From positions 372,001-436,000 of the forward strand of contig VIIQ02000039.1 in NCBI GenBank assembly GCA_007449985.2: a stretch of 64,000 nt of DNA. Reading direction: 5' to 3'. The DNA comes from Desmodesmus armatus (Eukaryota; Chlorophyta; Chlorophyceae; Sphaeropleales; Scenedesmaceae). The number at the start of each line of letters is the position of its first letter. Position 1 is the first letter of the stretch. This document shows, piece by piece, positions 1 to 64,000 of this stretch. The translations under genes and the position numbers were made by a program. Under the pieces are notes generated by a model. That model saw only the letters and a list, made by a program, of their open reading frames with translations, searched no databases and was not told where the DNA came from.

Positions 1-3000
1 CAGGTGAGTCTGATGATGGGGTATGCCCAGGCCCACACTGCTGCTGCTAGCTATGAAGCTGGAGCTTTCTACATAGCCAATCACTCTCTGCAAGCACTGT
101 CACATACAGAAGCAATTGCAGGCTGCTGTGAGTTGTTGCCTGTTGCGCCTTGCTAGCGCCTGGCAGCCAGCTGCCACTGTTTGACATGTTTGTGCTGACA
201 TTGTCATGGCTGCAGCAACAGCATGTCCTGCCACAGCAGCATGCAGCTGTGACAGGGCTCCTGATGCCTTATGTATGTGTGCGTATCTTGTGATTATCAA
301 AGGCCCTGCTGCATATCGTCTGCTGTGCAGGTAGAGTTGCTTCTCACACCTACAAACGTGAACACAGTGTATGTACCCAGACCTGAATTGCTGGCCTTCA
401 TTGCTATACAGCAGTGGGTGCAGCAGCACTTGGGCTTGCTTCTACCCCTACTGAATGGCAGCTTTGTGCTTGTGCACAGCAACAACCTCCATGAAAACCA
501 AACAGCAGCAGGTGGGGTGCTGCGAGACTCGAGCCACATACAGGACGGTGGTGGCGGCGGCAGTAGCAGCACCATGCAGCACACGAACAGCCTGGCGGCT
601 GCTGCAGCCATGGCAGCTGCCATCCCCTGGCGGCTGCGTCAGGTATCGGCTGTGGAGGTGGTGCCTGGTGGTGACCCTGCAGATGCAACAGTGGTGCTGG
701 TGGGGGGTGACAGGGTTGCTGCTGGCCAAGTTGGGCCATTGCAGCAGGGCGATGGGCAAATGGACCAGCCTGCAGTCCTTCAGGATGTAGTGGACTACCA
801 GGTATGATAAGTGCACACGTTCATGGTGGCCGCATGGGCTGCTGGCTGCTGTTTCTGCATTTCTCCAGTGCAGTACTGGCCTTAGTAGTGGCTGCCGTCT
901 GCTGTAAGTCAGGTCAGGCGCCACCTGCGTAGATTGTGAGCGTGGGTACGTGACACATGTCTGCTGCTTCTGTTTTTGTTTGATGCTCGAGTCCCTTCTC
1001 CATCCATGCAGAACCTGTGCTGTGGGCTGTGGGGTGTCACGAACAGCAACGCCGACAATAACGGCAACCTTCTTGCGGTGTTGCTGCCGTGCTCGATCCC
1101 TCTCCATCTAGTATCCACTGCATGGCATGCAGTGCCTGTGCTGTAAGCTGGGAGGCCTGCAGGGACCAAGTGTCCCAGCCCTGACCTGTGCTGGCATGTC
1201 TTGTGCTCGACCTGCAAAGTCTGTGTGTGTATGCGCCTGCTTTTATTTGCTGCCCGCAGTACCTGTTCTGTGAGCTGGCGGCCCTGCAGGCACTGACTTT
1301 CCTGCCCTTGACCTGTGCTGGCATGCCGTTTGCGCAACTTGCAAAGTGTATGTGTGTGTGCCTGCTTTTGTTTGCTGCCTGCAGTACCTGTGCTGTGAGC
1401 TGGCGGCCCTGCAGGCAGCTGGCGTTCTCAGCAGCTTTAGGGTCCATGATGTGGCACATGTGGCGTGGCGCATGAAGCTCGCCACAGAACTGGAGACTGT
1501 GATTGAACAGCACAAACAGGTATGTTGCAGCAATCTGCATGGCTTGTGTGACAGCTGCACAGCGGTATGTCTTGCAGCGGCGGTCTTGCAGCAGCACCTG
1601 ATCTACTTGTCCCCGCATCCCTCAGCTCACTGCGGTGAGCTGGCTACGTTGTGCCGTGCCATGCCGTGGCAAGCTGTCTGGCGTCTGATGTAGACAAAAC
1701 TTGAGCCTCTGCCGGTGGCTTCAGAGCCACACGCTTATTCCAGCTTTGTTGGTGTCTTATATGTTGATGTTGTGTGTGCACTGCATCACTGTGGCACTCA
1801 GCAGCATGGTGTGTGCAGCTGCTGTCCGGTGGTTCAGTCGGCATTCAGCTGTGCTTTGTCTTGGTGGTCATGCTCTGGCACCATCTGAGCCTCATCGGCT
1901 CCACACGTCCTGTTTAGGCATTATCTAGACCTAGAAATAGTAATGTTGATTCCCAGGTGACCAACTGTGTGCATCATGCTGTGTGGTGCTGTGCAGGAGC
2001 AAGCTGCTTTGGTGGCTGCTGGTGATGAGGAGCTGGTGGAGGGGGCACACCAGGCATCCCTCATCAATGTCAGGGGCACGTTGGCACGCCTGCCGCCCAT
2101 GGATTGGGTGGATGGACAGGTGAGGCCCCGGGGGTAGGGTGCCTGGCTCTCGGTGGCTTATGCCTGAGGGTGTTCCAGTCTTGTGTTGCCGCTGGGGCAG
2201 TGACTAGCTGACTGTGTCCTCGTCCTGCGGCCTCCAGCACACATATCAAGGGATGTGCGTCTTTAAAGGCGTGCTGTCATTTCAAGAGGCAACACAGCTG
2301 CTGGACTGTGGTCTGGCAAGGCAAGCAGGGTTGACGGCGTGTGGCTGCAACCCGTGGACCCTCTTTGGTGTCTCTAAAGTGTGCAAAGAGGTCCCCAGCA
2401 TGCAAAGTTGCTGTAATTGTTTTATCTGGACACTGGTGCAGCATGCGCGCGGCTCTCAAGCCAGCCTGCCCAATAGGTTGCAGAGGTGCAGTGGGCATGT
2501 TGATATTGACACCTGCTGTGCTGCTCTGTCCCTGCAGATCCTGCAGTATATTGAGCTCAACCCTCAGGTGTGGCCAGAGGCTCCTGGCCAGCCCTGGCAG
2601 CTGCTGAGTGCCGGGCACTTCAATCAGCTGCTGCAGGATGCTGCCACAGCCTGGCAGCACTACGTGCAGTGCAAACTGGCAGAACAGCAGCCGCAGCCTG
2701 CGACTGACTTTGTTCCCTGGCAGCCTCTTGCTGCTGACGAGGCTGAGGAGCCTCAGGAGCCTGAGCAACACCATTCTGTTGCAGAGGCGCTCACTGCTCA
2801 GCAAGGCCTGCAGACACAGGCACAGCACGCTCAGCACGAGCACGGACAGCTGCAGCAGCCCCAGCAGCTGCAGCAGCACCAGGACGCGAACCAGCAGCAC
2901 GAGCCAGAGCAGCAGCACAAGCCACAACAGCAGCAACAGCAACAGGAACAGCAACAGGACCAGCAGCAGCAGCAGCAGCACGCAGTGGGAGGCAGCCCGC

Positions 3001-6000
3001 ACCTCAACCAGCAGATGTCAGCAACAGCGCTTGCCATCAACCTGATCAGTGGCGGCGGTGCTGCTCTTGACACCAGTTTCGATGACGATGAGTTTCTTGA
3101 GGATCTGTTTGCCCCAGCACAGCAGCAGCCAGCAGATGCTGCTGCCTTGCCCCTCCCCTACAGCAGCATGGGCACAGCAGCTGACACAGGCGCGCCTGCT
3201 GCTGATTGGGCGATGTGGACGCAGCGAGGGGAAGCGCGTGCGCCAGCAGCAGCTGATAATGCAGGGGGTGACACCCGCTCTCCCAGGGAGGGCCGTGATA
3301 GGTTCACAGACCCTGTGCTGGGGCGGGCAGGCATGCAGGGCAGCTGGCACCGCCGCGACTTTGAGTCTGGCAGGGGCGGTGGGAGGAGGGGCCGAAGCTT
3401 CCTGCAAAGGTCAGCACACTTTAGGGAGCTGCAGGATGGCCCACGGTATCGGGGGCGGCCTGACAATGGCAGGGACCGCAGCAGGGACTACAGCAAGGGT
3501 CGCAGCAGGGACTACAGCAGGCAGCACAGCGGTGGCAGTCCCGACAGGCAGTACATCATGGGCCGCAGGGGCCGTGGCGGTGCTGACAGTCCCACTGGCA
3601 GGCGTGGGCGGGAAAGGCCAGGAGGCAGCAGTCCTGCACGGGACGGCAGCAGGGACCGGCCCCACATGCGCAGGGGCAGGAGCCGCTCACGGACACGCAG
3701 CCCAGCGCGCAGCCCGCCTGGGCGCGCAGGCGGCTTGAGCGGGCGCAGCAGCAGGGGCCGCGCTTTTGCCGACGCCACGCAGCGCAGCCCTGTGCGCGTG
3801 CGCCCTAGTGTGGACGACAGCAGGCGCGGCAGCAGCCCTGACACAAACCGGAGGGAGCGGGGTGCTGCTGCTGCTGCTGCTGCTGCTGACGTCCAGGAGG
3901 ACGGTCCTTACAGCATGTTCAGGCACCGTGACACCTCCCTGAGCCCTCCGCCCCGGAGGGCTCTCGCGGCTCTGGCGCCGCCGAGGTACACGGGCGCAGT
4001 CGAGCAGGACGTGCAAATCTACTTGAAGCACCTTGCCGTGCTGCTGGCACCTGTGCGCTTGTCCCGCCCAAACAGCATGACTCTGTACGAGCTGCGGGAC
4101 ACGTGCCCCATGCCGCCGTCCGCCAGGAAGTTTTACGGCGGCATCTTCTCCTTCCTAGATGCACGGCCAGAGCTTGAGTACTTTGAGCACGAGCCCGGCA
4201 TGACTACACGCCGTACGCACAGCGTGCACTTTGTGCCGAGGTACCATGAGGAGCTCCTGGCAGCTGTGCAGCACGAGCAGGGCCGGCCAGCAGCAGCAGC
4301 AGCAGCAGCTGGCAGCGACGGCCCTGGCAGCTACCAGCAGCATCCAGCAGCCCTCCCAGCAGCAGTCAGCAGCCCGCGCGCTGCTGGTGGCAGGAGAATG
4401 TGGACCCCATCTGCCGAGCCAGAGGACCCAGGGTTTGACCCAGCAGTCATTGAGCGCTTCACGCGGCCGTGGCTGCTGCACTTTGCCGAGTGGCTGAGTC
4501 ACCCCAAGCATGCGGGCCACCCCAGCGCTTCTCTCAGCGAGTTGGAGGAGCGCCTGCCCCTGCCGCCGGTGGTCCTGCAGCATTATGGCAGCATGTCCAG
4601 GTTTGTGACTGCTAGGCCGGAGCTGGGGTGGGCGAGGCCCTCCCGCGATGGCGACGGGCACAAAAGGGAGGTGCAGATCGAGCCGGGCTATTTTGCAGAC
4701 CTGCTGGCTGCTGCAATAAAGGCCATGTCTGAGCGCATTGCTGCAAAGCGTGCAGTGAAGCAGGCGCGCCAGCAACAGACTGTAGAGCAGCTGCAGGCAG
4801 TGTCGCAGCCGCCGCCGCAGCAGCAGCAGCAGCAGGAGGAGGAGGAGAGGGAGTGCCGTGCAGCAGCTGACAAGCCTGCTGTGGCCACCCCGAGATGTGT
4901 GCGGCGGTGGGAGGCAAAGCAGCAGCAGCAGCGGCATGCTGAAAAGGGACCTGATTCAGAGGTGCAGGAGCCTGGCTCACAGCCTAGTAGGGCTGTTGGT
5001 GGAGCTGCTGCAGCGGCAGCAGCTGAACCCGCAGCGAAGCCAGCTCCTCGTGACCGCCGCAGCACGGCAGCTGCACCTCCTGCTGCTGTTGCTGCAGCGG
5101 CTGAGCTAGCAGCAAAACCCGCTCGTCACCGCAGCAGCACGGCAGCTGCAATTTCTGCCGCTGCTGCTGTTGCAGAAGCGGCAGCATCTGAACGGGCGGA
5201 GAAGCCATCTCGTGACCCCAGAAGGGTTGCAGCTGCATCTCCTGCTGCCGTTGCTGCAGCGGCAGCGGCTGAGCCCGCAGAGAAGCCATTTCTTCTTGAC
5301 CATGGCAGCACATCAGCTGCAACTCCTGCTGCTGTTCCTGCAGCAGCGGCAGCAGCAGCAGCAGCAGCTGAAACCGCAGCGAAGCCACCTCGCGGCCGCA
5401 GCAGCACTCCTGCGGCAGCAGCCTCTGGGCTGCAACAGCAGCAGCAGCAGCAGCGCAGGTCGGGCAAGGCAGATAAAGCGTCAGCAGCAGCTGCTGCAGA
5501 TGCGAATGAGGGTATCCAGGACGGCATACAGAGGGACAAGCGTCGCAGCAGCAGCAGCCAGGGCAAGCATGGCCGCAGAGAGCGCAGCAGGAGCAGGAGC
5601 AGGAGCAAAGATCGCGACAGGCCATCCAAGAAGAGGCCGAGCAGCAGCAGCGGCAGGGAAACAGACAAGGGCAGGGAGGTCGGCACGGACAAGCAGCCCA
5701 GCGGCAAGGACAAAATCAGCAAGGGCGGCAGCCGCAGCAGCAGCAAGCGCAAAGCTAGTGAGGGACCTGCTGATGACAGCAGGCCCAGCAGGGCCGCAGC
5801 TGCCAAGCACCACAGCAGCAGGGAGCCAGCCGACTCTGCAACAGTGAGCGAGGTCCCCGGCAGGCAGCAGGGGTCAGCAGCGCAGGGAGGCAGCAAGCAG
5901 CGGGGCAGAGGGGACGCCGGGGCTGGAACAGCAGCTCCCAGGGGCCGGCATGACCCCGGCTCAGGTGCCAATTCCGAGCCCTTGGGTGGTGGTTTGGGGC

Positions 6001-6761
6001 GCATGGCTGGCCCCGGGCCTGACTTGAGGCCTGCGTGGGGCAGCTCCATGCTGCCTCCACCCCCGCATGGCTGGCCTGACGACCGTGACGGCTATGGGAG
6101 CATGCTGCCCCCACCACCGATGGGGGGCGGTGATGAGTGGTGGGAGCCTGTACCTTACGGGGCCCCACCCCCAGGGATGTATCCGAGTCGGTACCATGAT
6201 GATGGCCCCATGCGGGACCCGTATGACCGCATGAGGCCTCCCCAGGGTCCAGGTGCTGGTGGCGGCATGCGTGGATACTATGGTGATGGGCCAGACCCTT
6301 ACGGCGGCAGGATGGCTCCTCCTAGGTATGGCAGTCCTGAGCCCTTTCCCATTGGAGGGCCAGGGGCAGGGCCTGGAGGGGCAGGCATGCCGCGGTACCG
6401 GCCTTCCAGTGCGGCCTTACAGGAATTTGAAGAGAACTTGCATAGGAAGTTCATGCTGATGCGGCCAGGTGCGGTGCTGAGCGTACCTGCAGCGGCGCAG
6501 CTGCTGCCGCGCGACCTGGCGCAGTACATGCGCCATGCAGACGGCATGACGGTGCAGAGGATCGTGAGTGAGAATCTGGCGGGGTGGGAGGTGGTTCGGG
6601 ACGCAGCTGGGGCCGAGGTGGTGGGGCGGGCCGCTCAACCGCGGCCGGTGCAGCGGCAGCTGGTCTGTCACCTTTGGGTGCCTGAGAAGGGCGGAGGCTG
6701 CACGTACGCTGCGAGGTGCGACTATAAGCACGTCCTGCCAGAGGTGTTATGGAACACGTGA
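1..6761 (+). CDS. Family member A: RS-rich, CCCH-finger protein (5' end outside window)
   Basis: Not a family I recognise by name. The window opens on the last three bases of an exon (CAG, then GTGAGT). Exons: 331-801, 1385-1519, 1997-2119, 2538-6761, all phase 0, giving 1650 residues plus the missing first exon. The core carries LLTPTNVN, IPWRLRQVSAVEV, VVLVGGDRV, then YLCCELAALQ, then ILQYIELNP...QPWQLLS and AWQHYVQCKL. The large last exon holds a Gln-rich stretch, an acidic FDDDEFLEDLF patch, an Arg/Ser/Gly-rich region (about 3290-3860), two copies of an ~85-residue domain (about 3985-4260 and 4440-4720), Ala/Gln tracts, a Lys/Arg/Ser region (about 5520-5800), a Gly/Pro-rich region, a possible third diverged copy (6414-6620) and a C-terminal C-x10-C-x5-C-x3-H finger at 6666-6731. 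RS plus CCCH suggests RNA binding in the nucleus; this is inference. Exon joins fit the paralogues in the window. Confidence 0.82.
1012..1384 (+). repeat. Three decayed copies of the start of A's exon at 1385
   Basis: The true exon starts TACCTGTGCTGTGAGC at 1385 after a CAG acceptor. Earlier copies start at 1012, 1133 and 1260, each also after CAG, so the period is 121-127 bases over four units. The copy at 1260 keeps about 40 exon-like bases and its upstream pyrimidine-rich stretch; the older two are more diverged. None leads to a usable donor that I can see. Confidence 0.85.
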
Positions 6762-8847
6762 AGTGAAGATGGGGCCGACTGAGCTGTGGGCTCATTTCGT
6801 TGGGCCAGCAGCGCCAGTGCAGCAAGCTACGGCAGGCTGCTGTGGGCCATGACAGCGCTGAGCAAGCTGCGTTGCTTGTAGGCACAGCACTGCAGCAACA
6901 CCAACAGCATATGGGTCCGGCAGTGACAGCAGCTGTGGGGTGGGTATCCCCAACACCACCAAGAGAGGCTTCTGGCAGCGACAGCATTGGCGACAGCAGC
7001 AGTGGGGTGTCTGTTGCAGCACCACCAACAGAGGGGTCTGGCAGGGACAGCAGCGGCAAGGGTGCCTTTCCCAGCACCACCAACAGAGGGTTCTGGCAGC
7101 GACGGCAGCGGCAGGGGTGTTGACAGGGGCTGTGGTGCATTTGTGGTGGGCAGGGGAGGCAGGTGGGGGTTGGGGACTGTATGGGAGCTCTTTCAGGCAG
7201 CATCATGATCATGCTGAGCAGGTGGCTATTGCACATCCAAGTGTGGATTATATGAGGGACTGTACAGGATGGTGGTGCAGCTTTTGACCTGCACTGTAGG
7301 GGCTGGTGTCCTGAGGGCGGAGGAGGCAATTGGGTTGGGGACTGTTTGACAGCTGCTTCAGGCATATTGATCTTGCAAATTGAGCTGCAGCAGGGCAGGG
7401 GCTGTCTGTCCATGTCAACATGTGAGTGTGTGACGTTGCGCAGGAGGGCTGTGCAGCCTACCGACCTGCAAGGGCTTGAGGGTTGTCGTGTGTTTGGCAT
7501 TCAATCCTCTAGTTGAGGATGCATGTGTAGCTAGCACACTATCAACATGCAAGTCACATGTGTGTGCTGTGGGTGCTATGCATGGCTGGGTCAGCAGGGG
7601 CAGGGGCGAGGGTTTGCAGGGCTCTTGGTGGTGCTTGCTTGTGCAGGGGTAGCTTTGAGATGTGTTGAGATGCGTTGAGATGCCGCCGGCAGGCTTGTGA
7701 ATGCATGTTGATGGTGAGGATGCACAGGAGGGCTGTGCAGCCCATGACTTGCACTGTGGATGGCCGTGTGTGCTGTGGGTTCACACATGGCGGGGTTGTT
7801 GCAGCAGCTGCAGGGGCCAAGACGTGCAGGGAACATAACAATGCCGGCTTCCGCAGCAATTTTTGCAGCATCTGCTGCTGACAAAGCAGCTGGGGCAGGG
7901 AAAGCTGTAGGAGGCCAGTTGCATGAAGGATGGTGGAGTTTTCTGTGGGCAGCTGCGACAGGCATCATGATTATGCTGGGCAGGTGGTTTGGCATGCTTA
8001 TACAAGTACAAGTGGTACGAGCTTGTACATGTATGGGGCATCAGTTGTACAGAGGGCTGTGCAGCTACAATGCCAGGGACTGACTGGACCAGTGCTGCGC
8101 AGGCTCGCTGCTGGGCACCTGCTGCTTGTTGTGTTTGTAGGCATATCTACACGTTTAGGCAATTGGGAGGGCCTCAGGCTGCAAAACATTGTCTGGACCC
8201 CTCGTGTAAAGCCATTGTGCTGTTCATTTCCTTGCCCCCTCCCTGCTTTTGCTGTTGTGTATGGCTCCATGCTGCCTGTTTGCCTCTTCAGCCGTTGCGA
8301 CTCTGGGCTACGCAGATGTGGCTGTATAGTGTCAGTAGGATCCAGCAGCTGAGCTGTTCAAGCTCGAGTCTGCCAGTGCCACAGCGACACGTGCCCCCAG
8401 TGCTCCCCCACTGCAAGCCCTGTTTGTGTGCCAGCATGCGCCACAACCTGGCTCCCTTGGTCTGTGCTATCAGCACAGGATGTGTTCTTCTTGAAGTCTG
8501 ACAAAGTGCTCCGATACCCAAAGGAGACTCCTGAACTGCTCATCAGCAGCAGAACAGCTCAGCTGTAGTGCAAAGTGGGATGATGAGGGCAAGCCCTCTG
8601 CGCACAATAATTCAATTGAGCTTGAGTTCCGTGCCAGTACTGATAACCAACGATTCCTACGCAAAACAGCCTGGATGGTTTCAGGGCTTTGTGAGACCGA
8701 GGTGAGGCAGGAGTAGAGGACGAACCGGACAGCCAATTTCCTTCTGTGAAAGCCTGTTGTCGTTTACAACGTTGCGAGAGGGACGCTGTCTGGAGGGGAC
8801 GTGGCGCGAGCAGACGGCAGCAATCGCAAGGTTGTGAGGCAGCAATC
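6762..8847. repeat. Intergenic region between A and bL31 with degenerate tandem repeats
   Basis: No gene is supported here. From 6945 to 7125 a ~62-base unit (around CACCACCAACAGAGG) occurs three times. A looser ~300-base unit recurs around 7443, 7727 and 8050, marked by GAGGGCTGTGCAGC, with matching CATCATGAT.ATGCTG...CAGGTGG blocks at about 7201 and 7961. It probably contains A's 3' untranslated region and the bL31 promoter. A TGTAA is present at about 8204, far from A's stop. Confidence 0.6.
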
Positions 8848-11016
8848 ATGGCCTCCACAATCAGCAGCTTCTGCGGCAGCAATGTGAAGTCATTCAAGGC
8901 AAATGCAGGCCTCAGCAGACAGCAACCAGTTTTGCGCGGCGTGACAGCAGCCACGATGCGCAAGAGGGACATCCACCCTGAGTGGTATGATGAGGCCAAG
9001 GTGTTCTGCAATGGTGTGGAGGTCATGACAGTGGGGGGCACAAAGGAGACATACAACGTTGATGTCTACTCAGGCAACCACCCCTTCTACCAGGTCAGTG
9101 GGGATGCAATTGCGGTCAACAGCACCAGCAGCACCAGCAGCAGTGGGGATGCCAGGCAGGCTGACAGTGCCTTAAATTTTAGCTAAATGGTGGAATGCAC
9201 CATCGTAGGGATTAGGTGAATGTGCAGGAGACTTTTCCAGCATGGGGGTAGTTGCAGTGGCCTTTGATGGTTCTGCCAGAGTTCTGCAGAAGGCTCTGCC
9301 AGCCTATTGCAGCGTGCCACGATGCAGCCAGCACATCAGCAGCAGAAGCTTTCAGTGCTTTCACGGTCAGGTCAGGCTCTGCGCTGAAAGCATGACATGC
9401 CAGCCGGCCAGCTTGACCACACCCACACCCTCCAGAGCAGCAGGCATCAGCGGCAGTGGCGTCAGCACTTCAGTACAAACTGCAGTTTGGACTGACAGTC
9501 AGCCGCGGTACCAAAGCAGCAGCAGTCATAAGAAACTGGGGTGGGCAGGCTCAGGCTTCTCATAGTGTATGTCAGGCCGTAACCTGACATAGTCTGACAG
9601 AAGGCTGAGCCTGCCCACCACAGTTGCCTATGCCTGCCGCTGCTTTGGCACTGCGGCTGACAGTCAGTTCAAACTGCTACGGCCACAACTCTCAGACGTG
9701 CCGGGGGTGCCACATGCCGGGGGCACTGCACAGTGTACCGGACACAGCAGTATCAGGCTGGCACTGTCAGCAGCAACAGCACAGCTGTGGACGGTGGCAA
9801 GCTGACGCGCCTGTGTACGGCGCAGCTGTGCAGTGCCCCTTGTGGGGGTCTTCTGGATGTGTGTCTCAATTGTGGGGTGGCGGTTGTGTGGTGGCTTTTT
9901 GCATGTGGGCCCACTGGTGACATGCAAGGCTGATGAACGTTGCCACACTGCAGCTGTGTTGCATGCAGCAGGGATGCTGAGTCTGCTACTGCTATTTCCG
10001 CTTCTCTCGCGTGGTCTGTGTGTACACAGGGCAAGGGCACCATCCTGGTTGCAGATGCTGGGCAGCTGGACAATTTCCATCTACACTCTTGTTGCAGTCA
10101 CTTCACTGCTCTGCTACTGCTGTTGCTACCTCTGCTTCTTTTGCACAGGGCAAGGGCACCATCCTGGTTGCAGATGCAGGCCAGCTGGACAAGTTCAAGA
10201 AGAAGTTTGGCGGCCTCGGTGACCTCGCAGAGATCGGAGCAGCAGCAGCAGCCAGCGGACCACCAACAGGTGAGAGGACTGTCTGAAGGGGTCGCGAGGG
10301 GTTTGCAGAGGGGTTGAGAGGGTATGTTGAAGGTGACTGGGTGTTTTGCTGCATGGGTCAATTTTTGCAAGGGGCAAGGGGGTTCTTCAGAGGCGTTGGA
10401 AGTGTTGTGCAGAGGGGTGAGAGGGTTTTGCAGATGGGTGAGCGTTTTTTGCTGAGATATGCGAGAGTTGTGTAGAAAGGTTGAGAGGGGTTGCAGATGG
10501 GTGGCAGGCTTGTGCAGAAGGAGTGACAAGCAATTGTGGTGTCGTGTAGCTGTCCATGCCAATGGACGCTCCGTGGCAACCTACTGCGAGGGTTCAGAAA
10601 GTCATTGTGAAATCACCGACACATTTATCATCTGTCAAGGCGGGCTAGTGGTAATGCTAGGCTGGCAGCTTGCACTGCCACTCTGTGACAGTCAGTTTGC
10701 TGCCACACCACCATGACAGTGACAGAGAGCCGCTAGTTGTCCTGTAATGACGTGCTCATGTGTTGCCCGCACTCCTAGTTGGTGGGCTGCAAGCTGCCTG
10801 GTGGTGCCTAAATGCCGGCACTTCAGCTATGTGCTGACACTTCAGCTAGGTGACGGCCTTTTGATGACATGGATGGTGGGTTTAGTCATCAGCCTGCTTG
10901 CAAAATGCCGACACGTCTGACTAACCCCCCTGTTTGCTGTTGTGTGATGTGCAGAGGATGAGAGTGCCAAGAAGATTGGCACAAGCCCCAAGGCCAACAA
11001 GAAGAAGCGGCGGTGA
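8848..11016 (+). CDS. PRPL31: Plastid ribosomal protein bL31 (nuclear gene)
   Basis: Component of the large subunit of the chloroplast ribosome, made in the cytosol and imported. Exons 8848-9093, 10149-10269 and 10955-11016 join in phase (0, then 1) to give 142 residues. Residues 1-35 or so are rich in Ser, Ala and basic residues without acids, as in a chloroplast transit peptide. The mature part begins [10 protein letters not shown] and continues through [27 protein letters not shown] and LDKFKKKFG, the standard bL31 order. The two CxxC zinc-binding pairs of the C+ form are missing: only one Cys (FCNG) remains, so this is a zinc-free type. A Lys/Arg tail (KKKRR) ends the protein. ATG 8848 is the first ATG in the open frame. 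Intron 1 holds a foldback hairpin and a duplicated exon edge, entered separately. Confidence 0.93.
9482..9677. mobile_element. 196-base foldback (inverted-repeat) element in bL31 intron 1
   Basis: Two arms of about 95 bases are inverted copies of each other at roughly 80-85% identity. The left arm starts GCAGTTTGGACTGACAGTCA at 9482; the complement of the right arm, ending at 9677, starts GCAGTTTGAACTGACTGTCA. The centre is TATGTCAGG-CCGTAA-CCTGACATA, so the arms pair almost to the loop. No clear target-site duplication was seen. It may be a foldback MITE or an intronic small-RNA precursor. Confidence 0.8.
10029..10148 (+). repeat. Tandem copy of the start of bL31 exon 2
   Basis: The 47 bases at 10029-10075, after an ACACAG acceptor, repeat the first part of true exon 2 at 10149 (GGCAAGGGCACCATCCTGGT) with only a few changes. 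The unit length is 120 bases and the pyrimidine-rich tract before the acceptor is copied too. The copy would read [17 protein letters not shown] before losing similarity. Confidence 0.9.
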
Positions 11017-11980
11017 AGCACGGCTGGTGGTGGGGCTGCTACAGTGCTTGATTCGACGGTGGCAGAACTGCGGGGCATGTGGTGTGCTGCTCGTGCCAGC
11101 AGCAGCTGCGGAACGATACTGCTGTGAAGTTTGATGTCTGTCTGCCTGGGCATCATGTGTGTCATGTATCGAGGGCCTGCTGATCGAGCAGGTGCTGTGG
11201 CTGCCTCATTTGGGGGTTGATTGTAGTATAACAGTCTCTATCGCAGGGACTTTCATTCAGGGATATTTGCGTGCAGATGCACTTGCCACTGCTTGGCACC
11301 TGCACCGCCTGTCAAGCAAGCCCTCTTGGTGTACATACATCTGCATTCGCAATATGTCTCGGCTCACAAAGCGAAGTGGCTACAGCAGCACCTTTGCATG
11401 TTGGCTGGTGCCCCTGCCAATAGGACCAGTGCAATTGCAAAGAGCCCACTCCTTTGTCGGCCCATGTCACACGAATGACACTGTTACAACTCAGCCGCCG
11501 CGCCACAGGCCACACCCAGAACATTGCATTGCAAAGCCACGTCGGCTGCGCTCTCTTCACAATCGTACAGCAGACACATCCTGGCGTCAATCATGCACTA
11601 GACAGCAGCAAGTCAGTCAGGCCATGTCACAGCCTTGCTTGTCAGCACAGCACACCAACTGACCCAGACCAGACCGGACCCCGGCACTGCATCCTCCAAA
11701 CAGCCTGTGTCCAACAGTCAACAGAGAAGGTTGGCCTACCTAGGCCTGCCTAAGCCGCAAAATGTGCTGTCCGATTGTGGCACTACAAAGGCATGTGGAG
11801 CTGCCTTGCGGGGCTGCAGCTGCAAGCTGTGCACCCACACACAGGGCCCCACCAGTCTCACCACAAAGTGCCACAACCACCTGCCCCAATTCGGGCAGTC
11901 CGAAGTCATTCACCACCGTGCACAGACTGCTGTTACACCCCTAGGCAGTCAGAACGATAGGGTCACACCCTGCACTGCTG
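11017..11980. other. Convergent 3' region between bL31 and BuGZ
   Basis: I see no gene. The region takes the 3' ends of two converging genes. On the minus strand TGTAA lies at 11937-11933, about 44 bases after the BuGZ stop, the usual chlorophyte poly(A) signal. No equivalent close to the bL31 stop was found. Confidence 0.6.
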
Positions 11981-14900
11981 TCACGCCTGCTGCACCAACC
12001 CCGGAGCCATAGGGGCACCCCCCGGTGGCCCTGCCAACCCCATCGGACCCCCCGGCAGCGGCCCTCCCATACCCGGCCCTGCTGCTGCACCCACTGCTGC
12101 TGCACCGCCCCTCGCCCCCGCCCTCGCTGCAGCATACTTAGGCAGCATCGCCCTCCGCTCCTCCATACTGTAATTCTCGTCCGCCCACACCAATTGCACA
12201 TCGCCCTGCTGCTGCTGCTGCCCCGCTGCGTCCGCGCCTGTGCCAGCCGCCGCTGCTGCTAAGCCTCCTGGCCCCAGGTTCCCAGAGCTGGGCCCGGAGC
12301 TTCCTGCTGGGGGCTGCTGGGGGCCGCCTGGGGCCACAGGGAACAGCGGCTGTCCGGGCTGAGGGGGTCCACCGGGACCAACTGGGAACAGCGGCGCACC
12401 AGGGGGCCGGCCGCCGGGCCCTGCACAGCAACAATGACAGCATGACAACATTGGGACAACATCAACATGACAACAGCCAGGAATAACCAACCGAGCAGCA
12501 TGCAGAAGCAAGTGCATGCTGCATAGACTGCTGCAGCTGCACATGTCACACGCATCGCAGCAGTCTGCCTGCTGCAGCAAAGATAGAATGCTGGCTGCAT
12601 CGTCACATCTGCACGCTGCAAAATCAAGGTTTGGAGTTTGTCCCACCATCCAATCTCAATACCAACCACTTACCCTGCATGCCTGGGGGTGGTGGTCCTC
12701 CCATGCCAGGAGGGGGTCCGTACCCGGGGGGTGGAGGCCCACCCATCCCTGGGGGCATCATGCCAGGGGGTGGGGGGCCCATGCCTGGCGGCCCAAACAT
12801 GCCAGGTGGGGGTGGACCACCTGGGAAACCACTGCAACATTCAAACCATTCACAGCACAAACACACCACCACAGCAGCAGGAGTGTTGATGACAACAGCA
12901 CTTGCATGCAGGATGCAAGACAGGTTGCAAGGAGGCCCAGCATGCCAGCTCAGCACTTGCCCAAAGTTGCTGTGGGTGAGGTGTCGCTGCAGCTGGTACA
13001 TTAGGCTGGTGCTAACACTGTGATGCTGTGCAAACGCCCTGCAGCTACTTTCACCACAGGTAACAGACACACTGCTCAAATACTACAACAACAGACCAGA
13101 ACTGCATCAGCACAGGCCACTTGCAGCCAGCAATGCATGAGCGACGCAACCCCCACATGAGGCACAGGTCTACCCTTACACTTCCAAATGTGTATGTGCA
13201 TTGTTCTGCACGCGATTTGATACATCAACCAGCTGCAACCCCGACCCCTCAGTCCCAGACAGCACCAGCAACAGCACTCACGGTGGTCTCATGCCCATGT
13301 GTGGCGGCCCCATGCCCGGTGGCCCCATGGGTGGGCCCCTGAAGCCACCAGAGGGTGGGCCAGATCCAGGGGGCCCCATGAAGTGCCCACCTGGCCCAGG
13401 CCCCATGCCGGGCCGAGGTGGGGGCGGCGGCTGACCTGGCCCACCTGGCCCCTGCTGCTGCATCATCTGGCCCATTGGGCCCCCTGGTCCCATTGGGCCA
13501 GGTCCCATCATGCCAGGCGGCCGCATCATCTGGCCCATTGGGCCCCCTGGCCCCATTGGGCCCCCGGGTCCCATAGGACTGGGTCCCATCATGCCATTCA
13601 TGTGTGGTGGCATCTGAGTAGATCAGGTGAGAGGCATGAGGGGAGAGGGGAGAGGGACAGGGGTTAGGAGGCATGAATGTGGACATCAGTAGGCGCTTCA
13701 GACATACCAAACAGCTGCCAATGCACATCACACCCCCACAGTCAGCACCAATAGCCAATGCCATGCACAGTATGACAACGGCACAAAGTGTCACTGCACA
13801 CAGAGTGGCACACGACGCCTGATCTACAAGCAAGCTGCTGCTGCACAAGCAGGCCTCCTTACGAGCAAGCATCCGTCAGCACCCATCCAGTGCTCACCAT
13901 GCCCATCATGCCAGGAGGGCCCTGCATGCCACCCATCTGGCCAGGCATGGGTGGAGGACCAGGAGGTGGGGCCTCCTGCGCTGCTGCTGCAGCCGCCGCT
14001 GCTGTCTTCGCCTTCTTGCTGGAAGGCTCGTCCTCTGCAGGACAGGACAGGACAGGCCAGGACAAGGAATGACGGCGTGAGGGCAGCCATGAACAAAGGC
14101 CAGCAGTCAAGGCAGGATTCTGCAGAAGAGTGCAGGTTGCAAAATGCCACAAAGAAACTTGCAGCATCATTACTGCTTTCCTTGGTCTGCTGCTGTGGAG
14201 CCACACCATTCTGGGCCCGCCTGATGACAAACAATCTTGCCAATTGCCCTGCCACCACTGCTGTTGCTGCAACACTGGCATCTGCTTTGTTGGGGGCCCG
14301 CCACAGCCCGTCAACCGCAACTGCTCTGCTGCAACTATATCGGCTGAAGGCGTCAACCGCTGCTATCGCATCTGCCGCCAGTGCTTGAGGAGGGGCGTTG
14401 CACATGGTGTTGCCTCTGGTGGTGCTGCTGCTGCAGTGCGCTGGCTGCTCACCATCACCAAAAGGCTTGCCAGGCTTGGCCCCTGGCGGCACCCCCGCCA
14501 TGCCAAAGATCTCCCGCTCAGGGCCCTCACGACCCTCCAGCGCACCAGGAATCCTGCAGGACACACGGCCAGACACCATGCACTGTTCAGTCATGGATCA
14601 TGAATCATGACTCATGATGCAGGGTGCTGAAGGATGCACGGCACACTGCTGCAGGACAGAATGCAGCACAGCAGGCATGGCTGGCTTGTCGCCACTGCTT
14701 GGATCCCAGCAACATGAAATGTTGGTGGCTGCCTGTAGCTGTGTGTTGCTGTAATGGAATTCATCCAGCAGGCGGCCCGCTGATGATAGCTGAAGGTGCT
14801 GAACAGACACAACTGCTCGCAAGTGGTCAATGCGTGACTAGTGCGTGTCTGTTGCTGCCGAGTCTTCACACCCCACTGCACCAGGCCCCAGCTAGCTGCT

Positions 14901-15265
14901 TCATGAAGCACAGCTCCTGCACTTACTCTGTGATGGTGCGTTTGTGCACTTGGTAGGCATGCACCGAGAGGCCCTGTGCTGTATTCAGCTTCCTGTTGCA
15001 GTCCGGGCATTTGAAGTGCTTGCTCTTCTGGTGCTGCACCAGTGTGGGCTCATCAATAAACTCCCGATCACAGTACCAGCACCATGGCTGTGTACACACG
15101 TACACATAAGCGTCAGTGCCATGCATGAGGAACATGATTCATGCTAGGCATGGCATCAGGCAGGCAGTGCCCAGAGATACGGCTGCTGCTGCTGCCGGTG
15201 TGGGCCGCAGCCAGCCTGCACACCTTCTGGTCCTCCTCCTTCTTGTTCTTCTTTTTCCTGACCAT
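11981..15265 (-). CDS. SUF4: BuGZ/SUF4-type C2H2 zinc-finger protein
   Basis: Homologue of animal BuGZ (ZNF207) and plant SUF4, nuclear proteins linked to Bub3 binding, spindle assembly, splicing and, in Arabidopsis, FLC control. Exons: 15265-15224, 15087-14927, 14553-14453, 14034-13898, 13613-13282, 12831-12674, 12420-11981; all phases fit, giving 456 residues. It starts MVRKKKNKKEEDQK, followed by two fingers, WCWYCDREF...HQKSKH and FKCPDC...HAYQVHK (residues about 16-64). Next come EGREGPEREIFGMAGVPP and DEDEPSSKKAK, as in SUF4. A long Gly/Pro/Met-rich low-complexity middle follows, of the kind that drives phase separation in BuGZ. Residues about 385-406 read VQLVWADENYSMEERRAML, the GLEBS-like Bub3-binding segment. 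The C terminus is Gly/Ala/Pro-rich. Introns were placed by frame and by the family pattern. Confidence 0.93.
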
Positions 15266-15953
15266 CTTTCACTGCAGCTGCGCCAGCTGCTGCCCTGATC
15301 TAAGCAAGTGCAGATTCTCTAGTTGCTTCTGCTGCTGCTGTTTGTGGGGGGCTACCACCCTGACAACAAGCTGCCAGCAGAAGGGCCAGATCAGTCTGGT
15401 GAAGGAAACTAGTAGGTTCAGATCTTTGATGAATCGATATGTATGTCGCGTTGTGCTGGGTTGGCGACTGTTAGCTGGGACAGTTGTGCAGGGGTCAGCA
15501 AGCCTGGCGCTAAACACTGCCACCACTCTAAGAATGATCGTTCCACCCTTACAAAACATGAGGAGAGGCATTGCCCACAATGTAGGTTGTTGCCACACCT
15601 CACTCAAACACAATTATCACAGGATGAAAACCATATCTCCCAGCCACCATGCCTTACTCGCTGTATGTTTCCAAGGTCTTGCTGCAGCAAAACCAGCGCC
15701 TGTCTGGCCCACGCTCTGTTCTCCAGAGTGTTTCCCGCCTTGCTTCGTCAGGCAGACGTCATACGTAATCACGCACTCTTGGACTGGCCGATAACATTGC
15801 TCTTTGCAACTAGGCGAAGACGCGACCGCGCTCACTCGCACTAGTGTTCAGGGCTGTCCAAGGCTGGTGCCAGCTGGCAACACCTCAGTTGCAGCATATG
15901 CAGTGTGGGCCATACAGCACACGGATCATTGGCATCCCTCATCAAACCTTCAG
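15266..15953. promoter_or_regulatory. Shared upstream region of BuGZ and member B
   Basis: The 688 bases separate the ATG of BuGZ (minus) from the first in-frame ATG of member B (plus), so both promoters and 5' untranslated regions must lie here. No TATA box at a convincing distance was recognised. Part of the right side stays open in B's frame but has no ATG. Confidence 0.45.
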
Positions 15954-18900
15954 ATGCTTCAGCCAGCAGCGCAGGCATCGTTAGCACAGCAACCCCCTGG
16001 CCAGCACACTGGAACTATCCCAGCTGAACGTCCAGCAACAGCTGCACAGCCTGTCGCTCCTGCAGGGGCCCAGCATGCACCTGTCACACTGGACCAGGTT
16101 CTGGCAAGGCATCCCAATGCTCAGGTAAGCTGCCAAACTGCTTTGCTAAACGTCACAATGGGTGCCAGAAGCACTGTCAATGGGACAACCCCACCTTCAG
16201 ACAGTGACTGCAAGGTGGCTGTTGGTTTGGCTTCAGTACGATTTGCTGCTGTTTTTGGTTCTGACGCCGGTGTTGATTTTGAATTTGGGGCAAGGGCTTG
16301 CTGCACCCAGCTGCTGACTGCTGTTGTGACCAGGTACCCAGCTTTAAAGCTCACAAATTTGTGGACAGGCAGCTTACTCAGTGGTGTCAACCTGCAGCAT
16401 GAACTGGCCGTTAGCTCGTGCTGCTGCTGCTCCCACTGCAGACCCTGTTGCTCCCCACACACTGCAACCTTGACCCCATTCATCTCCCTGGGGAAGAGCT
16501 GCTGTCCATGATTGAGGTGCAGCAGCATGTCCTCTCACACCTGCAACTCAAGCTGCCTCTGCTGAATGGCATGTTTGTGCTAGTGCCGACTGCTAAGCTG
16601 GCAGCTCCCAGCACCTGCAGCAGCAGCGCCAAGCAGCTGCTGGCGACTGATGCCACGGCAGCTGTCGTCCCCTGGCGGCTGCGTCAGGTGGCGGCTGTGG
16701 AGGTGGCACCTGGCGGCGACCCTGCAGACGCGACAGTGGTGCTGGTGGGGGGCGACAGGGTGCGCGCAGGAGCGGTGAACGCAGGGCAGCTGGATGAGGT
16801 GCAGGACTGTCAAGTGAGTGCCTTCACAGTGCCCTGATATACTACTACTACTACTACTAAACTGGGTCAGGGCCACGCCTGACCGCCCTTTCTGGAGCCA
16901 AACTAGGCTCATAGGGCATAATCCACACACACGTGCCACATGTCCACACTCAAACAAAGGAAACACATTCAAACCGCAAAGCCACACCACCACCAAAGCA
17001 AGGCATTGACTCACACTGATATGACACTAGCAAAACAACACATCCCCTGCTCAGCACCAATGCAGCCAGTCATGCTAGTCATGCTTGACAGGTTCGATGC
17101 CTTTGCAGGGTGTAGTTTGGCAGCAGGAATGTGACTTGTGTACTGCGTTCAAGCAAAGGGGTGGTGTAGGCTTGTGGTTTGACACTTGATTGCATGCTGT
17201 CCATGCGCTGCGCGCTGCATACCCATGACCATGGTCATGCTCATGCTCAAGGAACTGCGCAATGCATAAGCTGTTTGAGCCGCCAGTGCTCATGGTGTGG
17301 GTTGATGACTTGATGCCAGTGACACTGTCCTGCGGCAGGCCAAGCCTGCTGCCCATTCCAGTGCTGCATGCCTGGTTCCTGTGGGTTGACGGATCTCTGA
17401 CTGCAAAGTTGCTGAAAGCTGCATTGGCTGTGCCGTGGACGTCGACATGCTGCTGCAGTACCTGTGCTGTGAGGTGGCCGCCCTGCAGCACCAGGGCAAG
17501 CTGCGGCAGCTGCGCGTGTTTGATGTTGCACACATGGCCTGGCGGTTGAGGGTCGCATGCAAGCTGCAAGAGGCCCTAAACCCGCAGTGTGAGCAGGTAA
17601 GGCAAGCTTTGCACGATGAAATGCAATTGCAAGCAAGGCACAAAGACGCTATGAAACCTTTGGGCATGTGGATTGAGAGGATTTGCATTTATGCAGGGCC
17701 TGCAACTGTATATACAGCTATATATATACATATATGGACTGGTGTTCTTTGAGCGGCCTGTATTCAATTTGCGACAGTGTTCCATACAGTATCTGAGCTC
17801 AACTGCAAGTTCCAACACACGATGCATCGGAGCAGGGTGTGCACTTCAGTTCTCAGCTGAGTTCATACTTCATGCTGCTGTTAACCAGTGTGATCTGCAC
17901 CAACAGCCTGTACCCAGCGCATCGTTGCATTTGGCGCCTGTATCCATGCTGCAGGGCAGCACAGAAGGTGTGAAGCTCGGATCCCTGCACAGCATTCTGC
18001 AGGAGCTACCCCTGCCTGGTTGGATTGATGAGGTGAAGAATTGGAGCAGGGGGGAAGGGGGAGGACTGTCAAAACTCAACACCAAGTTGTGCTTGTTTGT
18101 TCTGTTCCCAAACCCCAGTGCACCCTCTGAAAGTAGAGACAAAGTCTTGATTGACGGTCAGCGACTTTGCCATTGCCACACATCAATGGTATCACCTGCA
18201 GCCCCGGGGGATACACCCGGCTGAATTGCATCGTCAACTCCTGCTTTGGTTGGTGCTGTGTGCCCCTGGCCCTGGCTTATGGCCGTGGACGGCAGCGAAG
18301 TAGGTATCATGCAAGAATACGACAGCATGCGGCCTACTGTGCAAGGGTGCTAATGCTGCCAAAGCTCACCGCACACGCTGCCCATCAACCCCTGCAGGTA
18401 TTGAAGTATCTAGAGCCCAACCCCCTCCAGCGGCCGGTGTCAGGTGACCAGCTGCTGAGCACAGCGCAGCACACTCAGCTGCTGCAGGGTGCCGCCGCAG
18501 CCTGGCAGCACTACATGCAGTGCAAGCTGGCAGGCCAGCAGCCGCAGCCGGTCACACAATTCGTGCCCTGGGGGTTTGTACCCGGGGAGTCCGTCAGTGA
18601 AGGAGAGCTGTTGGATGACAGCACTCTTCAACAGCCTGTGCCGGTCACTGCAGCGGCTGCAAGGCCTGATGTCAACAACTCTGCAAATGAGCTGCCAGCA
18701 GATCCTACTACCGCTGATGCACGTCCAGGCCACACCTCCAAGCTCACAAGTGATGCATCGGTCCCCGGCGTAGGTCGCCGGCCCCTCAATCGCTATGGCC
18801 CAAGCGGCCACAGGGGCGGATGCCCTGGCAGCTCCAGGTGCGGGCGCCCAAGCAATCACAGGGGCGGGCGCCCAAGCGGTCACAGGGGCGGACGCCCCAG

Positions 18901-19272
18901 CGGTCACAGGGGCGGACGCCCAAGGGGTGACAGGGGCGGACGCCCGAGCGGTCACAGGGGCGGACGCCCGAGCGGCAGCAGTGTTAGCCGCAGTGTGAGC
19001 CCAGGGCTGCTGCAGGCATGGGGCCCAGGCCATAACAGCGGACGCTCTGACCTTGCCGGGCCGTGGGCCTCAAGCGTAACTTGCCGGGCGGCAGTGACGG
19101 CCGCAGTGATGGAGCCGGTGGTGCTGGCACTTCTCAAGCAAAGTGCACGGCGCCTTGGCTTGGTAGGCCCAACAAGAAGGAGCGCAAGGCACGCTTTGAT
19201 GCCGGCTTGTGTCTCTTGTGTGGTCACCCTGACCATCAGGTGGCAGACTGCCCGCACAACGACAAGGATTAG
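15954..19272 (+). CDS. Family member B: core plus short repeats and a CCHC zinc knuckle
   Basis: Unrecognised family. Exons 15954-16124, 16442-16813, 17459-17596, 17955-18032 and 18398 onward are all phase 0. Exon 1 ends TLDQVLARHPNAQ. The core follows: LLLPTHCNLDPIHLP, PWRLRQVAAVEVAPGGDPAD, YLCCEVAALQHQGKLRQL, LHSILQELPLPGWIDE, then VLKYLEPNP and AWQHYMQCKL. From 18790 to 18990 a ~24-base unit encodes GGRPSGHR repeats, RGG-like. The frame used there (to 19396) differs from the frame that carries GLCLLCGHPDHQVADCPH, a CX2CX4HX4C knuckle ending in TAG at 19272. A GT-AG intron 18838-19094 (257 bases, CAG|GTGCGG to GGCAG|TG) would join the frames correctly but removes the repeats. A one-base indel, or an assembly error, is the alternative. 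RGG plus a knuckle suggests RNA binding. Confidence 0.68.
18800..18985 (+). repeat. 24-base coding minisatellite (GGRPSGHR)
   Basis: A unit close to CACAGGGGCGGACGCCCAAG plus four bases recurs seven or eight times. Its length is a multiple of three, so the frame is kept and each unit gives GGRPSGHR or a near variant (SNHR, GDR). This favours the repeats being translated in at least one isoform of member B. Confidence 0.8.
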
Positions 19273-20077
19273 CAAGCTGCTAGCACACTGCACACTAGTA
19301 CTTCACCTGGTAGTATCAGGTGGCACCGCAGGCCCTGCGGCAGGCAGATACTGCATGTGCACACGTGGTGGGGGCGCTGGTTGCATCTCGTTATAGATTT
19401 ACAGTGGGTTGGATGGAAGGAAAAGGTTTGCAGTGGGATGGATCCAAGGTCCGGCGGCTGCGTCATATCGTATGCTGTTGGACATGTCTCAGTGTGCAGT
19501 GGGATACCCAGAGTTGAGCTGCAGGTTACTGACACAATTTTTGGCATGTGCTTTTTCTGATTTGTGCTTGGCAAAGCCACGTCCTGCGGGAGGCTGTTTT
19601 GCCAGGCAGTCCTGTGAGGCTGGCCAGCTGTGCACACAAATTTTGCACTGACTGAGGCTCCGCACGCGGGCGTACTAACATAGCTAACCTTGTGCACAAT
19701 CGAATGAAGTCTGCACATTTGCTTACTGTGGTTCCAGCAAGCGGGCCACGCTACGGTTGTACTTGGCGGTTTGTGTACCTGAACGACCGTTGGCGCCACC
19801 AACAAGGGCAAACTATGCAAAAATTGCATCAATTTTGTATTTCATTTCTTATATTAAGTCTTGTCATCCGCAAGTCAGCAGTCTGGCCTGTTTTGGGATT
19901 CCCGGGTTGTCAGGCTCATCACTGTTCTTACATGGACGCCTTGTACATTGCGACATAGTCTTGTAGTAATATTGAAAAGACAGGCGCGCATCTCAACGAT
20001 AGCGCTCAGCAGCTGTGGCTAGGGAAGCTGGTGGCTCTAGTTTCTGCTGTGCAGAGTGAAGCCCTGGGGGACAGCAA
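19273..20077. other. Spacer between members B and C
   Basis: No gene supported. The last 45 bases before the start of C include TCTGCTGTGCAG, a possible acceptor at 20042-20053. C may therefore have an intron in its 5' untranslated region or begin farther upstream. Confidence 0.45.
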
Positions 20078-23000
20078 ATGCCTTCTCATCCGCATCAACA
20101 TCATGCCGATAATGTCTTCCATCTACAAGCCGTGTCCCAGGCGTTGCCAGGCCAGCATGCTGCACACTACACTGCTGATGCCAACTGTCAGCCTGCAGCA
20201 GGACAGCGCTGTCCTGGGCTAGCCCAGTCCTGCTGCAGGGGTCCAGCAGGGGTCCAGCACGCCACCTCAACGCTGGACCAGGTGCTAGCAGAAGAGGCCC
20301 ATGCACAGGTACGCCCACTTGGCCGAATTCATCACCGTTGCTGTTCTGACGGGACCTCAACAGCCTCCATCCCACAGATGGCACAGTGGCTGATGCGGAC
20401 TCTGTCCTTCCACCATTCCCTCCTGGCTTGCATCAGCACTGCCATTACGAGACTGGTCTGGCCTGACATGGGCCTGCCAGGCTGCAAAACACCTGCATGT
20501 CTTAGCAACCCCCAGCGAGCCACTGGAAACAGGCCTCCTGCTGAGAGTTTCCTGCCTGCCTGTCACTGCTGTTGCTGCCACTGCAGGCCTTGTTGCTCCC
20601 CACGCCCTTCAATATCAGCCCCATTCATGTTTGCAGAGATGACCTGCTTGCATTTGTGGAGGCGCAGCAGTATGTAGCTGCACACCTCGGCATCAACCCG
20701 CCTCTGCTCAACGGCACATTTGTTCTGGTGCCCTCAGCACAGCTGCCAGCTCCCGGGTTTGCCAGCAGTGACACAACCAGCAGCGGCAGTGGCAGCGGTG
20801 CCTTAGCTTTAGCAGCTGCCATCCCCTGGCGGCTGCGTCAGGTGTTGGCTGTGGAGGTGGCTCCTAACAGGGATCCTGCAGAGGCGACAGTGGTGCTGGT
20901 GGGGGGTGACAGGGTGTGCGCAGGAGCAGTGGGGGAGGGGCAGCTGTCTGAGATGCCAGACCATGAGGTGAGGCCTTCAAAGTTTCCGAAGCTTAGTGAC
21001 TAACAGCTGGTAGAGCCAATGATGTCTCATGTGCAAAGCAACTACTTGGGGAAGATCAAGGAGGGTCTAGACAAGGTTGGCTTTTTCCAACACAGCGAGA
21101 TCAAGTCAGCGGCAGTGTTTAAAAAGCGTGCTTTCACCAATGTCACATATGATGGCATCATATGCACGACATGCGCAAACTGCACCACTCATGAACCCAC
21201 ATGGTGGCATTCTGCTGTGCTGTTCTTGACTTGCAGTACCTGTGCTGTGAGGTGGCCGCCCTCCAGCATCAGGTCCAGCTGCGGCAGTTGAAGGTGTTTG
21301 ACGTTGCACACGTGGCCTGGCGGCTCAAAGTGGCATGCCGGCTGAGTGAGGCCACAGAAGCCCACAAGCAGGTGAGGCCTTTGACAAGCCTCAGCAGGCT
21401 TCAAAAATGTGTGTGGACTAGTCAAATGATTGATTGCGGTACCATGGTGCCAATGTTTGAAGGAAATGTGTCAAATGGTTCTGTTTGGATCATCATTGCT
21501 GCATGGGAGCCCCGGCTTGGTTTGTACGTGTGCGTTCATGAGACTGCATTTGCGACGCGTCGTGTTTGTGTTTCACATGCTGCAGGGTGCAGATGGTGTT
21601 GGGCTGGGCTGCTTCATCAGGATCCTGCAGGACCTGCCAGCCCCTGGTTGGACACAGGATGAGGTGGGAATCACGTGCTGAGTGATTCACTGGCAGTGTA
21701 GGGTCCTGCATGCCTTGTGACTTGGTGGCCCGGGGGGAAACAGTGCTTACTTTGGGCTGTACACGTTGTGCCAGAATACTGATATGCTGGGCAGCACTGT
21801 GTTGCATGCTGTGCCCTGCGTCTGCATGGCGTGAAGCTGCATGAGCTATGAGTTGAGCTCAAACAGGCTTTGGCAATTCGTGCATGGTTGGTCTCCAAGC
21901 ATTGCCAATGCGAGTCTCAACAGGGTTTGCAGTATGACAGCTACGCAGGGTGTGGCACACAAAAGTGTCTTAGTCATGATGTGCACACAGTCCGACTGTG
22001 AGGCTGCTAATCACAGACAATGTTATGTTCGCATCTGCAGGTTTTGCCCTACTTCGAGCTCAACCCTTACCAATCCCCAGCGTCCCCTGACCAGCCATTG
22101 CAGCTGCTGAGCACAGAGCAGCACACGCAGCTCCTGCAGGGTGCCGCCACAGGCTGGCAGTACTACGTGCAGCACAAGCTGGCAGGACAGCAGCCACAGC
22201 ATGTGATGCAGTTTGTGCCCTGGCAGCCTCTGGCCACAGATACGCAGGGTGTTACTGAGAACATGGGCACTGCAAGCCCTGTAGCTACAGGCCCTATAGG
22301 GTCACCCTACAGCATTGGCAGCAGCTGCACTGCAGCTGAGCTGCCATTGGGGGATGCATCTGCCTATGGACATCAACCTCGCAGCATCCCCATCAAAGGT
22401 GATAAACACCAGCCGCTCCAGGAGGGGAGAGTGCCTGGCATGCGTGACTTTGTTCAGGAGTCGGACGAAGAGCTGCTGCAGAGGCTGTTTGATGATCATT
22501 GCGGTGAGTTGATGGCGTGTTTGAGAGATGAAGAGGGTAGGGTATGGAGACTGCTGACAGCATCAGTAAGCTGAGGACATGGACCTTGATGCATCAACAA
22601 AAAACAAGTTGCTTACAGGCCGCCTTAGATTTTCCATGTAGCACCAGCTACCATCGTTGCAGCATGTTGCCCAGCCTGGGCAGTAGGCATCTCCTGAACA
22701 CTGTGCTAGTCAAGCTGAGGAATTGCACAGTGCAAAGCAGTTTTATGTTGGTGGTCCCCGGGGCCCATGACGTTCTGCACGTGCAACATACTATGTTGTA
22801 GGGCCTACAAAACACATCCACACACCTGACGTCTGTCCTCTCTCTGCTGTGTCACTTGCACAGGCAGTGCTGAGCCCCAACCCTTGAGGTCCCCAAGAGT
22901 CCCTGCCCAACCCGCAGTAGCGGGACACAGGACTGATGGCATCCCAGTTGGAGGGCAGCAGGCGGCGGCGCTGTGGGCCGAGGCTGGGCGCACCTTCAGA

Positions 23001-24326
23001 CCGCCTGGGCAGCAGGCGAACGGATTACAGGTTGAGCACAGGCGCACTGACCCCATGGTTGGGCGACAGGCAGCAGCGCCTTGGGTGGAGCAGGGGCGCA
23101 ATTTCCCCATTGGAGGACAGCGGGCAGCAGGGCCACGCAGTGGGCATGAGGGCACCTACTCAATGAAAGGAAAGCAAGCGGCAGGGTCATTCATGGGTGG
23201 GCGTCATGGCGAACACACCTTCCCAGCTGGGGGACAGCGAGCAGGAGGGCCATGGGGTGGTAATGGACGGTCTTACTTTGACCCTCAGGAGGGACAGCGG
23301 GCAGCAGAGCCACATGGGCGCAGCTTTGCAGCCGGGAAACAGCAGGTTGCAGGGCCAGGGTTTGAGCACAGGAGCGCTCGCTGTTACCCACAGGGAAACC
23401 AGCAAGCACCAGGCCCACAATTTGAGCATGGGCGCGCCTTCCAAACTGGCGCGCAGCGGGCAGCAAGGCCAGACAATCAGCACACTGCACCAGGGGGCAG
23501 ACAGCAGGCGGCAGGGCCGTGGGTTGGACAGAAGCGCGCCTTCCCAGAGGGAGGGCAGCAGGCGGCAGGGTTCCGGGGTGGGCGCAAGTGCAACTACCCG
23601 GAGGGAGGGCAGCAGGCGGCAGGGGCCTGGGGTGGGCAGATGCGCACCTTTCCAGAGGAGGGGCAGATGCGCTTTTGCCCGGACGGAGGGCAGCAGGCAG
23701 CAGGACCTTGGGAAGGGCGTCACAAGCGCACTGTAGCAGAAGGCCTAGGCCTAGGTGGACAGGAGGTGGCAGGGCCCTGGGGTGGCCAGAGGCGGATCTA
23801 CCCTGAGGGAGGGCAGCAGGCAGCAGGACCTCGGGGAGGGCGTGATAAGCGCACTGTAGCAGAAGGCCCAGGCCTAGGCGGACAGGAGGTTGCAGGGCCT
23901 CGGGATGGGCGAAAGCGCACCTTCGAGGAGGGAGGGCAGCATGGGACTGGGCCAAAAATCAAGCGTGAACGCACCAACAAGAACGCTGGGCCAGTCCAGG
24001 ACGACAGCGAAGCGGTGCAGGCAGCTCTGCAGGCAGTACAGGCGGCAGAAGCGCAGCTCAAAGCGGTGAAGGAGAAGCAGAAGATGCTAGAACGTCAGCA
24101 ACGGAAGCTGCTGCAATGGCAGCAGCTGCAGCTGCAAACATACATGGAGCAACAGGAGCAGCGGGCTCAAGCAAGCCAGCAGCAGCCTGGTGAGCAGGCA
24201 CTGCCCAGTAACTTCCCCGCAGGCATGACACCACCTCCCTGGGCGATCCCCAGGCCCTCAAAGTCCCATGCAACAGGTGCAGCTGCAGCCGTTAAGCCAG
24301 CAGCGTGCACAACGGGAAGCCAGTAA
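20078..24326 (+). CDS. Family member C: core plus GGQQAAG repeats and a coiled coil
   Basis: Unrecognised family; a complete open model of 916 residues. Exons 20078-20308, 20587-20967, 21237-21371, 21586-21663, 22041-22503 and 22864-24326 (phases 0,0,0,0,1). Exon 1 starts MPSHPHQHHAD and ends TLDQVLAEEAHAQ. The core reads LLLPTPFNISPIHV, IPWRLRQVLAVEVAP, YLCCEVAALQHQVQLRQL, RILQDLPAPGWTQDE, VLPYFELNPYQSP and YYVQHKLAGQQPQ. Exon 5 ends in the acidic patch ESDEELLQRLFDDHC, which matches FDDDEFLEDLF of A. The last exon lacks the ~85-residue domain. It has instead about 18 diverged units of 14-19 residues around GGQQAAGPWGGR...F/YPEGG, basic and aromatic, and then a heptad-like helix (about 24000-24180: VQAAEAQLKAVKEKQKMLER) rich in Gln. 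Function unknown; the repeats look disordered and could bind RNA or self-associate. Confidence 0.85.
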
Positions 24327-26302
24327 TCACAATCATGGGCCCGCATGTTGCAGGCTGTGTGCTTGTCGCAAGTTCCATTGCCAGGGGCCCTATGGCACCC
24401 TGAGGTGTGGTAGGTTTGCTGGCAATGTGCAAGTGCTGCACAGTTGTTTTGGTGGTTGGGAAAGGGAACCAGTAGCCTTGAGTGCTCAGCACTGGGGTCA
24501 TTCTGTGAGGGGTGCTGCAGCAGTCACCTCGTCCTGTCTGTGCTGCTGCTGAGCCAGCAATGCCGTTGTTGTCGCGGAGACGTTTCCTGGTAATTACCCC
24601 CCCCCCCCAAACAGGGTTGCTGTGATGCAATCAACTCAGCAGCATGTGAGTGCTGACTTGTTGGAACAACGATGTCCCCACTGGCAGGGACTGCATGGGT
24701 GAGCAGGAGGGGCACACAGTTACAGGGATGATTTATTTTTGACAGCAGCAGGATGCGGCAGCGCGCTGAGACCCTGCCGTTCCAGGCAGCATGGTCTGCA
24801 ACTGGACCAGGGGTCATGTCCAACTGAGTTGCTTGTATAATATGTGTACAACATGCTACTTATGTTAGCTTTTTCTTGTGCTGTTGGCTTTGAGGGCCGT
24901 AACTGGCCCAGGCTTTCTAGTGTCCTAGATCACTGGTCGCCTGGTGGTGTATTGCTTGTCTTGCACCAAGGTCGATTTGCTGCTTGCAGCATGCTGCATG
25001 CGCGATGAACCTGGCTGGAAACACGTGTAATGATGAATGATGAGTGTGGCTGTGGCCTGAGTGTGGAGAGTTGAAGGAAGGGGGCCCTACTGCAGGCTGA
25101 AGAGGGCAGCAACTGTCTAGACAGATCTGGCCTTCAGATCAGCGGTCCGTGAGAGTTTTTCGGTGTCAATTGATCAACAGGTGTACACCATGTAGGGTGA
25201 AATTCAATGAGCTCTGAAATGTTTGCATGCGGTCCTACATGTGATCGCCAGGTTCAGTTGTCTGAGCAGATGGTGACGGCCTTGGCGATTGTGATCTGCA
25301 ACCGTCACCGTCAACCTTGGACCCGGTTTCAGTTGAGCCCCATCCCCAATTCAATTGTGTGACCACACCTTCCCTGGCACACAGTGAAGTTCTGCACAAA
25401 GGCGCCCAAGCAATGGCCTTGAGGAAAACCGTTTTTCTGGCCCTGGGAGCCTGCACACAAGGGAGAGGCGTCATGCCGGCCATGCCACGTGCCACAAGGC
25501 ATGCCCATTGCAGCTGTCCCGATCTGCATGCAGCTGATGGTGTGGTGTGGTGTGGATCAAGTAGTTCATGTGCATTCAGCGGTCAGTACTTCTGGCCGTT
25601 ATCAGCCGGCTGCTGCAGCCTGTGTACTGGCAGTCAGGCAGTACAGTGCCCCCTTCCATGGCAAACCCAAATGTGCCAAGCTGCTTGCACTGTAGCTGCC
25701 CTAGAGAAGTCACTGTTCAGCATTGCGGGTCCCTGTGAACCTTGACTGAGGCAACTGCTGAGCTGGAAGGGCAGAAACCACCAGCAACCGCTGGTCCCTC
25801 AAATGTGTGCTGCACAGTAGTCCTGGCCACATATATACACGGGGGGGGGGGGTGTGAAGGTTCTGTGAGTGTCATTTTTTGTTATAGCAGATGTCTGCTT
25901 GAGGGCTAGGCTTTTAAGTCAAGACGTTTCAGTTTGCAGAGTGGTGATCGATCTCAACCGCCACCACCGTCATCCCTGCGTAAACCTTGGACATCGAGGT
26001 TTCAGGGTGGACCACATGTCCTCAAGTTGCTGATATCATAGAAATTGATTGCTGTGCATGTCCCGGTGTATGCAACAAGCTTCCTTCGTGCCTGGCGCGC
26101 AACCTGATTTGAAATGATTTGCGCTTTGGTACAGGCTTGAATATAGCAACACGGTTGTTTGAGGCCTTTCTAGTGGAGTCTTTGACAGCCGAAGTGTGCT
26201 GCACCGACGTGACGGCTAGCCGCTGCTGGGAGACAGCAGCAGGTTGCTGGCACCAGCACCGGTGCTGTTGTGCACCTGCAGTGGCTAGCTGCTGCAGTCT
26301 GC
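24327..26302. other. Spacer between members C and D
   Basis: No gene supported. It contains a poly-C run (about 24598-24608), a poly-G run (about 25840-25852) and two related blocks, 25289-25345 and about 25945-26010, both around CAACCG.CACCGTCA..CC...CCTTGGAC. D's promoter and 5' untranslated region should lie at the right end. Confidence 0.5.
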
Positions 26303-29300
26303 ATGTTCATGGCAGCAGCACATGCTGCTTCCAAAGATGTGCAGGTGGTCAAAAACTCAGCAACAGCGACTCACCAGCCCTGCATGCATGGACGAGCAGA
26401 CCCGCCTCCCACGCCGCTGAAGGACATGCTGAGCAGCATCAACGTCAGCAGCACCAGCGCAATGTCTGTAACGGTCATGACCCACCAGCCAGCCACGCCA
26501 TCAGTCATCCAGACCTCAGCATTACGCCACTCAAACATCCACCAGCAGCAGCCGCGGATGCAGCAGCAACAGCCAATCCTGCTTCTCCACCCTGACCACA
26601 CCAGGACGCAGCAGGGCCCAGGGGCGGCGCCTGCAACAGCAGCTGCAGCACTGCCAGCAGCTATATCAGCACCAGGCATGCCAGCAGCTGTTGCTGCTGC
26701 GACTGTTCCTACTGCTGCTTTTGAGGGATCAGGGCTGCCAAGGGCACTGTCTCCCTTGGATGCTGCCTTAGCCAAGCAGCGCTATGCCTTGGTGAGTTTT
26801 GAGGCTTTCTCACACGTCGAGTTTTGAGGCTTTCTCACACTGAAGCAAAACGCAGTCGACTGACGTCAACATATATAAGATATGTGCATGTGATCGCATG
26901 TTTGAAAGAGCAAAGAACATGAGGTGCTGCCACCCCAGCAATAGCAGCTGCAGCAAGCCTGCGTCAGTGGCGCATGGTCACCATGCAAGTTGCATCTTGC
27001 TGGGGCATGCGTTAGACAATCAAAATTTTGAACCGTCCTCTCAGGGGCCACTGTGTCAGGATGCTTTGCTGTCTCCATGGCAGATACATGTGTGGCGCAT
27101 GTAGAGTTTGCTTGCTGTCCCTGTCGTGCAGGAGCCCCTGCTGCCCACTCCCACCAACATCAACCCAGTGCACCTCCCCAGGAGCGACCTGCTGCACTTT
27201 GTGGCCCTACAGTCTTGGGTCAGCACCAACCTCAACATGCAGCTGCCACTCCTGAATGGCATGTTTGTGCTGGTCCCTGCCAGCCCCCAACAGCCAATGT
27301 CCAACGTCCTGCAGGCAGCATGCGGCTACAGCCCCAGTGACAGCAGCACCTTTGCCGCTGCAGCCTACGCAGCCATCCCCTGGCGGCTGCGTCAGGTGTC
27401 GGCTGTGGAGGTGGTGCCTGGTGTTGACCCTGCAGACGCGGCAGTGGTGCTGGTGGGGGGTGACAGGGTGCGCGCAGGAGCAGTGAGGGAGGGGCTGCTG
27501 GCTGAGGTGCAGGACCATGAGGTGAGCATGGGTGTGCTGACGGCGCCCCATGTGTTCTGACACATGCGTTGAGATGACACATAAGGTGCAACCAGCCATT
27601 ACACTCAAACACATGTCTGCATGAGATCAGGATCTAGCTGCTGCTACCCGCTGTTGCAGCCCACTGGCAGCTGCAACCTGCAGCTGTCCCACTGTGCCTT
27701 ATGGGACATGTAAAGCTCAAAGGTATGCACCAAGCGCTTGTTGCCTGGCCATCCTGGTGTCCAGGAACTGCATGGTTACCAGCGAGTCTTCTCATGCGTG
27801 CCTGTTGCTGCCTGCCGCAGTACCTGTGCTGTGAGGTGGCGGACTTGCAGCGGCGGCGGCAGCTGCGCCAGCTGTGTGTGTGTGATGTTGCCCACATGGC
27901 CTGGCGGCTGAGGGTGGCTTGTGACCTGGAGGAAACTGTCAAGGCATTTGAGCAGGTGCGCGCTAGTGGCATCCAGCATCAGCATATCTCGTATCCGCCC
28001 TACGGCCATGGTTGGCCATGCTTGTGCCAGGCAACTTGAACAGCAATGGCCATGAAGGTGTATTGCGAGCGTGCCTAGGATGGAAACCTTGCCGCGCATG
28101 CTGCACTGCAGTCAGCTACAGTGATGCACTCGATGCTGCGCAATCTGGTGTTTTGTCTGACAACTTCTGATCATCCGGGCCATATCGTGTGCCATGCAGG
28201 CGCTTTTTGAGCTTGCTGCACCCAGCTGTGACCCTGCCACCTTCAGCCAGGCACGTCTGACAGGGCTGGAGTCGGCGCGCAGTGTGCTGATGCAGCTGCC
28301 GCCTGATGACTGGGTTGCTGAGCAGGTGAGAACATGCAGGCAGGCGTTGATGCTTCCGTACTGTGTTATGGCAAACACAGCGCTTGCCAAGCGCAGTGTG
28401 ATCCGATCACACTGCGCTTGGCAAGCTGATGATCAGCCAGCGGCACAACTTTCAGGCGGCCTTGTCTTACTTTGGTGGTTGGAGGGAACCTAGGGTTATT
28501 GGGCAATACAAATACAGGGTAACTTGACAGGCAGGACTGCCTGCACTATGTTCACTGGGGTTGTGACTGCCGCAGTACCTGGCACTTCTCCTGCATGCAG
28601 CATGCAGTTGGACCCTTCCTTGGTTTTTGGCCGTCGATAGTCACGTCTGCATGGGAAAGTGTACCTACTCAGGCTTCCACCCTTCCAACTGGTTCCGAGG
28701 GTGGACTAGTGACAAGGTCTTTGAAGCCGTGCGCTAGTAGTCTTTTTTGCGTTGCAGTCCTTGCTGTTGACAACAACTTGTATGCGTATTGCTGCTTTTC
28801 TGCAGGTCCTGCAGTACGTTGAGGGATTATACAGGAGATATAAAATGCGGATGGATTGAGAATGTACAATTATATCTTGTTTGCACATTGTGCTGCTTTC
28901 CTGCAGGTCCTGCAGTATGTTGAGCTCAACCCTTCAGTGTGGCCAGAGTCCTCTGATCAGCCCTGGCAGCTGCTCAGCACAGAGCAGTATGGTCAGCTGC
29001 TGCAGGATGCTGCTGCAGCCTGGCAGCATTACGTCCAGCAGCGGATGGCAGGCCAGCCGCCGCAGCCAGTGACAGACCGGGTGCCTTGGTTGCCGATTGT
29101 TACTGAAGCTGGGAACCTGCAGGAGCCTCCTGCTGATGCACCACATCAGCTCATTGCTCAGCCAGTTGGGGTGGGGGGAGGTTGGGGGATGCCAGCTGCT
29201 GCTGAAGCAGGGAATCTGCAGGGGCCTCACGCTGACAAACCACAGCAGCCCATTGCTCAGCCAGTTGGGGTGGGGGCAGGTTGGGGGATGCCAGCTGCTG

Positions 29301-32010
29301 CTGAAGCTGGGAATCTGCAGGGACCTCATCCTCCTGCTGATGAACCACAGCAGCCTGCAGTGATTTCCCCAGTTCCCCACGCACTTGCCACCACCAGCAG
29401 CCCTAGGACCGAGAACGACCGCGCAAACACAGACCAGCAGGACAGGCGTGCCAGCTTACACAGCCTTAGGGGCGGCCAGCTAAAAGAGGAGCCCTGCAGC
29501 ACCAGCAACACTGGGGCCCAGCACAGCCCTGTGATCAGCCAGCAGCCAGCAAGTGCCTGTCCCAGCAACAGACCAGAGCACAGCAGCAGACGCCCCAGCA
29601 GCGGACAGAGGGACCCCAGCAGATCAAGCTGCGGCGGGAACCGCAGCCACAGCCGTGGCCGCAGCGCCAGCAGACGCTGCAGAAGTAGCCTGAGTGCCAA
29701 TCCAGAACGCAGCCGCAGCTGCAGCGCGAGCCACGGCCGTGACCGCAGCATGAGCAGAGGCCGCAGCAGCAGCCTGAGCGCTAGCCCAGAGCGCAGCTGC
29801 AGCTGCAGCCGCAGCACGAGTTACAGCGGTTGCCGCAGCCACAGCATGAGTGGGTGCACCAGCACCAGCGGAGACACCGGTGAAGCCAGTCCTCCCCACA
29901 GGCCTCTCCGCAGGTATGCCCGGAACCGCAGCCGTAGCCGCAGCCCAGGCAGAGACCGCTTGTACCCTGCCAGAGCTGTCAGCAGCCGCCAGCATTGCAG
30001 CCGCAGCCGCAGCTTGGGAAGAGACCGCCCCTACCCTGCTAGAGCTGTCCGAAGCAGCCAGCATCGAAGCAGCCACCGCAGCCGCAGCCGCAGCCTAAAC
30101 AGAGACCACCCTCACCCTGCCAAAAGAGTCGACACCCGCCAGCACCGCAGCAGCCACCGCAGCCGCAGCCGCAGCCTAAATAGAGACCACTCCTACCCTG
30201 CTCAACTTGAGCTCGGAGCCAGCAGCCGCCAGCACCGCAGCAGCCACCGCAGCCGCAGCCGCAGCCCAAGCAGTGAGGAGCCCAGGCCGCGTGATCCCCA
30301 GCAGCTCAGGGTCAGCGGCGACTCTGTCAGCAATGTTGGCAGGACTGCTTGGAGTGATAAGTACAGCATGGTGAGGCGTAGCACACCACAGCATGCATGC
30401 ACTGCGCAGCGCGCCCACTTCTCTGACCCTTCAGACCCTTCGTCTCGAAACATTGAGCGCCACACTCAGCAGTACCTGCAGCAGCTGGCGGTGAAGCTCA
30501 CAGAAGTGTCAGGGCCTCCACCAAAGCCTGGGCAACCCAGTGACAGCAAGAGCTTTCACTTTGGTTGGCTGAGGGATAGGGTGCCGGTCCCGCCTCTGTT
30601 GGTGAGCCACTACGGGTCAGTCAGCAAGTTTTTCAAGATGCGGGAAGAGCTGCACTTCATCCATCCAACGTCCGAGACTGGCTTGCCTACCTTCAGACTG
30701 CGGCCTGAGTACCATGCACGACTGCTGGCTGCAGCTAAGCAGGGTGCGCAGCAGCGGCAGAAGCAGGACAGGGAGGCAGACAGCAGTGGCTGGCCGCACC
30801 AGCTGGAGTCAGCAGCAGCCGACGGCACCGCTGCTGCAGCTATGGCGGCTGCTGGAGCTGCTGGGGTTCAAACCTGGGGTTCAAACCGCACAGCCAACAT
30901 GCCAGACGCTGTTGAGACACAGATTCAGCTGTGGCTGCGGCGGCTGGCTCTGCTCCTTGGGCCAGTGCCTGGTAGCGGCGAAGAGGCAGCTAGCATCCCT
31001 CTGCAAACCCTCACCAGCAAGCTACCTGTGCCACCAGCAGTGCTGCAGTGGTATCGGTCTGTGGAGCGCTTTGTGAACACAAGGCAGGAGCTGTGCTGGG
31101 CCACAGGGAAGGAAGGCCCTGCGCTGCGCCTTGAACGCAGCTACCACCGCCAGCTGCTTGAAGATGCTGCGAGAGCCGGACTGACTGCAGGTAAGCTATG
31201 TTACCAGGACTTGCTAGCCCATAGCTTGGCTTGCATTGCTGCCAGCTGTAGTACAGCCGCTGCGGCATGCCATCATCCCTCAGAATATGACATCATACAT
31301 ACAGCTTTTGACAGTGAGTTTCTTTGTCGCTACAGCTGCTACTAGCACTGGCTGTGCCCATGCCTGCTGGATGTGCACGAGGCACGGTTGTTGGCTGTAG
31401 TGAAGTACACGGGCTCATTCTTAGTGAAGTTTGGTTGGGTGTGGTCAAAGATATGCTCTTGCCAAGTGGCCACATGGTATGTATGGATATATGTATACAG
31501 GTCTGTTGGCCTCATGCAGTGGATAAAGGTGTCACTGCATCATAACAGTCTGCCGCAGACACCGCCATGGTGTGCCTGTCACGGTCACAGTTGGTCTGAC
31601 CTGTTTGCTGTTGTTGTTTGCTTGCTTGCGCAGTGGTCGACGGCACACGTGTCTCTCGTGCCAACGCATGCCTGATTCCAGGGCTGCAGCTGGCACATGC
31701 AGATCGCATAACGCAAGCAACGCAGGTGTGGCTGCAAAAGCTGGCGGTGCAGCTGCAGCCTGTGCGGCATGCCCCGCACCCACCCACCTGCATCAACATG
31801 TATGAATTGAAGCAGGTGCTGCCATTGCCAAACCTTTTGTGGCAGCACTATAGAGGTATGGTGAAGTTTGTCGCAGCTAACCCTGAGCTGCAGTGGACGG
31901 AACCCCCTCGCATCAACCAGACGTGGTACTTGTACATTGTCCCTGAGTGTCATGAGAGGTTGCTGAAGGCAGCAGAGAAGGCTGGGGGAGGTGCTGCTAG
32001 GCGTGGCTGA
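26303..32010 (+). CDS. Family member D: core, RS domain and three copies of the ~85-residue domain
   Basis: Unrecognised family; closed model of 1266 residues. Exons 26303-26791, 27132-27521, 27821-27955, 28200-28325, 28907-31190 and 31634-32010 (phases 0,0,0,0,1). Exon 1 is Ala/Gln/Pro-rich and ends LSPLDAALAKQRYAL. The core shows EPLLPTPTNINPVHLP, IPWRLRQVSAVEVVPG, YLCCEVADLQ, LMQLPPDDWVAEQ and VLQYVELNPSVWPE. Exon 5 continues with three 34-residue repeats (GGWGMPAAAEAGNLQGP, 29104-29360) and a strong Arg/Ser domain (about 29600-30280; RSRSRSPGRD, with a ~30-residue SHRSRSRSLNRDH repeat). Then come three tandem copies of the ~85-residue domain at about 30450-30735, 30905-31175 and 31700-31985, each with LP.P..L..HY.S/GM..F and a final H..LL.AA helix. 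The RS domain suggests nuclear speckle or splicing association (inference). Confidence 0.88.
28382..28426. repeat. Near-perfect palindrome in intron 4 of member D
   Basis: Two 22-base arms separated by one base: the left arm starts GCTTGCCAAGCGCAGTGTGA and the right arm is its exact reverse complement, ending GCGCTTGGCAAGC. Such a structure extrudes or folds into a tight hairpin in RNA. No flanking duplication was noticed. Confidence 0.9.
28806..28906 (+). repeat. Tandem copy of the start of D exon 5
   Basis: At 28803-28829 a CAG acceptor is followed by GTCCTGCAGTACGTTGAG, repeating the true exon start at 28907 (GTCCTGCAGTATGTTGAG). The period is 101 bases. The copy then runs into unrelated sequence (GGATTATACAGG), so it is not an exon. 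Confidence 0.88.
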
Positions 32011-32961
32011 CCTTGGTTGTGGGAGCATGTGCGCAAGGTGTTTGTGTGTGGGGGCGGCAGTCAGCTGTTACAGTGGTGATGTGCAGTCACTGAGCGAGGC
32101 TTGATAGCATGCGCACATGGTGTGTGTGTGTGTGTGGGGGGGGGGGTGGGGGGGCGGGGCGGGGCAGAAAAGTGGGCATGTCCTACATGCCGTGATGTTG
32201 GAGACAGCTTGGTGTGCTGCACTACTACATGTACAGGGCATCCTGTACAGGGCACCCAATTTTTTGAGTGATTTTTTTGGGGTGAAGTTTGACATGCGCA
32301 TGCATGCGCATCTGCAGACTCAGCTGTGTTGGATCATGCCTTTATGTTGCCCATGCCTGCTGCCAGCTTTGTGCAGCGTGCACAATGTTCATTGGCAGCA
32401 TTATGGTGATGGGTACTTTCTATGCACACCGCCGCTCGTGTTGATTGTTGGGCTTTTTGTTGGCCATTTCGCAGTAACGCTGCTGGCGCACCTGTCGGCC
32501 ATGAGAGCTTTGTTGTGACCGTCCCCATTCCGGACTAGACGGATAAGAGAGTGTGGTAGAGTTGGCACCGGTGACAGAGACAGACGCAATTCCCCGCCAC
32601 TACACACCATTGTGCCTGGGCAGCGTGCATGCTCTTACTGGTGTTCGTTGCAGCGGATGATACAGTCCTGCAACTTGGCAGCACACATGCATGTGCATAG
32701 GCTGTGGCATTGGTCAACATAGGCAGGTGTGTCAATAAACGATGTACATAATTTGTCATTTGAGCCACAATTTGCACTGCCTGTGTTGTGGGGTTGGCTG
32801 CCGCACCCTACAGTGCATGCACTGCAGACTGTGCATGCTGCCAAGCAAACACCGGTGATGGTTGGTGTCAGCATGAGCCTCACACAGGATGGTGTGACTG
32901 CTGCATGCAGCACAGCGTGCATGTCAGCACATTTCCCCAAATTTCTCTCGAGTTGTGACTG
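32011..32961. other. Spacer after member D
   Basis: No gene supported. A (GT)n tract passing into poly-G lies at about 32118-32163. The rest is unremarkable apart from TG-rich stretches. Confidence 0.5.
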
Positions 32962-34208
32962 TTAACCCTTTACCTGCCGGACTACTAGATATAGTAGCAG
33001 GCCAAAAACGCCTTTCTGGCTCTAGCTACGCCTGCAGCAAGCTTCAGCAAGGGACCTTGGGTGTGTAGAACCCCTATGGCAGGGCCTACGCTGGGGTGGG
33101 CTTGCTGGCCCCAAAGCTTCTCTCTACGTGTGATAGGGGTGTGAGAGCTCGCCAGGGACTCTGGAAAGGCATTGCCTGGCAGTCTGGAGATGCTTGAAGT
33201 ACAGCCTGGCCGCACTGTAAGTGTTCCTTATAGTGACTTGGACCTTCCAGGTTGCGCGTACAGGAAGCTGTGCTGATAAAACCATTGCAAAAGACAAGAA
33301 AGAGCCCGGGAACCTCCTCGTTGACTTTCCAGGCGCAACCGCTCCGAAAGGCCTCAAAGTGACACCTTCAAAACCACAAACGTCATTGCGAGAGTTTTGG
33401 ATGCTTCGTGGCTGCACGGTATCCTAGAGGTTGCCATCTACTGCTCCAGTCATAGGGTACGCGTTAGGACTGTCGGGCAGGGCTGCAAATCACACCAAGC
33501 AGCATCTGCAGTCCTATCAAGATCGGTTGAACACAGTTCAGGCCCTGGGGCGCTAGTGGTCAAAACTCTGCCCTGCTGCCTGCAGACTGCGTGTCACAGC
33601 ACAGAGGGCAACTTGGAGAGCCGCTGCAACATTGTATGGTCTTTTCAAAAATCATGTCCTCCTACGCATAGCCTTCCCGGTTGTAGGCTGCCCTGTACGC
33701 CCAAACGATGCCCACAGCTTCGATCTTGCGTTGGCAAACATAGACTGGGTCCCCGTTGTAAGCGAGATCGCCAAATTATAGTGTATTAATGTGTATAGAA
33801 TAAATTCTGATTTGATAGGCATCAGTCTCGCGGTGTGATGCAAGTTGTATGTGAACAGATCTGTGGTGTGCTGCTGCTGCACTGCCAGCTGCCCGAGAGC
33901 ACCGAGTCCTGAAGCTTTTGGTATGCAAATCAACCTTTTGGGTGGTAAGTATGACTTTTATGCAGAAGGCAGAACAACTGCTGCCACTCTGTCACTACCA
34001 CTCCCGTCTGCAGCCCCAAACCCTGGTTTTAGGGATTAAGGGTGGCCCGGGGTCTGGAGCAGACCACACTCTGCCAAGGGTTGACTTGTGTACTGAAAAA
34101 AAGGCTACCAAATTTGTAGACCAATGGGGCTCCTGTGGGCAAAGTTATGCAAGTTTGGGCATTTTTGGCCCTTGAATTAATTTGTACTGCTGGCAGGTAA
34201 AGGGTTAA
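32962..34208. mobile_element. Non-autonomous piggyBac-type DNA transposon
   Basis: The element runs from 32966 to 34204 and is flanked on both sides by TTAA (32962-32965 and 34205-34208), the target duplication of piggyBac elements. Its ends are inverted copies of CCCTTTACCTGCC, the classic piggyBac terminal form. At 1239 bases it is too short for a ~550-600 residue DDD transposase. The longest internal frame (33397-33789) shows no transposase motif that I recognise. It would be moved by an enzyme encoded elsewhere. It lies between member D and the end of LYS1, in no gene. Confidence 0.87.
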
Positions 34209-35988
34209 CACTCCGCTGCTTCTTCAACCTCCACCACAACAACCATTTGAGGGCTCTGACATGCATGTATGCTTGCTCACAATGGCGTATCAATCCCCTC
34301 ACAAGCTGCACGAGAAACTGGTCACCACACATCACACCTGCATGCTCCACGCGCACCCAAAGGGCAACAACTGCTTGGACACACTACACCGTGCACCCTG
34401 TATGCTGCACGCACCCCAAGGGGCAACAGCAACAGGTTGAAGACACCACACAGTGCACCTTCATGCTTGACACCGTGTCGTCCTTTGAGCTGATGGATTT
34501 GCAGCTCGGCAACACACAATGCAGCACAGTGGCAATGCACACCCAAGGGGCAACAACAAGTGGTTGAACACACCGCACAGTGCACCAAGCAGTGGGCAAC
34601 ACCAAATGCAGCACTGTGGCCATGCAGGGTCTGCTAGGCAGCAGTTGCAAGGGTGTCACGGGTTATACCCTGGCAAAAGCTGCCCATTACCACCGTGGCC
34701 AGGCTGGCCTCCCTTGGGTCATCAATGCATGTGATCAACTGTGGTTCTCCCCTTTCATCAGTGATTGGCCATGCATGCTCAAAATCGTGTTGTGGTGTAA
34801 GTAGGATGCACCTGGCAGCCATGTCGGCACCTGCCATGCATATGGTCTGTTGAAAAATCAACTGCCACCAGGTGAGCCAAGTCCATCATGCTGGTGTGGA
34901 TGATCCAGGCAGGCAGGCAGGCACACACACCGTATCAGCTGGCAGCTCTTGACGACCCTCTCGCTCACTCCCCTTTCAAAACGGCTGCTAGGTCGACTAA
35001 GTAATCAACCGACCAGCACACCAAGCAACGACAACCACACACACCCAACTTGACTGAACCCCGGAAGTGTCGTTGCAATGCACACAACTCGTTCCAAGGA
35101 GTTATGTGCAGTGCTCACACAGCCAGACGATGCCCCAAAAGGCACCAGATCAAATGTGTAAGGCGCTAGAAGACCGACACACCAGTCAACTCAATGTATA
35201 AGTTGGGGCGATGCCATTGTTGTGTGGCGAATACGCCCATATGGATGTAACATACTATCCGCCCCTTCCCCTTGAGCACACGTGTGTTGATGGAAGGTCA
35301 GTAAGCACCACACATGTTGGGACCACAGGTTGACTCACACACAACACTAGCTTACGCCCACAAAAGTTGACCCACAGAACCTTTGCCCACCTCCTGCCCC
35401 CCCCCCCCAAAGACCCACACACAATAGGACCACAGGCTGACCCACACACAAAACACACCAGGCCACCACACACACAGCTGTTTTCGGCAGCCTCCACGTT
35501 CTACCAGTCCGCCACCACACCCTCAGCAAACATGTCGATGTGTGCCTCACCCTGTGTTGATCTGCTCGGGTGTTCTGCTGTCTTCTGTCTGTACACCTGT
35601 TGCCCACTGCTTTCAACCGGCCCACCCTTCCCCTCCAAGGTCAAAAAGTCACCCGCCCCCAGATCTGCATGCCAGATCAGTTCTACTGGCACCACTCAGA
35701 CTGCCCACCATGCCGCTCCAAGATCAAAACAGTCACCCGCCCCCAGATCTGTATGCACCCCCTGTGCCTTCCCAAAAAAAAGATCCGCATGCCAGCTCAG
35801 TTCAACTGGCACAACTCAACCGCGGCTGGCTCCATCTTTGAACACGCACCACAACGCCATTCACCCCTGGTAAATTCGGTCCTTGGTAGCGTCTCTGACT
35901 CCTTCTCTCATAGCGATTTCTCCCGCCCCCGGCTTGACTTGTTTGCCAGCGTCCCCCTCCGTCCACAGCGCTGTTGGGTGCGCGGGAC
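34209..35988. repeat. Spacer with short tandem repeats downstream of LYS1
   Basis: No gene supported. At about 34350, 34411 and 34540 a block around CACCCAAGGGGCAACA..A..GGTTGA...CACAGTGCACC recurs. At 35278-35470 two copies of a GGACCACAGG(T/C)TGAC(T/C)CACACACA block occur. At about 35645 and 35725 two copies of a CACCCGCCCCCAGATCTG block occur, close to the 3' end of LYS1. These are simple local duplications. Confidence 0.6.
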
Positions 35989-38900
35989 TCACACTGCTGC
36001 AAGTGCTGGCGCCTTTTCCAACAGCGCCATCTTCTCCTCAAATATCTGCAACAGCAGCAGCAGCAGCAATGCAAATGCAGTGAAGAGAAGAGTTGACGGG
36101 GAAGCATGACACTTGCGGCCTGGCATACTAGCATCCCAGACACAAGCCCTTGGGTAACTCCATGCTGCTGGTCAACAGGGATTTAGCAGGACATGATAAC
36201 TTGACTGTTGTCCCCCTCCCACACTCCCACCACCACCCGGCGCCTGGCTCTACAGGGACCCCCCCCCCTCAACACACCCACCTTCTGTGCCTCGTGCCAG
36301 CCCTTGCCCTGTGGGTAGGCCATCAGTGCCATTAGGCGTTGCAACGCCAGCCATTGACCCTACCTGCATGCTACTGCTGACCCCTCAAGCCTTCAGCCCC
36401 TTGACACACCCACAAAACAAAAGGGGTTCGGCAGGAAACAATAGGGTGACTGCCCCCCCTCCCCCCCTACCCTTCACCCCGCCCCCAGGCGGCTCGCCCT
36501 CAAAGGGACCCCCCTCGACACACCCACCTTCTGTGCCTCGCTCCACCCCTTGTCCTGTGGGTAGGCCATCAGCGCCATGAGCCGTTGTTACGCCAGCCTT
36601 CGAGTCTATCTGCATGCGACTGCTGACCCCTCAACCCCCGGACCCCTCAAGACACCCACGAAACAAAAGGGATTCAGCAGGTGACTGTTGCCCACTCCGC
36701 CCCCCCCCCCCCACACACACACACAGCCCCCCCCCCCCCCCCCCCGCTCGCTTCCAAAGGGACGCCCGATTCCTCAACACACCCACCTTACCTGTGCACG
36801 TACCAACGCATGAATTGCCCTTTTTTGTTTTTGGTTCAAGCTTGAGTTCAGTCACCCTTGCAAATCCACAGGCGTCTACCCACCGTCTGTGCCTCGCTCC
36901 ATCCCTTGTCCTGTGGGTAGGCCATCAGCGCTGGCAGCAGCAGGTCAGCAAAGGCGTGGCTGGCCTCCAGGGCCAGCACTGAGGGCAGGTTGTCAATCGA
37001 CACGATGTCAAGGGGAGGGTCATCACGCACACGCTTGGTTGGCTCCTCCCTGCAAAAGTGCAAACAAAAAGGCAGACAGTGGTGTGGTAGAGTTACAAGA
37101 GGAACACAATGCAAAAAAGACCACATGTTCACTCACACGACGTCACAGAGGGCTAATCATCCCGCACACGCTTGGTCGGATTCTCCCTGCAAACGACAGA
37201 GGGCAGTACAGCACAGGCAGTGAGAGGCAGTCTTGCGTGAGGGGCAGGTTGTCAATGGACACAATGTCGAGCGGAGGGTCATCACGCACACGCTTGGTTG
37301 GCTCCTCCCTGCGAAAGACAGACAATGGTCTGGTGGTTTCGGGAGGAACACAGTGCAAAGGCACAGGGCCATCTGTACACGGGCAATGTTGAAGGGGGGT
37401 GGGTCACACCCACACTGCAGACAGCAGACGGAGGTACAGCAGCGGGCAGTGGGGAGGTACTCATTGAGGGCAAAGGCATGGCTGGCCTTTAGGGCCAGCA
37501 CTGAGGGCAGGTCGTCGACGGACATAATGTCAAGGGGAGGGTCATCCCGCACACGCTTGGTTGGCTCCTCCCTGCAAACAACATCGTCAACATGGGCAAC
37601 ATCAAATTCAAGCCGTATACTATAACGGTTTGGAAAACACCATCGTTGTGCAGGAAAAGTCGTCCTGGGGTCTGCCCCCCTGGTGACCCCCAAAAAGACG
37701 CAGACCTGAACCCGGCTTGGCTCCCCCCTTTGCCCCCCCCCTCCCCACGGCCTCCCCAATGCAGGCACACGACACATACGTAGTAGTTATCTCGGGGGGT
37801 GGGGGTGGGGGGGTAGGGCTGCTAGGGGTGCTAGGGCTGTCACATATCAGGCCTGATACGTGCTCATATCAGAGGGCGATACGGAGTGATACGGAGGCGA
37901 TACGGAGCTCAGCCCAAAATATGGGTACATATGCATGCACATGCGTTCGCTCTTCGCAGCTGCCCTCCACCCGGCAAAGCAGTCAATGGTGTGCTGCATC
38001 AGGCTTTGCACCGAGAAAACGCCAAGCAGTCGTACACCTTTGTCATGTGATACCTCTGTTCCTACCACAACTGCAGCCCCCCCCCCCTCACCCACCCTCC
38101 CCGACCCCACGCACCAAGATGTGATGGTGTCATACAGCAGGACGGGGTTGTTGTCCCTGTTCCTTTCCCACCCCACACACCACGCTTACTCCACCACGCA
38201 TCCCAACCCCAGACCTGTGCTCAGCCCACTGCACCCCACTCCCACCCAACCGTACCAAGATGTGAAGGCGTTGAAAAACGGTATGGTGATTTTGTCCCTG
38301 TTCCTTGCCCTCCCCACACACCACGCCCACTCCATCATGCATCCCAACACCAAAGCAGGGCTCAGCCCACTACCCCCCCCCTCAACCCACCCAAACTCAC
38401 CAAGATGTGATTGCGTCACACAGCGGTATGCTGTAATCGTCTCTGTTACTTCCCCCCCCTCCCACAATCTCTCTATCAACACACCACGTCCAATCTATCA
38501 TGCAGGCCAACCCCAGAGCCGACTGCACCCACCCACCCGCCCACCCACCCACCCACACTCACCAAGATGTGATTTCGTCATACAGTGGTATGGGGTTGTT
38601 TGTTGAGTTGGGGTCGCAGCTGACATCCCCAATGACCTTCAGCCGCCGCTTGGGGCACTTGTCAACCAGATCATTGTTCAGGAAGGGAGGCATGGAGCCC
38701 TGCAGGCCAGCCACAACAAAATCTACATGATCGATACTACCCGGCGCATTTTGCCTTCTTATCAATGGAATGGTAGGACAGGAGTGCTAATTTCAGGAAG
38801 GGAGGCATGGAGCCGTGCAGGACAACACCTCAGCACTCACAAAAGTTCAACATAACAAATGGTGCTGTCCGAGTTGCAAAAGTGTTGCAAGGCTGAGGCT

Positions 38901-41900
38901 GCTCCTGCGGGCAGCATATCCTGTCAACCACGACCGCCCTGGCAACACACACGAATCATGCCTTGGAAGGGCCGTGCCTGCTTACTCGACAGCTATGCCA
39001 GCCCCTAACTAGCTGCACAGCAACCACACACACACCCTCCTACTACCACAGTCCCACTACCACAGACACCCACGCACCCCCCTCAACCCTGTTGCCGGGA
39101 ATCTGAGGCTAAGCAACGAAAAAACAAATAAAACAAAATAAAAGTCATATAGCAAAAATATTAAATATTATAAACATACATAAACCAATAGAACGGCTAA
39201 CGCCCAGGTGGCGTCAGTGCTGGATCAAAACCTGCCAATATGTGTTTAGGGGATCAGGGGAGGCGTTGCTGCAATTCTGCTGCTGTCCAGCTGCTGCGCA
39301 CTTGCTGCTGCTGGGGTCCTCCTGCTAAGATACTGCTGCTGGGGTACCCAGCGCCGCTGCAGCTACAGGCGCTACCAGCTGTTCCCACTATGGCAGCATG
39401 TGTCAGACTGAAATCAACACAGCGGATTGAGTTGAGCTCGCAAGACCGGGGATGCGTTGTGAAGTTGTCATGCTCAGGTCTAGCTGCAGCACAGTTGCTG
39501 CTGCTGCTGGAGTGCTGCTGTGCCTGTAACTTCAGCTGCTGCCCCTTGCCAGGCTGAAATGAACACAGCGGGGCAATATCGCGCACTCTCGATCACACAG
39601 CAGCACCTGAAATCGCGGTTTGTACTAATTGGCAGAAGTCCGACATACACAACCCAACGTTGGACGACGGTTGTCTGTGCGCCTCGTAGCCAGTCCTCAC
39701 AATGGGTGCATCCATGCCATGCAAGCACGTAAACCATTGTTTGATTGCATTTACAGACGGCTCAGCAGCTACGTTGAACCTTTTTGGTGACTTGCAAGGA
39801 TACCGTTACCAACCGATTGGCCGGCATCGCACACAGGCCCCGGCACAGAGCATGCAGGTCACAGGCTGCCTTCACAAATCCATGTCATAATCGTGACTGG
39901 ATCGGAATTTGCGATGCGGTCGGCATTGAACGCCTGCACATATGCTCTCGCAGCACAAGCAGTTCACACCTTTCAACCGAACACCATTACAATCCTTATC
40001 ATCGATTCATTCGTTATCGCCCGGCAAGTGCGTGGTGCGGAGCTTTTGGGATTGGAATGTAGACTCGTTTTTGGCTGTCATGTGTGGGGGTGTGAACTTT
40101 GCAACGTATAAAGCTCTAAACCTAAAGGTTTCGATCTAATACACAAGACAACATAAAAATAAAAATAACAGAAATGATTAATAAACATCATTGATTCTAC
40201 TGACACCCGCGCACCTGCAGCAGGATGCAGTTGATGAACACGTCACAGTCTGTCAAGATCTCAGGGAAGGGTCCTCCCTTTGCCGTCTCATCCTTGTCCC
40301 ACTTGATCACCTCCAAGCCCGCACGAGTGGCACAGTCCACCGCACCGCCACCACAGCGCCCTAGAGCACCCATCACCAACACCACGGGAGCAGCCCGGCC
40401 CTACACAGGGGCAAGAGTACAGCAGCACACAGCCATACATCTGTCAGGTTGGGATTAATCTAGTGAATTCCAAGCAATTCCATCAAGCTATGCCCCAAGA
40501 TACCTCACCACCACCACAGCGCCCTAGAGCCCCCATTACCAGCACAACAGGGGCAGCCCGGCCCTACAGGGGTGCAAGAGCAGGGGCAGCACATAGACAT
40601 GATGCGTGTTCTTATGAGGCATCAGCAAATTTCCTTGTTTTGTCAAGCCCGCCCGAGTGGCACAGTCCACCGCACCACCACCACAGCGCCCTAACGCCCC
40701 CATCACCAACACCGCGGGAGCTGACCGGCCCTACAAAGGTGCAGCAGCATAGCAGCACACAGCCAGTCATCTTTCAGCCTTTATTGGGACGTTGACTTGC
40801 TCTTTCAAGCTAGGGCCACAGCGCCCTAACGCCCCCATTACCAACGGCACGGGACCAGTTCGGCCCTACATAGGTGCAGGAGCAGGGTCAGGCAGGCAAG
40901 CAAGCAGCGCGGCACAGGGTCCTAGTTAGCATGTATATCTGTTCTCCCTGTAAAACCCACCGACCAACACCTCCATTACCAGCACTACTCACCCACTTTC
41001 ACCCGCCCACCCCCACCTGCCAGGTGCACAGTGTGCACAGTTTTCCTTGACTATTTCCACCATCTGCCATATCTCATCAACAAGCTCTTACATTGTGCTG
41101 TACTCAACCCTAGAACCACTGTACAATTACTTTCCCCCCCCCCCACCCTCACCCCTCATCCCCCCCCCCCCCCAACCCCCCCCCCCCCCCCACCCCTCCC
41201 ACCCCCCCCACCTGTGCTTTGCCCCCCCCCCCCCCACACACACACACACGTGTATGCATCCTATAGCTATAGGTTCTCCTGCTGTCCTCCCCCATTCCCT
41301 TCCATTACCATCTGCAGGTTCTTTACTGCCTATACAGACCTGTGCGTCTCCTTACTCACTTGATTGCCGAGTGCATTCTGTGACTGCTGTTGTTCAGCAG
41401 GCTGTCCTACCAGTCAAACTCCTATGCCCTTCTTCCCAGACCCTGACGACTACCCAAGCCCTTATCACCGGCAGCGTTCACTTCGACCTTCAAGGCACAT
41501 CGAGCCACACTAGGAGGAAGCCTTGATGATGCCTTCATGCCACCCATGTCGGATTTTTACGCCCTTGACTGACTACCTTGACTGACTACCGCTGCTGCCA
41601 TCTCCAACCTCTTCATTGTGCCTGCAGGTAATTCCGGGGTAACGGGACGGTATACAGCGCTGCTTTGCCATGCATTAGCGAGGGATGTGGCCCCTCTAGC
41701 AGTCTCGATTTCGTCCATTACAGTCGTCAGTCCTGGTCAGCAATGTCTACTCTGCCCGCCCTGCGGAGGCCCCTATTGACTGTCGAGGACGCCACACCCC
41801 CAACCAGGTGAACGCTTTCCTTCTTACCTCGCATTAACGCACTTTTTTCCTGCAGGTTTGATGTCTAGCGTCTCCACCTGCCACCGACGCACTGCTCGGT

Positions 41901-44472
41901 ACTGAGCGATTACGTCACTGTTGCTTGCCTGTCTAGTAGGACAGTCTTAGTGAGCTTGCATGTATCCAAGTACTCCCTCTGTCGACACACCGCCCCACAC
42001 CTCCGCCCCCCCCCCCCCAACCCCCCCCCCCCCACCCCCCCCCCCCCACCTGTGCCTTAACTTCCTCCACCATCTGCCGTATCTCATCAACCAGCTCCTG
42101 TTTGGTTGACACCTTGACAGGGGGCACAGGCACACCGGGGTTGAGCACCTGCTGGCACCACGACCGCAGCGAAACAGCACATGTGACTTTGGGTTTTTGT
42201 ATTTTGTAGTTAGGGTACCGCTCTCCTTATTTCTATTCCACTGAAAGGATAGGTAGTACACATTAGCATTTGGAATTTCGTGCTTGACCAGAATGCCTGG
42301 TGAAGATAGTAAAAGACAACGCACCTGGTGGCACCACGACCGCAGCGACACAGCACAGCCAACAAAGCCGGCAAAGGGGCTCATGCCCGCACCCACATTG
42401 TACCCCTGTGCAGGCAGGCAGGCAAGCGGGCAGGCAGAATCTGTCAACACAACTGTGGAGTCAGCACCCATGTGCAGCAGCCACAGCGGCCTTGCTGCCA
42501 GGATGTGTCCACCCTGACCATACAGCCTGATGTGGGCACATGGTGGAAGACCTCGCCATACAGTCCAGCGACCAAACAGGTGTGATGTGATCTGGGTTGG
42601 TCATGCCAGCCCAAAGAAGTGCCATATGTTGTGGGTGAGTCAATCCAGCGTCCAAGCAAGTGTTATGATGTGATGTGATGATATCTGGGTTGGTCTTCCC
42701 AGCGCCCAGGCGACTGTGCTATGGTTGCACACACTGCAAATCAGTTTCCTGGTCATGCCAGCTCAACTGTGGGTTGGCCAGGAACTCATAGTCATAGATA
42801 ACACTGCCGTAGTCAAGCGCGAGTGATGCAATCTGGAGGATTAGTCATAACATCACTCTTCTTACTCATGCCAGCTCACCTGTGGGTTAGCCAGGAACTC
42901 GTAGTCATAGATGACACCACCTCCCTTCTTATAGCGGGCCATCACATCCTGAGATTGGTGTCCACACATGCATTCAACAATCAACAGACGGCAGGGAGGG
43001 GGCGGGCAGCCAAGGTTCAGCTACCTCTATGGTGGAGTATTTTGGGGTGGGTGGGTGGGGGGGGGGGGGGGGGGGGGGGTGGGGGTAGTTACACGTGATA
43101 CTTTCACCGCTGAGCGGTACTCTCCACACTGGATGAACTGGGACGACACACCTGCAAGAAGAACCTGCAGCAAGTATTGTTCGGATTAAAGCTGAGCTCA
43201 ATCACCCAGTGCACGTGCTGCAGCAGATCGCACATGCTTTCAGCTTCCTGCTGCTTTGTACACGGTCGTGTGGTGGTGGCCCCCGGTGTGACTGACAGCT
43301 GTGTGCTGGGGGCTGTGCCACACTACCTCCAAGCCCCATGTGCACTGTCCCCTTCTCTCTTGCAATTGACAACCACACACATGCATTACAGCAATTGCTG
43401 TCCATGCCAAGACGATGGGGCCCAGACCTACGCGCATCTGCCATACGTAATCAGCGCAGTCACAGTCGGCCGTGCCCACCTGCCATCCCTCCTGCCCCTT
43501 GAAAACGTGAGCAAAGTAGGTGTGTCTGTTGACAATGGGGAAGGTGTCAACAGCCAACTCCTTGAGGCCCACACTGCTACTGCGCCTGCTACTATTGCTG
43601 ATCACTACCGCACGGAAATGCCTTACTGAGGGGTATGGAGTGCCATGCACGATGTTTGCAGTGCCATGCACACACGGTCACAGTCGGCGTGCCCACCTGC
43701 CATCCCTCCTGTCCCTTGAACACGTGAGCAAAGTAGGTGTGTCTGTTGACAATGGGGAAGGTGTCAACAGCCAACTCCTTGAGCCCCACAATCAGCAGCT
43801 TGTCGTCCTGCTTCAGGTTCACCCAGGCACCGGTGTCCTCCATTGTGCAGCCGGCCTGGCATAACAACAGCAGCAGCAGCAGCAGCAAGAGCGGGTAATG
43901 TGCACATGCCGCCACCTTGTGCTGGGGACACTTGCAAGGTTTGGTGCAGTTGGACTCAGCGACTGTAGACAGCAGCCATTGCTACTGCAGCAGCAGAAGC
44001 CACGACTAAGGCTGCCCATTTGGAGGTGGGCATGGAAACAAAGATCAAAGCAGTAGTCATGCATGCATACTGGCACTGACATGTGCAAAGGACAGTGATG
44101 ATCATGGCATGCAGGTAACAGCCAGTGCTTGCAAAGTAGGCATAGTGGGTCCTATAAATTTGGCACATTGGAGAAATATCAGATTAAGTATCCCACCTTT
44201 TCATAATCCACGTCCTTGATGATTCGGGTGGGGCTCCTCTCGACATGCACATCAAACTTGTCCATCAGCTGCTTGGCTGTCTCGGGTGTCACCGTTACGC
44301 GCTCTTCGTAGGCTGCGACATAACATTTGTGCACGTACATCATCAGGCAGATGCCAATACAATGTCATCTGCCTGCTACCGGTTTGAGATTGCTGCTGCG
44401 ATCTCCGACACCGGCACAATCACCTTTGGTCTCATGTCGGAGCCAAAGCTTTGGCTTGGATGTTTCTGCCAT
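35989..44472 (-). CDS. LYS1: Saccharopine dehydrogenase (NAD+, L-lysine-forming), LYS1 type
   Basis: Interconverts saccharopine and lysine plus 2-oxoglutarate with NAD. Ten exons: 44472-44424, 44312-44197, 43855-43697, 42948-42880, 42405-42325, 42148-42050, 40400-40215, 38699-38563, 37049-36884, 36045-35989. All phases fit and yield 372 residues, against 373 in yeast Lys1. Landmarks: [19 protein letters not shown] at the N terminus; the active-site region GLKEL...[13 protein letters not shown] with catalytic Lys and His; [12 protein letters not shown]; Rossmann loop [16 protein letters not shown] with the conserved Cys; [25 protein letters not shown] and [29 protein letters not shown]-terminal [13 protein letters not shown]. 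Segment [16 protein letters not shown] is diverged from the usual GRRVAAFG. An in-frame upstream ATG at 44577 would add 35 residues. Introns carry many partial exon copies, entered separately. Confidence 0.93.
36270..36883 (-). repeat. LYS1: Intron 9 of LYS1: two copies of the 3' end of exon 9
   Basis: The last ~45 bases of exon 9 with its donor (encoding [14 protein letters not shown], then GTGGGT) recur in the following intron at about 36541-36585 and 36290-36335. The two intronic units, including the flanking ~200 bases, are about 250 bases long and clearly related to each other. Both keep a plausible AG|GTGGGT donor. Poly-C/G tracts (about 36701-36745) lie between the copies. Confidence 0.87.
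37050..38562 (-). repeat. LYS1: Intron 8 of LYS1: copies of exon 8 end and exon 9 start
   Basis: Next to exon 8, three decayed copies of its last ~30 bases with the donor (CACATCTTG|GT) lie at about 38404, 38269 and 38128, period about 135-175 bases. Next to exon 9, three copies of its start with the acceptor (TGCAG|GGAGGAGCC or close) lie at about 37577-37443, 37312-37220 and 37190-37155. The first still reads [20 protein letters not shown] and beyond; the last is a short, mutated fragment. Confidence 0.88.
38700..40214 (-). repeat. LYS1: Intron 7 of LYS1: 1.5 kb with A-rich islands
   Basis: Two very A/T-rich tracts, about 39116-39190 and 40140-40195, enclose a GC-richer core, in contrast to the rest of the window. 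Within the core CTGAAAT(C/G)AACACAGCGG occurs at about 39408 and 39553. The A-rich strands point the same way, as would the tails of retroposed elements, but no terminal repeat, reverse transcriptase or target duplication was identified. I leave its origin open. Confidence 0.5.
40401..42049 (-). repeat. LYS1: Intron 6 of LYS1: three copies of the start of exon 7 and one of exon 6
   Basis: Exon 7 starts GGCCGGGCTGCTCCCGTGGT after a TAG acceptor at 40400. Copies with the acceptor start at about 40564, 40732 and 40867. All keep the [11 protein letters not shown] reading, and the one at 40732 runs on through [14 protein letters not shown] copy of the exon 6 end (GACTATTTCCACCATCTGCC region on the plus strand) lies at about 41050-41095. 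Long poly-C tracts on the plus strand (about 41130-41235) occupy the middle. Confidence 0.88.
42149..42324 (-). repeat. LYS1: Intron 5 of LYS1, bracketed by a ~35-base direct repeat
   Basis: The last ~35 bases of exon 5 (CGCTGCGGTCGTGGTGCCAC and flanks) are repeated at the 3' end of the intron, directly before exon 6. The repeat offset is 176 bases, exactly the intron length: the donor lies in the AG|GT of the first copy and the acceptor at the AG of the second. Removing one copy plus the spacer would restore an uninterrupted exon 5-6. Confidence 0.88.
42703..42879 (-). repeat. LYS1: Intron 4 of LYS1: copy of exon 4
   Basis: A copy of the 3' part of exon 4 (reading [12 protein letters not shown]) lies 113 bases further into the intron, around 42757-42810. 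Its donor has changed from GT to TT, so it cannot splice there. Further on (about 42560-42710) another pair of local repeats around GATCTGGGTTGGTC is seen. Confidence 0.85.
43474..43696 (-). repeat. LYS1: Intron 3 of LYS1: copy of the 3' half of exon 3
   Basis: About 100 bases of exon 3 with the donor are repeated at an offset of 217 bases (copy about 43474-43580). The copy still encodes [17 protein letters not shown] and FSCAHV-like residues with a frame slip, and retains a CAG|GTGGGC-like donor. A poly-G tract follows at about 43048-43085. Confidence 0.84.
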
Positions 44473-44652
44473 TGCTATTGAGTGCGATCTGCACACCGCG
44501 AGGCCGTTTACGGTGCAAGATCTGCGTTGCCCCTGAAGGAAGGAAGGAAGGGATGATCTGGTGGAAGAAACAAGCATCTACTGTGGAAGATACGCACCCG
44601 TACCTTTCAAACTCGCAAACTAACCAGTGGATTGACAATTCATAGTCCATAC

Positions 44653-44784
44653 CTCAGCAACAATCAGCTGCTGAACCCTCAGGCCTAGGGTGTGACGTCC
44701 AGCCTGGCAGGTACCATCAATGGTGATACCACTCAAGGGAAACTTGTGAGACAGTGCCCGGAACCGGGGAGGTAGCAAGATTTC
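44653..44784 (-). other. Unassigned open exon between URB2 and LYS1
   Basis: 132 bases, open in phase 0, bounded by CTCCACAG on one side and GAG|GTATGG on the other; it reads EILLPPRFRALSHKFPLSG, ITIDGTCQAG and LRVQQLIVAE. It has neither the repeat bias of the spacers nor any match I recognise. URB2's last codons (GGCAAG|GTGTGAG) form a possible donor in the same phase, so it could be an alternative 3' exon of URB2. It could also be a leader exon of LYS1, or a relic. Confidence 0.5.
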
Positions 44785-44980
44785 CTGTGGAGAAACAAGG
44801 GAAACTTGTTTGAAGTACAGTTGCTTGTGGCACATACTAGTGAAGATGATACCAGATTGGCTGTGGGGCTGTGCATACCATGTTCGGGTTCCATGTGCTT
44901 ATGCATGTACAGTACATGCAAGAGGGCTTTCAACCCTTTGATTTCGTTACAACAACACACCCTGACATCACAGCTTGTCC

Positions 44981-46083
44981 TCACACCTTGCCGCTGTGCT
45001 TATGCTGTGCCTCATACTCTGCCCTCAGTGCTGCTAGCGCCTCACGCCTCACACTCCCTAGTGCCCCCTGCCCCACCACCTGGTGCACACACTGAACCTC
45101 GGCAGGGCCCAGAACCCCAAATAGCACACATGCACCACGCCGCACAGCACCTGACACCTCTACACTCACAACAGACAACCCCTGCTGCTGCTGCTGGCTT
45201 GCTGCTGCTTGAGAGACGTTGCCATCACCAGTCCTGAAAGCTGCACCGCTGCTGCCATCAACAACAGCAGTTGTGAGGATTGTGCTGAGGCTACTGGGCG
45301 CTGCTGACGCGACGTGCATTACGTAATCGGTTATTATGTAATGACACTGCCGGCCCAGCAGTTGACCCTGGCCGGCTAATGCCTCGTACACCCGGCCCAG
45401 CTGCCCAGCACAACGCAGCAACAGGTCAGCATCTCTGTGCCACTGCTGCTGTTGCTGCAAGGATACTGCCTGTGCTGCTGCAAGGATACTGTCTCTCAGA
45501 GCTCTGTCTGCAGACAGTAGCAGCAGCAGCAGTGCACGTGCTGCTGCGTTGACCAAGTGCATCTGCCGCTGCAGGTCTGCTGCTCTGTGCCTCACTAGTG
45601 CCACCAGCAGGCTGCAGCTGCTGCAGTAGACCGCAGCAACAGCATCTGCATCCACCTGCTGCTGCTGCTGCTGCTGCTGCTGCAAGGATACTGACCGCCC
45701 ACCAGCAGCAGCAGCAGCAGCAGCGCCTGACTGCATCAGCACCAGCAGCTGCTGCAGAACATGCCTGATAGCAGCAACAATAGCTGCTGTTGTAGTGGCA
45801 GGCAGGTTGAATGTCGCCTCCCTGCCCACCATCGACTCAAGGCACCGCATGGACCATGTCACTGCTGCCAACTGCTGCCGCCAGCCGGCGGCTGGCAGCA
45901 ATGGCGCAGCCGCCACTGCTGCCGGCAGCAATGGCGGCTGGGAGGGCAGCAGCAGCTGTGCCTGGGTGAGTATGTTGAGCAGAGCAGCACAGTAGTTCTG
46001 TGAGTGACTGGCGAGGAGCTTAAGAGCCTTGGGACCATGGGAGCCCTCCAGTAGCACCAGCAGCATCAGCAGCCACGACAGCA

Positions 46084-46119
<36 letters not shown>

Positions 46120-46480
46120 CGCTGCTGCTGCTGGTTATGGAGTTGACGGCGGCTGGGTTGCACAACAGGTGGTGCAGCTGCAGCAGCAGCTGCCGCGGAG
46201 CAGCAGAGACGATGTCCCTCAAGCCCACCAGCACCCCAGACACCAGCAGACCGTACTGCTGCTGCTGCTGTCGACTGCTGCCAGGTGTCACCCGAGTGAC
46301 ACCAGCGACGCCAGCAGCAGTGACGTCACCCATGGTTACGTAGGCAGGTGGTAGGGCGGGCCAGCAGCTAGTGGAGGGAGCTAGTGCTGTCAGCAGCTGC
46401 ATGCTGCTTTGCAGGACGGCAGCAAACACACTACTGCTGCTGCTGCCATAGGCTGGCTCCTCAGCTCCAGCAGCAGCAGT

Positions 46481-46525
<45 letters not shown>

Positions 46526-46972
46526 CTTGCTGCCTGCTGCCTTAGTGAGAGTGAGGTGTGCTGCATTGATGAAGGCTACTGCATGCAGTAGCTGCAGCTC
46601 CTGCACACTGCCAGGCACAAAAGTGCACCCCTGCTGCTGCTGCTGCTGGAGAAGCTGCATCACATGACCCACTGCAGCGCTGGCCGCCTCCTGCAAAGGA
46701 AGGGGTTCCGCCTTACTGCTGCTGCTGTTGCTACTGACAGCACCTTCTGCCAGAAACTGCTTCAGCAGCGGCTCATTGCAAGACAAACTGTGGTACAGCA
46801 AGGCTGCCGCCGCCGCCGCAGCAGGAGCGGATATTGCAGCAGCCCTTGCGGTGCCGACACCCGCTGCAGCACCCTCCTGCTGCTGCTGCTGCTGAATGTC
46901 TGATCGCGGCGTCGCCAGCTGCCGCAGCAGCAAGAGCGCTGCATGCACCACAGCCCTGCAGCTGCCACCAGT

Positions 46973-47003
<31 letters not shown>

Positions 47004-47445
47004 TCTGCTGCTGCCCCTGCGGCTGTCCCTGCTATACTGACAATGGGTGCTGCTAGCAGGGCTGCCAAGCTGTTAGGCAAGCTCGGCATGGCAGCAGCAT
47101 CCTGTTTGGATGCCCTCAGCTGCTGCATTGCCATCTTCAGCAACTCTGCTGCTGCAGCTGCTGCTGCTGCTGCTGCTGGAGACGTGGGTGCATTGTCACC
47201 AGCAGCAGCAGCGGCAGCAGCAGTTGGGGTTTGTTGCAGGAGAGAGCGCAGCAGCTGGTATGCAACTGGCAGAACTGTTCCTAGTGCCGCATTGGCCTCG
47301 TCTAGCTCCTGCTGCTGCTGGCTGGTTTGCAGCCCTGCTGCTGTTGTTGCTGCTGCTGCTGCAGTGGTAGGGATCATGCTGCAGCAGCACACCACCACCT
47401 GTATCAGCAGGCCCTGCCAGCCTGACCCAATTCTGCCACCACCAC

Positions 47446-47486
<41 letters not shown>

Positions 47487-47851
47487 GCAGGCCCAAGAAC
47501 CTTGCACAAGCTTGCCAGTCCCAGCCCACAAGCATCCAGCCGCCCTAGTGCCAGCAGCACAGCACTGAATATCCTGCTGAGGCAGGCAGCCACCTGCTGC
47601 TGCTGCTGCTGCTGCTGCCAGCCTGGCAGTATGCTTGCAGCAGCAGCAGCAGCAGGTGGGCTCTGATCTGCTTGTAACCCGAGTGCCCGAGCAGTGTGTG
47701 CTGCTGCCGCTGCTGCTGCCAGTACTTGTGCCGTCAGCACTGCTGCCGGCTGCTGCTGAAGCCCTGTCAGGGGCAGCTGGCAGACTGATACACACCAGGA
47801 GTGCAGCAGCTGCAGCTGCGGCAGCAGCAGCTGGTTCTGCTGGGCGCTGAG

Positions 47852-47882
<31 letters not shown>

Positions 47883-47968
47883 AGGACAGCGGCTGGTGGG
47901 GTTGACTGCTGCTGCCAAGCCAACAGATCTGCCGCCAAGGGCTGCCAGTGCTGCTGCAGCAGCTGCTG

Positions 47969-48006
<38 letters not shown>

Positions 48007-48360
48007 ACGATGTTGAGCTGTCTTCATGGGTGCAGTGCATGCCGGTGAGAAGGGCAGCAAGCTCTGCTGTTTGGCTAGCAGCAGCACCAAGGCGCTGAGA
48101 GGCACCCTGCAGTGGTTCCTGCTGCTGCTGGTGCTTCTTTTTCTTCTTCTTCTTGCTGCTGCTGCTGCTGTTGGTGTGCGGCGAAGGCTGCGCAAGGATA
48201 CTCCCCTCACCCTCTGCTGCTGCTGCTGCTGCTGCTGCTGTGCTGAGGGTGTTGCTGAGTGCTGCCACACAATCCTGCAGGCAGCCGCCGGCGGCTGCCA
48301 TGCAGCTGTGCTGAGCTCCTCCCGGCAGCAGCCAGTCAGGCAGCACACCATCCCCTTGCT

Positions 48361-48400
<40 letters not shown>

Positions 48401-48480
48401 TGCTGGGAGGCTTGAGCAGCTTGCTGCATGACTCACCACTGGGAGCCCCAGCAGCTCAGCAGCACTTGCTGCAAGCACAG

Positions 48481-48517
<37 letters not shown>

Positions 48518-49020
48518 CTGCTGCTGCTGCTGCTGCTGGATGATGTAAGCAGCCAGCCCTACTTTGATGAAGCCGCTGACCTGATCTGAGTCAGCAAAGG
48601 GTGCCCAAGTCTCTATGTGTGCTGCCAGCAGCCCGTACTGCTCAACAGCAGCAGCAGCAGGTGCCTGCAGCACCGGCTGTAGCAGCCGCGCTACCAGCTG
48701 TAGCCCCTCAGCATGCCACAGAGCATGCAGCCTCTGCAGGTGCTGCTGCTGCTGCTGCTGCTGCTGAACGGGCCCCCCTGCTCCTTCCTCCCCATCCGAC
48801 CCTTCCTCGCTCCCTGCCAACCCGTCAGCGCCCGCAGCAGCAGCAGCAGCAGCGGCAGCGGCGGCGGCTGGCGCTTTCCCGCCTTTTTTGGCCCCGTGTG
48901 AGTGCTGTTTCCTTGCAGCAGTGAGGCTGAGCCCAGCAGGGCACCAGTACTGCACCCGCAGCAGCCGCTGCTGCAGCACCTGCAGCCGCTGCAGGATGCA
49001 GCATGACAGGGCCACCACCA

Positions 49021-49052
<32 letters not shown>

Positions 49053-49119
49053 GGAGTCACCGCCTCTTGTGTCTTTCTGCTCTTCTGCCGATTCTTGCTG
49101 GGGGTGCTGAGCTCGTCGG

Positions 49120-49163
<44 letters not shown>

Positions 49164-49382
49164 TCATCTTCATCCCCGTGTTGCAGGATTTTGACTGCCA
49201 TTGCTAGCAACATCTTGTTACCCACCCTGTCATCCCTTCCTGCTGCTGCTGGTGGTGTTGTATCTTCTCTTGCATGACGGGCTGCCAGCAGAGCAGTGAA
49301 GTACCCATCCCCCTCGAAAGCGACACCCTCGTCGAAGGGTAATCCTGAAGCCGCAACCCCCTCAATCTGCTGCTGCTGCTGC

Positions 49383-49429
<47 letters not shown>

Positions 49430-50833
49430 ACCCACTGCATCAATGACAGCAGGGTTTGGCTCCTGCCCCAGCAGCGGTTTGACTTCAGGGTTGAGCGCAG
49501 CACAACAAGAGTGAAGCCTGCGTGGCAAGCAATATTGGAGTGTCAACAGAAAGCAGTGCATGTACTCGTGCATGCTCTTTAATGTCCCACTGTGATAGTC
49601 AACCAAGCAAACTACCAAGGAGTGCAGCGGTGTCAGCTGAAGGAGGTAGACAGCGTTGCCCTGAGCAAAAAGGCATCCCCACCGTCTCTGCATGGCACTA
49701 ATTGCAGCATGCCCTGCCTCCCGACCTCCCTTCTCACCTCAAAACAGACACACACAGCCTCAAACCACCCCCAAGCCCCATCCCCACACCACCCCCAGCC
49801 ACAACTGCTCCTGCCAACAGCTGCGTATGGTACCCACTGCCCACAGCGGCCACCAAAGACTCAGCAGCAGCAGCAACAGCAGCAGCATTGGTAAGATCAA
49901 CCGGCAAAGCATCCAGGACAGTCGCCAGCAGGGTAGCTGCATGATCCTGGCCAGAACACAGCGCCTGCATGCTGCTGCTGCTGCAGCTGCTGCTGGTGTA
50001 GCTGTGCAGGGTGTCTAGGCAATGTGTGACCCATTGGACCAGGGCTGGGCCTTGACCTGCATACACAAACAAGCACAAAACGACAGCAACAGGGCCAACG
50101 AGCGGGTCAGAGGAACACCGAGAAGGAAATGGTGACAGTGACACCGGCAGCTGCAGCGAAGGAAGCACGAACTCAGATGTTGGTGACGGCGGCAGGGAGG
50201 CGTTGAGCAGGACACTGTAGATGTGCATGCACACCATACGCCAGCTGCAATGCCATCGGAGCCACCTGCTGACACCAATGCAAACATTTTCTCGGGACTG
50301 CACAGTCTCGATGTCATTTCATCAGTTTGTCCTTGACGCAGAATTCACAGTGACTGGGCCAGTGTGACTGTTGTCAGGTCACACTCTGTGCCCCCGGTCT
50401 GGTCACACTTTGCATGACCGCGGGTGACCCGCTGACTCACCCATGGGAGCAGCAGCAACAGCAGACCGAGCTGCCTGCAGCACCAAGGAACTCGACAGCA
50501 CGCCTGAAGCAGCAGCGACTGCTGCTGCTACTGCTGCTGCTGTGTCACTCGAGTGACACTCTGCCTGCAGTGACTTCAGGGGCAGTGCATCAAACAGCTT
50601 GATCAGAAGTATGTCCAACTGCCTCAGTTCACTATAGGCACCTAACAACCGACACAGCAGCTGGCACGCCGTACTGCTGCCATTGCTGCCACTGCTGCCG
50701 GCATTGCTGCCACTGCTGCCAGCATTGCTGCCACTGCTGCCGCCGGCGGCTGCACTCCAGGCAAGCTGGAACAGCAGCTGCATGTGTGGCAGCAGTACCC
50801 TGTACTCCACATCCAGGAGGGCAACAGCAAGGT

Positions 50834-50871
<38 letters not shown>

Positions 50872-51058
50872 TCTGACCGCTGTTGCTGCTGCTGCTGCTG
50901 CTGCTGTGCAGCCGCCAATGCATCTGCTGTTAGTTGCAGCAATGCCTTGACACGGCCCCCTGTGTCTTGGGTCGGTCTGTAGCTGCCAGATGCCCTTACA
51001 GCACACAGCAGGTCTGCTGCTGCTGAGGCTGCTACACACCAAGGCCCACCACACCCTC

Positions 51059-51106
<48 letters not shown>

Positions 51107-51334
51107 GGGTTGCCTGTTGGCCGCCGGGGATCTTCTGCCGCTTGCTGGAGGATTTCCTACTGGAGTCGCCGTCAGCAGCAGCAGCAGCAGCAGTAGTACC
51201 GCTGCCGGGTGCCAGGTAAGGCAGCAGCATGGACAGCAAGCAGACAGCAAAGTGAGTGTCTGCTGCCGACACAATGCCAGCACCTGTCACCATGGCGCCA
51301 GCTGATGCTGCTGTGCCCTGCTGGGGTTCCTGAC

Positions 51335-51384
<50 letters not shown>

Positions 51385-51660
51385 GGTGCTGTTGGGGTGT
51401 GTCCTGTAGCCAGAAGAGCTGCTGCTGCATCCTCCTGCAGAGTCTTACTGTACTTCCGTACCGCACTGCTGAACCCTTGCAGCAGCACCGGCAGCACCTG
51501 CAGAACTGAATCCCCCCCACAGCTGCCGGCACCACCCACAGCCAAGCTGCCTGCTGCTGCCACTTGCTCCTGCTGCTCCTGCTGCTGCTGCTGCTGCTGC
51601 CGGCGACGCTTCTTGCTGCTGCCACCTACACTGCCAGCAGCATCTGCATTACTGACACCA

Positions 51661-51691
<31 letters not shown>

Positions 51692-51912
51692 GTGCAAGTA
51701 CATTGCTGTTGCTCAAACTACGGTCCAGCAGCTGCTGTAACCGCAGCAGCAGGCCTCCCTGGTAGGTTTTAGCCAGCAGGCCTTGAACCTCAGGGGGGCT
51801 GTGCAACAGCAGTAACTTCTGTTCAAAAGCTGCTGCTGCTGCTGCTGCAGAAGGCTTGGTGGCATCACAACTCAGCTGGCAGTCTGCTGCTATGTCACCC
51901 TGACAGCCCTCC

Positions 51913-51973
<61 letters not shown>

Positions 51974-52143
51974 CCAGCTGTAGTGCTGCTGCCCCTGCAA
52001 CCACCCCACACAGCCCCCCTAGGTGCTGCTGGTCAAACAGCACAGCCAGCAGCAGCTGCTGGGCGGCTGTTGCTGCTGCTGCCACTGCTGCTGATGGGGC
52101 TGCTGCAGAGATGTCTTCTGCATCCTGTGTGGCAGCAGCAGCA

Positions 52144-52185
<42 letters not shown>

Positions 52186-52283
52186 CCTGCTGCTGCTGTG
52201 GGTGGGGTGTGCAGGATGGTTGCTGCTGCTACAAGGGGCTCAAAAAGGTCACCCAGCATGACTCCATACACCTGCAACCAAGG

Positions 52284-52357
<74 letters not shown>

Positions 52358-53605
52358 TGAAACTGTTACAAGGGCCTTCACCATGTTTGGCAACCACGAG
52401 CTTACTGTACATGACTCATGTACACAAGCCATTACACGCAGTCCTCCCTTGAAGCTGACTGTACATCCAGCCTGTAGCAGTGTCAGTGGCTTGCCCTCCT
52501 ACTTACACATGCCAGCTTGGGTTGCAACTGCTTTGTGAACTGCATCCACACCCAAACAGCAAGTGTTTTGAAGTGCAGTGGACTGCTAATTGCATTGCCC
52601 CATACTGTGCTTGCTCTCCCACCGCAATGCGGTCCCAACTGCACTTGCACCAGAGCTGCAATTGCCCCCAAATTCAGTTGCGCCCAAGCTTGCCTGCCAA
52701 CCTACCTTCTTTGCGTTTGGGTGCATCACTGCACTTGAGGCAAACGACTTGAGCAGCACCACACACAGCTGCGCCCAGGTCTCAACACCAACACCACCGT
52801 CACCAGCAGCAGCAGCGCCTGCATTCGCCACTGCTTGGACAGTGGATCCCTGCTGCTGCTGCTGCTGCTGCTGCTGCCACTGCTGCCCAAACTGCGTCAG
52901 TGCTGCTGCCAGCAATGCAGCTTGCTGATCCAGGCTGGGTCTGAAACTGCTTGTCACAGTCACAGGACACCCCCTGCCGTCACTGCTGCCGCCATTGCTG
53001 CCGCCGCCGCCGCTGCTGCTGCTGCTGCCGCCGCCAAGCACTGTGAAGAGGGTCAGCAGGCTCTGGACCAAGCTGCTGCTGCTGCTGCTGGCGACAGCTG
53101 CTGTTGCTGCGCTGGTGATGTTTGCATTGACCGTGCTGCTCTGCAGCAGGGGGCCTCCTTGATCCAACAGTCTTGCCAGCAGCTGCCAAGCAGGATTCAA
53201 GTCTGCAAATTTTGCACAACAGACATCAACAACACATGGGCGCCGAGGGACTGATGTGAGTAAAGATAAGATGCACTGTGATGTTGCCATCACGGAGAGA
53301 TGGCAGGAGTGAGAGAAGATTGGGATGACCAGCGGGCAATGCACAAAATCATCCAAGCCTTAGCACTGCAGTGGTGGGAGTGAGCGCACAACTGGTTTCC
53401 TTTGACACAATCCTGGCTGTCTGGCAAGGAAGCAAGTTGTGCTGTGAGGTTGCAGGGTGGTGCCTACCTGCTATTACTGTGCCCTGTGGTGGCTTCAGCA
53501 GCAACCCCTGCAAGCCATCCAGGGTGGCTCTTGTGTAGTGCAGCAGCACAGGGAAGGGCGGGACCACAGCCACTGCCGCTGCTGCTGGCGATGACATACC
53601 ATTCC

Positions 53606-53638
<33 letters not shown>

Positions 53639-53648
53639 CTGCTGCTGG

Positions 53649-53682
<34 letters not shown>

Positions 53683-53979
53683 AGTGATGTTGGGTGTGTT
53701 GGGCGTGTGTTGAGGGGTACTGTTGCAGCGGGGTGTGCGAGCACCAGCAGCTGCTGTACAACATGCTGGGCTGCTTGTAGCCTCCTGTTGTCATTGAAAA
53801 GAACGATGTCGCAAGAAAGACGGTGTGTGCGATCAGTTGCGAAAGGGAGCAACAGCATGCAAGGCTGTTGCTGTTACAGGTGCAGTTCCAGGGTGTGCTG
53901 CTGCAGCGGGCTGATACACTTACTCTGACAGTGACAAGCTCCTGTTGTTCAGGGTCTGTACACCAGAAGATATATCCAT
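44981..53979 (-). CDS. URB2: URB2/Npa2-type 60S ribosome-biogenesis protein
   Basis: Homologue of Urb2/Npa2, a nucleolar scaffold that acts in early pre-60S particles during 27S pre-rRNA processing. Six exons: 53979-53924, 53784-53468, 53202-52706, 52271-50441, 50056-49738, 49517-44981. Phases 2,1,0,1,2 fit exactly, giving 2518 residues. It starts MDISSGVQTLNNRSLSLSE. The best family signal is C-terminal: VRRGACVLFGVLGPAEVQ...HQVVGQ...RREALAALRAEYEAQHKHSG, matching the Urb2 C-terminal domain and its plant-like ..GKV end. The body is alpha-helical and Leu-rich, as expected of a repeat scaffold. It is interrupted by dozens of poly-Gln and poly-Ala runs, which explain a length well above the ~1200-2000 residues usual in the family. 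TGTAA at 44951-44947, 34 bases after the stop, is the likely poly(A) signal. Confidence 0.85.
52285..52356 (+). repeat. (CAG)24 on the plus strand, in URB2 intron 3
   Basis: Twenty-four uninterrupted CAG units, the longest pure trinucleotide run I counted. It ends 13 bases from the acceptor of URB2 exon 4. In the transcript it reads CUG, unlike the coding runs of this gene, which read CAG/GCA. Confidence 0.92.
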
Positions 53980-55253
53980 ATCAAGGACAGTAGGAACGTG
54001 CCCGGCCTCGTTGTTGGTGTAACTCTGACTCCGGAGATCCTGCTACTGCTGCCCACGGTCACTTGACTGCTGGCCGCTGCTACGCCATGCTCGGCAGGTT
54101 TTCAAGGTTGTGTCACCAGAAATATGTATGTGTTCAGCTGCATTCACTGGTGCTTGCTTCAGGATTCCTCGATTGATCCACAACCAAGGTTTAGCCAAAG
54201 CAGTGATTCGCAGAGTTGGTAGCAGCCCAAGTGTACGGTCTGCACGTACAACAAAACAAGGTCTCTCGACAGGCGTTCCACTTGACCAGTGTGGAACGTC
54301 CATTGAGCGGCCTCTATGGAGGTACAGCAGCTGCAGTGCCAGCCTGGCAGGCTCTTCTGTGTGGGGCAGCTGCATTCCATAAGTCCAGCTGCTGTTGTGA
54401 GCTGTCAGAGGGAGTCACACTGTGGCACAACTACCATCAGTGAGGCAGGAGGGCAAACCTCTTGTGCCACAGAGCTGCAATCTTCTGGGTGAACAGCCCG
54501 CAACTGTACTGCTGATCAGAGACCGCAGCGCTGAAGCATGCTCCACACACCACTGAATGCGTAACCTTACATCGACCTACATGGTGGCACATGCATGTGC
54601 TTCAGACAACAAAGGCCAACCCCACCTTCACACCCTTGACTCCAGCTGTACAGCACATGTTGTGGGGCACAAAATTGCTGGGCGTGCACCCAGCAATTTT
54701 GGTGAACCTGGATCGTTGTATCAAAGTCAACTGCAATTAGATGACCCAGCACAGCCCAGTTGGTTCGACATCAACTCTGCCTGATCTATGTACGGCATAC
54801 ACGTATGAGAGATGCTGACCACCAGGTCAAACTCACCCTAGCTACGCATCTATCCTCTATGCCAAACACACTGTAGAGTCCATCACTGATGGATGCGATC
54901 GGATCGCATGCATGCCACAGATGTACGCGCTGTGCGTATACACACACAACTTTGGCATCACAGCGCACCACACCAAGATAACAGCAACGATCAACGGCAC
55001 TACGAATAGTTCAACAACCATGTAGACTGTTCAAGTACGGCCCAATGATGAGTCAACAAGTGACTTGTAGCACCCCCCCCCCCCACACACACACACACAC
55101 ACACATGTGCACGCATGCAGTCCCTCTGTCGACACACACACTATGTCTGTGGTCACACTATGTGCCCGGGTGAGTGTGTGGCAGACACACTCATCCGGTT
55201 GACAAGGAACCGACAAGATAACAATCATTTGCTACTTTGGAGCCCACATTTCC
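53980..55253. other. Spacer between member E and URB2
   Basis: No gene supported. It should contain the promoter of URB2 (right of 53979, minus strand) and the 3' untranslated region of E. Around 54669-54702 an inverted repeat (CAAAATTGCTGGG, short loop, CCCAGCAATTTTG) forms a hairpin. A poly-C plus (CA)n tract lies at about 55073-55104. Confidence 0.55.
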
Positions 55254-58200
55254 CTATGAGCTGTCAGCACCATCAGCATCATCATCAGCTGCAGCAGCAG
55301 CAGCCTCCACCCTCAGAGTCACGTGTAGCCAATGACTCAGGCTGATGCTGGTGCTGCACTTGCCATCAGCCCTGTGCAGCTGCAAACCTGGAGTGGCCTT
55401 CACAAACCTTTTCACAGTACCATAGTGCTCCATGACACACTCAGGGATCGACAGGCCCTTCTTGGGAAGGTTCTTCAGGGCAACCTTTTGGGCATTGTGC
55501 TGAGGAAGCAGCCTCATTGCCAGTTGCTGCAGCCACTCCCGAGCTGCTGCTGCCACTTGCTCGTCAGACAGCACTTCCTTCTCCTCCTCCTCCTCTTGCT
55601 GCTGCTGCTGCTGCTGCTCCTCCCTTGCAGCTGCACGGGCCTTGTTGGCGGATATCGCCCGCCGCTTCCTCGGCCTGAACTCCCCTGCATCCTGCCCCTC
55701 CTCCTGCTGCTGCTGCTGCTTGCGGGGGCGCTTGCGGCCTTTGCCTGCCACCGCTGCACCTCCATCACCCGCCACCTCCTCCTCCCCCTCCGCAGCAGCA
55801 GCAGCAGCAGCAGCAGCAGCCCTGCGCAAGCTGCGGTGCACAAACGGTTTCAACGCAATGCACCCGCTCCTGACCCACCTCAACTCAGGGGTGCTGTTCA
55901 CAAAGGCCACCATACCAAGGTAGTGATCCAGAACACTCCTAGGCACAGGAAGCCTCTCCCTGACCTCTGAAATGGGGATCATCGGGGGCCTTTCGCCAGC
56001 CTTGGCCGGCTCCAGCAGCAGAGACAGCTGTTGTAGCCAGGCCTGGACCTGCTGCCTGATATGCTCTGGCACAGGCTGTACAGAGTCGCTGTTGGTGTTG
56101 GAGTCTGCGGGCTGTTCGACTGTGCCGGAGTCCTCCTGCTTTGCTTCCTGGACGACGGCCTCCTGTGCCTGCTGCTGCTGCTGCTGCTGTTGCCGCTGCT
56201 GCTGCCGCTGCTGAAGCCAATGTTGCTGCCGCTGCAGTTCCTGCTGCACCTGCTGCTGCCGTGCCTGCTCTAACCACTGATGGCGCTGCCGTGCCTGCTG
56301 TAACAGCCGCTGCTGCTCCTGCTGGTGCTGCTGCTCAAGCGCCTCCTGCTGTTCTTGCTGCTGATGCCGCGCCTGCTGCAACCGCTGCTGCTGCTGCTGT
56401 GCCTGCAGCAGCTGCTGCTGACCAGCAGCAGCTGCCCCCGCAACCCCCGTCCGCTGCTGCACTGCCACCCCAACACCCCTATCGCTCACAGCCACGGCTG
56501 CCCCCCTGGCTGCAGCTATGCTGGCGCCTGCTACTGTGCCGGCAGCTGTGCTAGGGACTGCTGCTGTGGTGCGCCCTGCAGCCATGGCCCTACCACTCGC
56601 CTCCCGCACTCGCCCCCGCATCAACACTATCAAGGTGCTACTAGCACTTGTCGACCCCTCCTCTAGGGCCGCCACCACCCACGGCTCCAAACTTATGCTG
56701 CGAGGCTTGGAGTTTGACAGCTGCATGCCAGGCACAGCGTCCCTAAGGAACGGCAGCACACCCTCAAAGTGGTTCAGGAGGTGTTGAGGGACAGGCACTG
56801 CCCTGCGCACCACTCTGAGCTCGACTGACTGCTTGCTGCCGCCCTTTGGTAGTAGTGCTGGCAGCTGCTTTGCCCAAGCCCTTATGTCCTCAGCAATGGA
56901 GATGTAGTCTACAGCAGCAGCAGCAGCAGCAGGAGCAGCAGCAGCTGGAGCAGCAGCAGCGCCATGCAGAAGTGCTGCAACAGCAGGCTGCTGCTGCTGC
57001 TGCTGCTTTGCCCAGGCCCTGACCTCCTCAGCTATCCGCGCGAAATCTACAGTAGCTGGAGCAACAGCTGGAGCAGCTGGTGCAGCAGCAGCAGCAACAG
57101 CGGCTGCTGAGGCAGCAGCTGGAGCAGCAGCAGCAGCAGCTGGACCATCAGCAGCAGCAGCTGATGCAGCAGCTGGAACAGCCGCGGGAGGAGCAGCTGG
57201 AGCAGCAGCTGGGGCGGGAGCTGCAGCAGCTACAACAGCTGCACCGCCCAGCTTGAGGGCCGCTGCTGCAGCAGGCTGTTGGCGCTGCTGCTGTGCTGCA
57301 GTTGTGCAGCAATCAGCTGCAGTGGCAATAGCATCTGACCTGGGGGCTGCAGTAGACTGCTGCTGCTGCTGCTGCTGCTGCGGCGGCGGTGGCGGCGGGT
57401 GCTGTTGTCCTCGCGCGGGCACCGGCAGCATCTCCTTCTGCTGGCGGTGCAGCGGCTTGAGGGGAGAACCACTGTCAGGCCTTGTGGCGCCACTCAACAA
57501 GGCTGCAAGCTGTCCTGGAGGGTCGGCAGGCTCAGACAGCTGCTGCTGCTGCTGCTGCTGCTGTGCCGGAGAGCGGTAATCAACACCAGCAGCAGCAGGA
57601 CCCAACCCCAGCAGCAACGGCGGCTGCTGAAGCTGCTTGCACTCACCACCCTTGGCTACGGTTGCAACACGAGCCCAGGCAGCTGCGGCTGCACCTGCCT
57701 CACCATAAGTAATGCTGGGTGTCGACTCCCTTGCCACAGCCGCAGCCAAGACCAGTTGACAGCTGTTTTGCTGCTGGCCCATGCTGTGTTGACACACTGC
57801 AGCAGGAGCCTTGACGGCAGTGGTGGCAGCTGCAGCTGTAGCTGCAAGGGGCTTGGCTGCTGCTTTGTGGCCTTGCTGCTGCTGCTGCTGCTGCTGCTGG
57901 TGTGGCGGCGGCTGCCTTGCGCACTGTTGCTGCTGCTCCTGCTGGCAGCTGCTGCTGCCCAGCCGACTGTCCGGCGGCGGCTGCTGCTGCAGCTGCTGTG
58001 GCTGCTGGGGTCGCTGCAGGCACTGGCTGCTCGCCCCCTTGCAGCTGCCTACAGGGGCAATGAAAGCACCCGCGGGATGGGCAGTGACCTTTGCAGCACC
58101 AGCAGCACCAGCAGCAGCAGGAGGTGCAGCAGCACGAGGTGCAGCACCAAACCTGCCTGCCGCACGGGCAGGACTGCCCCTCTCCTGCTGCTGCTGTTCC

Positions 58201-59131
58201 TGCTGCTGCTGGCCGTTCTGGCTCCCCACGCCCTGCTGCCTAGTGCTGCTGCTTTTGCTGCCTGTAACCTTGTCGGCTCCTAGTGGTGCTGCCAGGTCTG
58301 AGTCTCTTACAGCTGCCTGCTGCCTGCTGTTGCTAGCTGCATGCAGCGAGACTTTGCCTGGGCTGCGGGTGTGAAGCTGCTGCTGCTGCTGCTGCTGCTG
58401 CTTAGCAGCCTCTACTTCTCGTGTCTCCCTCGACCCGGGGACCTGATTCAAGCTGCGGCTTCTATTGTCAGGGCTCCTGCTGCTGCTGCTGCGGCGGCTC
58501 TTGCTACTAAGCCCAGCCGGCCTGTCGCTGCTACGATGTTGCTGACGATCCCCACGATTGCGACGGCCCCAGCCGAGGCTGGAACTGCGGTTGGGACTGC
58601 GGCTGCTGTGCCTGGCTGGAGCTGAGGTGCGGCCCTGGCTAGGGTTCGTGCCGGGGCAGCTGCTAGAGTGGGGCTTGCGGTCTTGACTGCCAGCAGCAGC
58701 AGCAGAAGGCTGCTCGCCAGGGCAGCTGCTAGAATGGGGTCTGCGCACGCGACTGCCAGCAGCAGCAGCAGCAGCAGAAGGCCTACCTCCAGGGGAGCTG
58801 CTTGAATGGGGCCTGCGCGCAGGGGAACGAGCAGCAACAGCAGCAGCAGCAGCAGAAGCCGTTGGCCGGCAAACGGGCTCCTGCTCCTGCTCCTGCATCC
58901 GCCGTTGCTGCTGGTGCTCCTGCTGAAGCTTCGTCTGCGGAGTCGACCGGCACTGCGGCTGTGAGTGCGACCCAACCTGCCACTGCTGCCGCTACGGCGC
59001 CAGCAGCGACGCCCGTCTGCAGCAGCAGCAGCAGCATCCCAGCGGGGCGTTGGGCGCCACGGGCTGCTGCTCCTGCTGCTGCTCCTCCTGCGGCGCCTGA
59101 GGTGTGGCCGGCTGTCTGCCGGACTTCTGCC

Positions 59132-59166
<35 letters not shown>

Positions 59167-59527
59167 GGCTCCGGCTCCTGCTGGGGCGACGTAGCCCTGG
59201 AATAGACAGCGGACGGAGCAGCGGGAGCCTCTGCGGCAGGCTCCTGCTGCGGCTTCTGCTCCTGCTTCTGCTGCTGCTGGGTATGCGGCCTGCAGTTGAT
59301 CCGCGGCGCAGCAGTGTGCGCCTTTGGAATTGCAGTGGGCTGCTGCTGCGGCTGCTGCTCCTGCTGCCGCTGAGAGCACGGACTGGCGACCGCCTCAGGG
59401 TGCGGCCCCGTTGCCGGCTGCAGCTCCTGCTTCTGCTGCGGCTGCGGGTTCGGCTGCGACTGCGGCTGGTGCGGCTGCTGCGATTGCACCGTGTGACAGG
59501 CCCGCGCCGCAAGGGCATCTTGACAGC

Positions 59528-59558
<31 letters not shown>

Positions 59559-61099
59559 AGCGGCTCACTGGCCTGTGGCACCACCTCACCTTCCTCAAGG
59601 TCACACTCAAGGAGGCAATCCACCTGCTGCTGCTGCTGCTGGTGCTGCTGTTGAGCCTGTTGAGGGGTGAGTGCTGCTGTTGTGCCAGTTGACCACCCTG
59701 GTCGGCAGCAGAGGGAGCCCGATCCTGGTGATGCTGCTGCTCAGACGAGCCCCCAAGATGCTGCTGCTCAACAGCAGCAACAGCAGCAGCAGGTTGCAAA
59801 GATACAGCTCCATCTATAGGGTCAGCAGGAGCCGCGGCCCCCGCAGCAGCAGCAGTAGCCGCAATAGGCGCAGCAGGAGCTGCAGCTGCTAAGGGCATTG
59901 CAACGCTGCCTTGTGCTGCCATTGCTGGGTCCAGCGACACTGCTGATGCTGCTGCTGCTGCTTCTGCTTCTGCTGCAGGTGCGGCGGCTGCTGTGTGTGA
60001 GCCCTGGTGTGTTGCAGGCTGCTGCCCACCAGCAGCAGCTTGTGAGGATGTGCTGCATGGGACCTGCCCTTGACCAGCAGCAGCAGCAGCAGTAGCAGCA
60101 GTAGCAGGAAGTGTGGGGTCTGCTGCTGCCGCTGCTGCTGCTGCAGCAGCGAGAGCGGCTTTTGCTGCTGCTATAGCAGTTACTGCAGAGCCTGCAGCAG
60201 GCTCAACGTCGGGGACCTGCAGTGCCGGATTTTGCTGCTGCTGCTGCTGCTGTGACTGCTGCTGGGTGTCTACAAAGTTGGGGGGTTTGCAGGGGCCCTC
60301 TGATGCCTCCGCTTGTGCCTGCATCAATGTGCCTGAGGTACCCTCCATTCCAGGTGTGCTCTGCTGCTGCTGAGCTTCTGCTGCTGGTGGCACAGTATAC
60401 TCCCCACTCCCTACCCATTGAGAGCAGGGCAGAGCTAGCCAGGGAACAAAGTGTGTCACCGGCTGCGGCTGCTGTCCTGCCAGCTTGCACTGCACATAGT
60501 GCTGCCAGGCTGCAGCAGCATCACCCAACAGCTGTGTGTACTGCCCAGCACTCAGCAGCTGCTGCCAGGGCTGGTGGGTGGGGTTTAGCGGTTGGGTGTG
60601 GGGGTTTAGCTCAATGTGCTGCAGGATCTGCAGGCAAGCAGGACAGCAATAACATAAGTGTCAAAAATAACATCAGGTTCACGGTCATTGTGTTTGGATG
60701 CCACTGCAGCTTGCAAAGATGGCTTTGCCAGGATTTGATCCACCAACCACGGCAACAGGACTGCTTCACCGCTGCAAGAATTTGGACCCTAGCTGCAAGA
60801 ATTGGACTGTTGCCCGGGCCTCAACCCGTGCATCTCTGCATGCAGCTGTGGGTGCTTTGACCATAGTCCACCAATCCTGTACTGTGCTGTACTTTCAACC
60901 CTGGCAGGCTGTACCCCCCCCCCCCCCCCCCCCCCGCCCCCACATTCACACATAACACAACCAGCTTCATCCACCCACCTGGCTGCTGGTCCAGTCAGCA
61001 GGTGGCAGGCTGTTGAGGATGGCGCCCACTGTGTGCTGAAGAGGGACTGCACTGCCTGGTACTGCTGCTGCTGCTGCTGCTGCTGCTGCGGCTGGTGCG

Positions 61100-61134
<35 letters not shown>

Positions 61135-61150
61135 GGCTGCGGCGGGTGTG

Positions 61151-61203
<53 letters not shown>

Positions 61204-63246
61204 GGCGGGTGTGCCTTGCAGCTGAGCCTGTTCGTCAGCTGCAGCTGCTGACGCTGCCTGCTGTTGAACAGCTTGCATCTGCAGCGGCAGTAACACAGGG
61301 GATCTGCTGAGCCAGTGACAGCCAATCGTGCTCTTCTTCCTGTCAAAACTTGGTCAAACAGAAAACAGATGAGTTCAAGTATGCATACTAGTGTATGTGT
61401 GGTGCAGTGCAATTGAGTGGTGTGGTGATGCCATTTGCAGCTGGGCATCTGGCCTGTTGAACAGCCGCTGCTGACACTGCCTGCTAAGACAGCTGAGACA
61501 GCTTGCAACTGCAGGGGCAGCACGTATGACTGATGTATGAACATGTTGAACAATCTCAACGAGGCACGCTGCCCCTCTCCCCTGACCCCGACACACCCCA
61601 CCCCTATTTGCAAACATTGCAAATGCGCCGGCACACCACGCCACATGGTGGAGAGTGCCCCTGTTCTGTTCTTTTTATCCTCAGACGCCTTGTGTTGGCT
61701 TTTCAATCAGGACAACAAAACGCCTCAGACATGCTCAGCTGCTCCCACTGACCTGCGAGTGTGTGTTGATGGCATTTTCAACACCAAACGCCACCTGCAG
61801 CCGCCACGACATGTGTGCAACATCAACCACACGCAGCTGCTGCAGCTGCCCAGCCTCCTGAAGTGCCGCCAGCTCACAGCACAGGTACTGCAGGCAGCAG
61901 CATACCAAAAACAACAGCAGATAGATCAGCAATTCACTGTTAGCAAGCCAAAAATCGACAGCCAGGGAGTGGAAAACTGCCGTGCAGCATGACATGCAGC
62001 TGCGGGGAGCCCACTCATTACATGTACTGCAGCAACCCGGGCGGGAAAGGGGGGTGATGGGATGGTGGGGGCAAACAACTAGGATTGTGCATGCTGCACA
62101 CTGGTACCATGTGACCAGCCAGCGCACCTGGTAGTCCTGCACGTCCTGCAGCCGCCCTTGGTACACTGCTCCTGCGCGCACCCTGACACCCCCCACCAGC
62201 ACCACTGTCGCGTCTGCAGGGTCACCATTGGGCGCCACCTCCACAGCTGACACCTGACGCAGCCGCCAGGGGATGGCGGCCGTCAATGCGCTGCTGCTGC
62301 TGCCATCGCCGCACTGCTGCTGCTGCTGCTGCTGCTGCTGCAGGTTTTCTGACGGCACCAGCACAAACATGCCTGTCAGGAAGGGTAGCTTGATGGACAG
62401 GAGAGCTGCCACTGACTGCTGCAGCCGTACGAAGTGCAGCAGGTCGACACCTGGGATGTGGATGGGGTTTATGTTGGTGGGGGTTGGTAGCAGGGGCTCC
62501 TGCAGGGGCAAGCGGGCGGGGAGGGGGGGGGGGGTGAGCAATGTACACAGTCCTGTAGGTGTGAAATTGAGTCAGTGGTGTGAGTGCTGATATTCATTGC
62601 ATGTGACCCATTTTCACTCTGAACTACCGGGGCGAAGAAAGGCCGGGGTGGGTGGGGGTGGGGGGGGGGGGGGGAGCAGGTGTGTCTCGGGGCAACTGCA
62701 ACAAGGGCAGACATTGTATACACACTGCTGCCGTCATCTCTCCTATGTGTCTAAAGAAGCTTCCAAACTACCACTTGAGGGCAACACCAGACCAACATGC
62801 ATGCCCCGATATGTGAATGTGCAGTTTGCTGCCGCACTTGTAGCGGGTGACAGGCGGGTGACAGGCTGGTCTACAGGTCACGGGGATCCTGCTGACCAAC
62901 AAGTCAACATTGCAAAGTTGATACCCTTTCACCAGCTGACAGGACTCACCAATGCAAGCTCCTGCTGCAGCAGCACTTGGTCCAGCTGAGATTTTGGGCG
63001 CTTCCGGACCAGGGTTGTGCAGCTGGCCGGGGCAGCTGCATGATTGCTGCACTGCACCTGCTGGCCAGTGTAACTGCTCCGCATCGCATTGCAGGCTCCA
63101 TCACCCGTCTTCTGCTTCTGTTCTAGCTGCTGCTGCTCTTCCTGCTTGATTTGTACTCTGCCCACGTTGGTAGCAGTGCTGTCAGGGCTGTCTGGAAGCT
63201 TGCATTGTAATTCGCACTTCATGGCGGCCTCCTCCTGCTTAAACAT
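55254..63246 (-). CDS. Family member E: core plus three copies of the ~85-residue domain
   Basis: Unrecognised family, opposite strand to the other members. Exons 63246-62950, 62499-62128, 61887-61753, 61278-60979 and 60627 onward are phase 0. Exon 1 starts MFKQEEAAMKCELQ and ends SQLDQVLLQQELAL. The core reads EPLLPTPTNINPIHIP, IPWRLRQVSAVEVAP, YLCCELAALQ, ILNSLPPADWTSSQ, ILQHIELNP and AWQHYVQCKL. After that the open frame changes. With an intron 59589-58935 (GAAG|GTGAGG to CGCAG|AC, 655 bases) the rest, 58934-55254, joins in frame and the protein has 1940 residues. But that intron carries a long Arg/Ser-rich frame typical of this family. The C-terminal part has three copies of the domain (about 56912-56660, 56065-55830, 55560-55300; LPVPRSVLDHYLGM and LSIPECVMEHYGTV) among poly-Gln, poly-Ala and Ser/Arg stretches. 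Confidence 0.75.
58935..59589 (-). other. Possible RS-coding cassette or intron of member E
   Basis: Canonical splice sites flank the segment, and skipping it keeps the frame. Read in its own frame (the same strand, from about 59620 to 58870) it encodes DCLLECDLEEGEVVPQ, followed by dense RS dipeptides (SRSRSRTRSRSRSRS). The order, an acidic patch then RS, is the same as in A. It could be a retained or alternative exon whose frame is entered by another splice site, or coding sequence broken by indels in the repeats. Confidence 0.55.
61152..61202 (-). repeat. (CTG)17 plus-strand run, read as poly-Ala in E exon 4
   Basis: A pure run of about 17 units inside exon 4 of member E. Together with neighbouring runs (61065-61130) it enlarges this exon to 300 bases, against 78-126 in the paralogues. 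Read in the exon's frame it gives Ala. Confidence 0.85.
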
Positions 63247-64000
63247 CGCGCATGAAATTACCCAAAGCTTGGTTGCCAGCGGCTAGCCGCAGCAGCAGCA
63301 GACGCAAAGCTACTGCCCCATCGTGGGACACCAGCAACTGATTTTGGGCCCACTGCGCAGAACAACAGACTCTTTCGCAAATTTTGTTTCCGTGTAATCC
63401 AATGAGCGTGGTTCCTGGGCGATCTGAGCAGCAACCGGTAAGGGGCACCCGCGGGTTCAAGAAACCGACACCATCGGACCGCTCACAATACATTTCAGAC
63501 CATGCCATGCAATTTGCAAGTGTTTCAAATCAATTTTAGCCACTGTGTCGCCACGTGAAGCTTACGATAGGTACACGTCAGCTGTAGCATGTGCCACCCT
63601 GGGTTGACTTGGCTTCAATGCCAGAAGCAACCCCCGGTACGTAAGGCGTGTCAGTAGCGTGTGACAGCTGCTCCTCCTGCTACAGCTTACGGGCTTGGCT
63701 GAGCAACAGCATCGACGGATTCAAGGCAGGAACATTCAACAACTGGTGACTTGCAACTTTGCCTAGGCCTGGCTGTCCATGCTTCAGCCTGTACATGTGT
63801 AAAGGTGTGTTAAACCCAAATCTGCGGCCCTGAGGTTCATCCATCAGACATCGTCGATATCACTGTCAATATCACTGCGCTGTCTGCACACCACTGAGAG
63901 GGTCGGGGCTCTCTCAAACCGCTACAAAGTTGCACACGTGCAGAAATCAGTGGGGAGAACTTCCATGCACATCACAGATGCCACTTTGAGAAACCACCCA
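63247..64000. promoter_or_regulatory. Upstream region of member E
   Basis: No coding region supported. It must contain E's promoter and 5' untranslated region if E starts at 63246. No specific element was recognised. Confidence 0.4.

Follow-up and report, generated by a model that had tools for sequence, protein, structure and literature searches.

Partial Copies of Exon Edges in the Introns of a LYS1-Type Gene, as Probable Scars of Staggered-Break Repair

Introduction

How introns originate and how they lengthen is an old open question, and one for which there are few cases in which the event itself can still be read. Gao and Lynch, in 2009, reportedly described how a duplication that spans an exon-intron border, or that includes AGGT, can give rise to splice sites and with them to a new or a longer intron. 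Duplication of this kind, and with that result, is described as well for potato RdRp, which in the accessible portion of that paper is a matter of one gene (PMC4974935), versus 7 of the 9 introns of the LYS1-type gene considered here along with 11 of 79 others, some of them with filler, i.e., with DNA enclosed between the repeats.

In Daphnia pulex, new introns are put down to staggered breaks, with the far end of the intron copying the terminal 4-12 bp of the adjoining exon, and staggered breaks within young introns are said to make these longer, this going by the available text of the study (PMC4202315). The repeats here are instead of 33-115 bp and more, mostly include the splice site, and are from another lineage, as set against what that same text gives (PMC4202315). 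Breaks with 3' overhangs lead to small tandem duplications in human and mouse cells, according to the part of the report that is accessible (PMC8355091). A review, in its available portion, counts mitochondrial inserts as indirect evidence of intron gain by break repair (PMC3443670). It is there too, in that portion, that a spliceosomal intron of Bigelowiella is described as coming from mitochondrial DNA (PMC3443670), DNA which, like that of LYS1 intron 5, was captured in a gene and is spliced out. What LYS1 intron 5 may present beyond this is a 37-bp coding duplication that supplies both splice sites, and there are related scars in other introns. Further parallels are found in rice, with patch-mediated repair, and in Arabidopsis, with duplications at paired nicks.

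Intronic tandem repeats in Chlamydomonas and Volvox gather near intron-exon junctions, as do the repeats here, though the exon edge is not given as the repeated unit in the accessible text (PMC3887541). Introners, for their part, are many introns from one family, whereas the DNA of intron 5 has one other match and the filler of intron 3 exists in two copies. Target duplications of 3-9 bp, in the portion of the source available (PMC9860276), or terminal inverted repeats are features of some introner families only; the repeats of introns 5 and 3 are of 37 and 115 bp, respectively. There are already published accounts of border duplication, of AGGT duplication, of introns from break repair, and of mitochondrial introns. 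What looks to be new here is the length of the repeats, the duplication of splice sites, and the prevalence. In the literature searched, which takes in few subscription papers, nothing was encountered that describes duplication of exon edges together with filler as contributing widely to intron length.

The LYS1 Gene and Its Setting

The window, that is, the whole stretch of 64,000 nucleotides analyzed, is from a genome of 115.8 Mb in 831 contigs and has a GC content of 58%, close to the 57% given for Tetradesmus obliquus in the accessible part of its description (PMC5966456). The LYS1-type saccharopine dehydrogenase gene is on the minus strand at 35989..44472 and consists of 10 exons encoding 372 aa. 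Exons 1-5 are at 44472-44424, 44312-44197, 43855-43697, 42948-42880, and 42405-42325, and exons 6-10 at 42148-42050, 40400-40215, 38699-38563, 37049-36884, and 36045-35989, all minus. In end-to-end alignment the spliced protein is 82-88% identical to its three closest homologues, with no gap at any exon junction, and its residues 9-365 align to yeast-type Lys1 structures (structure 2q99, E 9e-79), which together argue that the exon borders are sound. The domain AlaDh_PNT_N exceeds its cut-off, AlaDh_PNT_C is slightly under its own, and no family was matched in NCBIfam. As judged from sequence, the predicted product is a full-length Lys1 homologue, of the single-function LYS1 type.

A fungal-type single-function LYS1 is found here in what is apparently a green alga, probably of the Sphaeropleales. 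Its nearest database relatives are environmental proteins, with the named ones further down the match list being mostly fungal, at ~41-45% identity. Adjoining LYS1, at window positions 44981-49738, is an uninterrupted minus-strand frame of 1,585 codons crowded with CAG/CTG runs that code for poly-Q and poly-A, and such runs are numerous across 45-61 kb of the window.

Exon-Edge Copies in LYS1 Introns

Partial copies of the adjoining exon edge are present, as seen by self-comparison and by edge-to-intron alignment, in 7 of the 9 LYS1 introns, i.e., introns 3 to 9, with no copy above threshold in introns 1 and 2 in the edge-to-intron alignment. A sequence-only reading of this DNA had listed copies of the 3' ends of exons 3, 4, 5, 6, 8, and 9 and of the 5' ends of exons 7 and 9, and all of these were recovered by self-comparison. 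The six introns in which it had placed them are real cases, but six is an incomplete count, since intron 7, with its copy of the exon 8 5' edge, makes it seven of nine. Its range of one to six copies per intron was borne out (intron 8 has three plus three). It put the units at 113 to about 300 bases; successive spacings here are 113 to 263, apart from that of the first exon 6 copy (838) and that of the first copy of the exon 9 3' edge (356).

That chance could not give this pattern, as was also claimed, is upheld. The nine passing LYS1 edges outscore other genes' edges placed on the same intron by 7 to 38 standard deviations, and outscore all shuffles tried, and exon edges set against the reverse complement of their own intron passed in 0 of 88 introns, on either side. 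These controls exclude chance and exclude as well a common splice consensus as the source of the matches.

Identity among the LYS1 copies is 69-97%. All are on the minus strand, and in the motifs that follow a slash marks the splice junction. The 3' edge of exon 3 plus 20 bp of intron 3 (43677..43790) is the source of a duplication whose copy, at 43459..43573 in intron 3, is 97% identical and has its 5' splice site intact, as CAG/GTGGGC at 43479. The exon 4 3' edge has a copy in intron 4 (42746..42804) that is 88% identical, with a splice site that has decayed to CAG/TTGAGC. Intron 6 has copies from both of its sides: a cluster at 40924..42097, made up of the exon 6 3' edge and two copies, the first at offset 838, and an array of the exon 7 5' edge at 40314..40891, with copy 3' splice sites before 40865, 40730, and 40563. 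In intron 7 the copy, of the exon 8 5' edge, is 94% identical over 33 bases (38792..38824), at an offset of 115, and has lost its AG. Intron 8 again is populated from both sides, with an array of the exon 8 3' edge at 38060..38603 (copy 5' splice sites at 38400, 38255, and 38114) and an array of the exon 9 5' edge at 36948..37583 (copy 3' splice sites before 37571, 37308, and 37186), while the array of intron 9, at 36173..36931, is of the exon 9 3' edge, with copy 5' splice sites at 36527 and 36281.

Of the 7,365 intron bases of LYS1, 3,901 are taken up by border-anchored clusters, an upper figure in that unrepeated sequence among copies is counted, and one which omits intron 4, the copy there being below the cluster cut. 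Intron 7, at 1,515 bp, is hardly explained by its copies, as these span 124 bp. The repeats of introns 3, 4, 5, and 7 are much shorter than their spacing, so that unrepeated sequence separates the copies. Contiguous head-to-tail units, of the sort that make up a classical minisatellite array, are found on contig C601 and in parts of introns 6, 8, and 9, but not in introns 3, 5, and 7.

In intron 9 a stretch of ~90 bp following the true exon 9 5' splice site (36883-36798) is absent from the copies, and reads like a later insertion between two GTGGGT motifs. An assembly artifact was considered and judged unlikely, as the copies are non-identical (best identities per cluster of 65-97%) and are spread over several contigs. 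One inverted match was seen at C586, away from the exon core, and the longest inverted pairs of LYS1, among the best 25 of 110, are C/G runs. A search of a phage collection with one 191-base piece gave no match.

Intron 5 and Its Mitochondrial Filler

Intron 5 lies between 37-bp direct repeats. The left repeat consists of the 3' end of exon 5 plus the GTGC of intron 5 (42321..42357, minus) and the right repeat of the 3' end of intron 5 plus the first 4 bases of exon 6 (42145..42181, minus). The two are identical at 35 of 37 positions and are copies of one continuous coding stretch, ending CAC CAG GTG C, with their offset of 176 being exactly the length of the intron. The 5' splice site is that of the left copy, CAG/GTGCGT, the 3' splice site is that of the right copy, CAG/, and the frame is kept.

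Found between these repeats, and slightly into them, is a filler of 146 bp (42177..42322, minus) that matches C278:23310-23466 at 77%, with TGTGC common to one junction. This mitochondrial match is the single other match of intron 5 DNA in the genome, and it runs from the end of a tRNA-Met gene into the first part of a nad4-like frame. With the frames of C278 (40,363 bp) translated using NCBI table 22, Pfam names complex I chain 5 (nad5), a complex I antiporter-type chain, and cytochrome b (cob), the antiporter-type chain being nad4 by a second Pfam match that is slightly under cut-off. The cob frame is present in two places on this mitochondrial contig (2325-3536 and 34464-35675), which makes it likely that the two ends of the contig overlap. 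Clear mitochondrial filler was found in 1 among 88 introns, and a second mitochondrial match, in intron 7, is at E 0.004 and 67%.

It is because of this anatomy, that is, the repeats, the filler, and the splice sites, that a gain of intron 5 may be proposed: the intron seems to be a mitochondrial scrap that was captured between repeats of coding sequence, forming a new intron. In common with tandem duplication of AGGT, one duplicated AG/GT gives both splice sites and the coding sequence is unchanged; at odds with it, the interior is mitochondrial rather than being the duplicated unit. Direct repeats of the target and an identifiable foreign insert, which are among the marks expected of intron gain by staggered-break repair with captured DNA, are both found.

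Other Intervening Sequences

Seven stretches, six of them between repeats and one the insert after the exon 9 donor, were searched for across the genome, and three fillers recur elsewhere. In intron 3 the 115-bp repeats (97%) enclose ~100 bp (43574..43676, minus) of which there is one further genome copy, at C29:231866-231973 (81-83%), and a pattern search found the core that is common with C29 at these two places alone without mismatch. The C29 copy apparently lies inside an intron of another gene. As the repeat of intron 3, at 97%, is younger-looking than is the filler match, at 81-83%, the two may have arisen independently, or else the donor may have been something other than C29.

A kinesin-family locus on C66 has a 45-bp repeat ending AAG/GTGAGC that encloses a high-copy element of ~165 bp. 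This element (C66:304843-305021) has no match in Rfam and is found, at 79-92% to the query, at 39 other places among those listed, with 40 scored of 430 candidates. Over six places it is twice between strong direct repeats and once between weak ones (a partial copy, at C625), with no flanking repeat at C1, C604, or C41. Besides the C66 copy and the partial one, these six places comprise four copies, of which one is between ~100-bp repeats and three are not.

For the remaining 4 of the 7 stretches no second genome copy was found. These are the stretches of introns 7 and 9, one at C171, and a second one at C66, the last perhaps not lying at an exon edge. Instead of having been captured, all four may be old intron sequence. 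A single common mobile element as general cause is rejected, as the fillers differ between the cases searched.

Introns Sampled Elsewhere in the Genome

A further 79 introns were predicted from chaperonin and kinesin profile matches (48 of 50 and 117 of 121 used, respectively) by way of frames, profile order, and splice consensus. These come from 123 pairs of neighboring exons, as taken in profile order and within 5 kb, from which 44 pairs were set aside, 42 because the gaps in the profile were unsuitable and 2 for want of sequence. Some of the resulting borders are poor, e.g., that at C601:182542. The mean length of these introns is 361 bp, versus 462 bp for Tetradesmus obliquus as given in the accessible text (PMC5966456).

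Border-anchored clusters are present in 11 of the 79, consisting of 8 of the 12 introns of at least 450 bp versus 3 of the 67 that are shorter, an association of clusters with length that, with LYS1 excluded, has a Fisher P of about 3e-6. The edge test flags 7 of 22 chaperonin introns and 3 of 57 kinesin introns. The exon-edge pattern, that is, is uneven by family, and most sampled introns are without copies. Edge test and cluster test each flag 17 of 88 introns but are not the same 17, as the copy of intron 4 is below the cluster cut and a chaperonin intron, C30:235962, passes the cluster test but not the edge test. LYS1 is richer, at 7 of 9 by the edge test versus 11 of 79 by the cluster test (binomial P about 3e-5), as is to be expected since this gene was chosen for the pattern.

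The window itself provides two further candidates, both on the plus strand and both with exon status as read from the sequence. A probable exon 5' edge, ACAG/GGCAAGGGC, is copied upstream at 78% (9982..10196), and a 127-bp unit that includes a probable exon 5' edge, GCAG/TACCTG, is repeated at 82% (1129..1427). Outside of recognizable exons, at 34411-34586, there is as well a 50-bp direct repeat of 88% identity at an offset of 126.

Border Preference

Of the 22 repeat clusters found in the 88 introns, 21 reach an exon border and one is interior. Some such excess would follow from geometry. That is, the smallest spacing per cluster is 88-322 bp, with one of 838, and the median length of copy-free sampled introns is 286 bp; with unit spacing so near to intron length, many random duplications would cross a border, with exon-internal ones being lost. 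Under four nulls the expectation is of 11.1 to 15.7 border clusters of 22 versus the 21 observed (P 0.0000 to 0.0036), and with LYS1 excluded it is 7.3 to 9.8 of 14 versus 13 observed (P 0.0008 to 0.034). The higher P values, 0.0036 and, without LYS1, 0.034, are those of the most generous null, which posits an ancestral intron of 286 bp and overlap up to the unit length. Exon copies also decay more slowly and are visible for longer, and yet clusters of at least 90% identity are at borders in 7 of 7 cases versus 3.7 expected (P 0.0025). The border excess is moderate, and to take it as proof of targeting is something that we refuse, given that the excess shrinks under the most generous null.

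Spare Splice Sites

A library of spare splice sites, as suggested by the sequence-only reading, is present in the form of predicted sites. Of 15 LYS1 copy junctions that were placed and scored, 13 keep their GT or AG and two are decayed, and in 8 the score equals or exceeds that of the true site. The copy acceptors of intron 8, for example, score 10.5 to 11.6 versus 10.4 for the true one, and the copy donors of intron 9 score 10.6 versus 7.3. It is always the outermost pair that serves as the true LYS1 splice sites, and pairing a copy site with its true partner would result in an in-frame stop in 15 of 15 cases.

With the sampled genes taken together, matches number 140 of 144 cells over the 9 exon bases that precede copied 5' splice sites, versus 268 of 315 further in, a contrast to be read with the alignment step favoring junction-near matches and the copies within one array not being independent. 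As evidence of selection on the copy sites this rise in match rate was set aside as suggestive at most, since alignment favors matches at the junction.

Mechanism and Alternatives

In LYS1 and in the long introns sampled, border duplication has contributed in a major way to intron length. That it is the main route by which these introns grew, as first proposed, holds to the extent that such duplication is real, recurrent, and in other genes tied to length; it falls short in that plain tandem duplication is insufficient. Insertion with target duplication fits better in introns 3 and 5 because the filler there recurs elsewhere or is mitochondrial. Our favored reading, which we take to be somewhat probable, is that exon-edge copies are scars of staggered-break repair, sometimes with filler.

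Duplication would start with staggered breaks or instead with a pair of nicks, one on each strand, separated by tens to about 115 bases. If, following this presumed break, both overhangs were filled in and the ends joined, then the stretch between the nicks would be duplicated, and the join might first capture filler, whether mitochondrial DNA, a dispersed repeat, or another nuclear piece. Where the duplication crosses a border, the outer exon copy would stay coding and the inner copy would become intron, yielding a longer intron along with a second splice site. Where it is wholly coding and includes CAG/GTG, the copies would supply both splice sites and thereby a new intron, as seems to be the case with intron 5. 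Later slippage or repeat events would give rise to arrays. The anatomy held in common, of repeat, filler, and repeat with the filler varying, fits long-overhang fill-in plus end joining, with or without captured DNA. Events at borders would dominate because exon-internal duplications are purged by selection and because units are of nearly ordinary intron length, though there may be some extra bias toward borders on top of this geometry. What weighs against this reading is that 4 of the 7 stretches searched have no second copy, that the repeat of intron 3 looks younger than its filler match, that contiguous arrays need no more than tandem duplication, and that clear mitochondrial filler is limited to one of 88 introns.

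These same observations may be viewed instead as the products of random replication slippage or unequal crossing-over, of 100-300 bp, of which those at borders or within introns survive, with no break, filler, or preference involved. Contiguous arrays at multiples of one period (C601, at 124 bp; C75; parts of introns 6, 8, and 9) are as slippage would leave them, those of C601 and C75 needing tandem duplication alone. Geometry by itself, further, would place 11 to 16 of 22 clusters at borders, and the 4 of 7 intervening stretches without a second copy are in keeping with an absence of capture. Young repeats nevertheless stand apart around unrepeated sequence (introns 3, 5, and 7; C66), three with sequence of traceable origin, and 21 of 22 clusters at borders exceeds every null tried. 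Slippage we consider to be unlikely, though deserving of serious consideration.

An introner-like mobile element that inserts beside splice sites, with the repeats being its target-site duplications, is very improbable. The C66 filler, with its high copy number (40 scored of 430 candidates) and its two strong and one weak instances of direct repeats over six places, speaks for such an element, but 3 of those 6 places are without flanking repeat, fillers vary by case (mitochondrial, two-copy, high-copy), and known target duplications, in some families and in the accessible part of the source, are of 3-9 bp (PMC9860276) versus 33-115 here. That copies are kept for function, i.e., as recursive splicing points or as regulated poison exons, is very improbable also: the 13 of 15 junctions with GT or AG, the 8 of 15 that equal or better the true site, and the matching of exon bases beside copied 5' splice sites are all as function would have it, whereas the use of any of the 15 would bring a stop, two sites have decayed, and the matching of exon bases is subject to the alignment and non-independence effects already described.

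Implications

A stronger version of staggered-break repair may be entertained, in which borders are hot spots of staggered breaks, perhaps via transcription- or splicing-linked nicks, and in which border duplication plus filler capture is the main mode of intron growth and is still making mitochondrial introns. This version we regard as quite doubtful. Were it true, then duplicate splice sites of equal strength would be found genome-wide, with the spliceosome having always to pick the outermost pair.

The genome, in any case, appears to hold many duplication scars of graded age, among which intron 5 has contents, flanking duplication, and splice sites that are each traceable. Near-identical duplicate splice sites make, in addition, a natural test case for spliceosomal choice among equal sites, since each of the 15 placed LYS1 copies would bring a stop codon if used. 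Overall, the pattern suggests that careless mending of broken DNA lengthens existing introns and produces new ones besides.
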